In this document: one piece after another, positions 1 to 64,000 of the stretch | How the letters are laid out: each line of letters opens with the position of its first letter | How positions within the stretch are numbered: position 1 is the stretch's first letter | Source of the DNA: Ilex aquifolium | Taxonomy: Eukaryota > Streptophyta > Magnoliopsida > Aquifoliales > Aquifoliaceae | Direction: 5' to 3' | NCBI GenBank assembly: GCA_951799425.1 | Contig: OX637391.1 | Span: forward strand, 50,749,069 to 50,813,068 | Length of the DNA stretch: 64,000 nt | Notes under the pieces: generated by a model | The model's database searches: none | Told to the model about the DNA's origin: nothing | What the model saw: the letters and a program-made list of their open reading frames with translations, nothing else | Made by a program: the position numbers and the translations under genes

Positions 1-1814
1 ATCAATGACCATTGTTTTGATTCCATCGACCCATGAAATTCACGTGAACTACAAAACCATAATTGGGACAACGGTCACGTGTGGCATGACCGAACATCAC
101 AATGCTTGGTATGAGCTTGCTTGTATTGTGAATGCCAAAGTATACAAAGTTGAATTCCAAAGGTGGTGTGTGACAATAGAGATGAACTGTAAATTTAGAT
201 ATTTTTTGTTTGAATATTGACAATTCATTGGGGTTAAACCATGAAAGATTTGTCTCTCATAAATATCTTAGCCCCGCGTAAATGTCCTATCTTTGATCGG
301 ATCGGAGAAAAGATTCGTCTAGTTCACGTTAACTAATCTGAACACATTTAACCGTTGAAAAAAAAAAGATACTATGGCATTTGGTCTTTTTCTTAACTAC
401 GCCTTATATTTTGACCCTTAAATACAACCTCAACTTTACTTTGTCCTATCAACTATATAATTTCTCACGTTACCCTCTCTCAACGATTTGAATTGACATC
501 ACGTCCTTACAAACCCAAAATTATGACATGATTAGCCCTGAAAGTATCTAATTATGTAAACACATACACATTTTCAATGTCTAGTGAAATGAATGATTGT
601 AGTAAGATATGCAACGCAAGAAACATTAGAATTAAGAGGATAATGAGAAACTAATGACCGTACTTGAAGATGTAACGCGAGACATGTGACAGTTGGGGGG
701 TCAATGTGAGGCATGCCCATAGTTGAAGGGACCCAACTGTAGTTTTCCCATGTGTTTTTTTATGTGAACCCAAATCATTCCTTGAGCAATAGGAAATACT
801 TATCTTCGAAAGTAGTCCGCTTTGAGTGGACGGGACGGCAGGGAAGTTCTTTGCTTTTGCATTCAAATCGACGATTTTAAGATCCAACAACAAAGACGGT
901 CAATAATCATTAGATGAATCGCTAATCTCAGTTACTTTTAGTTGGACATGAGAAGATGATATGTACTCATCCATTCAAACAGTATATCACAAGATCGAGT
1001 TAGAAATTACTCTCTCCAAAAATAGATAAGATTACCTATCACTTACCTCAACCGATTCAGTCTTAAACAGGAATTTTATGCATCGAATACATTAATTTTG
1101 GGTAAACATTACATTCCATCAAGAAGGTCATGAAGGATTCACAACCAGGCAAATGGAAGCTAGATTCTACAAACAAGAGACTGAGAAACATTTCCCCTTT
1201 TTATAGGAACATATACATACTTCTTCCTTTACTGGATCACCACAACCAAACACCCTAGAAATATAATTAATGTCCAAAAATTCTCTCAAAATATTCTTAA
1301 ACAAAACTAATATTATGATATTCACAAAAATAAAAATATTAAAATATTCAATACTTGCACTGAAAAGGAAAAACAATCCAATCTGTCTTGCCACCAAAGC
1401 CATAAAAGGGCATATAAGAGCATCAAATTAGATTATAATCCGGTGAACAATATAGTCAAGTATGAACAACTATCAGGCCACAGTCCCCCTAGCATAGACA
1501 CCCCTGGATTAAACAGGTAATACTGCAACCAACGAGCTACAGAACACTTCGGTCAGCTACGTTAATACACGCTCCCAAAACAAACTTATTCTTACAGTCA
1601 TCTTATTGTCATATTCCATGAGACTGATTTTGATTAATCACATTACAGCTTTAATTGAAATTAATTGCTTACATCTTAGAACCACAGCATAGAAAGAGTA
1701 CAAAAATCAGAAGTTAGATACATCACCATACACACAAACCTAACGTAATAAAGCAAGGTACTGACTGGGTTCCCATAGCAAGACCAGCTGTAAAGTCATA
1801 TTGAAGTTCTGCAA
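1..1814. other. 3' flank of RABF1, no gene seen
   Basis: AT-rich DNA downstream of the RABF1 stop codon. The part nearest 1814 should contain the 3' UTR of that minus-strand gene, but I could not fix a poly(A) site. Open frames here are short (80 codons or fewer) and show no domain I recognise. The frame at 5-220 on the plus strand has no recognisable motif and may be chance. Confidence 0.5.
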
Positions 1815-4800
1815 TCATGAAGGTGATGGGCGAGGCAATCGCTTAGCAATTTCCTGCCAAATAAAGCCACATGAAGAAAGAAAACTAATAAGCCCAACTC
1901 ATTGTCGAGAAGTAAACAAAACAACCTTTGTTCCCTTACAGAAACTGTTATTATTATACTCCTGTTCCTGTAGTGGAAATTCACCATTAACTAGGAAAAT
2001 GATTGCCTATAGAAAGACAGGTTGGAGAGAGAGAGAGAGTAGTGTACCTCAAACAGCTGATTTATATTATCTGCTGTCTTAGCAGACGTCTCGATAAAAA
2101 ACATCCCATTCTTTTCTGCATAGTCGGTGCCATCCTTCAAGGAGAAAAGTAAAGAAAAAAGACATAAAAATGTCAACAAAGAACAAACCAAAGAATTTGT
2201 CGATGCAAATGAAAAGCTGATGTATTAAGCTGTGGATTATGTCACTCACTTCAACTGATATTTCTCGCTTTTCTTGGAGATCAGCTTTGTTACCGACTAA
2301 AGCCATTACTATATCAGGACTTCCATGCTTTTGCAGTTCCTGTAAAATACCAAACTAATCAATGACTTCAATGTTTCAGAGGACAAGTACATTTGTAACA
2401 GGTGCAACTTATAGAATATGAGATAATACTGGGGCCTATGCTAGTCAGATTACAATATAACATCTCAAGAAAGCTCATTTGGAGCCAATAAATAATTTTC
2501 CAATATGTCACTTGAACTAATACTCTAATAACAAGAGTAAAAATATACTTTGTGAATAACTAGAAATTAACGGCAATGAGAACTGCCTACTTCAGTGCTC
2601 ATATTACTATCCACTTCACTGCAAGGGGAGCTTATCTAGATAACCATTGTTATGTCATTTATGTATGATTCATAACTAGGACTAGTATCATTTGCTCAAA
2701 CTCAAGGGATACTGAACCTTTGGCAACCAAAACACACACAAAAGTTGCATACATTGCCCTCACCTGTTTATTATCATTGTTGATGCCAAGTAGACAAGTA
2801 GTAGCTTATTTCATGAAGTATGAGATCAAAAAATTGTAAAAGAAAGACAAAAAACAACAAAGCAGTTTTGTGGGATCACGAAGTGAATTTTATTTTAAGT
2901 TGTTTTTCGGCAAAAAGATAAGTTGTGAGCTGGTAACAAATGGTACATAACATGATGGCGCACCCATTGGTTGGTTGGACCAATACAATCAACTTTGAAA
3001 GTCTAGGCGAATGACTAGAATTTTTTGGTCCAAAAGGAAGTATAATTGGTAGTTCTATTATTATTATTTGATTTATGAGTATTTGTTAGACTATGAGTAT
3101 TAGTTAGAATTTGATTAGGAAATTATTATAGAGTTTTAGTAGTATAGAATTTTAGAGTTTAATTATGAAACTCTTTTAGAATTTTAGTAGAAGAATAGTT
3201 TTATTTTGATAGTGGTCTTAGCTATAAATAGTGATGTAATCCCCACTATTTTTATTAAAGAGTGATATAATAAAAATTTAATTTTTTGTGAAAAATTGTG
3301 TATTTTGTGACTTAATCCTTGCGAGAGTTTGATATCTTTTTTTTTTTTTTTCTATTCTCTTATTTCTTCTTCTTCCATCCTACATCAATTTAGTATCAGA
3401 GTAAAACCCTGATCTGTCCCTTTGTCATATGTCGTTATTATTCTTGCCATAGTCATATCTTGCTGCCGAGTTGTTTGATTTCCGCAGTGCTGCTACTAGC
3501 TTGAAGAAGAGCTGCTCTAGGTTTGATTCTGGACTATAAAATCCAACCTGCCCTTTTTCTTTTAAAACATAATCTCAGCTCAATTCCTAATCTCTAATCC
3601 ATGTAACCAAAATTAGCCAAATTCCAGCCCAACAGTACCCAATCTGGAAAAATCTTCAGATCTATCCGTAACAACTTCCAAAATTACACAAACACCTCCA
3701 AACCTTTCTGAAATTACAAATTTACCCCTGAAGTTTCAAAAATTACACTTTGGCCTGCAAAAGTCAAAAATTACAGTTTGGTCCTAGAATTTTTTGAAAT
3801 TACAAATTGAACCTAGGATTTTCAAAAAATTTCTCAAAACTCTACTCCAATCAAGATCGTGACCAATGCCGAGTTAAGTGCTAGAGTTAAAGCACATGAT
3901 TTGCGATTAGATTCGCTCCAAGGATCAATAGATTCTCTCCAAGCATCTATCGCCTTAATAAAAGAAAATATGGAAGCCTTGATGGCCATTGTCCTAGATA
4001 AAAAAGGTAAAGGAGTGGAGATGCATGCAAATTATGATTCCTCCTCATCGGCTATCAATCAACAACCAATCCTCTCACAAGTCCCTCCACCACAAGGCCC
4101 AGTTTAAGAAGACCCAAGATTGTTTGATTTTGATAAAGGGATTAAACAAGAGGATGGAGATTTCCACGGGGATAATAATCCCAAAATATTCTTTAATTGG
4201 TTGCATAGCCTTGAAAACTTCTTCAGATAACATCGTTTGACTGATGAGAGGAAAGTATTCTTTGCAGAATCGAAGTTAAAGGGAGTAGCAAGGCTTTGGT
4301 GGGTAAAGTATCAACTCACTCACTTGGATAGATCATGGGTAAAAAAAAAAAATAAAAAAAAAAAAAAAATAAAAAAAAAAAAAAAAAAAAAAAAAAACTC
4401 ACTTGGATAGATCATGGGATGATATGAAGACTGCTTTGACTCGCTACTTTGTGCCTGCTATTTATAAGTAACGAGCTCATCTATAGTTCACACAGTTGAA
4501 TCAAGGAAGTATGTCTGTCGAGGAGTATACAGAAAAATTCTACAACTTGGCCATCCGATCAAAGTTCCCATGGATTGAGGATGTGATGATTGTCATGTAC
4601 TGCGAAGATCTCAATTCACAGATTTCCATGATTTTAGCTGCAAGTAAACTTTACACCATGGCAGATACAGTTCAGGTTGCCTATCAGATGGAAGATGAGT
4701 TGAAAAAGAGATCACCTATGAGATCTTCTATGGCACCTCCAACCCGAATCGAGAGAATTGTCATACATGCAAGTCAAGGTAAGTCTACCAATAAACCCCA

Positions 4801-7800
4801 AGAGAATACTTTTACTCCAATCAAACCATCTTGAGTTAGTGCTAATTCTTCTTCTCAAGGGAGTAATAATCTAGGACGAGATGTTTTAATTGTTATGGTT
4901 TTGGTCATATCTCTTTTCTATGCCCTTCAAAATTTGTTGCTATCGTTGAAAAGGAAAATTCCAAGGTGCATAATAATTCTGATGAGCTAGAATTTGAAAC
5001 TGAAATTGTAGAACCTCTTGATATGGGTGAGGTTAATTTTGATAATTTGGATGATGATCATTTTGTGGGTGTTATCCGTCCTCTACTTATTGCTAATAAA
5101 GAGGCTGCTAATGATGAGTTTATTCATCGAGGAAAAATCTTTCAGACAAGAGTTAGTTGGGAAGGACAGATATGCTCGTTAGTGATTGATACGAGAAGTT
5201 GCACAAATGTAGTATCAAAAGAGATCATGAAAAAACTAAATTTGAATATGAAAGTTAAACCACATCGAAAAATGTAGCATGAATTATTAATACCATGATG
5301 AAAATTGATAAGAGATGTCCAGTTACATTCACCATTAGAAGCCTTAAGGAGACCGCCATATGTGATGTGTTGCCTCTCAAGCTTTGTCATATACTTTTAG
5401 GGCGCACCTGGATATGTGATTGTGATGCACAACATGCAGGACGTGCTAATACTTATTCTTTTGTAATTGGGAGAAAGAAGTATACTCGTATTTGTGCTAC
5501 AGATACGGATACATTACAATTGAAAAAGAGTTCATTATTGATTCAGAGAGATTCTCTGTCAGATGGTATTCTTGACCCTCCACCTTACTCGCCAGAGTAG
5601 AGTTCTTTTCAGCGGAGGAGAATTGATGGCGCAACCATTGGTTGGTTGGACTAATACAATCGACTTTGGAAGCCTAAGCGAAAGATTAAGAATTTTTAGT
5701 TCAAAGGGAAGTGTAATTGGTAGTTTTATTATTATTATTTGATTTAGGAGTATTAGTTAGAATTTGATTAGGAAATTATTATACAATTTTAGTAATATAG
5801 GAGTTTAAGAGTTTGATTATGGAACTCTCTTAGAATTTTATTAGGAGAAGTTTGATTTTAGTAGGGAACTTGGCCAATAAATATCGATGTAATCCCCACT
5901 ATTTTTATTAGAAAGTGATATAGTAAAAATTTGTTTATCTGTGAAGAATTTTATGTGTTTCTTGACCTAATCCTTGCGAGTGTTTGGTATCTCTTCTTCG
6001 TTTGATTCTCATATTTCTTCTTCTTCTGTCAAACATCATACCATCTTCTCGATAAAGCAAAAGCGTAACGCCTTAATACATAACTCCACATAAGTATTCA
6101 AAAACTTCTTTTTTATGGTCTGATTAAGATCTTATGGGCCTTTAGATTGTGAATTTCAAAAGGCTTACAAAATTGATGGAAACTGGAAATTTATAGTGTC
6201 CTTCGATAATGAGGTATTCTAATTTTCAACAACTCAAAATTTAACCAGTTTCGACCTTCAAAAAGAAAATCTATTCCACATAACCCCTTTTCTATGATTT
6301 CACATAGTTATATTGATAAGGCCAAAACTTATGCTCAATCCCAACTCTAAAGCTGCCATTGCATTGCAGTCTCAACAAAAGGTCATATAAGATTATTGTA
6401 TCAGGTTCTTTGCCCCTAGATGCAGAGTGAAGAATATGAGAAAGCCATCCAGCCTTCAACAAGAAGACAATAATAAGAACAAACACAAAATATAAAATAG
6501 CCCATTTCTAGACATACAAGTAATACCTTAACCCAGTACTGTGCTTTGGTGAATGATTCAGGACTTGTTATATCATATACAACAACTGCAACTGCAGCAC
6601 CACGGTAATAAAGTGGTGCTAGTGCTGCATACCTGAGCAAGACAATCAGAAGTTAAAAACTCTCCTAAATGAGTCTTCATGGTATAGGTTTATGTATTAC
6701 TACTTAATTACACCCTCTGCTTAAGCTTTTAGATGAGATGGAATTCAAAAGTATAGAAAGGAGAAGGAGGAAGAAAAGTAAGTGAAGAGAAAGAAGAGTG
6801 GCCTCTTGAAACTATCTTAGATGGGCGTTTGACCATGAAATTTTCTGCAGCAAAGGGGAGCATAATTACAGAAACAATACCTTTCTTGGCCAGCAGTGTC
6901 CCATATTTCGAATTTGACTGTCGTAGAATCTTGCAATGCAATCGTCTGCGACAAGAATGAAGCTCCAATAGTAACCTGGAATCATAGGAAATTAACAAAT
7001 GAATGTAAATTTATCAGGAACCTGCACAGGGTTTTTAGGAGAGAGGGCAGATGGTTACATTCACCGACACATAAGTGGTTGGCCAAAAATAAACACACAA
7101 GATGTTACCAGTTGCATGATTGGCTATCCAATAAGTATAGAGTAACAACCTGGAATCATTACCTTGGATGTTGGGTCAAACTGACCACGAACAAAGCGAA
7201 GAACAATGCAACTTTTTCCAACTCCAGAATCACCTAACAGCACAAGCTGTGCACAATAGTAGAACAGGAAATTAGTGGCATTGATGCAGAAAGAGGAGGA
7301 TCCAATATTAGCTTGCCTCAAATTTGAGATCAGAAAATCATATAACTAAATCCTGTACACTTTACCAATACCACACACCCCTTCCCCAACACACTTTCAC
7401 AGATAAAGAGGATACATAAATAGTACAATAAGAACTCAAACCCCATGCACCTACTAGAGGAAAAGAGATTCTTCGTGCTTCTAAATCTCAAACAGGAAAA
7501 GCTTTACTTGTTAAATGGGGCTTTGAAGTTTGAAGTCTCAGTTTGTCTATGCATTCTTTTTAACAAGTGGTGGGATCACAGCAAGATGAATCTTTCTGAT
7601 GTTACTTATGTTGGACAAATCATATGAATGTCAGAGACCAGCAATTTCCACTTCAATTACACCCTTCTTCTAGATATGATATCCCTTGACTACCAACAAT
7701 GGTATTGCAGAGTAATTACATCCTTGACACAAGGAAAACTCTAATATGTCAAAACCTGTTGGAACTTTGACTTATCTGTTATCAGGAATCCATTCACTTC

Positions 7801-10330
7801 TTTTTAGTATATATGTTGGCATGTATCGCTCCCGTTTCGCATCTATCGCTCTCATCCATTCTCATTCATGTTTGAACATGTAGTTCCTAACTACCCGCAG
7901 TAAGTAAGTTAAATATAGCCAACCTAGTCATTCTCTTCCTTAGATCATGCATGAAACTTGGATGGAATTCTATGATCACATAATATTCAAGACAAACACC
8001 ATAGGAAAAATCCAAACTACCAGAATCCCTGTTCTACTTCACCAATTGAAGCGTCGAAATCAATTACACAGGTAATCACAAATAACTTTATTAAATTGCT
8101 TGGAACAAAGCATTTGAAATTGGAAGTTCATATAAGCAATAAACAGAAAGGATTAACTGCATGAGTTTCAAATTTATCTTCAATTCGTAGAGGACTCTAC
8201 AGAGAAGAAACAGTGTGGATGTGTTTAAGGATTTGGAATTTCTTACGTTATGGCTGAGAGTTTTATGTACTCCTACAAAAGAGATAAAGAATGGGAAGTT
8301 GTAGAAGAATTTCAAAGAAGGAAGTAAATGCCGATTGTCGAGTAATGAAGTGAAAGAGAGGTCAACAAAATAGCAACCTACGAATTATATAAGTATTGTA
8401 GTAAACTACTGATCAAAGCAAGTAAAAACTCCCCTAAAAAGATACAAATTTACACTGAATAAGACAGTGCTCTAAGTGGCACAAAAACCCTCGTCACAGA
8501 AGAAATGTTTTTATTTGTTGAGCAAAGTGCTATTGTTTCTGCCAATGAAGATGTTGATTGGGTCGGCTCACCGACAGACGGATAGGAGGTCTACGACTGG
8601 GCACATTTTTCTTTTGATTTTAGATGGAAATCTTGTGACGTGGATGAGTAAGAAGTAAAGAGTTGTCGCACGGTCGAATGCAAAAACAGAGTATAGAGCA
8701 ATGGCTTGTGAGCTTATTTGGCTGAAAACCTTACTAAGTGAGCTTGGAGTTGAGGTGTCTCATCCCATGAGAATATTCTTTGATAATCAAGCAACAACTC
8801 ACATTGTTTCCTCTTTATTCCCTTTCTAAATTGTTGTATAGTCAATCCCACTCTCAGTGAAAGATAAATAGAGGTCTAAAATGCTTCCTTTGTAATCAAC
8901 TCTTCCAAAATTCTTCCTTTAAAGCCCATAATATAAAATTAACCCAGTTTGGTCTCTATTGACCAAATATGCCAGGACTGATAAGCTAACTATATAACAA
9001 TTGATATTATTTGCACAAAGTTCTAATTTGTTACTATTTGAACCTACGATCTTGTGGTTGTTAGTCCATTTTACCATTGCACCAGATAAGACCTGTTACA
9101 TGCTTAATTTTTAATTATATAATATTAGAGGTAGTTATTAGGAAGTTATTAGTGAGTGGATTAGTGATAGAGTATTTGTGGGAAGTTTTCTAGGTGGTTT
9201 TCTAGGTAGTGGGTATGTTGGTTATGTATATAGTTATTTTCATTATGTATTTAAAGTTCTCATTCTTAATGAAATTGACATGTTAGATTTTGAGATAAGC
9301 TTTCTTGTGAAGTTTGGAGAAGCTCTTCTCGAATTGAACCACCTAAGGTTTTCAACTCCCCTCGGAGCGGGTTTTTCTTTTCCCAATTCTATTTTTTGTC
9401 TATTTTCTGAATTTATCAAAGTGTGCACGTAACAAGACCTCTCATCAAAACACACAATGATGCATACATCTTCCCTATGTTTAGGAATAAGAATGAGATG
9501 CAAAAACTAGATACAAAATACTCAATACTGGGAGCTGTACTATTATCATACAGTTTGAATATAACTAGTTCACCGTAATATCCTCGATTCCTTAGCTTTT
9601 CATCCTCTTTAAGTTTTGACCCATGAAAAATAATTAATATGACATCAAAGTTAAAATAATAGCCAATTATAGACACAATCATCTCATCAACATATATACT
9701 ATTGATTAGGCAAATGCTAGTCTTGGCCTGCCCTCTAGTGCCTCGCTTAACAAACAACAGACATTTTGGAATCTAATTTCGAATTCTTTCAATTTTTCAC
9801 ATGAATGCTTCTCTTTCCTAGAATAACGCTGATGATCCCAAGGGCATAAAGCGATTATCCCAGTATAGTGGACTTTGATAGAAGTTAATTACAACGATTA
9901 TAGGTTTCCAAGCATTTAACACCCAAGTGAACATGCAATGTACCTTCACGCGTAGGTTTTTGGGGTCATTTGCACCACCGTTCTCCGAATTAAGTCCACC
10001 CACCTGCCCCAAATTCCTATCTGCAAAAACCACCAAACACCCCAGCCAAATCAATCAAAATTAGCAACTACTCTCAAAAGGGTAACTGATTCAAAGCTTC
10101 ACATAAACAATTAAAACTAAATCAAACGCTACTGAGCCAACGGACTTCACCACGAACCAACCTTGGGCAGCTCAACATCAATTAAATCTTTTACAGCTCA
10201 AATACCAAAGAAATTGGGGAAGTAATAAAGATGACAACAGGTATTTAACAACAACTATTAGAAATTAGAAGACCCTAGCAAGAAATTGGATGTGGGTATT
10301 TTTACCTGGAAGAGAGGAAGAGCAACCCAT
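1815..10330 (-). CDS. RABF1: RABF1/ARA6-type plant Rab5 small GTPase, eight exons
   Basis: A plant-unique Rab5 GTPase that acts on endosomes and in endosome-to-plasma-membrane/vacuole traffic. Coding exons on the minus strand are 10306-10330, 9944-10020, 7163-7246, 6881-6975, 6527-6632, 2250-2339, 2048-2134 and 1815-1853. All introns are GT-AG and the reading phase closes exactly to 200 codons (family about 200). The start MGCSSSLP gives Gly2 for myristoylation and Cys3 for palmitoylation. The C-terminus KRLPRPSPS lacks the prenylated Cys pair of ordinary Rabs, the defining ARA6 trait. GTPase motifs are all present: P-loop GDSGVGKS (39-46), switch region TIGASF (64-69), WDTAGQER (87-94, with the catalytic Gln), NKAD (146-149) and ETSAK (174-178). 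Introns 2 (2.7 kb) and 5 (4.2 kb) are enlarged by transposons, both inserted in the plus orientation. I see no disabling change, so the gene is probably functional. Its regulation cannot be read beyond a CT-rich 5' leader. Confidence 0.96.
2953..3387 (+). repeat. 5' LTR of the intron-5 gypsy-type element
   Basis: About 435 bp. Aligns along its length with 5624-6038; shared blocks include TTGGTTGGAC, the TTATTATTATTTGATTTA segment, GTAATCCCCACTATTTTTAT and CTTGCGAG. It is longer than its partner partly because of a T-homopolymer near 3340. Confidence 0.85.
3390..3402 (+). other. Primer binding site (tRNA-iMet-like)
   Basis: TTAGTATCAGAGT lies 2 bp after the 5' LTR and resembles the usual TGGTATCAGAGC site complementary to the initiator-Met tRNA 3' end, with decay at the edges. 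Confidence 0.7.
3859..5600 (+). pseudogene. Decayed gag-protease region of the gypsy-type element
   Basis: The first part encodes a heptad-like N-terminal segment ([19 protein letters not shown]), which probably started at ATG where GTG now stands at 3859. A typical Ty3-gypsy gag core follows ([12 protein letters not shown], then [10 protein letters not shown], then [18 protein letters not shown], then [13 protein letters not shown]). It is broken by in-frame stops and by a secondary A-tract insertion at 4318-4418. A CCHC zinc knuckle, [14 protein letters not shown], lies around 4889-4931. The protease-like part at about 5120-5500 has [12 protein letters not shown] where a DSGA-type active site is expected, so the catalytic motif is damaged, followed by CHILLGRTW. 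The last codons stop at 5600, just before the purine tract. It is non-functional. Confidence 0.85.
4318..4418 (+). repeat. A-tract insertion flanked by a perfect 22-bp direct repeat
   Basis: A stretch of 57 bp, almost pure A with two interrupting T's plus one leading T (4340-4396), is bounded by two identical 22-bp copies at 4318-4339 and 4397-4418 (beginning ACTCACTTGG, ending TCATGGG). Removing one copy and the A-tract restores a continuous gag frame (RSW then DDMKTAL). This looks like target-primed retroposition that delivered only a poly(A) tail, with its target-site duplication. Slippage or an assembly artefact is the alternative. Confidence 0.75.
5611..5623 (+). other. Polypurine tract
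   Basis: AGCGGAGGAGAAT directly abuts the 3' LTR start TGATGG, as expected for plus-strand priming. Confidence 0.7.
5624..6038 (+). repeat. 3' LTR of the intron-5 gypsy-type element
   Basis: About 415 bp, partner of 2953-3387. It begins TGATGGCGCAACC and ends AAACATCA, then the imperfect target duplication TACCA. Confidence 0.85.
8551..8826 (+). pseudogene. Ty1-copia RNase H fragment in RABF1 intron 2
   Basis: Conceptual translation gives [10 protein letters not shown], then after a one-base frame change RRSTTGHIF...LVTWMSKK, then after a stop [26 protein letters not shown] and [12 protein letters not shown]. This is the copia RNase H signature (D-DWAG...RRSTSG...SKKQ...S-AE-EYRA...DN-A). 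A frameshift, a stop and missing ends show it is dead. The strand is opposite to RABF1. Confidence 0.88.
9030..9090 (-). repeat. tRNA-derived SINE-like head
   Basis: On the minus strand TGGTGCAATGGTAAAA resembles a pol III A box, and about 35 nt later TAGGTTCAAATAG resembles a B box. It sits beside the solo LTR insertion point. No 3' end or target duplication was identified. Confidence 0.35.
9094..9434 (+). mobile_element. Solo LTR with perfect 5-bp target duplication
   Basis: A 341-bp unit starting TGTTACATGC and ending GTGCACGTAACA, flanked by AGACC on both sides (9089-9093 and 9435-9439). It shares the termini and internal segments (TTTCTAGGTAGT, AAGCTTTCTTGTGAA, CCTCGGAGCGGGT-like) with the LTRs at 38279 and 39059, so it is the same family. 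No internal region or second LTR is present, which indicates LTR-LTR recombination. It lies in RABF1 intron 2. Confidence 0.88.
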
Positions 10331-10447
10331 GGCAAAGTGAGACTGTCGGATATGACAAAAGTGTTTGTAATATCACAGATATATCTATGTATTTGTCTTG
10401 CTGTATTTGTAATTTTAGGGTTTAACGTACATAAGAGTAGGGTAATG

Positions 10448-10483
<36 letters not shown>

Positions 10484-10560
10484 AGTGGCGGAGGATTGCT
10501 CAAGGTAATGGTTGTTGGCAGGGTTGTCAACGGTGGCAGAATGTGGTTTTTTGATGCCAC
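10331..10560 (-). promoter_or_regulatory. RABF1 5' leader and proximal promoter
   Basis: Upstream of the RABF1 ATG on the minus strand. It contains a CT-rich run (the GA repeat at about 10449-10483 on the plus strand), typical of plant 5' leaders. The transcription start and a TATA box could not be fixed. A shadow frame of low-complexity Ser/Leu codons here is not a gene. Confidence 0.45.
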
Positions 10561-12372
10561 GTTTTAAAGCTACTATAAGATGGGGTCATGGCTATTTTTC
10601 GTTACCATTCTTTTTTTTTTTTAACACGATTTCGCTACTATTCCAAAACTAGTTTGTTCTTTTCTCTTTGAACTGTATTCCAAAACTAATTTACAGTCTT
10701 AGATGTTAGTTAAATTGATTTGCATCAATAATTAATTTGTGATATTCAGAGTATATTTGGACACAAAATTATTGCTAGTAGACTTATATAACAATTTTGT
10801 TGGATTATGCGTGTGCATGTCCTCACCGATTTTGCTACCAAATCAGGAACCCGAGGCCTAACTAAGTGTCTACCATTTCTATCAATGGACATTTGATCCA
10901 ATAATACTCTTTGCATCATGAAAATTTTACTTTCTTAAGATCAAGGGTTCAAAGTTCTCCGTCTCCGTGCCTCTCCCCCACCAAAAAAAAGGTGTCTACA
11001 ATTTCTAACTAAGCCTTAGCATTTGGGCCATGGACCATAGGGATGTGGGTCAATTTTGCTCACGATTGGTCAGAAAGCCCGATGGATAGGGATACAGGCT
11101 ACATTCTTTCATCTAGGTCCGCTGGGTAAACTCGTGGTCCAGCCCATGAGCCTGCCAATATCACAACTATGATTGTTCTTTAATTTCAGGATTCTGAGTG
11201 TTAGTATCATATGATGTGGTTGAATAAATTTTAACACAACACAAAATCAACATAACACTCATAGGCAAGTACTCTGATCTTTGCTCAATTTTGTTTGTCA
11301 ATGTAAAGGCCTTTTTCGTTGTTAAAATTGTTGGAATATATGTGGCTAAATTCCTCGATATTAATTAAGTTACGATTGATGGACAAATCTGGAATATATA
11401 AAATTTTAATCCGTTGGTTAAATATTATATTATGCATGACATATATCATAGATGCATAGTGCATGTATAAATATATATTGCATTGATATAATTGGATATT
11501 TTAGTTGGATTTTTTCTAGTCAATATGGGTAACTTGGCTAGAAGGACCTATCAAGTAGTAAAAAACTAGGTCAAGGTAGTTAATCCTACTTAGAGTGTTT
11601 TAGCCTATTTTGATGGCTAATCAGGTGAGTGGTAACGGCTAGTTGAACGACTAGTTGATACATCTTCCAGTATAAATAAAAATCTCCGGATATAGAGAAA
11701 ATCACCTGTGAAAAACACTCAGTTGTGAGAAAACTCATTAGAGGTGAAATCTCAACTTTACTCCATTTATATCAAAGAAAGTTTCTAACTCTCAATGGCT
11801 TACTCCCTATTCATCACATAATCAAATTCTTGTTCCGCAAATTCTTACAAATATCACTGAAATTTTTTTGTTTAAAGTCTATTTTCTCATTTTTTTTTTT
11901 TTTTGAGATATGAAATTACTGATTAAGTTTGTATGTTCAAATTTTGCTTACGTATCTTTTCCAAATGATAGTATAACTATCTACTTAATCCTTTTTGTGA
12001 CGTATTAAACCTTAGCTAGGATTTTGTCGAGTTTAATTTTAAGAGAATTTCCTTTTGTAAAAGTAATTGCTACATGGATGGTCTCAAGTGGAAAAAATCT
12101 TTGCTTCTAAACCAGTGCCTCAATTTGGCTGTTTTTGCTCTATTTATAACTTTTAAACACTGTAATTCTAAAAATAATTCAAAACTATTAATATCAGAAG
12201 AAATGTCATTTTTAAAAAAATATTCAAAATAAGTACCTTTTTTTTAAACTATAGTTTTTACTTAAAAAAGACTATAATGACTTTTTTGGTTTGGGTTTAC
12301 AGTTTTTTTCCTAGGCTGAGATTTTGTGGGGCAATTTTTGTTTGTGGAGCTTATATTTTTTGGGGGCTTAGA
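10561..12372. other. Intergenic, with a possible copia-type LTR remnant
   Basis: No gene seen. From about 11329 the sequence TGTTGGAATATATG, later AACGGCTAGTT (about 11636) and TATAAATAAAA (about 11673), resembles the start, U3 and TATA of a plant copia LTR. I found no matching end or target duplication. T-rich tracts follow near 11890 and 12240. Confidence 0.35.
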
Positions 12373-12511
12373 CCCCGAGGTGGCGAAGAGCCGACATCGA
12401 AGTGTCAAACTTTTCTGTTGATGTGAGCTCTTGGGGAAGATTAATTTGTTATCCCTAGAGTAACTTTTATTAGTTGAGTGATGGCCCTTCCACCTAGCAA
12501 TGGGATCAGAA
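12373..12511 (-). pseudogene. Plastid 23S rRNA fragment (NUPT), domain V
   Basis: Read on the minus strand, it contains GTGGAAGGGCCATC, then AAAAGTTACTCTAGGGATAA, then CTTCCCCAAGAGCTCACATC, then TTCGATGTCGGCTCTTCGCC. These blocks, in order, are the peptidyl-transferase region of large-subunit rRNA, and CTCTTCGCCACCT points to the plastid rather than the mitochondrial copy. Most differences I can see from the plastid sequence as I remember it are C-to-T or G-to-A. That fits an old nuclear insertion decaying by deamination of methylated cytosines. Confidence 0.85.
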
Positions 12512-13984
12512 GGCGTCTATAAAACCTCAATTTAGATGTTTGAAGGGGTTTCGCAATTTTATATGCTTCATTTCGCTATTAAGCTTCCGCTCAATCCTTT
12601 TTCCCATTTTTTGCACTAGACTTTTCATCAATTTTTCTCAATTGGACCCATTGTATATTGGCAGGTCTTTCCACTAATATGATTGATATATAATTTGAGG
12701 AAAACTTGGAAAAAACACAGACGAGTGTTCTCCTATTCCGACTTCTCCAGAGCCTTCGATAACATAGCCGAGACAGCGACGGATTCTCTGCCCTGAAAAA
12801 TGAAGCGACATAAATTTTGAGAATTCAACAGCTATTATGTATACAATATGTGATAATAAATCCATCCAATCTTTTGTCCTAATGATCAAATGAGTTTCTT
12901 AGAGAGCAATCTCTAGCTGTAACTCTACCCTTCACCACTGGCTGTCATGATCTGTTGGGGCATTTGTCATGATTTCTGTGTAGAAGTGAGTTGGTAGGAG
13001 GCCCCCCACAGTTCATGCAGAATCTGAACTTTGAGTTTTTGATAAGGCTGATCACTAGACTTGGCCCAGCATTTGATATGATGCTTCAATTGAGAGGTTG
13101 ACAATGACTCTGAAAGTAGAGTTCTTGTGGCATGTTGTGATTTTCTGTGCAATAAATCATGTAATGATATACAGGCTTATCAATGCATACTAACATGTAT
13201 TGGTCGAGTCGAAGATTTCCTCCAATATATATATTTTTTTCAATCATTTTTTTAGTGAATCACTTATCACGTATTTAAGTGAGTCTATCACTTATTAATG
13301 ATAAATAATTTTTTCAAAAGAAAAAATGGGGAGAAAAAATGTCCAAAGGGATCTGAATCCCCACATATTGATCTGCAATTGAAAATATCAAGTACATTCA
13401 ACAAAGGTCTTCTGTTGAAAAAAAAATGGTAATTATCTTTACACTATGCATCTCAAGAGAATTCGAGATTTTTTTATAATGGGGGAACTATTCGTACCAA
13501 CACCGGAGTGAATATATATAATCACTCGTAATAACATGCATCATGTAAATTAAGATTCTCTATTGAGAGTCAGAATTCAGATCTCGATAAAGTAATTTAG
13601 AAAGTCTTTTCATCTGAGCTACTTTGATTAGTCAATTCTGACAAGTAAAGTGGTCACACCAAATTGAATGATGCTAAGTACTAACATGTCGTAGTGATTT
13701 CATCTCGAGTTCAATTTCAAAAATCACGTCTCTTTAAAATAGATATAAGATTCTATCACCTATCTCTTTCAGATTCTGATATAGATAGAGAAATTTTGTG
13801 TATTTGGTACGGACTTTTTAGATATTTGATTTGCTGCTTTAAAAGAGTTTAAAAGTTTTTTTTTGGTTGACATCCACAGGCTGGGCTGGGCTGGACTTAC
13901 TGATCTTCAATGGTTCTAGATCACTTACAATTTTGTCTAACTTATAGGTACATTTATTCATGTCACACAAGGCATATTTTATTT

Positions 13985-14200
13985 TATTAGTTTATTGGTT
14001 AGGGTATCCGAGTCAACTTAAACGCACTTCGACTAATCTCCTTTCTAGTCCGGTCAAAGACAGGACATCCACGCCGAGACTAAGGTATTTATAATAAATA
14101 AATCTCTCATGGTCTGATTCCAAAGAGTTGCTAAAATTTAAGCTCATGACGTCTGTGTTTACAACTCATCCCTATTACAACTCGAACTACCCTTGAAATT
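13985..14200 (+). repeat. Dispersed repeat family, copy 1
   Basis: Contains GGGTATCCGAGTCAACTTAA, CTTCGACTAATCTC, CGGTCAAAGACAGG, AAATCTCTCATGGTCTGATT and ACAACTCATCCCTATT. The same ordered blocks recur at about 15035 and 15510. It is probably a short non-coding transposon common in plant genomes; I could not assign a class. Confidence 0.65.
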
Positions 14201-15034
14201 ACACAAGACATATTTTAATGAAAGGGTCAATTAAGAACCACTTCTGGGTAAGCTCAAAAATGGCTAACAGCGAGGAAGGGATACCTATATGTCCCATTTA
14301 GATAGCAGATCAGATGTGAGGAGGGCTAGTGTTTGGCAGGTTTTGGATGATATTTGGGTAAGCACTTGATTAGACTAACCAACTTCCCAGGGGACAAACC
14401 CACCTGATCAAAGCTTAGAGATAAAATGGGTCCTTTATATGGCAATACATTTGATTTTAGACAGTTTAGACTTGCTTCCTTCGGTCATTGTTAGTCTGAT
14501 TACATGCCCATCTTGTCATAACCCAATCTTCTAACTGTAGTTGATTGCACCTCCCAGCAAACTTTTAGCAACAATCACGAAAAATGCCTTCATTCTTGAG
14601 TTGGTCACTGACTCACTTTAGCATTTTTGACTGTCTATTTGGAAAGAATTTTACATATACGTATTGGTGCCATGGTCTCGACTCATGAAAGTCTCGTACA
14701 TTGAGTTACCCATTTTCTTTTTTATTGGGAAAAATTCCTATATGTAAACTGCTTTCCTAGTCTCTCCCCATGAATTGGAAGGTAGAATCAGCAATATCAG
14801 TTCAGTTCACAGTCTAGTTAAGCTGCATTAGTATTCAATATTTGTCCGTCTTTGAAATCATTTCATCCAATAGTAGGGTTAGATTTTCCAAGAATATTTT
14901 TTAAAAAAATAAATTTAATCGATCTCAAATGGTTTTGATAAGAATTTGTTAAATTGAATTGAGCTGAGTTCAATTGCCTTCAAAGTTCAAAGAGAGTATT
15001 TTTTTCGGGGTAGTGTCTATTTTTTTTTTGGTTC

Positions 15035-15240
15035 AACGGTCAGGGGTGTTCAAGTCAATTTATGCGCACCTCAACTAGTCCCCTCCCCTCTCCGGTTCGG
15101 TCAAAGGCAGGTTATCCATCCACTCCGGAACTACTATGGTATTCACGAGGGATAAATCTCTTATGACCTAACCCTAAAAGATTGCCTAGATTCAAACTCA
15201 AGACGTTTTGATTTATAACTCGTCCCTATTGTCATCCTGG
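15035..15240 (+). repeat. Dispersed repeat family, copy 2
   Basis: Same block order as copy 1: GGTGTTCAAGTCAATTTA, CGCACCTCAACTAGTC, CGGTCAAAGGCAGG, AAATCTCTTATGACCTAA and ATAACTCGTCCCTATTG. Confidence 0.65.
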
Positions 15241-15420
15241 GGTTTAGTGTCTAATAGCTTTTGCATCTAAGAAAATCTCTTTTTTTTTTTGTTGGCATTT
15301 TAGTAGGGCTTTCCTGACCAGGACTTTCTTGAGAAATATCAAGGGTAATGCCAATCCTGGTAAGAACCATGATTAGAGAGCCAAACAAGAAACATGGCTA
15401 CAGGAAGCAAAAGATAGGGG

Positions 15421-15500
15421 AATGAACTATGTCTTTGGCTGACCCTAACAAGCTTTAGGGTAATGAACTATGTCTTTGGCCGACCCTAACAAGCTTTTTT
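15421..15500 (+). repeat. 41-bp tandem duplication
   Basis: AATGAACTATGTCTTTGGC...ACCCTAACAAGCTTT occurs at 15421 and again at 15462, a period of 41 bp with one difference in the shared core. Confidence 0.85.
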
Positions 15501-15509
15501 GGGGAGGTA

Positions 15510-15690
15510 TGATTTGGGTGTAGGAGTCAGTTTACATACACTTCGATTAGTCTCTTTTTCGATCCGATCAAAAGTAGGTCATTCAAACCAGGATTAATTT
15601 ATAAGAGATAAATCTCTCATGATCTAGTTCGAGAAAGTTGCTAAATTTTAAATTTAGAATGTCTAAGTTTACAAGTTTTAAGTAATAGTG
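15510..15690 (+). repeat. Dispersed repeat family, copy 3 (more decayed)
   Basis: Contains GGAGTCAGTTTACATACACT, CGATTAGTCTC, CCGATCAAAAGTAGG, AAATCTCTCATGATCTAG and AGAATGTCTAAGTTTACAAG, matching the order in the other two copies. Confidence 0.6.
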
Positions 15691-16588
15691 AGAGTTGGTG
15701 ATTAGACTATCCCACTTTCCAGGGGACAGTCCTAACCAAAGACTGAAGATGAATGGGACCTCTGTGCTTAAAATAATTGTTTTATCCACAAGTTTGTCTA
15801 TGGTTTTGGGCAACACCCCCCACTAGAACTTGTTTCATGGAAAGAAAGAAAAAGACCACTAGAGTTAATTTGCCAATCCAATCACTTCCTCCAATTGTAA
15901 TTGAGAGCAAATATCAAAATTTTATTTCTTTTCCATTCGAACGATTCAGTTTTTATGGAAAATGATTCAGAATATTTAGGTTTTAATGTCTTGTGGTGCT
16001 TTAAGGTGTTTTGTATAGGTTGATAATTTAAACATTGATCAGACCGAAGAGAAAATTAGTTAAAATACGTGTAAGTTGATTCAAATATTCCCGATAGTTG
16101 AAAAAAAAAAATAGTAACTTGTATATTGCAATGGGGTGGAGGGGTGGGTTCTTATTAAAGGTTGAATGAAAGGAGGACATGCCACCATATCAAAATAGGT
16201 GAATAACACTTGTACACTAAAAAAAATTTAAAATTATCAATTTAAACCTTAAATAATTAAAACACTCATATTACACTCTTAAATAGATAAAAAATTAGTA
16301 ATGTAGTTCAAAAGTAAATATTTTTTTGACCTTTTTGAACAATTTTTTTTTTGTTTTATTTGTCATATTATACTTTTTCTATACACAATTATTTGTATAA
16401 TACTTCATTTTACACAGAAAGTTGGTATTCAATTTTCTTAAAAAAGAGCACATTACGACCTTTTTGTTTGATCCAGAATGCAATACAAAAAATTTTATAT
16501 TTTATATTATAAAATAAAAATGCAAAATTTTTTGGATGTATAAAGTGCCATTTATTTTGATACAGTTGTGAGGAAAAAAAGAGAGGAA

Positions 16589-18047
16589 GAATTACACACA
16601 GATCCCCTGAGATTTGTCTCTTAATCACTCAAACTCCCTGATATTTAAAATATTATATACAGACCCCCTGAAATTTGTAAGCGTGTAACACATAGACCCA
16701 TGCCGTCAATATATCCTTTACTAAATTACACCTAGACTCCCTAAATTTTATAAGTGTATAATACTTAAACCCCTCAAGTTAAAATGTTATACTTAAACAA
16801 AAAATACTTCAATTAAAGATAAAATATCAAATATTTTAAATTTTACAACTAAAATTCATATTCGATTATGACATTTTTTAAATAAAATCAAAAATAAAAA
16901 TTAATTTTTTCTTAAAAAATCATAATTAGTATATAATTATACTATCTATTAGAATTGAATTTGGTCGTCTAAACGACCAAATTAAACTATCAAATTACCC
17001 CAATTAAAGTTAGAAGATATTGTGTCTATTACTGTTTAACGTCTTATTTGATTTTTTAGTTTTATTCCAATAAATAGTATACTTGTAAACTAATTATAGT
17101 TTTTTAAGAAAAAATTAGATTTTTATTTTTGATTTTATTTCAATAAATGACATAATAGAACATGAATTTTGGTTAAAATTTATGTTCTACTATGAATGAC
17201 TTAGACCCCTTATTTGATTTTTTAATTTTATTTTAATAGATAATATAATTGTATACTAAAAGGAAGCATGAAAAGTAGAAAATATATACTTTTTATCCTT
17301 TAAGGAAATAACGTAGAAATTATATATTTTCCTTATTTTGTGTTTGGTGGGATAGATGGAAAATAAAAATGATTATTTTTTTTTTTGTTCTTGGTAAGAT
17401 GAAAAAAAAATATTTTTTTATTTTTTATTTTTTTTAAAATTTTATTTAAAAAAAATATAAAAATATATTTTATCATTGTATTTATATATAAAATTAATGT
17501 ATACATAATATATAATTAATAAATATAATATATGTATATATCAAATGATATATAGACAAATAAGATACATTTCAACATAAATAATTAATTTTTCATTTAT
17601 TTTCCTTCCAATTTTGGAGGGATTAATTTTAGTGAGTTGAAAAGAAAGTTCATCCATCAACTTTTCAATATTTCCTTACCAAACATGATATTTTATCCAT
17701 TCTTCAAATTTTTCATCCTTTCATTTTTCTATTGTACCAAACAGAATGTAAATTACGATTTTTTTAAGAAAAAAATTTAATTTTTATTTTTGATTTTATT
17801 TCAATAAATGATACAATAAAATATGAATTTTAGTTGTAAAATTTAAAATATTTGATATTTTATTTTTAATTACAGTATTTTTGGTTTAAGTATAACATTT
17901 TAAACTAACAGATATATTAATAGATATTGATGGTAGAAATCGAAGTATTACGTGTATACAAATTTTAAGTGATTTATATATAATATTTCAAATGTTAAAC
18001 GATTTAAGTGATTAAATGATAAACCTTAAAAGATCCGAATATAATTC
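16589..18047. mobile_element. Long-inverted-repeat (foldback-type) element with inner insertion
   Basis: The left arm (16589 to about 16960) is the reverse complement of the right arm (about 17757-18047). Matching blocks include the TTTAATCACTTAAA-like start, AAAATGTTATACTTAAAC, AAATATTTTAAATTTTACAA and AAATCAAAAATAAAAATTAA. A second partial copy of the right arm occurs at about 17060-17200, so the middle (about 17260-17755) looks like a later insertion. A short palindrome, TTTGGTCGT-CTAA-ACGACCAAA, lies near 16970. There is no coding capacity and no clear target duplication. Confidence 0.65.
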
Positions 18048-19588
18048 ACCCAAAAAAGGGGTGCCGCGCGAGGGGCAATTGATGGTGAAACTCAAAGGGG
18101 AAGCGAGCTTTGAACACAACTGGAACTGGAAAAGTACGCGTACGATGTTAAACTTTTCCAGGATTCTCGCTGTCCGGTTTCTCTACCTAACCTTAAATTT
18201 TGTTAATTTGATTTAATTTAATTACTCAATCAGGATAATTTTATGGTACCAAAATAAAAATTAATATTGTATTAAATATTATTATTTTTTAAAAATTACA
18301 TATACTTGAAGTAATTCACGATCGGGCATAAAATCTTATCATGAATACCTTTAATTTTTTGTAACTTTAACTTTAATAATGTGTAACTTCTTTAAAAGTT
18401 ATAATTTAATCTTTAAAATTGCAACTACCATTGAGCATAAAAAGTTACAAATTTTGATAATACGTTATCGTAGTCATCCTATAGTAAAAAAAAATCTCAT
18501 TTCTATAACTAATATTTGAATTTCTAGACAACTGAAATTCAATTCGAGAGTTCTATCTCAATAATATAATTAGAGAAGAAATATAGGAAATTAAATATGA
18601 ATTTTAACTCACCTTTGTTAAATAATAAATTAAATGCATGCAATTTGGATTGAATCATTATTGGATTTGATGTTAGTATATGCAAATTGAAGTACATGAT
18701 TGAGGCTTAATGAATTCAAATAAAATTTGGATCCTAAATAAAATATCCATAAAAATTATAATTTTTTTAATTGTAAAATAATCTATAATAATTATAAAAA
18801 TATTTATTAAAATAATAAAATTTAAAAGTATGGTATCGAATTTTTTTTTTATATCATAGTCAAGTTCTGCAATAAATTCAACAACTCATTACATAAATTT
18901 CTGGATAAACTCTGAGCTGTTACAAGTCATCAGTTCATTACAGCCAATAAAAGGCAGAGGGCATGATATATTTAAAAATCATATTCAATGCATAATTTAA
19001 GTGTTAAATAATAGGTAACCCTATTCTATTTTTAAGAGAGATTCCAAAATAGATGAATGAAGGACAATGAAGAGGAGGACCATGAAGGTCAAATTTGTAA
19101 TTTTAAAATTTAACAGCGACAGCGGTGATCATTAGATTAATGATTAATCTCAGCAATTTTAAAATTCGTTGAAATGGAAGATCCAAAATTCACCCATAAA
19201 AGGAAAAATTACCAACAAATATAAAAATAAAAAAAGAGAAACACGATATCCATTCAAGAGTAAACTCAAAAATTTGGAAAAGGAGCATACAGTGACAAAA
19301 TTCACGGAGATTTCACAGTAGGAGGACAGAAGGTTAAAATGAAAGAAAAAAAAAGAAAGCTCACTCTTGTGTAGTAAATATATATACACTTGAGGGGAAG
19401 AGAGTGTAATTCTAAGTGTCTCCACAGTCTTCCCAGCAGAGTAACATGGTGACACATCGCCGGAGTATGTAAAACCTTGCTCTCTGCTCCTTCACTAGTC
19501 TACTGCATCTCCGGCCAATAGATCTGCATGGGTCTCTCACGTGCCTCTCACAGAAGCTTATGTTGATCTCTTTCCTCATGCCTGCCTC

Positions 19589-19629
<41 letters not shown>

Positions 19630-19679
19630 GAGAGAGAGAAATTTTATTAGTGTTCTGGTTGAACTCAAGAGAGAAAGCG

Positions 19680-19718
<39 letters not shown>

Positions 19719-21550
19719 TAGTGTTCTGGTGAACTCATGAGGATCACTTGCAAGTTTATACCAGGGGGTGTTTGATTTAGTAGGTGGTCTTCATTTTTGA
19801 AAAGACCAACCAACCCTTTCTACATCAAAGGTCTTCCATGTCTTACGAGGAGCAAATAGTAATTTCTCTGCTCTTATTCCCATTGTGTGAGGGGTACCCC
19901 CACCACCCTATTCTCTCTCTGTCTTTGGTGTCTGTTCCAAATATGGTGTTCATTGATGTTTTGATGCCTAGATGTCCCTTTTTGAAGTAACTAGTGGTGG
20001 ACACGATTACCTTTGTGTTTAATTTTAGAGTGAGATTAGAGGAGAGAGAGTGATTTAAGAGTTATTAAAAATAAATTATGAGGAATAATTACGAGTAATT
20101 AAAAAAACGAGGAGATGAAACATATTATAAGTAATTTAGATGAGGACACCTAGCGTTCATTCAAATTGGAAGTCTCTCTCTCACACACATCCCCGTCCGC
20201 ACCCACACCCGGACTCTCGCACAGGGACGGAACAAAGATTTTATATTAAAAGGGGCCAAATAGTGGCTTAATCAACAATGCTATTCAATCAAGTTATTCT
20301 ATAAGTTGTAGCTAATATTAAATTTTTAATGTACAAAACATACCAAAATAAAATTTTGCATGGTAAATTAAAGTATTATCTGTTTCTAATAAAATAGAAA
20401 AATGATTCAAATTTCTCCAATTGCACATAAACAAATATTATCAATTTAATACACAATCAACAATTTTAGTTTAATTATATGACATAAACACTTGAGTAAA
20501 ACTAAATTCCACATTTATTTCATTACATTGTCAACAATTTTAACACCTATTCATTAAAAAATATAATAATTATAACTCAATTTCATCAAATAACCTAATC
20601 ATTTCTGCTCAATTTCAAAAAATAAATGAGTTTTAAATAAAAAAATATATGCATTTATTGAGTTAAAAAAGAGCAGATAACCCTGCGTTTTACACATTCG
20701 ATCACCTCTAAGATAGAGGACAAAATCTTATGCATTTTACATTTGGTCGCGCCCCGAGACTTGAATTAGTGAGTACCTTTTCTTATTGGGACTTTCACTC
20801 ACTTCAAATATGCCGTTAGAAGCATAATCTTTTTAATATTATTAGGAGGTAATACAATACAAATTAATGAGTTATTAACTTATTACATTACATATATATA
20901 TGTATATGTATATGTATATACGTACATAGGTTTTCTTGAAAACATGAGGTGATTTTTAATTAAAAAAAAGCGACAAAAAAGAGATCTCGCAAAGTGGTTC
21001 TTTCAATTTACCGACACGAGGAGATTTTCAAATATCCTGAAAACAATCTGATTTCGACTAAAAATGTTAGGATCGAGATTAATTTTAATATATTTTTATT
21101 CAATTTTTTTTTCAATGGAAGAACACAACTCATTTATATAAATTGAATTAAATTTGAATTCACAAACGGTAATCTATCTTTGAAAGATATTTAACAAAAA
21201 TAATATTGGTTAAAAAAAATAATTTTAATCTCGTATGAATTAAAATAATTTTGATATGACACGATTTGAAATGTTTGACGCCACATGATTTATTAGTGGC
21301 CCTACTAACCTTATGTGGTGAGGTAATGCATTTAATTCCCACCTTGCATCTCCACTGCTTAGAAGGTCCGTCCCCTTTTGTGAAGTTTCTTGTGTGATGT
21401 GATAGTTAATTTGTTTCACTCCTAGTGGCACAAAGCCACCAAGCATTTAAAATTTCTTTTTTTTTTTTGTCAAAATCAAAAAGATTTTAGAATCGAGGAT
21501 ATTTTGAATACGATCTGTCAATCCGACATTAATGTAGATGATGTCATTAT
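18048..21550. other. Intergenic, microsatellites, no gene
   Basis: The stretch just after 18050 is less AT-rich (GCCGCGCGAGGGG) but shows no domain. GA runs lie at about 19592-19625 and 19682-19712. A CAGGGACGGAAC...AAAGGGGCCAAATAG segment near 20222 and CAGGGGCGGAGCCAC near 24060 look like the same repeat family. The rest is AT-rich. Confidence 0.5.
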
Positions 21551-21879
21551 TAGGGCTGTTAGTCGAACGAGTTCGAGCCAAATTTGAAAAGCTTGTTTCT
21601 TAATCGAGTTTAAAAAATTGTTCAAGCTTGACTCGTTTAGAAAACGAGTCGAGCCTGAACGAGCCAAAAACAAGTCGAGCCCGAGCCGAGCCCGAGTATT
21701 TGCACATAAACGAGTCGAGTCTGTCGAGTTTGAGCCGAGCTTGTAAGACTTGTTTTCTAAACGAGCCTAAAAACTTGTTCAAGTTCGGGCTCGTTTAAAA
21801 AATGAGCCGAGCCTAAACGAGCCGAATCCGAGCCGAACTCAAGCCAAGCTCGAGTAGCTCAGTTTGATTAACAGCCCTA
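21551..21879. mobile_element. hAT-type MITE with perfect 8-bp target duplication
   Basis: A 329-bp element. Its left end TAGGGCTGTTAGTCGAAC and the reverse complement of its right end, TAGGGCTGTTAATCAAAC, match at 16 of 18 positions. It is flanked by GTCATTAT on both sides (21543-21550 and 21880-21887), the 8-bp duplication of hAT elements. The interior is rich in CGAGCC/GGCTCG motifs. It has no coding capacity. Confidence 0.92.
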
Positions 21880-22231
21880 GTCATTATAGATATATGGGAT
21901 TAAAACCCGACTATTTATATCTTATATACAAAAGACATAACCTTGAATATATGATTTTGAAAGGGATAAAATACTCATTACTACGTCGGCGAACAAGAAG
22001 CACTGCACCACCCTCCCTGTAATAATGAATAAATTGTTAGAGATCAGGGTGGGCTAGTCGGAGGCACTCTGATACTTAAGTTAGTAGAGATTTTGAGACA
22101 TAATCTATGCTTATTTATAAGAAAAATTTAGTACGTACCTTTGATTTTAGTTTACTCGACTTTTATAGTCCTTTGGAACCTCCACTTAGATTTCACTTTT
22201 GACAATACTAGGTGGTACGCATTGCGTTTTG

Positions 22232-22690
22232 ATGAGTCCGAAATTAACTGGGTCAGACCTCATAAATCAAGAAGGCCCAAGTCAATAAAAAGCGATCCAG
22301 ACCCAATTAATTAAAAGGGGCTCACGTCACCAAAGTCATTAAGGATCAAGGGAAGGAGGAGTCATCAAGGAGGAGCCAAGGGAACACCCCAAGGGGATGC
22401 CGCCCAAAGGGTCACCCAAGAGGGCGCCGCCCAAGGGAGACACCAAGGGGCGCCGCCCAGGTCCTCTGCCTCTCCTTCGCCCTCTTCGACTCCGTCACTC
22501 CAACTCAAGTCCAACCCAACTCAAAGTCCTCTTCCGAAGTCAACCCAACTCAAATCCTTTTAATAATGATTCTTGTTTGACCGACCTTTATAGTTCAGTT
22601 GTATTAAGTCGGCCTCGACTTTGGTTTGCCGATGTCATGAGTTGTCATTCATTCGGCGTGGTTAGTCACGTGCGTAACACTTATTTCAAA
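22232..22690 (+). repeat. GC-rich LTR-like segment with short internal repeats
   Basis: Within AT-rich surroundings this stretch has three copies of a motif like CCAAGRGGGCGCCGCCCA (22387-22470). It ends with ATTCGGCGTGGTTAGTCACG...GTAACA, reminiscent of Ty3-gypsy LTR ends. No partner LTR or target duplication was found. A frame at 22397-22693 is a by-product of the repeats. Confidence 0.35.
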
Positions 22691-23982
22691 TGATTATATG
22701 TCTAATCAGGAACAACAATTCTATGTCCTTTTAAATTTTAAATAAATACTAATTATGAATTAAATAAATTTTAATCCGACATGGACACGTGTCATCATAC
22801 GACCCATAATCAACTCTCAACATCAGTTTCTGGATCTTATCACTATCACATAAATAAATAAAGAACTGTTGTTACCAATGAAATCCCACAGGATCAACAT
22901 TGCAGGCATCGTAAATTGTTATTCCTATTTTTTCAAGATCGAATTTAGACAAATTGGACCTGAGGATTGATTAGTCAATTTTTTTCGCTTTGGAATTTGA
23001 TCTTGAAGATAGAATACGTCTGTCTAGACTCTGGAGTTGAAACTTGAACCCAATATTCCTTCTGCATCAAATTATTTCTTAGATAAATAAATTTAGGGTT
23101 AATTATAATATGTTCCGTCCAATTATATCCTTTATTGCAATCAGTTTCTTGTAATTTCAAATACTCCAAGTTTCAAATGGATTAAAATGATTAACAATAG
23201 TGGCTGAACACCTGAAAGAACCATTACACCCTTCTCTGTCTTGTATATTATTTTATATATATTTTTCTTGAGATATCAATTTTATCCTTAAAAAATAATG
23301 AAACGGAAAAGCCAAAACTAAAAAATAAGAAAACTTTGAGATAACCATTTGAGATAGGAGATGATGGAATGGTGTAAGGGTAAAAGGGTAGTATGGATAA
23401 TTGGTATTGATATTTGGTGTAGGAAAAAAAATAAGTGTAATGATAATTATCTATTTTCAATAAAGTAAGGATTACGTGAATTTGATATGTCTAACTTTTT
23501 GTCAAATTTTATTGTCTAAAAATAACTATTAAAGTTAATTATAAAATACTTAAACTTAAAGGATGTTATTTATTGAAATTAAAACCAGAAGAATAGAGTT
23601 ATAAACTACCCAAAGTTGAGAGAGGTAATTTATAATTAACCCTAGTTTAGATTGCTTTTGAGAATAAAGAATTCCAGCATTGTGAAAGTTTGAGCCAGAA
23701 ATCTAGCTAACAAATATTAAATTACATTTAATGCACATGCATCAATGTGAATGGGCATCTTTCCATATGATGTTCAAAAACTAAATAGCCATATTTTTTG
23801 TGACATTTTTTTTTTTTTATAGGATGTTCAGACTTGCATTGACTATTTTTTCGAGCTTTGAGTCGGTGACCGTACCTTAAGCTAGTTTAGGGACATGTCC
23901 CCTGAGGAGTAAGGATGTCTGATCTTTAGGAGATGTGTGAGTATTAAACTTGAGACATCTTACTCGTAAGAAGACAGACTTT

Positions 23983-24042
23983 CTTGGAGCACATGTACAT
24001 GGGAATATTTTGTGACAATTAACCATGTACATGTGCTCCAAG
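23983..24042. repeat. Perfect 20-bp inverted repeat, 20-nt spacer
   Basis: CTTGGAGCACATGTACATGG at 23983-24002 is the exact reverse complement of 24023-24042. The spacer is 20 nt. It would form a stable hairpin in RNA or single-stranded DNA. Confidence 0.9.
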
Positions 24043-25329
24043 GAAGCCGGCTAGTCGGCAGGGGCGGAGCCACAAATCGACTTTTGGGTGGGCAATCAAG
24101 GAAAGATAGAGGCTTATTTAAGTCAATTTCAAGTATTAAGACTTTCGTGGTAAATGATTTGCTATGGGAGTGACCCTTATTCTACCCAAGTTCTCCAGGT
24201 GCAACTGATACTTTTAAAGGAATCATAACAAATTAATTTTTTTTAATTCAACCTTATACTATTTGGTTATAAAAAATATTTCGTATTATATATAGTTATT
24301 TCAAATGCTTATTCAAATAATACATTCTATTCGTACTATTGAACCAATTATAATACCATCATGGGAGGTGCTATTATAGTCTAGTTCCAACGTATTAAGT
24401 TATAAATTTATTGTTTTACCTACCAAATAAATAAAAATATTAATAACTAGACAAGATTGATGATTTTTTTAGTTAATATATAATTAATACTTTATTATTA
24501 CACCCTTATCTAGTGTCTTACCAAACATTGGATTACAATGAGTATTAACTTTATCTCATATTTAATCTTATGTTTTATTCGTTTATACAAAATTAGCTTG
24601 TATTAATTAATACAATAATTTTTTTTATTATACGGCAACCAAACAAACCCTCTCCAACGAGGGTTTACCTTTTAGTGTTGGGCTTGAACTCTTTAGTTGT
24701 TGACTATTTTACTCTGGATTTCTTTGTCGGCCCAAATAAGCCTACCTGCCATATCTGAGCTAAATCTCTCACATCAAGTATTATTCACACAAAATTTGGA
24801 ATCAACTTGAACCTGACTTTAACCTGAGTACTGTCCATGCTTAAATTTTTTAATTCGGATTACACAATAGTTCAAATCATGTTTTCATCCTGAAAATTGA
24901 ATTGACTTTTGGACTACCCAGCTTGGGTTGAGCCTAAAATGACTAGTCCATTTTGAGTTCGATCTAAGGCTTTCTTATGCAAGCTCAACTTCGACAATAA
25001 AAATCAATGTCCAATACTGAATGTTTTGGATTAGGCTCGGCTCGGCTCGACTCGACTCGCATAAGTTTGCACTAGTAAGGAAAATTCATGCACAAAAACC
25101 TTGTCACAGCAAGGATGCAGGCTACTTTCGGATTTTATCCCTCATTGATTAAAGAACAAACAATTTCTCACTTTTTTTACTATTGCACTATAAGACCTTA
25201 GATATTGTGGGCTAGGATATTGTGATACAATCGCGCGCACGAGCCCAAGAGGAGGTCCAAGAAATTTGGAAAATTTGTTTCAGAAACCAATTAATCGGCG
25301 GGTTGTTGAAGACTTAGGCACAGCACAGG

Positions 25330-26016
25330 TAGAGGTAGGGGTGTCAAACGTGTCGGGTTAAACGGGTGAAAAATATGTAAACCCGTACATGACACGTTTA
25401 ATAAATGAGTGAAAATTATCAACACGAATACGACCCGTTTAATAAACGGGTAACACGATATGACTCGTTTAACCCGTTTAATTTAAAAAAAATTATATCA
25501 ACAAATTTTAATACTCCACTTTTTTTTATTGTCAATTGTACTTACCTCAAAAAAGAGAAATTTTTAACCAAATCTCATAAAAATCAGACTTGAAGGCTTA
25601 AAAAAATGAAAGATGCCATTGTCTTTTATAGGCAACTCAACTCTCTCAATCTCCCCTCATTTTCCAACGTAGGACAAAAACAAAAAACATTGGTTTGCCT
25701 TTGTCTTTGAAGTGCTCCCCATCTCCCCTCATTTGTCTTTAAACTACTACTTTACTTTTCTTTTTTGTATTGATTTCTTTACTTTTTTTTTTTTCTTGCT
25801 AATTTTTTAAAATAATTATTAATTTATTAATATATTAATTTTATTTAAACGAGTAAACGTGTGATAAACGGTTTGACAAGTCTCACCCGAACACGTCCCG
25901 TTTATTAAACGTGTTTGGCGTGTCAACCCGTTTATCACTCAAACCTGTTAAGATCTCACACAAACCCGTTTAATTCGTGTCGGTTAATCGTGTCGTGTTG
26001 AATTTTGACAGCTCTA
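25330..26016. mobile_element. hAT-like non-autonomous element
   Basis: The left end TAGAGGTAGGGGTGTCAAAC and the reverse complement of the right end, TAGAGCTGTCAAAATTC, share TAGAG and TGTCAAA. The flanks are AGCACAGG (25322-25329) and GGCACAGG (26017-26024), an 8-bp duplication with one mismatch. The interior carries repeated CCCGTTTAAT/ACGGGTTAAA-type motifs in both orientations around an AT-rich core. No transposase. Confidence 0.78.
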
Positions 26017-27384
26017 GGCACAGGGGGTTGTAAATCCCCAAATTTTGGCCTCCGAGGTGCACATGATCCAATGCGAGTTTTGCCATTTTGACCATTTATT
26101 TTTACCACGTGTTTTTTCTTTCTTGAGAAATAATTAATCTTGGAATTATTTTTCTTGATTAGTGGCCAAATTAATTTGTGCACATGTTTATTATTTGTGT
26201 TGTCAATTAGCCGTTACAACTTAAGTAGCTCTGTTAATTTTTCTCCTTTCCCTTTTTGCTTGTTTTCTTTTCTTATAATGAGGCCTTGTACCAACAGAGT
26301 TCTCTCTCTCTCTCTCTTCTAGGCAATTAAAGTTTTTCCTGTTCTTGACTCTTCACATTACAATGCATGTTTGTGAGAAGTAACTTTTATATTCTAGAGG
26401 GTAGACATCATTGATCTGCTGCATCGAGAATAGTTCTCTCAAGATTGAAATCTATCTTCAAGGTTAGTGATATCTCATGTTTATGTTGATAAGTACTCTG
26501 TCTCTGTTCTCATATATACTGCTAACTGTTTGTTTTACTACGTTCACACTATAAATTTTATACAACAAAATACCCTAGAATGTTGATGTCGTTTTAGTTT
26601 TTCAATTGATGACAAATTCTTTTCCACCAAAAAAAAAAAAGAGAAGAAGAAGAGCAATAATCTATTTTTTCACAAATTCTCCACTAACTTGGTTTGGGGG
26701 AAGTTATTGAATTGTTTGCTTTGAGAGGATGATCTTTTTCTTGTGGTATTTGACCTAGGCTTACTTTTTTTTCTCCCCTTCTTATCTTTCACTCTCTTAG
26801 CCTCTTTCTTCGGCGCTAGTAGAAGGGCTAGTCTAGGTTCAACCACTCTCATCTCAAACACAACAAGATTGATAACTGGTTAATTTAATATTAAAACATC
26901 TGGCATGATTAATTAAAATAGTCGAGTTAGAGTTAACTAGTATTTTCCACGAATTCAAAATACTGCAACCCAACCACAATATAACCTGACTTTTACTTCC
27001 ATTCCCAATAAATTTTGAAAATGGCTGGATTTCTTTTTCGGGCATGATTAGACAATGGGCTTAAAGTCCAGCTTTATCTTGTGGCGGGACATTTGATCTG
27101 GGCTGGAGCTTGTGGGCTTGTTTAGCCTGGCCAGTAAATATTAGGACTAATAAGGTCTCGTTATCTTAATGGATAGTATGAAATTGTGAAAATTAGAGTT
27201 GAATCATCTTTAGTAGACTTTTAATGGGTTTAGTCTATCCCTTAAACTTAAGGGTTTTTTAGAAGCTGATCCACACTTGTGAACTTTTGGGAGAAGAAGG
27301 ATATACGCGTTCTTTTTGGGTTTTAAAGGACAACTAAAAATATAGAGATTAATTTACCTTAATGAAATAAATAATTATATTACA
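26017..27384. other. Intergenic, no supported gene
   Basis: A short CT run lies near 26300. A minus-strand frame at 26670-26861 is Lys/Arg-rich but has no recognisable domain or convincing splice context. I do not call it. Confidence 0.4.
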
Positions 27385-27905
27385 AAATAGACAATAACAA
27401 CAAAATGATAATAGTAACAACGACACAGTAACAATGACACAGTAACAGTAACAATGACACAATAACAACAAGACAGTAACAGTAACAACGATACAATAAC
27501 AGTAACATCGACACAATAACGGTCACTGTCATAGTAACACAATCACATTATCTGCAATGCCCGTGTGGGTGGGGTGTAATGGACGATGATTGGGAATGGA
27601 GGTACTATAGAAGGTTGTAGGGCTGAAACATAAAGTGGTGGTAGATTAGACAATAACACGATCACAGTAAAAATCAACACGATTATAGTAATAACTATAG
27701 TCACTGTCAAAATTCTACGTAATTAGACAGTAACATAAAGTGGACAGCCACACGATTACAGTAATAGTCACAGTCACTATCAAAATTCTACGGAACTAGA
27801 CAGTAACATGAACTAGACAACCACATGATCAGTAATAGTCACATGATCACGGTAATAACCACAATAATAGCCACAACCACAACCACTAATAGAAGTATAG
27901 AACGG
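27385..27905 (+). repeat. Degenerate minisatellite (AGTAACA-YGACACA type)
   Basis: About 520 bp built from variants of AGTAACAATGACACA and ACAATAACAGTAACA. The first 150 bp is the most regular; decayed copies (AGTAATAGTCACAGTCAC) follow to about 27900. Confidence 0.75.
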
Positions 27906-29466
27906 TTCATAAGTTTAAAAAAAAAAAACATAATTTTTCCATCTATATCAAAACAATCAAGTAAAAGTGGAGATCTAAAAAAATTTTGCACAAAAAAATA
28001 ATAAAATCCTTAGCTCATGCATTTCATCGAACACCATTTGGGCATACCATATAAATTGAAGAATGTCATGGACATTCATTATCCATTACGGTGCAAAACA
28101 ATCCACATGACCGCCTTTGATGATTTAATATCAAATTCATAGAGAAATCAGACATGAAGTTGCCAAGAATAACACGTAGCTGTAACAAGATTACACACAT
28201 ACAAGACACAAAATTTAGAATCCTCTCACATCCAAATAATGCTGGAGCCTCACAAATCAATAATTATCTATTCTAGCAGCCTTCCAAAAAAAACCCCAAA
28301 ATTCAATTTTCTGTTCAAGGAGTGTTGGAAATAGCATCTTCAAGAACATAGGGAGTTGCTGGGAATTGCATCTTCATAGAGAAACAATTTTAATGCTAAT
28401 ACAAGTCCTAACGTAGGAGTTGTTAGTTTTCCCAAACAATTTTTAATTAAATATAACTATTGAGGGTATTTTGGACAATAGAGATCAAAATAGACTTATT
28501 TCCAAATAAATTTTTGGAGTAGACTTAAGTTCAAATAAGTCAAAAGGGGGTCGGCCCCCAAATTTTTCTATCCATAATATAAAATAGGACAGACTTTAAT
28601 AAGCTCATCCGACGGTCTCAAATAGACTCATCCAACGACCACCAATATCTCTTTCAAAACCATTCACATTACACGTGCCTTCAAACACATTACCCCTAAT
28701 GAAATTTGTGTTACAGCATGTACTCGTCCATGCAATTCAAAGATGGGCCAATAAACCCCCCAGGGCCCATTATAATGCACTAAAGGCTTTACATAATGAC
28801 TTTATATTTGAATCGATTTAATAGATTTAAAAAATTAATAATTATCGAAAAAAAAACAATGGGTATCTATGCATTATGTGGATTTTTTCGCTTTCCCAAT
28901 GAACACACATAAAGTGATATACGCAAATTTTGAGCATAATTCACCTCGACAATAATTTACTTCTAATTATTTGCCACTTTAGCATGTCCCAGTAAAATCC
29001 ATTTTGTTGAAATTTCGGATTACCTTTTTTTCATAATTTTCATAAATGTTTTACAAGTTTGCTTATTTCAATTATTCTTGCAAACCCATTTTGAGCACTT
29101 GCCACCCAGTCATTCTCTCATTGGATTGCAAGTATCTATTGGTCAAAGAAAATAATACCTAATCAAACTCTCAAATAAGTGAAATGGCCCTCATTAAAAA
29201 TTGCTAAGAACACAATTCTGTTGCTTCTTGGAATTGCTTGATCTCTTGATTGCTGCCATACACTTATATGCTTAGAGCTGAAGAATGTTTTATACCAAAT
29301 GTAGCTGCTACCTACTCGGAGTTGGACTGCCAGATTTTTGTCCATCTTGCTCTTTTGCTCAAAATTGTACATCCTTTGTAATTGTGGAAAATCCATCACA
29401 CAATAAATCAACAAATCTCAAAGTGATCTTCCTTTCCCCTTCAAGATTACCTACTAAGGTACCGGA
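27906..29466. other. Intergenic, no gene seen
   Basis: AT-rich DNA with short frames only and no motif recognised. Confidence 0.4.
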
Positions 29467-29690
29467 GTGAATATGAACATTGCTAGAATTCACAGGATTT
29501 GTTTTTTACACAAGCCTAGAGCCTTTTTAAAGGCTGCTCATTGGGTGGCAGCCACTATGATGAACAACTCACTCCCGCGTGGGTGGGTTGGGTCTCCACC
29601 TCCCGATCTTAAGGCTTTTATTTCTACTGATTGTAACTCAAACTTCCCTACTTAATGAAATATTACACACTGTTTCTTTGGATCAAAAAA
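29467..29690 (+). pseudogene. 5'-truncated L1-type RNase H tail
   Basis: Encodes AAHWVAATMMNNSLPRGW followed by SPPPDLKAFISTDC. This is the C-terminal end of the RVT_3 RNase H domain found in plant L1 LINEs (AHW-A...LP-GW...PP-DL...D). It is followed by an AT-rich 3' region and a short A-run near 29684. Only the last 50 or so codons remain. Confidence 0.72.
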
Positions 29691-30326
29691 ATATGATCTC
29701 CATCAGACATATGTAATACTTTAGCAAGTACACAAAAGTGTATTTCATGATACTTCTGTCTATTAATAGCTGCATGCGTTGCGCGGTGGATGTGAAGAAG
29801 TAGGCCATTATCTTGGCAATAATGAGATAAGTAAATATTTTGATTCATTTTCATAATATTGAGAGCGCTAATTATACCAAAAGTGAATAAATAATTTTTT
29901 CGATAGAAAATTTAATTACAATCGTTCAAATCACTCAAAAAATATGTAAATAGTTCATCTTCAAAAATTTATAATTTCCTTAACAAACTCGATGCATCAC
30001 CAATTTTTACTCCAAGTTTAACCTGCAACTTAAATTGAGAGGGTAAATGGAGAGTGAGCTTAGAAAGCATAGTAAATAATTTAAAACATAATATACGAAG
30101 TCGAAAGGTCAAATGATAATTGATTGACAAACAATAATTAGTCAAGAAAAATACGAATTAACACGATAATTCTTGATATGTCAATGAAACTCGAACGTTA
30201 GAATAATCAAATCACTCCTGATTTAATACCCGACCAATCTCGAAAACAAGCTAGGCATCACTCGGTGCATTTCGTACAACCACGTTCACCCTTTAGGGCC
30301 ACAAATATATATCACAATTATAACCA
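29691..30326. other. Intergenic, no gene seen
   Basis: AT-rich, no domain recognised. The last 8 bp (30319-30326) are the left target duplication of the hAT-like element that follows. Confidence 0.4.
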
Positions 30327-31715
30327 GAGGTGTCCATGGGTCAATTTAACCCATGGGTCCCATTATCCGGCCAGGGAAAATATGCCCAAAGCCCGATAGC
30401 CAGATAGTTGGCCTGCCCGAGCCCTAGTCCAATATCCTTCAAGAGAGGGCTTGAGATTGCTCTCAAACCCATTACTTGGCCCAAACTAGGCCCATGAGTC
30501 TGTCCACAAAACCCTTTAAAACCCGGTCCAAGAGTCTGCTTGCCTAGCCCGTCTATCCTTCCATCCAATTTTTTGAAAAAAAAGTTGACCATTGAAATTT
30601 TGAAAATTTGGTAACAATATATGAAGTTAGTTGGAATGTGCTTATTCTATTGTGATGCAGTAAGGGGTGTCCATGGGCCGGGCTGGGTTAGGCCCACGAA
30701 TTTTTTTAGGCCCGAGCTTGGGTAATGTAGCCGTGTAGGCCCAAGCCCTTATCCAAGTGAGTTATTGGGCGGGCCGGGTCGGATTCGGGTAGGGTTAGGC
30801 TACCTGCAGCCCAACCCGTTAGCCTATTGGGCGGCCTTTCTAGGTAGGCCTGCTCGGGGGCTTTTTTATATACAATTTTATTTAAAAGTAATAAATATTT
30901 TTGTAACTTAATATTTGTGTAAATTATATTTTTGAATTAAAAGTAGAGTTAAAATGGATAAAAATAAAATAATGAATAATTTTATTTTTGACTAGGGGAT
31001 GAACTACATCCAATAGAATGAATACATCCCAACTAGGTTGATATCTACTCACTTATCTACAATTTGCAATACTCTACCATTTAAAACTTGTATGCTTAAT
31101 ATATGGAAACAAAAATAATACATTATTTATAGTATCTAAAATTTTAAAACTTCAAATTCCGATATTAGGAGACTTATTTCAAAGTTTCAAATTTAATGCT
31201 CTAAAAGTATAACTTTTTTTCAAAGGAATGGTGGGTGGGCTTGGCTTGGCGGGTGAGCTCTTGGGCAGGGTTTTAACTGGTTTTTTCGGGTGGGCTATTG
31301 GGCCGGGTGATGGGTTTGAGGGCAAACCCAAACCCTCTTTTTAAGGATATGGGGCTAGGGCGGACCAATTATCGGGTCTATCGGGTTTTGGGCCTATTTT
31401 TTTCGGGTCGGGTAATAAGACCCATGGGCAACCCGGCCCATGGACACCCCTAGATGTAGTTACTCCCCTATTTATAAATAAAATTATTCATTATTTACTT
31501 TTTGTCCATTTTGACTTTATTTTTCAATCAAAAATGTAATTTACAAAATATTAAGTTAGTTGTATATATATAAAAAAAGACCCGTCTTGCAGGCCCGCCC
31601 AGTGAGTGACGAGTTGGATTACGGGTAACCTATCCCTACTAGAAGTTTGGCCCGGCCAGCCTGACAACTCACCAGGGTAAGGACTTGGGTCTACTCAGGC
31701 CCGACCCATGGACAT
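30327..31715. mobile_element. Outer hAT-like element, split by a relative
   Basis: The left end GAGGTGTCCATGGGTC and the right end GACCCATGGACAT are inverted repeats. They are flanked by a perfect 8-bp duplication TATAACCA (30319-30326 and 31716-31723). Without the inner element it would be about 590 bp. The ends are rich in GGCCC/GGGCC motifs, and an AT core is seen at 31461-31560. No coding capacity. Confidence 0.82.
30662..31452. mobile_element. Inner hAT-like element, inserted in opposite orientation
   Basis: 791 bp. The left end AAGGGGTGTCCATGGGCCGGG-like sequence and the right end CCCATGGACACCCCTA are inverted repeats. The flanks are GATGCAGT (30654-30661) and GATGTAGT (31453-31460), 7 of 8 matching. 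Its AT core (about 30880-30990) matches, in reverse complement, the core of the outer element at 31475-31560. The two are therefore relatives in opposite orientation. Confidence 0.85.
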
Positions 31716-32220
31716 TATAACCATGCCACCAAGCGCACCTCACGCACGTGTCGAAAAGTTCCAAGTATTTCACCAAAATAAATATCACAACGATTAATGA
31801 TTCGTCAAACGAAAGTATGACCGAATATCAAAATACCAATAATTAAACTGAATATTATATCGAAACTCGAAATCAAATGATACTACAATTCGAACATGAT
31901 TAGGACGATATCAAACAAATACTCTTTACAAAGAAATTAATCAAAAATGTATATTATGAATCAAACCACTTGCCTAATTCTCAATTTAACCCTACTAATA
32001 GATAACATCTTCATTATCTTAAAAACACTATACTTGAATAGGAAACAAAATCACCATTCGATACCTACTCCAAGCCTCATAAATTTTCTTTGGACTCCAA
32101 ACTTGATTTCTCTTTTACTTATTCTTTTCTTCTTCTTCTTCTTCTTCTTCTTCTCTCTCTCTCTCTCTCATACAAACTGCCCCCAACTCCACCCTCTTCA
32201 CATTTGTTTTTATTTATTTA
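31716..32220. other. Intergenic, CTT/CT microsatellite
   Basis: AT-rich DNA with a CTT run then a CT run near 32130-32170. The T before the Helitron-like terminus is supplied by A at 32220 (minus strand). Confidence 0.45.
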
Positions 32221-33421
32221 CTAGTTGATATACACGTGCTTTGCAAGTGGACAATCTCATTAAGAATATTTTATTAGCACCAAAATTAAAAAAAAATGAT
32301 CATGACATTACAAATAGCTGAATTAAGTTCAATAAAATTGTGATTTTAATTTCTTTTTCACGGTTCAATATAAAGCTCAAGACGTAAATCTCTGACACAA
32401 AAATTCAATCAAAGTATCAGATAAATTATTGTGATTATTGCAATTCCAACACCTTAATTTGACATGCATTAAACAAAAATAGTAGGATTAAACTCAATAA
32501 AATAATGTCTATATATTGATCATTATTTTGTAAAATCTAATTATATTTGGCATTATAAATATACACCCAATGAAGATATAGACTATCTAACACGCGGTTA
32601 TATCATATACATGATATGCTCACTTGAAAATATAATCACTAAATCTTACTTCTATAGTTACTTATTGTTTAATGCTTTTGTAGATATTTTTTCCAAGATA
32701 GAATGAAAAAAATAATAATAAAGAGTTGAAGTTGAAAATAATTATCCAACCATCAACATACAAGGACAAGCCACAAGCTGTTTTTATTTTTGGGAAAAAT
32801 ACAAGCCCCCGCACATATAAATAAGGACAAAGGTGATTACTTAAAAATCGAGTTTTATGATATAGAGAGGATACTTTCACATTAAACAAATACATCAAGC
32901 AAGAACATTTTTACAACAATTCTTGAAACCCAGTAGGAAAGAGGGAAAAAGTTTTGAATTTTTTTTGTAGTTACAATAAACTCTTGATTTTTCCATGTCC
33001 ATAAAACCCAAACATCAAATTATGAGAAAATTTTCGAGCTTTCTTGTGACCACAAAAAACTTTTGGCCTAAAAACATTAAAACCTCAAATAAATTCATGT
33101 GGTTAGAATTAGAAGACCAAAAGTTACAGAATCCATTATGTGGGGAAACAACAAAGTGGTAGTGTATTATTTTGTTATTACTTATAATGGTATGAACATA
33201 ATTAGAGTTAAAATTAATAATTAAACTTGAAATGAATATATGAAATATTAAGTGTATGTACATAACTAATTTAAGGAGATGAAATAATAGGAGATGAGTA
33301 TGTAATTAATTGGAGAAGATAAAAGAAAATTGTTGAAGGAAATTATATGTTTTATGAAGGATATTATAGTCAATTAAAAATTTTTCACTTAATTTTATTT
33401 TATTAGTAGTATAGATATAGA
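32221..33421 (-). mobile_element. Helitron-like non-autonomous element H1
   Basis: Read on the minus strand it starts TCTATATCTATACTACTAAT (from 33421) and ends CTAG (32221-32224). A hairpin CACTTGC-AAA-GCACGTG lies about 12 nt before that end. Host bases at the ends fit A and T (A^T insertion). These are the Helitron 5' TC, 3' CTRR and subterminal hairpin hallmarks. The interior is AT-rich without Rep or helicase coding. Confidence 0.7.
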
Positions 33422-33659
33422 TTATAGACAATTAATTTAAGGATAAGACCATTGCATGATTGGCTAGTTGAAAAGACTTAGATGTCAACATGTAATAGAA
33501 GGTGTGCTTCTTTCATTGGTCCATTCTTTTAATCTCTTTTTCTATTCTTTCATTTTATTTTTGTCTTAGTTCTTTTCGTTGTCCTATATCATTTCTTTCT
33601 TTTTGGTTCTGTTTCTTTATATTGTTATCTTTATCTATTATACTTATACGTTTGATCCA
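33422..33659 (+). repeat. Segment S, copy 1 (between two Helitron-like elements)
   Basis: 238 bp beginning TTATAGACAATTAATTTAAG and ending TACGTTTGATCCA. It is nearly identical to 35122-35360. Each copy begins exactly at the 5' end of a Helitron-like element. Confidence 0.9.
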
Positions 33660-35121
33660 CTAGTAATTCACCACGTGCGTTACACACAAATAATTTTTTA
33701 AAAAAAAAATAATAATAAAATATTTGGTGTATGTGTACTTGAATTAAATATTATTTCAAATATATCAAACTTATTTTTTTTTTCTCTCAAGCTCCACTAT
33801 AGAATTTTTGAAAACTTTGTATGCTTTCAAGATTTGTTTTTCTAACTATAAGAAAAATGATAAATAGAAAAGAAAAGAAATAATTAAAGTTCTATTTTTT
33901 TTTCTATAATTTTGTAATTGAAAGTGATATTTTAGTGATGTTTGAAAATTAAATATTTTAAAATTAATTTGATTAAGATTCCACTTATAAATCATTGAAT
34001 AAAATAAAAATAATTATTATTATACCAATCATATTGAAACTTTAGTGTATTTAGGATTAATTAAGTCAATTGAAATAAATTTAATATACAACGCTATAAT
34101 ATATATTATAAAGCATATTAAAATTTAAAAAAAAAAATTAAATTTTCACATAAAATATTAACACAGTTTAAAAAGTTTATTGTAACTAAAAAATCATGTA
34201 AAACTATATATATACATTATTTTTTATCTTAAAAATAAAATAGTTAAACATTTTGGTGAAAAATAAAATATCCGTATGTAGTCATAATATTATCTTTATA
34301 AAAGATAAGAGTAATATTATATTGATGAAATTTTTAAAAGTTTTTTTTGAATACTGTGTTAAAACTTATAATAATGTATATATTTTTTAAGAATAATATA
34401 ATCAAACAAAAAGTTTCATAAAAATTGACATTTATAAACAAAGAATAGATAATTAAAAAATTAATTTGATTAAGATTCCACTTATACATCATTAAATAAA
34501 ATAAAAATAATTATCAGTATACCAATTATATTGGAACCTTACTATATTTAGGATTATCTAAGTCAATTGGGATAAATTTAATATACAATGCTATAATATA
34601 TATTATAAAGCATATTAATTTTTTTTTAAAAAATTCAAGTTTTCATATAAAATCTTAACACAGTCTGAAAAGTTTATTATGACTAAAAAATTATGTGAAA
34701 CTATATATAAATTATTTTTTATCTTAAAAATGAAAGGGTTAAATATTTTGATGAAAAATAAAATATACATATGTAGTCATAATATTATCTTTATAAGTGA
34801 GGTGAGTTATATTATATTGGTGGAATTTTTGAATTTTTTTTGAATATTGTGTTAAACCTTATAATGATGCGTATATTTTTTAAAGGTAATATAATTAATC
34901 AAAAAGTTTCATAAAAATTGACATTTACACATGGGGAATATATAATTAAAAGTGATCTTAGATGTAATTTGGAGATTTTAATAATTAAATGCATAAGGAT
35001 ATGATGGTAATTTAGATATTATAGGATAGAGTGACCTTTTTAATTCTTTATGAGAATAAAATAGTGAATCAAAAAATTTTCATGTTAAAGTACTTTTATT
35101 AGTAATATAGATAGATATAGA
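33660..35121 (-). mobile_element. Helitron-like non-autonomous element H2
   Basis: On the minus strand it begins TCTATATCTATCTATATTAC (from 35121) and ends CTAG (33660-33663), with the preceding GTAACGCACGTGG looking like a decayed terminal hairpin. Host A/T bases flank it. It shares its 5' terminal sequence with H1 but has a different interior. It contains a roughly 0.5 kb internal tandem duplication. No coding. Confidence 0.62.
33961..34950 (+). repeat. 0.5 kb tandem duplication inside H2
   Basis: AATTTGATTAAGATTCCACT and the following ~490 bp at 33961 recur from about 34461, including GCTATAATATATATTATAAA, GTAGTCATAATATTATCTTT and GTTTCATAAAAATTGACATT. The copies differ by scattered substitutions. 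Confidence 0.88.
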
Positions 35122-35360
35122 TTATAGACAATTAATTTAAGGATAAGACCATTGCATGATTGGCTAGTTGAAAACACTTAGATGTACACCATGTCATAGA
35201 AGGTGTGCTTCTTTCATTGGTCCATTCTTTTAATCTCTTTTTCTTTTCTTTCATTTTATTTTTGTCTTAGTTCTTTTCGTTGTCCTATATCATTTCTTTC
35301 TTTTTGGTTTTGTTTCTTTATATTGTTATCTTTATCTATTATACTTATATGTTTGATCCA
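35122..35360 (+). repeat. Segment S, copy 2
   Basis: Second copy of 33422-33659 with a few substitutions and one indel. After it the sequence diverges (CTACACAAAG against the CTAG of H2). Confidence 0.9.
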
Positions 35361-36083
35361 CTACACAAAGTAAAACCAACCGGATAATAAGAAAATCAAA
35401 GTAGTTTTCATTACTATTATATTTTCCTAAATAATAATTTGACTCCAATAAAATTTATAATCCGTGAATTTTCATTTAAGTTTTGTTTTTAGACGGAATG
35501 TTACACATGTTTAAGGGTTGGTTGTTCTTTTGCTTCTCAAGAAGAACACCATCCCCCTTTCCTTTTGATTCTTTGTTTGGGTATATTTTTAAATGGGTAT
35601 ATTTTTGTACATTTTCTTTCAATTAATGAAATTCACTTACTAACTGAAAAAAAAGAACATAACATACAAAATGTTATAACAATGTAGGTGCTTTCAAATA
35701 GTCCTTTTAAGGATTTATAAACATGGTGTGTATCTCGGATTAACGATTAATTGACAGGTTGCAACCATTGATCATATTAAGTAATTCATATTGTAACTAG
35801 TATTTCGATTATGAATCGTTTATGGCCATGATTTATATCTTATCTAGGAGTGTCGATCAAATCGAGATTGTCAATTTTAAGTATGCTTAAAGCTCAATTA
35901 TGTTGTGATTGGCTAAGCTCAACTGCTGAGCTTTATTACATTCATGCTTAAGTTTGGCTCGATAGAAGCTTCTGAGAATTTAAATTGAATTCGAGTTGAA
36001 AGAGAACTATTTTTATTAGCAAGAACCTATTCGAGCCTAACCAAGCTTACTTCAGCCGAGTCATGTGTTGTCCATATTTGGTT
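35361..36083. other. Intergenic, repeat remnant
   Basis: From about 35845 the sequence TAGGAGTGTCGATC followed by GAGC/GCTC-rich motifs resembles the left end of a hAT-like MITE related to those at 21551 and 25330. The right end was not found; the foldback element at 36084 may interrupt it. No gene. Confidence 0.4.
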
Positions 36084-36600
36084 GAGCAAATGGCAGTTTG
36101 CACTTCGAAAGATTAAAAAAAAAAAAATTAAATTACACCCTCAAAGATCAATTATTTTAAATTACACCCTCAATAAAATTAATTAGTAGCAATGTGGACC
36201 CTAGTCATAACGTTCGCTACGATTTCCGTTGGATTGACAAGCATGTGAGACTCACGTGGAAAGAGGAAGGGTCATAATCCAACAAAAGTCATCATGTGCA
36301 TCTCACGCGGCTGTCAATTTGACGGAAATGAATATTATAGCTGGGTTTCACATTGTTACTAATTAATTTCATTGAGGGTGCAATTTAGAAAAATTGTGCA
36401 AATTGAGAATTTTTTAACGAACAATGCTAAATGGACTTAAAAACTAGACTTGATAGTCTCAATCATTGAATAGGTAGTGGGTCCCAATAAATACTGGGAC
36501 CCAGAGTGAAATCAATAATTGTAATTATCAAGTCTACTTTTTAAATCCATGTAGCATTGCTCTTTTTTAATCTTTCGGGTGTGCAAACTGCTATTTGCCC
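36084..36600. mobile_element. Foldback/Mutator-like MITE with long inverted arms
   Basis: The left arm from GAGCAAATGGCAGTTTGCAC through the TTACACCCTCAATAAAATTA segment is the reverse complement of the right arm ending GTGCAAACTGCTATTTGCCC. The flanks TATTTGGTT (36075-36083) and TGTTTGGTT (36601-36609) are a 9-bp duplication with one mismatch, the length typical of Mutator-like elements. The right arm is split by a smaller MITE. Confidence 0.78.
36419..36562. mobile_element. Small hairpin MITE nested in the foldback element
   Basis: Its left half, GAACAATGCTAAATGGACTT through ACTTGATA, and the reverse complement of its right half, GAGCAATGCTACATGGATTT, form arms of about 65 bp around GGGTCCC. 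It is flanked by TTTTTTAAC on the left and TTTTTTAAT on the right, a target duplication of 8-9 bp. Its removal restores the outer arm. Confidence 0.8.
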
Positions 36601-36878
36601 TGTTTGGTTTTTATACAAATCGAGCTTAAAAGTCGGCTCAAATGTATTGGTTTTGTAAAGATCACTAACACATAAGGATTTTCCTTGTTAAAAGTAGTTT
36701 TGTTAGTGGTAGACAGACATGATCTATCAAGTTTTGGAAGTTGTTAAAAAGTAGTTATTAAATTCTAACATCACATGAAACCAAAACCTTTTGGTATCCA
36801 TTCTAATGCGTTCACACTCTATAACATATTATCTATTGCAAATCCAACGTTTCACCAACTGAAAAAAAAACTGCTAGT
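36601..36878. other. Intergenic, no gene seen
   Basis: Unremarkable AT-rich sequence between the foldback element and the tandem duplication. Confidence 0.4.
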
Positions 36879-38124
36879 AATCTCTCTCTCTCTCTCTGTG
36901 AGTGTGTGTGTGTGTGTGAACGTACCAATATTAATACAAAGTGAATTGATTAAGTTATAACAGCCTTCTGATTTCTGAACAAACTCAAGCTGCTCGTAAC
37001 GACTACAAAAGAAGAAAAGTGACTTCCACATATGACAATGTTTGACATAACAAAATTAGTTGAGGAAGTACATGAAAGAATGGATACAGAATCCCTATAA
37101 TACATCTATATTTTGTTTTTTTTGTTGATGGCTGAGTATCCACGGTGTATTAGTGACGATCCAATTATATATAGTGAATCTTATTGAAATTCACGACCTA
37201 CCATTAAGAGAAATTATATATATATATATATATAAAATATTCGTGGGAATCAGAATCTAATCAAAACTTATAATTTGATTGATGAATGTGTCTATGTCGA
37301 CAATGGATTATATCTTGGTTCGCAAATGGTCATTGTTTATGTGAATAATTGTAGCCATTTGAATTAGCACAGTTATAGTTGAACTTGTCATTTAACCCTT
37401 GATTTAGCGTAGTAGTGTCGGAACGACATCTGAGAACTCTTTGTCGCTTTGCTATGAGAAAAGAGTTGTAGAAGATCTTTTCTTGGTACCAAATAGTTTT
37501 TAATTTAAATATTTTCTTTATTACGAGCTTGGGGGTTTGGGGGTGGGGAAGGGGGGACTCTTATTGGAGGGAGCAGCTAGATGCTAATGGGATAGAGGAG
37601 AAAGAAGAGACCTAAAATCTAATACAAACTATTCTGTCTTGAACTACTGGATGATGTAACGTACCTAAGATAATAAGACATAAAAAAAGAGTCAAGTAAC
37701 TAGGTGCAATACAAGAGGACGCTAGGACAACGAACCATAGGATGTCAAAGAAGCGTCTGAGTTCTAAGCATGTGAAGATTCAAAGGGACCCCACATCAAT
37801 AAGACTAAAACAAAACGTAAGACATTTTGATACTTTTTTAAGGGGAGACCCTTTGTAATGAAATGAAGGTTTGGTGTTTAGTCCGCTATAGAAGTTGGAG
37901 AATAAAAGACAATAATATTTAAATTTTAGGGTCGAAAACCAATATAGTATTTAAGACCCCCTCCACATAGACAAGAACCTATCAACCTACTATGAGAAGC
38001 ATAATAATTTTCATAATATTATCTAAAAAATTACAAATACATCATTTTCCCTCGATTTTTTTGACCAAAACAAAAATGATGATGTGTTGAAATTGATTGG
38101 TTAAGTCCACCCATTGAAGGACCC
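36879..38124 (+). repeat. 1.25 kb tandem duplication, unit 1 (intact)
   Basis: Begins with a CT run at 36881 and GTGAACGTACCAATATTAAT, and ends at ATTGAAGGACCC. The same sequence begins again at 38125. Shared blocks include CAAACTCAAGCTGCTCGTAA, CATAACAAAATTAGTTGAG, TTATATCTTGGTTC and ATTGATTGGTTAAGTCCACC. It has no coding content. Confidence 0.9.
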
Positions 38125-39531
38125 AAATCTCTCTCTCTCTCTCTCACTGTGAACGTATCAATATTAATACAAACAAAGTGAATTGATTAAGTTGTACCAG
38201 TTGTTTGATTTTTGAACAAACTCAAGCTGCTCGTAACGACTTTATAGAAGAAAAGTGTCTTCCATATGACAAGGTTTATGTTACATGCTTTTAATTTTAT
38301 ATTTATCTGAATATTATGTAAGCTAATTTGTGGGATTTATTTGGGGAATGGGTTAGTAGTATTGTATTAATAAGTTTCGTAGGTAGTTATCTAGGTAGTG
38401 GAATCATGGGGTTTAGTAGTTATCTTGAGCTTACCATTAATGGAAAAGGTAACAAACATTTGTGGTAAGCTTTCTTGTGAAAGGTTTGGGACGCCAGGTT
38501 CCCTTAAATGAACCACTGGAAGTTTCAACCCTCCTCGAAACGGGTCTCTCTTTCCCCTATTTCTATTTCTTTTTATTTTCGAAATTATGCACGTAACAAT
38601 TAGTATTAGAGCTGACGATCCTATTAATGGCTAACTTATCAAAGATTTTGAAGTTGTTGCGTGACGATTTTCAAAAGACGTTCGAAGATTGATCGAAGAA
38701 AATTAACGCATGCAAGAAGGCTTCAACAACCTCACAAAAATCATTCAAGAAGAAAATTTGCATGCCAACATACTTCATTGGCCGTGTAGAAAAATACATT
38801 GCGAGAATAAGAAGGGGTCATCATTTGGTGACGAGGCAACACGCAAACTGATGGGTGACATTGTAGCAATTGAAGACAAAGTTTTGATGATTTGAAGATT
38901 AATGTTACAATTCAGATGAAGACAAATTATTTCACGCTTATTAAATGTGAAAATAGGGATCAAATTGACTGTTATGAAGACATGGAAGTGGGTTGGTCTC
39001 CTCCTTATTTTACATGATCAATAAAACTTTCGGGACAGTTTTTTTAAGGGGGAAGGATTGTTACGTGCTTTTTATTTTATATTTATCTGAATATTATGTA
39101 AGCTAATTTCTAAGAGTTTATGTAAAGAATGGGTTAGTAGTATTATTAATAAGTTTCCTAGGTAGTTATCTAGATAGTGGGGTCATGGGGTTTAGTAGTT
39201 ATCTTGTAGTTGTTATCTCATTGTATTTAAAGAGCTTACGGTTAATGGAAAAGATAACAAATATTTGTGATAAACTTTCTTGTGAAAAACTTGGGAGGTT
39301 AGGTTCCCCTCAAAGGTTGTGTTTGGATAGTGGGTTAAAGGTGGTTATCCACTAGTTGGATGGGATAAAATAGGAGTGAGACCCATATAACCTTTGTATG
39401 GAAAGCCATTTTTGAGATTGGCTATAAATCCCGGGTCAACGCTTGACCTGGTTGCTATAGTACCGTTTAACCCTCATAGGCCAGTATCATATAACCCAGC
39501 CCCCCGGGTTACAAACCCAGGCAATGGGTTA

Positions 39532-39555
39532 CCCCCCCCCCCCCCCCCCCCCCCC
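39532..39555 (+). repeat. C homopolymer (24 nt)
   Basis: An uninterrupted run of C near the left end of the Harbinger element. A similar run is at 62870-62892. Its length may be unreliable. Confidence 0.95.
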
Positions 39556-40708
39556 ATAGACATATTTGCCCTTCTCTCTTTCTCCACCCATTCAGTGATG
39601 AATCCCTCTCTCTTTCTCCTGTCAGCTAAGCTCGTCCAAGGGTTCACACAGAGGCGAAGACGATTGTGGCATTGGGGAGGTCCTCCAATTTTCTACATCT
39701 GTGGGTGAGAGCTTCTTCATAGAGTCGACGAAGAAGACGACATCGCTAGACAGAATGAAGAACATAGCTTCTTCTTGAGGTAAGTTTCTCATCGCTCTCT
39801 CTATCTCTATTATGTCTCTCTCTTTCTCTATCTCCCTGGACATAACGAAGAACACATACCGAAGACCAGATCTGTTTTCGTTCACCCTCTGTTCGACGAA
39901 CATGTCTGGATCTGAGTTTGACGAACAGATTTAAATCTTTATTGATCTAGATCTTAACAGATCTGCAACGAACAGAGGATGATAGGAATAGATTTGCTAG
40001 TACCCATTTCACATTTGGTAGAGGCTTAGGAACAGATGTTTCATTCTTGAACTGGGTACCCAACAAAACATTTTAGTATTATACCATTAAATTTTATGGG
40101 TTGAAATATAAATTTTAAAGTTTGTCTACACCATAAAAGGAAATTTATGGATGGGATCACATTATAACTTTTATTATGGTTCAATTAACTATTGTGATGA
40201 GATATGTGTGTGCATTTTCTTTTCGGTTCTGCTGGTTTGTGTTTGTCTTCAAGATATCTTTGTGGATAGTGGCCGAAAGAAGTTTGCATTGGCAGTTTTA
40301 GCCCTTAATGAATAAAGTTCTAGTTTTGTGCAATGCGTATTTGCCCCTAAATCTTAATTTGTGAGTATTCTTGATCCTAAATCTTAATTTGTGCGTATTT
40401 GCCCCTAAATCTTAATTTGTGAGTATTCTTGCTATTATGTTACGCACTAAATTGCTCGGTATGGTGTATTGTGTAGTTGCGTGCTCTGAATTTTATGCTG
40501 CAATGTTTGCTGCTGATTATGGGTGATCTAACATGGTGAATGAGTGTTCACTGCCCCTGCTATGTCTTCAAATTTAAATGCTTGATCATTGCATTATGCT
40601 AGGCATTGATGGTTTCTTTTGCTTAGCTTCAATTGTGTTACATGAATACTATATTTAATATTGACGTGACTATTGTACAAAAAATTGCAAGGGCGTTTAG
40701 CAGATAAA

Positions 40709-42091
40709 ATGCCAAACCGTATTGATGACATTGCTGGATTGATTGTTGTGTTGGATAGGACGAGAAGAGAGATGATAGTAATGTTCTATTTGTTTGTGGT
40801 CCTTATAGTTGTGTTGTGGGAAATGGAGAGACAATCAAAACCACAACCATCAAGTCAATTGTCTAGAAATCGATTGCAATTTGAACACTTGCACCGTCTA
40901 ATTGGTGATAGTGACATTAATTGCATAGAACAACTGAGGATGGATAGACACACTTTTCGCGTTCTTTGTAATTTGGTGGAACAAGTAGGTGACTTAAATC
41001 GCACGAGATATGTAAGCGTTGAAGAAATGGTGGCTATGTTCCTAAATATATTGGGTCATGATGTGAAGAATAGGCCAATAAAGTTCAACTTTCTTAGATC
41101 AGGCGAAATTGTAAGCAAACATTTCAATGTTGTGTTGAAGTCAGTTATTAAGTTGCATCGTTTACTATTAACGAGACCCAATCCAATAACTGATGACTCT
41201 ACAGATAACAAGTGGCGGTGGTTTAAGGTAACGAAACCTTACAATTGTTTCATATGTCATTGGATAGAATTTGGATGAATGGTAACAAAATATAATTTGT
41301 TTCATTATTTTTGATTTGTAGAATTGCGTAGGAGCACTAGATGGCATACACGTTAGAGCAAGGATACCAATGGTTCACCAACCAAGATATAGGAATAGAC
41401 ATGGTGACATTTCAACAAATGTCCTTGGTGTGTGCTCCCAATATATGAAATTCATTTATGTCTTGCCTGGTTGGAAAGGGTCGGTTGCTGATTCTAGGAT
41501 ACTACGAGATGCAGTAACGAGGAGGAATGACTTTAAAGTGGCTCGGGGTAAGTTATGAAAGACCACTAGTATTATTTTCTTTAACAATTAGTAGGAGTGT
41601 TCTTACAAAACCACAATTTCTACGCAGGCACCTACTACCTTGTGGATGCCGGTTACACAAATGGGGAAGGGTTCTTAGCTCCATTTAGGGGCCAAAGATA
41701 CCATGTGCAACAGTGGGCCAAAGGGGTAGCTGCACCTCGTAATGCTGAGGAACTCTTCAACCTTAGACATTCAATGGCTAGGAATGTTATAGAACGTTGT
41801 TTTGCCTTACTCAAAAATCGATGGGCAATCCTAAGGACTCCTTGCCACTACCCAGTACGCACACACAATCGAATCATTGCTGCATGCTGCTTGTTGCATA
41901 ATTTGATTAGAAATGAAATGACTTTGGACTCAGTGGAAGATGAGTTGCCAGAAGATGGTCAGGCCGATGACCATGGTGATATAGAGCCGGATGTCATCGA
42001 CATGGTGGACACATCTAATGAATGTACTGTATTTAGAAACCAACTAGCCAACAATATGTACAATGAATGGTGTGAGAGTAGGGGTGGCTAA
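40709..42091 (+). CDS. PIF/Harbinger transposase (HARBI1-like nuclease), three exons
   Basis: A DDE-superfamily transposase that would cut and rejoin the element ends. Exons 40709-41227, 41322-41547 and 41628-42091 have GT-AG borders and total 1209 bp (402 residues) with no internal stop. The N-terminal helical region includes LRMDRHTFRVLCNL and YVSVEEMVAMFLNIL. The nuclease part has ALDGIHVRA (Asp180), YVLPGWKGSVADSRIL (Asp230), YYLVDAGYTNGEGFLAPFRG (Asp255) and RNVIERCFALLKNRW (Glu304). The first Asp, one of the two later Asps, and Glu304 make a plausible catalytic triad. It ends SRGG-stop. The start is the first ATG in frame; a later Met is possible. It lies 170 bp upstream of the Myb-like gene in the same direction, the usual two-gene Harbinger layout. 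It appears intact. Confidence 0.88.
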
Positions 42092-42261
42092 ATGTTTTAC
42101 CACTTTTCTAATAACGGACCAATTAAGTTGTGTGTATTTAATTTGGGAGAATTTATGTGAACTATTTGTGTTTTCTTATGATTGCTTTACCCAAGTCATA
42201 TATTATTTGTGTGTTTGTCGGTTATTTAATGGTATTTGGCATGTACGTATGTAAGTAGGTC

Positions 42262-43348
42262 ATGTCAAATGTTGATGCCAGCAGTCAAGTAGAGTGTGGT
42301 CCACGCCGAACATGGACAGTCGCAAAGGAGGCTTTTCTGATGCATGCATTGAAAGAACTACGTGTGAACGGATGGAAGTGTCAGAATGACACATTTCGCC
42401 CGGGTTATCTTCAAACATTGGAGAACAATTTATAGGAAGCATTCCCAACAACTAACCTTAGGGCGTCACCACATATTGAGTCGAAAATCAAAGCATGGAA
42501 AAAGCAGTACAACTTTTTGTTTTCAATGCTAAGCGCATCTGATTTTGGATGGAATGATCGCGACAAGAAAGTGGATGTGTTTGGTGAAGATATCTGGGTG
42601 GAGTACTTGAAGGTTTTACTACTCGCTTGCATCCATTAATAATAATAAACCAAGATAACTTGTATATATTATGCCCTATTAATTTTTCTATTGACAATGT
42701 AGAAAGACAAGAATGTGAAGGGGATGCGTGGTAGATCATGGCTATTGTATGATGATTGGGTCCTTATCTTTGGGAAAGATAGGGCAATGGGTGAGTTTGC
42801 TCAAGGACTAGAGGAAATGATTGAAGATAATTCAGCTGCTGAGGATGTCCCTGAGGAGGCCAATGTAGAGGCTCATCCAACTGGGGGAACAGATGATGTT
42901 AGCCACTCTTAAAGTGTAATTCAGGGCAGGGAGGGTGTGAATGTCACCCCCACAGACATGTAAGACAAAAAAAAAAAAATCTATTGATCTAAGCGATTCA
43001 ATGGCTACAAGTCTTTCCAAGATATGTAAGGTATTTGGTGATTACGTTGTTTCAAGCGAGAACCAACTAGCAAGCATTGCACAAAGAGTAGGTTACGAGC
43101 AAAATGCATCTACAAGTAGACGTGCCATCCTAGCAGAGTTGTCAAAAATAGATGGCCTTACAATGGCACACCGCCACGATGCAGCATACAAAATTACTTC
43201 AGATAACATAAAAGTTGACATTTTCTTTAGCTTGCCAGTGGAAGAGCGAGTACTCTGGGTTGGTAGCATATTGTGGCCTGATTTAGATGTTTATCAAGGT
43301 CGTATGTATAGTTACTCGTGCCCTGCTTGTGAACTAAATTTTGGTTGA
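42262..43348 (+). pseudogene. Broken Myb/SANT-like accessory gene of the Harbinger element
   Basis: Encodes the Myb/SANT-like (Myb_DNA-bind_3) protein that partners PIF/Harbinger transposases by binding element ends. From ATG 42262 it reads RRTWTVAKEAFLMHALKEL, then GWKCQNDTFRPGYLQTLE, then after a TAG stop (42433-42435) SPHIESKIKAWKKQYN. An intron 42613-42702 (GT-AG) leads to KDKNVKGMRGRSWLLYDDW and IFGKDRAMGEFAQ. Further stops occur at about 42910 and 42960, next to an A-run. The C-terminal part RRAILAELSKIDGLT and FFSLPVEERVLWV is recognisable to 43348. At least three disruptions make it a pseudogene unless unusual splicing removes them. Confidence 0.85.
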
Positions 43349-43491
43349 CCCATGTGTCACATTTAATTTAGCAACTTATGTATGATGTGGATGTTTGACT
43401 TATTAATTAGATGTTTTGCTTTAATGTTTTGCTCGTATGTTGTTCACTTATTATGTTTTCCTACGTATGTATGGTTATGGATGATGACTTG

Positions 43492-43493
<2 letters not shown>

Positions 43494-43555
<62 letters not shown>
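43494..43555 (+). repeat. (AT)n microsatellite, about 60 bp
   Basis: Nearly pure AT repeat just downstream of the Myb-like pseudogene. Confidence 0.95.
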
Positions 43556-43558
<3 letters not shown>

Positions 43559-43581
43559 AATTGTTGTGGTATTAGTACACA

Positions 43582-43722
43582 ATGAAGCTACCCGACATGA
43601 CTGAGGATGAAGTTGATGTCATGCTTGACTTATTAGTTGACTTTAAGAATCGCGAGAAATTACCTATAGCAGGCAGGTATTCAGAAAGACTGCTTGATGC
43701 ACTGTTTACACGTATACGATAA
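43582..43722 (+). CDS. Unidentified 46-codon exon-like frame
   Basis: Reads MKLPDMTEDEVDVMLDLLVD then KLPIAGRYSERLLDALFTRI then stop. The composition is acidic and helical and looks protein-like compared with the AT-rich surroundings, but I recognise no family. It could be a remnant of a gene inside the Harbinger element. Confidence 0.3.
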   Translation: MKLPDMTEDEVDVMLDLLVDFKNREKLPIAGRYSERLLDALFTRIR

Positions 43723-46700
43723 AGGATGCCTAGGTTTCATCTGTCTATGAGTGATATGTTGAGGGCAATCCTTTTCTTGGAGCGTCAATATAATAGCACT
43801 AGTAATAACCTGTGCCTAAAGACACTTTGTAACTTAAAAAAAATTATTCAATTTGAAATAGTTTTTTTGGCAAAATTTATTCTAAAATTAGGAGCTAAAA
43901 AAAATCTCAACCTATCTACAAAGTATATATATCTCATTGTATGTATTATTACCCGACACAAACCATTGCATTGCCCAACACAAACCATTGCATTGCCCAA
44001 TACAAATCATTGCATAACCATCTCAGAATAAATTACTCAACCTAACTCAAATGCATCATTATATTGTAGTCACTAAAAAAACCTTCCCAATTAATTCATA
44101 CATTCATACTGGAAAAAAAAAGAAGTAAAGAAACAAATCTAAACTAATCTATAACCTCTTCAATAAAATATAATATTGTCCAGAAATCAAATCAAACCAA
44201 ACCACCCAAGAAGATTACAAACTTGCAGCACCAATCCGTAAAAAATGGTCCACCAAACCCAATATTCCATATCAAATAGAATTTTAAAAAGTCCAAGAAT
44301 AACAACATATTTTACAATCATCAATAGAAAAATAATACAACCAATAATATAAATTCAAAAAAGAATGTATAATGTATAGGGCATTCGAGAAACTCATGGA
44401 CAATTTTCGTGAGATGAATCGCAATTTACGTTGCTGTAAGGCTTCACCTACGCCAACCAAAATCGAAACTCCACCGCACTTTCACAATATAACACCACCC
44501 TACAAAATTAATATGATTTCAAATATAAAATCAAGTAATTATTCACATGAATCATCACAATAGGATTCAATAACTAAAAAAAACCTTTTCAACAAACAGG
44601 GGTTAAAGTAATGACTAAAATATATTGCGCCTAAAAACTGGTACCTATTATGGTATCTCATCTTCTTACTAAACTTTAAAATATAATTGAAACTTAAGTA
44701 ATACAAAACTTTTAAAAAAGTTAAAGAGAGCAAGGGTAACAAAAACCCATATAAACCTGTTAACTTTCTCTAACAACGCAACTAACTCACAATGTTATTA
44801 GAACCTTAAAATTGAAACCTCTACACAAAAAAACCTCAATTTAAAAACCCTAGTTTATTCAAATACAAATAGACAAAAAAGGATAACAAAAAAACTTTGC
44901 AAGTGCTATGATCCCTTTTGAACACAATCATTTACCAACTATCACATCAAATTTTCTTTTGGTCACCATCAATTTCAATTCACTAACGAAAATGAGCAAA
45001 TGGAAGTATGTGCGATGGGAGTGTGAGTGTGAATTGTTGTTGGTGTGTACTATGTGATGTTTTTTGTATTATGTGTGCATGTGATTGTGAATGTGTATTG
45101 AAGGCTGAGAAAAGAGGGACCTGGACTGTGTTCGGTCACTTGTCCATGGCGTCAATTGAACAACATTTGATACATCTATTGCACTATCCAAAACAATTTA
45201 AACCCAAATGAATAAGTATGAAATGTCAATCCTATAAACCCAATAGAGGCCATATGATTAATGGACATTATATACCGGGATAAAGAGTAGCATTATAGTG
45301 AGGGAAATTATCCCGTTCAAAAAAGACATAATACCATATTCAAAACACACACATACACAAAGCACTCGACTTACCCTACATAGGAAAAAAATGGAATGTT
45401 TGTCTCGTGCCGCAATTCAGGTTCTGCAAAATTTAGTGAGCGCAAAATAATAAACAAAAGAAATACTAAAATTATGCAATTAAAGCCTCATAAGCCATCA
45501 GTACACAACAACAATATAATTTCCAAAAACTAAGTGTGTGTGTGTGCCATTTTTGCACGTGTGTGTGCTCTACGTTCCTCTATGTGTGTTGTGTTGTATA
45601 CTGTGGACTCTGTGTGTGTGTGTGTGTGTGATTGTGTGTATTGAAGACAAAGAGATCAATATAGAGAGAAAAACAGGGACCTAACCTGTGTTTGGTCGCT
45701 TGTCCATGGCGTCATACTTTTTCTTTGTCATAATGCAAATTAAGTTTCAAGATCAACTACTGTTAGAACAACTAATAAGCAAAAAATTATTATAAATTCT
45801 TAGTCAATCAAATTCCATTCAACCAACCACTCTGAATATCAAAAAATCAAAAGAGTCCAAACTAAGAACATTAAATCATCTAACTAATCAAAAAATAAAA
45901 AATAAATACAAAACCATGAATCAAACCTAGATTAATACCTTACATTTGAACATCAAAACAAATCTGGGAGACAAATCATATGTTCATAAATGTACACATA
46001 AATTGGATTTTCTAGGAACAAAAAAAAAAGATAGGTTTGTCTTATTCGCAAAACTCATATTAAATTAACCAAACCTTAAGTAATAATTAAATTAGAATTA
46101 CCCAGCTTGCATATACACATAATACTTATACACACCTACAATAAAAGACACAAAACTACTCCTTTACAAAATTAATCATCAGGAAACATATAACTCAAAT
46201 TGACTCAATCAATAAATCATAAATATTTGTTAAATCCACGGATTCATTCTATTGTAAAAATGCCAAAATCGGATACATATAAATGTATAAGGTCTCCAAT
46301 ATTTCGCCCCTTTATCCTATACTTAAATTGATCCAAGTAGACCCACATTAATCAACTTTAAAACCAATACATGGCATAAGATTTAAATAATCAAGTAGAA
46401 CCACATTAACAAACTACAAAACCAATACATGACATATGATTTAAATAACCTAAAACTTATTAAAGTCTCAAATTTCACTATTTTCAAGAAAATCCACATT
46501 AATCTACTTCAAAATCAATCGGTTGACGGTAAAAATCAATATGTATAGATAACACTTGATCAAATATTTGATTTCAATTTCATTAACAAACTCTAACTAA
46601 GCACAACATGAAAATTGAAAATTTCTAGTGTTTTAAAAATTACCTAGCTATTCTCAAAAGGAAAAAAAAAAAAGCCTACCGACATGAGAGTTGAGTGGAC

Positions 46701-47025
46701 ACGATTGCCACTTGAATTCAACCACAACAAAAATTTCCTCCCAATTAGCATTAAATCAAGAGAAAAGCACAATTGTTGTTAACCATATAGAGAGAAGAGA
46801 AAAAATTTAATTTCCAAAATAGTTTAATAGCATAACCGAAAATTGTGTGTGAAAAACAGGATTTGGGGAGGGTATTGTCATTGTGCGTAGCAAGATGAGT
46901 GTGAAAAACATAGTGTGTCTGTGTGTGCGTGTGTGTGTTGTGTCTGTGAGTGGATGTATGTTGTGTCTGTGTGTGAGTTAGTATGAAGACAGAGAGAGGA
47001 GGAATGCGACTGTGCATGTGTTACT

Positions 47026-47074
<49 letters not shown>

Positions 47075-47616
47075 GGGAGAGAGATTACCTGGATCCATTG
47101 CAGAGAAGAGGGGTTGATCTATGGTGGGTGAATCCATGACATAGAGAGAAAAAGGAGAACTAAGATCGATGGTGGGTCGCTGGTCATCGATGATGGCTTG
47201 TTGCATCACCGTTAGTGGCTTCATCGACAGGAGAGAGGCAAGAGTCATGAGACAGAGAGAGGGAGATGTTGGTTGATAGCCGGTGGTTGAACCAGCGTAG
47301 GGGAGCGAGAGGTCCGAATTCTTCTAAGAGAGAGAGAGAAAGAGGAAATAGAGAGAGCATCTAATGAGTTGGGTTTGGGTAATGTGTAGGAGTTGGGTAG
47401 TGTGTAGGAGTGTTCTATTATGGGCGGGATTTTGGTTTTGGGTGGGATGTATTGTGAACCTTTGGATTAAATTAAAAGAATTGAAATGAAATCTTGACCA
47501 TTGAGTTAAACTTAAATTAAATCTGAGACGTTCTTGTACTTTCTCAATTGAATTAGAAATGGAATAAATTTTAAAATTAAAATGAATTCAAAATGCGCTC
47601 TATCTTATTATTATAG

Positions 47617-47647
<31 letters not shown>

Positions 47648-47828
47648 TGAGATGAGATAGTGTGTGTTTAAAACCTCTAAGAGATAGGAGAGAGAGAGAG
47701 TTATATGAGAGATATAGTGTTATACTTAAGTCCAATTATGATCGTCAGATCAAATGCCTGAAAATAATCTAAGCCGCGAAAAGTTAAAGACAAAGAAATC
47801 TGGCTATTTTATTATATAGATTGTTGAG
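43723..47828. other. Harbinger interior, repeats, no supported gene
   Basis: Contains a short tandem repeat near 43952-44020 (CAAACCATTGCATTGCCCAA type). GT-rich stretches followed by AGGGACCT and CTTGTCCATGGCGTCA occur at about 45003-45160 and 45535-45715, and a weaker relative at 46880-47170, suggesting an internally duplicated unit. A GA run lies at 47030-47070 and GA/TA runs near 47615-47700. Short frames lack domains. It may include an unrecognised nested insertion. Confidence 0.45.
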
Positions 47829-48211
47829 ATGTTAAACAGTGACATGTTTGTTTGGGACACACAGACTACGTGTGTTGTTGAAGGCCCAACACCTGGTGGT
47901 TTGGATTTCATTCAAGTAAGTGATTTCAATTAATTTGTTTCACGTTCGTATAGATACAAAGAAATTTATTAGTCATACATGTTGGTAATTTTATGGTTCT
48001 GTATTTTCACTCGACACATTTATTACAGGATGATGGCTTTGCCTGTAACTATTGTTTGGATCTTTGTCCAAATTTTACATTGTTGGAAATTATTTTCAAG
48101 AACGATGTACCAACCTCAAGCCAACAACACATTGATAGCAGTGTTGGATCATGCCCATCAGTAAATTCGAGGAGGAAGGAACTGGATGTCATAGTTATTG
48201 ATGATGATTAA
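47829..48211 (+). CDS. Unidentified two-exon frame ending in a SUMO-interaction-like motif
   Basis: Exon 47829-47915 (MLNSDMFVWDTQTT then VEGPTPGGLDFIQ) and exon 48029-48211 (DDGFACNYCLDLCPN then SVNSRRKELDVIVIDDD, stop) join through GTAAGT and TTACAG sites in one phase. The product would be 89 residues. I recognise no family. The end VIVIDDD fits the SUMO-interacting motif pattern (hydrophobic V/I core followed by acidic residues). It lies inside the Harbinger element, in the transposase direction, so it could be captured host exons or a third element gene. Expression is unknown, and upstream exons may be missing. Confidence 0.4.
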
Positions 48212-48451
48212 CCTCGTCCTTTGTAATGTAACAAAAATTTCGAATCTTTCTCGGGGTGTATTTACGTTCACTCTGATTAGGCTAGTTGAATGTTGCCGCA
48301 TTTTGTTATGTATTATATAAGGCAACATTAATTTCACTTGTTATTGTTAACAAATATTCACCACGGTGCCTTATGTTTTGTTGTATTTTTGTATAAAGCA
48401 ACATTTATTACAATTACGTATGTTTAATACGTAACTATTATGTTTTTCTAT

Positions 48452-49077
48452 GGGGATTGTACCAATATGGCTGCTAAATTTAGAGCGCTAATGGATGGGC
48501 TTAAAATGGTGGAGTAGTATGGTTTGATGGATTTACAAGATACTGATTGAGTGAGACTCTTTGGTACTTGTTAATTCAGTGTTCGGAGGTTGTGAATGCG
48601 CCTGGCCATATAAGTCATATTTGGAGTAAATTAAAAGGTTTGTGTTAATAGGAGGTTTTGTAATCAAGCATGTGTATAGAAAAATGAATTATGTGGCTCT
48701 TAGATTGGCTAATCAGGCTATACAAATAGGTTTTTCGGAGGACTTTACTATTTCTCTTAATTTGCCCTCTGTGGTTAAGCTTGAGTTATTGCAAAATTTG
48801 AGGGGATTGCCTATACTTAGGACTACGAGAATGGTGGTTTTTTATGACAAGGGGTGAGGTGTTTCTCGGCAACCTGAGTTTTTTGTGGTGGACTGGCATT
48901 AGCAGAGTTGATGCATTGGTTTTTTTTTTTTCCAGTCAAGTGTTGGAGACAACTTTTATATTTTCATTGTTTTGGTTGCTTTATCATATTGTTTTAAGGC
49001 ATGGTTGTTTGCCTTTCTCCCATTGTAATCAATTTTTAAGAAATGAAATAAAGTGTTGATTTGTTTGAAAAAAAAAA
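48452..49077 (+). pseudogene. L1-type LINE 3' fragment (RNase H plus poly(A))
   Basis: Reads TNMAAKFRALMDGLKMVE, then KHVYRKMNYVALRLANQAI, with frame changes between them. This matches the RVT_3 RNase H of plant L1 elements (N-AE--AL--GL ... H--RE-N--AD-LAN-A). It is followed by a 3' UTR-like stretch with AATAAAG and a run of about ten A's at the end. It is 5'-truncated and decayed. Confidence 0.8.
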
Positions 49078-50650
49078 TATTAACTTTCCTAAAAAAAACA
49101 TTTATTTTATTTTTATATATTTTTATGTATATGTGGAAAATGTATAATTTTATTAGGATAATCCACCGATTCAAACATAGGATATGATTGGTTTGGATTG
49201 GAATGGATAGAGTCATGGGTAGAATAGTAAACTACTACAAAATTATTTGTGTAACTTATAAGACCCACTGAATTACACATTTGTTTCCCAAACAAAGGTT
49301 ATGATTGGATATATTCCAAGGTTAGAGTTTTAAAGTGGATGAGTGAGTTTAGCTTGGATGGATTAGGATATAAAAAAAGAAATCCTACCTTATCCAATCC
49401 CGTTACCCAAACACACCAAAAGTGAATCACCGGAGGTTTCGATCCTCCTTGAAATTGGTATCTCTTTCCTCTAATTATATTTTTCTTTTATTTTCTAAAT
49501 ATCTCGAAATCGTAATTTAACATAACAAAATTAGTTGAGAAAGTACATGAAACAATGGACACATAATCCCTATAATACATCTCTATTTTTGTTTTTTGTT
49601 GATGGCAGAGTATCCACAGTGTATTAGTGGCGATCCAATTACATACAGTGGATCTTATTGAAATTCACGATCTACCATTAAGAGAAATTATAAAAAAAAA
49701 ATATTGGTGGGCATCAGAATTAAATCAAAATTTATAATTTGATCGATGATCGTATGTGTTGACGATGGATTATATCTTGGTTCATAAATGGTCAATGTCC
49801 ATGTGAATAATTGTAGTCATTTGAATTAGCGCAGTTATAGTTGAGCTTGTCATTTAACCTTGATTTAGCGTAGTAGTGCCGGCACGACATATGAAAACTC
49901 TTTGTCGCTTTGCTATGAGAAAAGAGTCGTAGAAGATATTTTCTTGGTACCAAATAGTTTCTAATTTAAATATTTTCTTTATTACCAGCTTGGGTGTGCC
50001 CCCCAAATCAAACAATATGAGTGGGGGGTTTGGGGGTGGGTGGGGACTCTTATTGGAGAGAGCAATTGGATGCTAATGGGATAGAGGAGAAAGAAGAGAG
50101 TGAAAGAAGAGAGCTACAATTTAATACAAACTATTCTGTCTTGAGGTACTGGATGATGTAACGTACTTACGATAATAAGACATCAAAAAAGAGTCAAGTA
50201 ACTAAGTGCAATACAAGAGGACGGTAGGATAACGAACCATAAAATATCAGAGAAACGTCTGAGATATAAGCATGTGAAGATTCAAAGGGACCCCACATCA
50301 ATAAGACTAAAACAAAACGCAAGACTTGAAGAATGATTTGACATTTGATTTTAATACTTTTTTTAGGGGAGACCCTTTGTTGTAATGAAGATTTGGTGTT
50401 CAGTCAGTCCGCTATAGAAGTTGGAGGATAGAAGACAACGATATTTAAATTTTAGGGTCGAACATCAATATAATATTAAGGCCCCCTCCACACATACAAG
50501 AACCTATCAACCTACTATTAGAAGCATAATAATTTTCTTAATAATATCCAAAAAATTACAAATACATCATTTTCCCTCAATTGTTTTTGACCAAAATAAC
50601 AATGATGATGTGTTGAAATTGATTGGTTAAGTCCACCAATTGAATGACCC

Positions 50651-53600
50651 AATTCCAAGAACTCCTAGAGGACCAAGTAAAGCCCAATCAATATGGCCAT
50701 ACTTGACCCAAGAAAGGAACAAAGTGCCACACAAACTTGGAGGAAAGGGAAGTCCAAAGATTCATATATTAATCCACCAATGCATTGTCACTTGCACATG
50801 AGATTAATTAAAGATGTTAATCAGGGATTATTTGAATAATAAAGTGTTAAACAGCCCACAGTATTCCCCAAAACAACATTAAGAAGTGGAATCGGGTTTA
50901 GTCCTCAATTTCAAGAACGGTTTGGTTTGATTAACCCAATGAAATGAAGGAGATTACTTTTTGGTTAAGATGCTTAATTAACTTTCTTAAGTTGTATTAG
51001 ATTGTGTAGTTCATTCATGTCGCGACAGATTGTCAATGACCGTCAAACCAACTACTATCACCTACTCAAATCATGGCCAATACCATAACGTATAATTTTT
51101 GTTGAGCCAGTTAATAGCCGACAAGTAATCAATAATCACGTGAACTGATTATTGCTATCCACATTGGCATTTGCATTAATTTACCTTGATATTGCTCGCT
51201 ATTAATTTCTAAATGACATGTTGAATGCCAAGAAATATAAAGAAAAAATCCACTATCGATCATCTAGTCAGATCACGGCCGACAACATAACGAGTAATCT
51301 TTGGTGGGCTTAGATCATAGCTAACAAATAATCGATTAATCACTCGAACTAATAACATGGACCTCCACCTTGGCATGTGCATTGATGATTCACCTTGGTA
51401 GTTTTACCATTTGCTAAAATGATGTTAAATGAGAAGAATCATAATGAAAAAGGTATTCATTGTTGAATACACAGCAAAGATTTTTCTTATGGAAAGAGAG
51501 AGATCTATGGACGCAACCTTGCCTGGCTGCAGAATCTACGCCAAGTCTTTTTCTTGTGGTGTGGTAGTGTCTGTCTTATCACATAGCTTTTTATTCAACT
51601 TTAATATGTATATTCTGTTATTTTTCTAGAAAATGACTACGGTATCGTCAATTATAACTTTTTCAAGGTATAAGTTACAATTTTAAAATGTATGATCGAT
51701 CACCGAAAATTCATGACCGATCATCGGTGTCTGTGATCGATCATAATCTTTCCTTGATCAATTGTAAATTATAATTTTATCATAAAAAATATTAATCAAC
51801 AATATGATAGTGAAAGCATCAAAGCATGTTCTCTTTAACTACCCAACTCTGAAAGCATCTGCTGACGAGAAAGAAGCCATAAATTTAGAGACAATTAATA
51901 ACATGCAACATGTTCTTTTAACATCCCTGCTAAAAATGTTAGCCAAGAAGCATTAAAAAAAGAAAAAGAAAAAGAAAAGTTAAAGGCACCTAAATGTTCA
52001 TGAAAAAAGGAAAAGGTTGATAAAACACAAGTGGTACTAGGTTGTTGGCCAAGACTAGGGCATAAGGCCCCACTTTCGATAGATATTTTATGCTATATAT
52101 ATGTGCTACTGGACCCCATTACTATTATTTTAACCTGCATTAATCCAAACCCATTACTATTATGTTAATAATCTTTTGATTTGAGGGTTTAAATTACAAC
52201 TAAATAAATCATTATTGATCATAAAAAATTATAATCGATCATAAAAAATATAATTTTTAAAAGTTATGTTATATCTTTTTAAAAGTGGAGTTACAATTGA
52301 TTGAGATTATTCATGATCAATCAATCACAATGAATATTGTGATTTGTTTTTTTTTAGCTTGTGAAAAAGGGAGAAGGACAACTAGTAGATAGTAACTCTA
52401 TCTAGGTGTGACCATGAGAGTCTCCCACTGTAGAATATCCGGTTTGAATCATAGCTATTAACCCGGAATGACTGCACATCACCACAACACCACCAAAACC
52501 AAACAACAAACCGCATTGGTCTTGTGAATCAAACTCTGCTTGATAATCATATGGGAATCAATGAAGACTTTAAACGGGTACAACTTACCACTAGACCACC
52601 AGTTCGGGTGGTAATGAAATATTGTGATCGATCATAAATAATTGTAACTTATCTTTTGTAAAATTTAACTTTATTTTTAATAATTATATTTTTTTAGTAT
52701 GATACTAAATAATTATTTTTTTATTTGATACTGTAGTTTTTTCCAAAGCTAAATAGCTAACCTTGAAGTTAATATAGATAAAAAGATAGCTATTGTGTGG
52801 TGTAAGGGCCTCCACTCCATGGACTGCTTAAACAGGTTTACCAGTGTCGTATATACTGATAAGTGATTAAACCCTCTTCTATTTCTCAAATCATTTCTGC
52901 ACCCTTGATGTGGTTTCTTAGTGGCTCACTGACTTTTTCTCTTACACCTTTTATCATTCAAATGATACGACAAAATTATGTTGTTTCAAGTTGAATATCA
53001 ACCGAGTCACCTCGTATAATTTTTTGAGTAATGCTATACAACCTAAATAAAATTCAAAAAAAATTTATATAAAAATTGAGTTATTTGTATTTTATACTTA
53101 CTCGATTCATTTGTAATTCATGTCAGTTGGTTATGTTATTTTCGGGTTCTTTTTATCTTCTGTTAAAAATTGTGTTTCCGGGGGCATTGGATTTGAATTA
53201 GGCTGTAGATCACTGATCACAACCTGTAGTACATCCTCTAATCCCTGTCATTTCATCCCTCATTTTACATGCATGTTGTCACCCTCATGAAAGCTTAAAA
53301 AGATTTGGACCACCTAGCAAAGTGGTTGAAGACATAAATTGCTAGGACTATGACGAGGACAATGGACGTGTGTGTCCCTTTTGAATAGTAAATATTCACT
53401 GAAATGGTTACACCACGTGAACTTTGCCACGTGAGGTAGTCATATATTACATGAATATGTAATTATTAAATTTTGTGGGGCTCACTTGTCTGCTTGTTCA
53501 GTTATTAGTAGGCAATTGCACAATTACACCACATGATATTACTAACGTGATGTAACCGTACACTCAATATTTTCTCGACTTAAAACAAGAGAAATTAATG

Positions 53601-55483
53601 AATGTAACGGTGATATCACATCATCACTGCCACGTGATGTCACCAATGACTTTCACATTCAATAACTATCATGTGGGATCCATGAGGTTCACTTATCCTA
53701 CTTGTTTATTTAATATTGATCGATAATACTATGTAACAATGATGATATGATTTAACCGTTGTATTCAATATTTACTCAAGAGAGGGTGTTCCGACACTCA
53801 TGAAAGAAATTTAGAAAGAGGTAAAGTATGAAAATATTTATACCACTCTCTCCCCTACATTTTGTGTTTTTAGATTGCTTATTTAGCATAATATTAGAGT
53901 GGGAAGTTTCGTGTTCAAAAGAGGTAAAGGAGTGACTCTGTCGTAAGGGTTTATGTTTGAACAGGTGATTGCGAGTTCCAACTCCATTCCCTTTTTCCAA
54001 AAAAATAAGAAAAAGATAAATCTAGTCACCAAGTCTTTCCTGTGCTTAGTCTAAAATTTGGTGAGCAAATTGGAAGTTTCTTTTTCCTCTCCCTTTCTTG
54101 ATGGCAAGTAAAAAAGCATATGTTACCTTATTCTTTCATAGGGAAACTTATTGAGACTTCGCATACTTGTTGAGATGCAACCTGATTCCCATATAATGGT
54201 GCCGGAAAGTAGGCGCCACCTTCGCAAGTGGCGTTGCCGCCGCCGGTTTCTTTCTCTTTCGAATCTTCATTTTTTAGTTTGTCATATGAAAATTAACCAA
54301 CCAGTTTCTTTCTGTTTCGAATCTTCATTTTTTTTTTGTTTGTCATATGGAAACCTCCAAAACATAAAGGCCAAAGGTTGATTCCTTAAACAGTGCTATA
54401 CCAATTTATAAAACATTAGTGTTCTACAAAAGCAAATGTTTCAATCACATATTTTTTTTCACCGACGTTAACTCGAGAGAGACATAATTAAACGCAAACC
54501 ATACACATCGTATGAACCACGACGTCCCTTAAGGAAACTCGAGCATGAGAGTATGAAATATCAATCATTGTAATCTTAACATCCGAGCTACCTTAATGGG
54601 CCGACATATTTTTTTCTAATGAACAATGATTCTTTCGAAGGTTTTATCTGTTAACCGGCTGTCCTTTTGCAGGTGGTTTCACTGATTCCATTCCAGAAGG
54701 GTTCTTCGGGTGAAATAACTCCAATCCATATGGGTGACGGGAGGTATATAAGGTGGCTCTCTACTCTGCTCACATAAATCTATTATGATTGGAAGTGTAA
54801 TATAAGAAAGGTGATAATTGCGAGGGCAATAGGAAATAAGAAACTATAGTTGGAGGTGAAAATTAAGATAGGAACATAGTTAAGGGGTGCAATCATAATT
54901 TTCCTATTATTAATAGAATAATCAGCCGTTAGTGCTTGACCACTGGTTTATTAAATACTCCTCCATTATGGGGGAACTAGCAACAGATTGGTTGTAATTA
55001 TTATTGATTTGTTTTGTCTAAGTAGATAATGATGTGTTCAATGTTCAAGTATGTTTATTGGTTGGCATTTATCCATTAAATGCAGATCATCTCAAAATGA
55101 ATGCTAACAATAAGAGCCATACCTTCCCCGGATGGATAGCGAAAGAGCACTGTATCTGGTGTAGAAGTTCACCTAAATAAGAGACAGAGAGGGAGAGAGA
55201 GTTTTAAATATTTGATGTTCAATTTATTTCAATTAAATCATTGAAAAGTGCATAGGCACGCCTCCCTCAGATTTTTTTTTTGTTACAAGGTTGGCCACCG
55301 TGGCTTGAGCTAGATTTGAGCACAAGGGTGGTTAGCTTTTAGAGAGAATGAAAATGAATTGAATTTGAGACCTTTGAATTACTAAAAGTCAAACTCAACC
55401 ACCGAACCACTCCTAAAAATTTCTCCAATGAGTTTATACATTGAATTATTGTATACAAGTTAAGCTAAATACCGGGGGGGGGG

Positions 55484-55516
<33 letters not shown>

Positions 55517-55586
55517 ATTTGTTTGAAATAAATCATTAAGAATTGACTTAAACAAAGTCTAGACTCACTATGGTTTTTGAGTAGGA
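50651..55586. other. Intergenic with SINE-like remnants, no gene
   Basis: A 58-bp-scale duplication lies at about 54243-54355 (GTTTCTTTCT-TTTCGAATC twice). CACGTG-containing blocks at 53400-53650 resemble segments near 58990. A G run plus GA run lies at 55474-55514, and a second SINE-like stretch at about 55270-55420 on the minus strand (GTGGTTCGGTGGTTGAGTTT). No coding domain seen. Confidence 0.45.
52330..52615 (-). repeat. SINE-like element with pol III-type boxes
   Basis: On the minus strand it starts near CCACCCGAACTGGTGGTCTA. TGGTCTAGTGGTAAG is a good A box, and a GATTCAAACCGG-like box follows much later than in a tRNA. Ends and target duplication are not established. Confidence 0.4.
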
Positions 55587-55752
55587 AAATGCTACATAAT
55601 TCAAATAGAATTCAAAAATTCAAATTCAAATGCATATTATCATTTGGATGAGTGGGTCCCACTGAAAAAATTGATGGAATCCACTCATCTAAGGAATGAT
55701 ATGCATTTGAGTTGTAATTTTTTGGGTTTCATTTGAGTTTTGTAGTATTGTT
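55587..55752. mobile_element. Hairpin MITE
   Basis: The left arm AATGCTACATAATTCAAAT through AATGCATAT...GGATGAGTGGGTCCCA is nearly the reverse complement of the right arm, which ends TGAGTTTTGTAGTATT. It shares the NGCTAC...GGGTCCCA layout with the MITE at 36419, so the two may be related. No clear target duplication. Confidence 0.7.
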
Positions 55753-55757
55753 CTTTT

Positions 55758-58037
55758 AAGTAATGTTAATCTAACTAAAAAAAGGACAAAAAATAGGGAT
55801 CAAATGATATGGTGGTATTACTGATTTTACTTTTACACATTTGAAATTCAAATTTGTCTCATTATAATAATGTCACATCATTTTTACTTCCCTTTTTTGG
55901 CCGGTGTTTTCTGATGACTTTTTTAACCGATGAAGAACCAATAGGGTTTTAGACTTATAATGCGACGAGTATGATTTTAAAATTGAAATTATTCTATTTT
56001 TTTAAATAGAACTTAGAAAAGATTATTCTTACGGGCCTACTGCACTACAAAACAAATCTACAAAGATATTCAATGTTCACCGTCAATCACCTGACAATGT
56101 TATGTGGTGTAAATTACCTATAAAATATTATACATCTTAAATCAATTATTGTCATTAATAAACTTGTAAAAAAATAATTTAAATAAATTAATTTGTGTGC
56201 CCGACAAGAAAATGATGTGACAATTTTTTATTCTCGTGCCTTATAAGCACGAAACATTTTCTATTCTACATGTTGGTTGAACCTCCTTTTTTTTTTCTTT
56301 TTTTTTAATTTTCATTTTTGAAATGGAAAAACAAAGTTTGAGCTTCCACATCAGATTGTACGGATTGTGGGCCATATGTATGGTGGTGGTTGACGTGAGG
56401 AATCTGCAACTTGTACTTATCCTATCTTCTTCTTTCTCACCTTCAATTCCTTGGCCTAATATTACTACACTTCTGCTCCACACTTCCATTTGTCCCTTAC
56501 ACACAGTCGTTTCTTCACAATCGATTCTCGAAATATCTTCATTTTTATTCTTTATTGTTTTGTTTCTCATTCTTTTTATTTATTTATTTAATCATAATGT
56601 TGCAAAAGTATTTTTTGAACTCGCGCTTCTTAATCTCAAACATGATGTTAGCGCAAACAGTTGAAATATGTTTTGCAAACCATGTATTTATAGCGAAATA
56701 ATGTATAATGACAGTATTCTTTTTGTTGCAACCAACCCCGCCCGCCCCTCCCGGAATTGGTGAATTTTTCCATCAACGCATAAGTTCATTTGTTTCATAA
56801 GAAAATAATTTTATTAACCTGAAAAATCGAAACAAAATAGTACACAAGTATGCTCATATCGATAAAATATGCTTGAAGCAAACAATGTAGTCCACCTGAT
56901 AATTTTTTTTTTCATTGAACAATAACAACAAATGCTTTAAATTCAGCATTTGTTTTACCCATTACACATGCTGGTATTATAAGATTATGCATAGAGAAAC
57001 TTTAATGTACTGTAAATATGTAGTTTACCCAACTACAACACAAGCAAATTCTCTTAACAGTAATATTTAGTTTATACCCGCACTATTTTTGTAATTGTCA
57101 ACACTGAAGGAGAAGCCAAATCGTCATCTTTTTTTTTTTTTGGCGTGGTGATGAGAGAGAATAAAATTTATAGTTGCGCTAATTAAGAAACATTTTAAGT
57201 GTCGTCAAGACGTGTTTTAAACTTTATTTTTTAGAAATTAAAATTAATTCACCTGCTAAAAAAAAAACTCTTTCTGGTGGGGGAAACACACTTCTACTCA
57301 TTTTCATCACAAGATAACCTTTGAATAAGGTTTGACTCTAAATTGTGGTGACAGTATGATGGCGATTAAGATAAAATTTTTGACATAAATAAATGTGATT
57401 ATTTTAATTGATGAAATAAGATGATGATGACGTCAGTAATGGTAATCATGATGCCAAAGAGAGGATCATGATGATATGACATTTTGAATGCATATTTGAG
57501 GTGAAGAAGATGATGATGTTAATCATGGAAATAATGATGGTGATTTTGGGTGGTCTTCATGTTCCTTTCCCATTAGTGGAATCTAATCAAGATTGCTGCT
57601 ATATCATATTCTAATAATTATCATGATTGGATTGAATTAAAATGCCTTACATTATTAAATTTGAAGTCAACATTAGAAATTGCGATAATTATAATACGAT
57701 ATGACAAAAAATAATATTTGGTGAATTTTTTTTTAAAATTGTGCTGTTGAGGGTGTTAGAGTAAATGCATAAAACACTAATAAAAAAACTCAAAAAATAT
57801 GTTTATAAATAGAAAAAAAATATTGGATATAACGATCTATTGATGATGTGGTGTCTCCATTCAATCATAGAATATTAAGTGGGTTTAGTGGGCTCCATTG
57901 TTTTACTATCTCTGTCATATTAGAACTAGTTATTTCACGTACCTGAAGGCACGGAGTAATAAAAAAATGTCAACAATAAACATATTTGTATTCACACCCA
58001 AAATCAAATAACAAAGATAAAGAAAAGAGAAAATAAT
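55758..58037. other. Intergenic, no gene seen
   Basis: AT-rich. Frames at 56241-56701 on both strands are mutual shadows without a domain. GATGATG-rich sequence lies near 57420-57540. Confidence 0.4.
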
Positions 58038-58722
58038 TTAAACACCGGTTGTAGTGGGGTGCGAGTGGTGGTAGTAGGGGTGATGGTGGGACAGTGACAG
58101 TGGTTGTAAGGTGGAGGTGATGGTAGTGGGGATGGTGGTGGTGGGACAGTGGTGGGATGGCGGCGACGATGGTTGTAGTGGGGTTGTGGTGGTGGTTATT
58201 GTGGAAAAAGTGGTGGTGGGGTAACAACGGTGATGTTGGTGGTGGGGCGATGGAGGTGGTGGTGAGAGGGTGGCGATAGCGGTGATGATGGTGGTGGTGA
58301 TAGGTGGCAATAGCAATGATGATGGTGGTGGTGGGGTGATGAGGGTGGTGGTAGTGGTGGTGGTGGGGGAGTGGTGGTGATGGTGGTAGGGGTGATGGTG
58401 GGACAGTGGCGGTGGTGGTAAGGTGGCAACAACGATAGTGGTGGTGGGGTGACGACAGTGGTGGTGGCGACAACGGTGGTTATTATGGGACGGTGGTGAT
58501 GGTTGTTGTGGAAGAGGTGGTGGTGGGGTGGCAGCGGTGGTGGTGGGGCGATAAAGATGGTGGTGGTGGTAGGGTGGCTACAGCGGTGGTGGTGGTGGTT
58601 GTTGTAGCAGATGTGGTGTTGTAGTGGTGGCGGCGATAGTGGTGATGGTGGCGGCGATAGTGGTGATGGTGATGGTAAGGGATAGTTCTGGTGGTGGGGT
58701 GACGGTGGTGGTGCAGTTTCAA
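58038..58722 (+). repeat. GGT-rich minisatellite with G-quadruplex potential
   Basis: About 685 bp made of irregular repeats of GGTGGTGGTGGGG, GGTGGCGACAGTGG, GGTGATGGTGGT and TGTTGTGGAAGAGG. It encodes long low-complexity His/Pro/Thr/Ser frames on the minus strand (up to about 176 codons) that I treat as artefacts. Many clustered G runs could form quadruplexes. Confidence 0.9.
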
Positions 58723-59140
58723 ACACTACTTTTTTTTTAAAGTATTTATGAAAAATTGAAAGTCTTAGAAGAAGTTTTAAAAAGTCACTCTAAACACACC
58801 CTTAGAGGCCTAATTTTTCTATTAAATTTAGGGTGTTAATATTAGCCGTTAAATTAACTTTAAAATGAAATTTAAAGCGATTTCAACCGCGAATAACAAA
58901 AGTCATTTTGTTTATCTTTTGAGATTTAAATTGTATTGTATTTTATTATATACATAGTGGGGTTCACTAATTTTATTTATTATTTTATAATATATTGGTG
59001 ATACCACATAAAAATGATGACATGGTGTCACCGTTAGAATACATTATAAACTTTCACCCCACGTGGAAGCTTCAAGTTACAAGAGTGTACAGAAGTTTTA
59101 TACACCCATGGGTCATGGAAAGAACCGCTGGCATGTGTAA
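58723..59140. other. Upstream region of the MIR172 transcription unit
   Basis: AT-rich sequence between the minisatellite and the TATA box, probably the proximal promoter. No element can be named with confidence. Confidence 0.35.
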
Positions 59141-59143
59141 CTG

Positions 59144-59153
59144 TATATATAAG
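59144..59153 (+). promoter_or_regulatory. TATA box of the putative pri-miR172 unit
   Basis: TATATATAAG is followed about 30 bp later by a pyrimidine-rich leader (CCTCCTCC, CTTCTCTTCC), the usual layout of a plant pol II start. It is the best promoter candidate upstream of the two hairpins and would start transcription near 59180. The distance to the first hairpin (about 0.9 kb) suggests a leader intron; GTAAGT at 59413 is a possible donor. Confidence 0.5.
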
Positions 59154-60040
59154 TATCTCCCCATACCCTCCTCCAAAGTATCTTCCACAAACCCTTACTT
59201 CACCTACTCTTCTCTTCTCTTCCCCTCCCCGCCCACCACCGCCCTCTCCTCCTCCTTCTCCTCCTCATCTCTCTCTCGTGACCATGGGCGGAGGATTCAG
59301 ATACCACTGAGGTTTCTCCTTTCTGTCGAAACCCTATTCTGCATCCCCGTGTTCTTTAAATTTTTTGCACACACACACACATATATATATATCTCTGTGT
59401 GTGGGTGCGTTTGTAAGTGAGAGTTTTTAATTCCCTCACCTGTTCCATTGGTATAACATTCGGTTCTTCTAAGTTGTTGTTCTTTGCCTCTTTTCTATGT
59501 TTTTCATCAGAATTCACAAGAGTTCTTTTTAGATTGTGGCTTTTCTTGGGGTTGATAATTGGATGGAGGAAAATTTTTGTACCCCTAAATCCTCAAATCT
59601 CAGAAATATAAATTCGAAGGTGTTAATTAGCTTATTTTACATTACATTCTTAATATTTTCGTAAATTCTAGATTGATTTTACATTATGTTGTTTCTATTT
59701 TTCCAAGGTTGTACTTGGTATCCCTTTGTTTCAATTTTTGTTTTATTCTATTTTGTTTCTTGTTGGTGGAGTTGCTTTCTGAAACTGTACAATCCTGCCA
59801 GGGTTCCTTTCTAACCACTCTTAAAGTGCCACATCAACACGATTTCGTGGTCATGAACTAGAACACATCATAGTTCCTATTTTCTTTTCTAATGTTTCTA
59901 TCTCCTTTACCAATTTTTTTTTACCATTTAAGATTTGAGTCAATAATGTTTTCTACTGTTCAAAAAAAAATTTTGGTTTTCTAATGTTGTTTGTGCTATA
60001 TCATCATACTCTGTTTGTGCCATGAATGAATCGATCGAGA

Positions 60041-60160
60041 AGTCGTTGTTTGCAGGTGCAGCGTCATCAAGATTCACATGCAAATGCCCCGGCGGTGTAG
60101 GGTTTCCGCCCAAGTTTGATGGTGAGAATCTTGATGATGCTGCATCAGCAGTCGATGACT
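60041..60160 (+). ncRNA. MIR172: MIR172 precursor, copy 1
   Basis: A microRNA precursor whose product represses AP2/TOE-type transcription factors, promoting the adult phase and flowering. The mature strand, 21 nt at 60125-60145 on the 3' arm, begins AGAATCTTGATGATGC and matches canonical miR172 throughout. The star strand at 60058-60078 on the 5' arm begins GCAGCGTCATC and ends ATTCACA. The two pair with 2-nt 3' overhangs at both ends; there is one G-U pair and an unpaired first base of the mature strand. The stem continues downwards (AGTCGTTGTTTGCAGG with CATCAGCAGTCGATGACT) for about 16 more pairs, which fits DCL1 processing. The loop side holds GGCGG/CCGCC. Almost certainly a true MIR172 hairpin; expression is not shown. 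Confidence 0.95.
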
Positions 60161-60222
60161 GAACAATTCTGCTAGGGCTAAAGATTACACATCTTCATAT
60201 ATTATGCTTGGATGGATCCACA

Positions 60223-60339
60223 AGTCGTCCCTTGCAGGTGCAGCTTCATCAAGATTCACATGCAAATTCCCGATGGTGTGGTGTCCCGCGGAGTTTGGGG
60301 GTGAGAATCTTGATGATGCTGCATCAGCAATCGATGACT
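60223..60339 (+). ncRNA. MIR172: MIR172 precursor, copy 2
   Basis: A second hairpin 62 bp after the first. The mature strand at 60304-60324 is identical over all 21 nt to copy 1. The star strand at 60240-60260 begins GCAGCTTCATC, so a U-U mismatch replaces the G-U pair of copy 1. The lower stem AGTCGTCCCTTGCAGG with CATCAGCAATCGATGACT is conserved, while the loop has diverged. The flanks of the two copies also resemble each other, which shows a local duplication of about 180 bp. The two probably share one primary transcript. Confidence 0.95.
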
Positions 60340-60486
60340 GCACTCAGAAGCGCGAAGCATTTGAAAAATGTTATGGGAGGGATCTCTAAAGTAGATAGCG
60401 GCTGATAGAGGAATCATTCATAGTAAGTGTTATAATTTCCAGTATGAGTACTACGCCTCCAAGAAGGTGAACTCCTTTTAATTCTC

Positions 60487-60650
60487 AAGTCATTTACTTT
60501 GGAGGATATTTTTGGTGCATGTTTGAGTCAATACGATGTCTAGGTGACTTTAATGGACTAGTTACAGTTTTTCCAACCCTCAGTCTTTTACTTTGGTGGG
60601 TATTTTGGGTGCATGTGTAATTCGATAGGATTTTTATGAACCCTTGTTAG
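60487..60650 (+). repeat. Tandem duplication of about 91 bp downstream of MIR172
   Basis: AGTCATTTACTTTGGAGG...GGTGCATGTTTGAGTCAATA at 60487 and AGTCTTTTACTTTGGTGG...GGTGCATGTGTAATTCGATA at 60578 are diverged tandem copies. It may lie in the 3' part of the primary transcript. Confidence 0.75.
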
Positions 60651-62125
60651 AGTACTCCCTATATCGATTCGATGAATTTTGATCAATAAAAATGGTTTTA
60701 TTGGTAAAAAAATAGGATATACAATAAGATTGGCATACTTTGCTGTTGGGACGAAAGAAAGGGTATAAGCCAATCCGCAATAACAAGCGGATCATATCAC
60801 TGGGGTGGTAACAAAGGTTGGGGGAGCTGAGTTTTTTGTTGTTATAGCAGTCTTACTAATTGATAGCATTTGATTGTGGGTGTGGATTTTGTTGTATTTT
60901 TATATGATTCTTAGGGTTGTAGATAGAAAGCCAAGATGCTGATGAAACTTTAGGAATTGTTACTTGTTAGTTTCGAAATGTAAAATTTAGCTTAGGTATA
61001 TATTTGAGCATTTTACTAAATTGCTCTTTGAATGTTGGAGAGCTTCTTTGGGTACTCGAATGAGAATCATATTCGGTTGATGTCGCTTCCAAACGCTCAT
61101 AACTGTTTCGCATGTTTGTTCTGTGTGTGTTGGGGGTGGGGGTGGGGGTGGAGGGTGAGGGTGACAAACCTTCGTGCCAAACATTCTAAGCATTCTTTCT
61201 TTGTTGTTTTGGATTGGACATCTATAAGCATGGCTTATTAACTTGGATATATGCAAAACATGAGATGTATGCTTTTGATTTTTCCTTCATCAAAGTCATA
61301 ACCTGGGCCTTGTGCTTATAGTTTATGTCATTAACTCTGAGACATATAGGTTTGATTGTTGTCCACATACAATTTTGCAAACCAGACTTATTCACACTCA
61401 TGTGTTTGAAACTCCCTCAATTCATGACAGTTTCTTCTAGACAACTTACTTAGTTACCTATCCGATTCTTTACATGTTGTGGCTTATTGAGAAGAAGAAA
61501 AACAAAGAAAACAGAAGAGAGAAAAATAATCTCCATTAGATCTCTAAGTATATACCCTTTCTGTTTGGGATATTCTATTAGTTTTTTTTTTCCTCGGTAG
61601 ACATATTCATATGGGCAATATTCTTCTAAATAACTCGGAGCTGTTGGCTGTATATACGAATATATGTCGAAGATTTAATCATCCTTTGATACCTCTTGTC
61701 CTTCTTGCAAATGTTGGTCCGACTACTTCTCAACATCGATGAAAAATTTGAAGGCCTAATAACACAAACTTGCGTGCATGCACACAAACATTTAAATATA
61801 GAATCAATTATTTATGAAACATTGTACTAATCAAACAAAATTAGAACAAATCCATGAAACAGACATGGATACCATAGTTTGAACCTTCACTCATGGATGT
61901 ATATGATGATTTTAGTGTTTTGAAGATTCTATGCTTTTGTTTCCGTTTTGTTTTCTCAGCAGTTAAATAGAGCCACATACTCCATATGTTCCCAGGAATC
62001 ACTGGAATAGAAGAGAATTTTTCTTTCCTCTTTTCCTTTCATTGATCCAATGGAGAAGAGATCTTTGAAACTTATAACCTACTTAAACCCATCGCTTGAA
62101 AAATTTCAACTACTGGCTAATTGTT

Positions 62126-62126
<1 letters not shown>
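60651..62126. other. Intergenic or 3' flank of MIR172, no gene seen
   Basis: AT-rich with a G-rich tract at 61132-61161. Frames are short and lack domains. Confidence 0.4.
61132..61161 (+). repeat. G-quadruplex-like tract
   Basis: GGGGGTGGGGGTGGGGGTGG followed by AGGGTGAGGG. It has at least four runs of three or more G with one- to four-base loops, so it fits the canonical quadruplex pattern on the plus strand. Confidence 0.8.

Positions 62127-62177
<51 letters not shown>
62127..62177 (+). repeat. (CT)n microsatellite, about 50 bp
   Basis: A nearly pure CT run. Confidence 0.95.
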
Positions 62178-62181
<4 letters not shown>

Positions 62182-62510
62182 ATAAGTTTAAGATAGCCAT
62201 AAACCATGAAAGGCAGACAAGTGATAAAAAAAGTGATATGGTATATGGTCATCTTATCATTGCAGTTGATGACGGAAATTGCATGAGAATTCTATTAAAG
62301 AGTTATTTGCACTGGGTGCACTACTCATTTAAAAAAAAAATTCTTACAAGAGACCATTTCAGATTAATCAACATCCCAAGCCGAAGCATAAACATTTATA
62401 TAATAAAGTATCAAAAATTAAAGATATAAATTGACTTTTGTTTTTCGTGTTTTAAATTATTTCAAAATTAATGAAAAACAGTCTGATGTTTAAAAATCAA
62501 TCACAATAAA

Positions 62511-62892
62511 TTGAGTTCCTGCCTCACGCCTTCTCTCTCTCTCCTGTCCTCTCCTTTCCTCCATTCCCATTATTTTGCCCTAAGTGTCAATCCCCTCTTA
62601 TTCTCTCTCGTTCGTCCCCCTCGCAGATTCTCTCTTCTGTACTCTCCTTCCATCTTCTTTCTCTTCCCCTTCCCTCTTGTCTCTCTCTTCACTAGACACA
62701 CCCACCGGAGAGCCAACCATGGACTCTCTCTCTCTCCTAAGTGTCTATCTCTCACCCTCGCACACAACCCTGCAACTCACACACAAAGAATCGACACACA
62801 CTCCCAAGCACACACAAAATCTGACATAAAAATCAGTGATTTTCACACACCCACACACTACTTCACACACCCCCCCCCCCCCCCCCCCCCCC
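62511..62892 (+). repeat. Pyrimidine-rich block ending in a 23-nt C run
   Basis: CT-, CACA- and C-rich sequence ending in an uninterrupted C run at 62870-62892. It resembles a plant 5' leader, but no protein start with a recognisable domain follows. Frames on both strands are low-complexity. Confidence 0.55.
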
Positions 62893-64000
62893 AGAGGCCA
62901 AAATCGACACACCCACTGTTAGTGCAATTTTGACCTATAATTTCACAAAAATATGTCGATTGTGTTCATGTTTATGGCCTATATTCTTCTTCTTTGTGAT
63001 TTTATGCATGTTGTATTTGGCATTATTATACATTGAATTTCACAAGATTGGCCAGGGACAATGGAGTCATTATTAGTCAAAAATTTGACAAGATTTTTTT
63101 TTTTGATTCTATTCCCTTTTACCTCGAGATTGGTTTTTTGGATCTCTATCACATTCTTTTTCCCCCCTAGAAAATGCTTGCTTAGTTGCACCATGTGCAG
63201 TGCCTCATGTATTTTTGTCATTGTCCTGATGGGCAGGCCATTGGGTTTGCTGGCTTCTACTTGCCAAACTATCTCGAAAAGTAACTCGGTGGGTAAATTT
63301 GCCCACCAGTTCTTGAATCAATGCACAGGGAGACTGAGTAAAATAATGCTCATACTTGTAAAGGGTTTTTTTTATCCATCTTAAGAGATGTATTTTGTCA
63401 CCTTTCCCAAGCATTCCACAGGTTTGCACTAGAAAAATCCTGTGTGAAGGATTTCCTATGTTGAAGTAATCGAGTCTATTCTTACACTCGCCCATCTACA
63501 CAATAATGTATGTGGATTACTCATAATTGTAAGGTTAGTTTCAAAACCTCTTCTACATCTTGGTTTTGGCTTTATTTTTCTCTCCCTCCAATTCCCTTTT
63601 GGTTTTGCTAGCAATGAATATTTTTGTTATGGTAGATAACAAATGATGGTATTTAGGCCATACTATGGCGTAATGGGGAGTATGATTCCGAAGGTTGATA
63701 TTTTTTTTGTAGTTATGTTTTTAGAGGAAAGTCTATCGATTTTTTTAAAAAAAATAGAGCTCAAATTGATTTCAAATTGTGTAATTAAAGAAAATGAAGA
63801 AGAAATAAATTACTACGGCATGCATAAAGATAGGACAACCAAACATTGTCCTAGTAAAATCTAGTTCACATCAATTGGGGAAAAAGCTACCACTTGGTAA
63901 TGTTTTGTGCAAGTACTTTCTTAATTTTTTTCCTTACTTTTTTAAGCACTTTTTTAGAGTAAGGTTTATTTTTTTTATATTTGATTTTTTTTGTTTTTCC
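62893..64000. other. Right edge, no supported gene
   Basis: Short frames on both strands (63061-63384 plus, 63205-63495 minus) overlap each other and show no domain I recognise. The segment could hold the first intron of a gene extending beyond the window, but nothing here proves it. Confidence 0.35.

Follow-up and report, generated by a model that had tools for sequence, protein, structure and literature searches.

A tandem duplication holding nested LTR, PIF/Harbinger and Helitron insertions in Ilex aquifolium

Layout of the locus

We analysed a 64,000-nucleotide stretch of AT-rich plant DNA (hereafter the window; C1:50749069-50813068) in the assembly of the Ilex aquifolium genome (800 Mb, 103 contigs), which was also the genome searched. 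The window holds a segment duplicated in tandem, a small LTR element in the second unit, a PIF/Harbinger transposon in the 3' LTR of that element and, within the transposon, an L1-type LINE fragment and a Helitron (Table 1). In the genome DNA searches, the best 40 of 429 to 1413 candidates were scored. Elsewhere in the window lie two MIR172 precursors in tandem (60046-60155 and 60228-60334; Rfam 82.6 and 74.9 bits), both with AGAATCTTGATGATGCTGCAT, and immediately upstream of unit 1 stand two neighbouring long imperfect palindromes (36149-36396 and 36416-36565).

Table 1. Features of the duplicated segment and of the elements within it (window coordinates)
Feature	Position	Strand	Basis
Tandem unit 1, uninterrupted; empty site of the LTR element	36879-38125 (end approximate)	+	self-comparison, genome search
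Unit 2, left part	38126-38278	+	self-comparison
5' LTR, TGTTAC...GTAACA	38279-38598	+	end set by relatives L021, L024
LTR element internal region, without long ORF; degraded primer site after 5' LTR, purine tract before 3' LTR	38599-39058	+	
3' LTR, left piece; last letters AAA = left Harbinger target repeat	39059-39314	+	
PIF/Harbinger transposon; 10.1 kb present, 6.1 kb minus Helitron; terminal inverted repeats GGTTGTGTTTGG / CCAAACACACC	39315-49418	+	
Transposase gene, three exons, apparently intact, DDE_Tnp_4	40823-42091	+	start codon, splice sites by eye
orf1, Myb/SANT-like (PF12776), in-frame stop	42259-42912	+	
Second SANT-like exon, left half	43576-43798	+	
Non-autonomous Helitron, 4,022 bp; 5' TC at 47820, 3' CTAG at 43799-43802; between A and T	43799-47820	-	
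Second SANT-like gene: right half of split exon, then stop-free stretch	47821-48211	+	
5'-truncated L1-type LINE fragment, RNase H remnant and A tail; predates Harbinger arrival	48447-49074 (approximate)	+	
3' LTR, right piece; first letters AAA = right Harbinger target repeat	49419-49515	+	
Unit 2, right part; first letters TTTA = right target repeat of the LTR element	49516-50655	+	self-comparison

BLASTN comparison of the window with itself pairs 37041-38129 with 49516-50655 (84%, E 0.0) and 36915-37043 with 38148-38277 (E 2e-34), and recovers the LTR pair as well. It thus confirms the 1.25 kb tandem duplication claimed in an earlier sequence-only reading, with unit 2 directly after unit 1 and a CT run at the start of both. 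Unit 2 breaks off at 38278 and is resumed at 49516, and the interruption (38279-49515), absent from unit 1, begins and ends with the small LTR element that had been proposed to split it. When the genome was searched with 36600-38129, 25 of 25 candidates were scored; among the 28 rows, the only long matches were the two units, and no other piece exceeded about 150 bp.

Both LTRs of this element begin with TGTTAC and the 5' LTR ends in GTAACA; the last bases of the 3' LTR seem to have been lost. The pieces of the pair, aligned one by one and unjoined, match at 38279-38505 with 39059-39312 and at 38506-38585 with 49420-49500. The element is flanked by GTTTA at its left end and by TTTA at its right; unit 1 has a single GTTTG at this place. 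Four places related to the element were retrieved for comparison. Two of them (L021 and L024) have ATTGGTATCAGAGC after the LTR, a sequence that we take to be an initiator-Met tRNA primer site, clear in both and degraded in the window copy; in L024, a purine tract precedes the second LTR. Paired LTRs, primer site, purine tract and target duplication, the marks of a non-autonomous LTR retrotransposon, are all found. A search for tRNA genes returned none, and a tree of 25 LTR rows left the window's two LTRs unplaced. At 9094-9435 lies a possible lone LTR, a diverged LTR relative that ends in CACGTAACA and shares about 67% identity with the 5' LTR.

That the 3' LTR is split by a Harbinger transposon, as had been proposed, is borne out by related LTRs in which the matches to its two pieces adjoin (-33 to +26 bp): this holds for 24 of 27 LTR rows, two of the 27 repeating another locus, and among the remaining three, two have no right partner and one has a partner 592 bp off. 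Boundaries could therefore be read against uninterrupted copies, as anticipated, with unit 1 and these rows as references. In the own-genome searches, family copies start at the equivalent of 39308-39322 in at least 34 of 53 rows, with four LTR rows ending at 39315, and stop at 49412-49428 in at least 29 of 57; as the best 40 candidates were scored out of 561 in one search and 535 in the other, these counts are lower bounds. The limits first given for the transposon, 39315-49417, were right, 18 of the 57 rows stopping exactly at 49417, and comparison with relatives suggests that 49418 is its mutated last base. At the edges of both Harbinger and Helitron, other family copies end within a few bases of the boundary seen in the window copy.

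The terminal inverted repeats are identical at 14 of 17 aligned positions, a score reached by 6 of 1972 random pairs, and agree with the 14-25 bp and G(N)5GTT by which PIF/Harbinger ends were recognized. The motif is present at the left end of the window copy and, at the right end, only in relatives, because the last base here is altered. The target repeat is AAA on both sides, inside an A-run; its length of 3 bp fits, whereas its letters differ from the published TTA/TAA. Among relatives, the left flank ends variously in taa, tta, aaa or other letters.

Genes and inner elements of the Harbinger transposon

The transposase covers the full PF13359 (DDE_Tnp_4) profile (E 1.3e-27), and its best relative, among the best 120 of 1266, is a plant HARBI1/ALP1-like protein at 59% identity; a PDB sequence search with it gave 0 matches. 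With its in-frame stop entered as X, orf1 scores 34.4 bits against PF12776 (cut-off 23.6). The halves of the split exon do not match this profile singly and reach 18.9 bits (E 0.0031; cut-off 23.6) when joined. Two environmental proteins (P0121 and P0122) match the joined exon over its full length, ungapped, at 81-82%; they carry no precomputed Pfam domain and score 15.8 and 17.1 bits against PF12776. Because these relatives too fall below the Pfam cut-off, we use the label 'SANT-like' for the second gene tentatively.

Five Harbinger relatives (L050-L054; on C17, C14, C12 and two on C3) are 99.83-100% identical over 3,498 bp and their right-end flanks (L085-L089) are all different, which points to very recent transposition. 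These recently mobile-looking copies are of possible interest for workers on this host. We tentatively propose, with more doubt than confidence, a three-gene Harbinger lineage (transposase, Myb/SANT orf1 and a diverged second SANT-like gene) that has been mobile very recently and whose second gene was broken by the Helitron in the window copy.

The Helitron makes up about 40% of the stretch first called Harbinger and splits its SANT-like exon. It had been overlooked in the sequence-only reading, where the L1 fragment stood as the innermost of four levels; that place belongs to the Helitron. A 5' TC, a 3' CTRR and a hairpin 8-12 nt from the 3' end, the features by which Helitron ends were judged, are all present, the hairpin (GTGTC-TTTA-GGCAC; 14 nt, 5-bp stem) standing 9 nt before CTAG, and the element sits between an A at 43798 and a T at 47821 without target duplication. 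Its left edge is common to other Helitron copies in 13 of 47 rows and is reached from the other side by Harbinger copies in 25; at the right edge the figures are 30 of 61 rows, 26 of them at the same base, and 7 of 61, with one further row extending 15 bp beyond. Both edges occur together in four genome places, 3.5-4.1 kb apart.

All 15 Harbinger loci that reach the Helitron site read straight across it (13 places; 19 loci examined). Genome-wide pattern scans allowing up to 3 mismatches matched the empty site at 19 places and the filled site at one, that in the window, with 0 matches for the controls; no second copy carrying the Helitron in this position turned up. We call the element non-autonomous because its longest stop-free frame is at most 102 aa and the few interior pieces scanned for a RepHel protein gave no domain match. 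Within it, 45027-45154 and 45584-45714 form a diverged direct repeat (about 70%), and elsewhere in the genome 5' ends of the family lie side by side in tandem-like fashion (C8:8717155 and 8717384; C2:50338272 and 50338008).

The other inner element shows an RNase H remnant and a poly-A tail (the A-run at about 49067-49076), a combination that we take to mark an L1-type LINE. Against the RNase H profile (cut-off 21.6), its relatives L043 and L044 score 23.1 and 21.1 bits and the window copy 13.2; the identification depends on the match of L043, and the L1 assignment of the window's own copy is weak. No RT domain was found in the fragment, and a protein search with it found nothing. At least part of the L1 sequence is present in 15 of 20 distinct Harbinger places, two of which (L041 and L042) hold the entire fragment, continuous, at 92-94% identity, and it is missing from the other five (L080-L084). 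As the sequence is common to Harbinger copies at other loci, the L1 fragment is older than the Harbinger insertion here. This settles a point that the sequence-only reading had left open: Harbinger does hold a degraded L1 fragment, though not as a late inner level. The comparison of copies indicates that the fragment joined the Harbinger lineage first and reached the window as a passenger.

Of the five relatives without L1, four carry some 120-130 bp of different sequence at the L1 site and the fifth a shorter version, so that the L1 replaced target sequence; no L1 target site duplication was recognized. The 10-bp repeat AACATTTATT (48400 and 49097) was considered for this role and rejected, since repeats of equal length occur in 48 of 2839 random window pairs and L1-free Harbinger copies set the right edge at 49075. 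Among L043-L047 and L049-L054, some copies have 40-70 bp replacing 164 bp at 48744-48907 of the L1 fragment, and others are longer by about 1.1 kb at 48502.

Order and age of the insertions

We consider it likely that the locus is a stack of independent, ordinary insertions. A 1.25 kb segment would have been duplicated in tandem, probably, to judge from the junction, by slippage or unequal exchange at the CT microsatellite. Next, reverse transcription and integration would have placed a small non-autonomous LTR retrotransposon in unit 2, giving a target repeat of some 5 bp, and a PIF/Harbinger element already carrying the truncated L1 fragment would have been pasted into its 3' LTR with the 3-bp repeat AAA. 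Last, the Helitron would have inserted between A and T within the SANT-like exon; non-autonomous Helitrons move by rolling-circle transposition with proteins from elsewhere. The element classes and the nesting of Harbinger in the LTR element, and of this in the duplication, are as the sequence-only reading had them. Counting against the stack are an LTR divergence above that of the units under one clock, an AAA target in an A-run, the weak L1 match of the window copy, a short Helitron hairpin and the scoring of only 40 candidates in the genome DNA searches.

The units differ at 104 of 1186 aligned sites (K2P 0.094; bootstrap 0.077-0.113) and the LTRs at 47 of 320 (K2P 0.166; 0.113-0.229), the LTRs being the more diverged pair (Fisher P 0.003). 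The excess lies mainly in the right LTR piece (21/95 differences, versus 26/225 in the left; P 0.024); counted by themselves, transversions show no difference between LTRs and units (P 0.33). DNA methylation was considered as a source of the extra LTR changes and finds no support, as the transition/transversion ratio does not differ (P 0.37). No gene conversion tract was seen between the units, whose mismatches are even at 5-15 per 100 columns, though some conversion may have taken place. Taken at face value, dating points opposite to a duplication that came first, and the earlier statement that the order is fixed is too strong for the duplication preceding the LTR element. Divergence does not confirm this first step, which we infer solely from the structure, with unit 1 uninterrupted.

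An LTR divergence above that of the units would be expected if the LTR element had inserted before the duplication, on one haplotype, and this filled haplotype had then exchanged unequally with an empty one, leaving one unit of each kind. The insertion must then still have been polymorphic, which allows only a small excess of age, and no difference from the units is seen in the left LTR piece by itself (P 0.21); we regard this course as unlikely. For the upper layers, the nearest Harbinger copies with more than 300 sites are at K2P 0.034 to 0.074, varying with the part compared, and identity to the nearest Helitron copies is 94-95%, values that fit younger arrivals but are not strict age bounds because a relative may descend from the window copy.

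The Helitron may already have been inside the donor Harbinger and have arrived with it, a course compatible with everything at the locus. The single filled junction against 19 empty sites (up to 3 mismatches) makes such a joint arrival rather improbable, and we infer that the Helitron came after, rather than just before, the Harbinger insertion. Repeats are where assemblies fail, and unrelated repeats could have been misjoined; the breaks, unlike those of a random join, coincide with biological ends (an inverted repeat and its 3-bp repeat, TC and CTAG between A and T, TGTTAC with target repeat), so that an artefact is very improbable indeed. Successive insertion into a tandem duplication remains our preferred reading, a real and readable stacking of a kind that is ordinary in plants. 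It offers a worked example of reading insertion order, in which the deepest-nested piece, here the L1 fragment, may be older than the elements around it, an age visible only through copies elsewhere in the genome.

Relation to known systems

LTR elements in plants are often clustered as layers of nested insertions, according to the excerpt of PMC4717578, which also sets the total length of TRIMs at under 1,000 bp. The LTR element resembles TRIMs as they appear in that excerpt in its short LTRs, non-coding interior and family of small copies; at about 1.13 kb without Harbinger it exceeds the stated limit, as do the members seen of its small family. The Harbinger transposon is close to MtPH-A6 of Medicago truncatula, as portrayed in part of PMC2213677: both have a two-intron DDE_Tnp_4 transposase with a Myb/SANT orf1 after it on the same strand, termini of the form GG...GTTTGG and a 3-bp target repeat. 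The copy here differs in its second SANT-like gene, resident L1 fragment and Helitron, and in a target repeat of AAA, not TTA/TAA. Helitrons have a 5' TC, a 3' CTAG, a hairpin near the 3' end and an A/T target in the extract of PMC2702305. The element here shares with the non-autonomous plant Helitrons of that extract the termini, a hairpin 9 nt from the end, an unduplicated A/T target and several kilobases without an intact protein, whereas its hairpin is shorter than the 16-20 nt given there as typical.

The order of insertion at this locus was deduced from interruption. In this it is like REANNOTATE, which reportedly dates nested transposon blocks through interruption, and a survey of nested LTR elements that is said to have taken insertion order from the same evidence; it differs in having a tandem duplication as outermost host, with the empty site supplied by that host itself.
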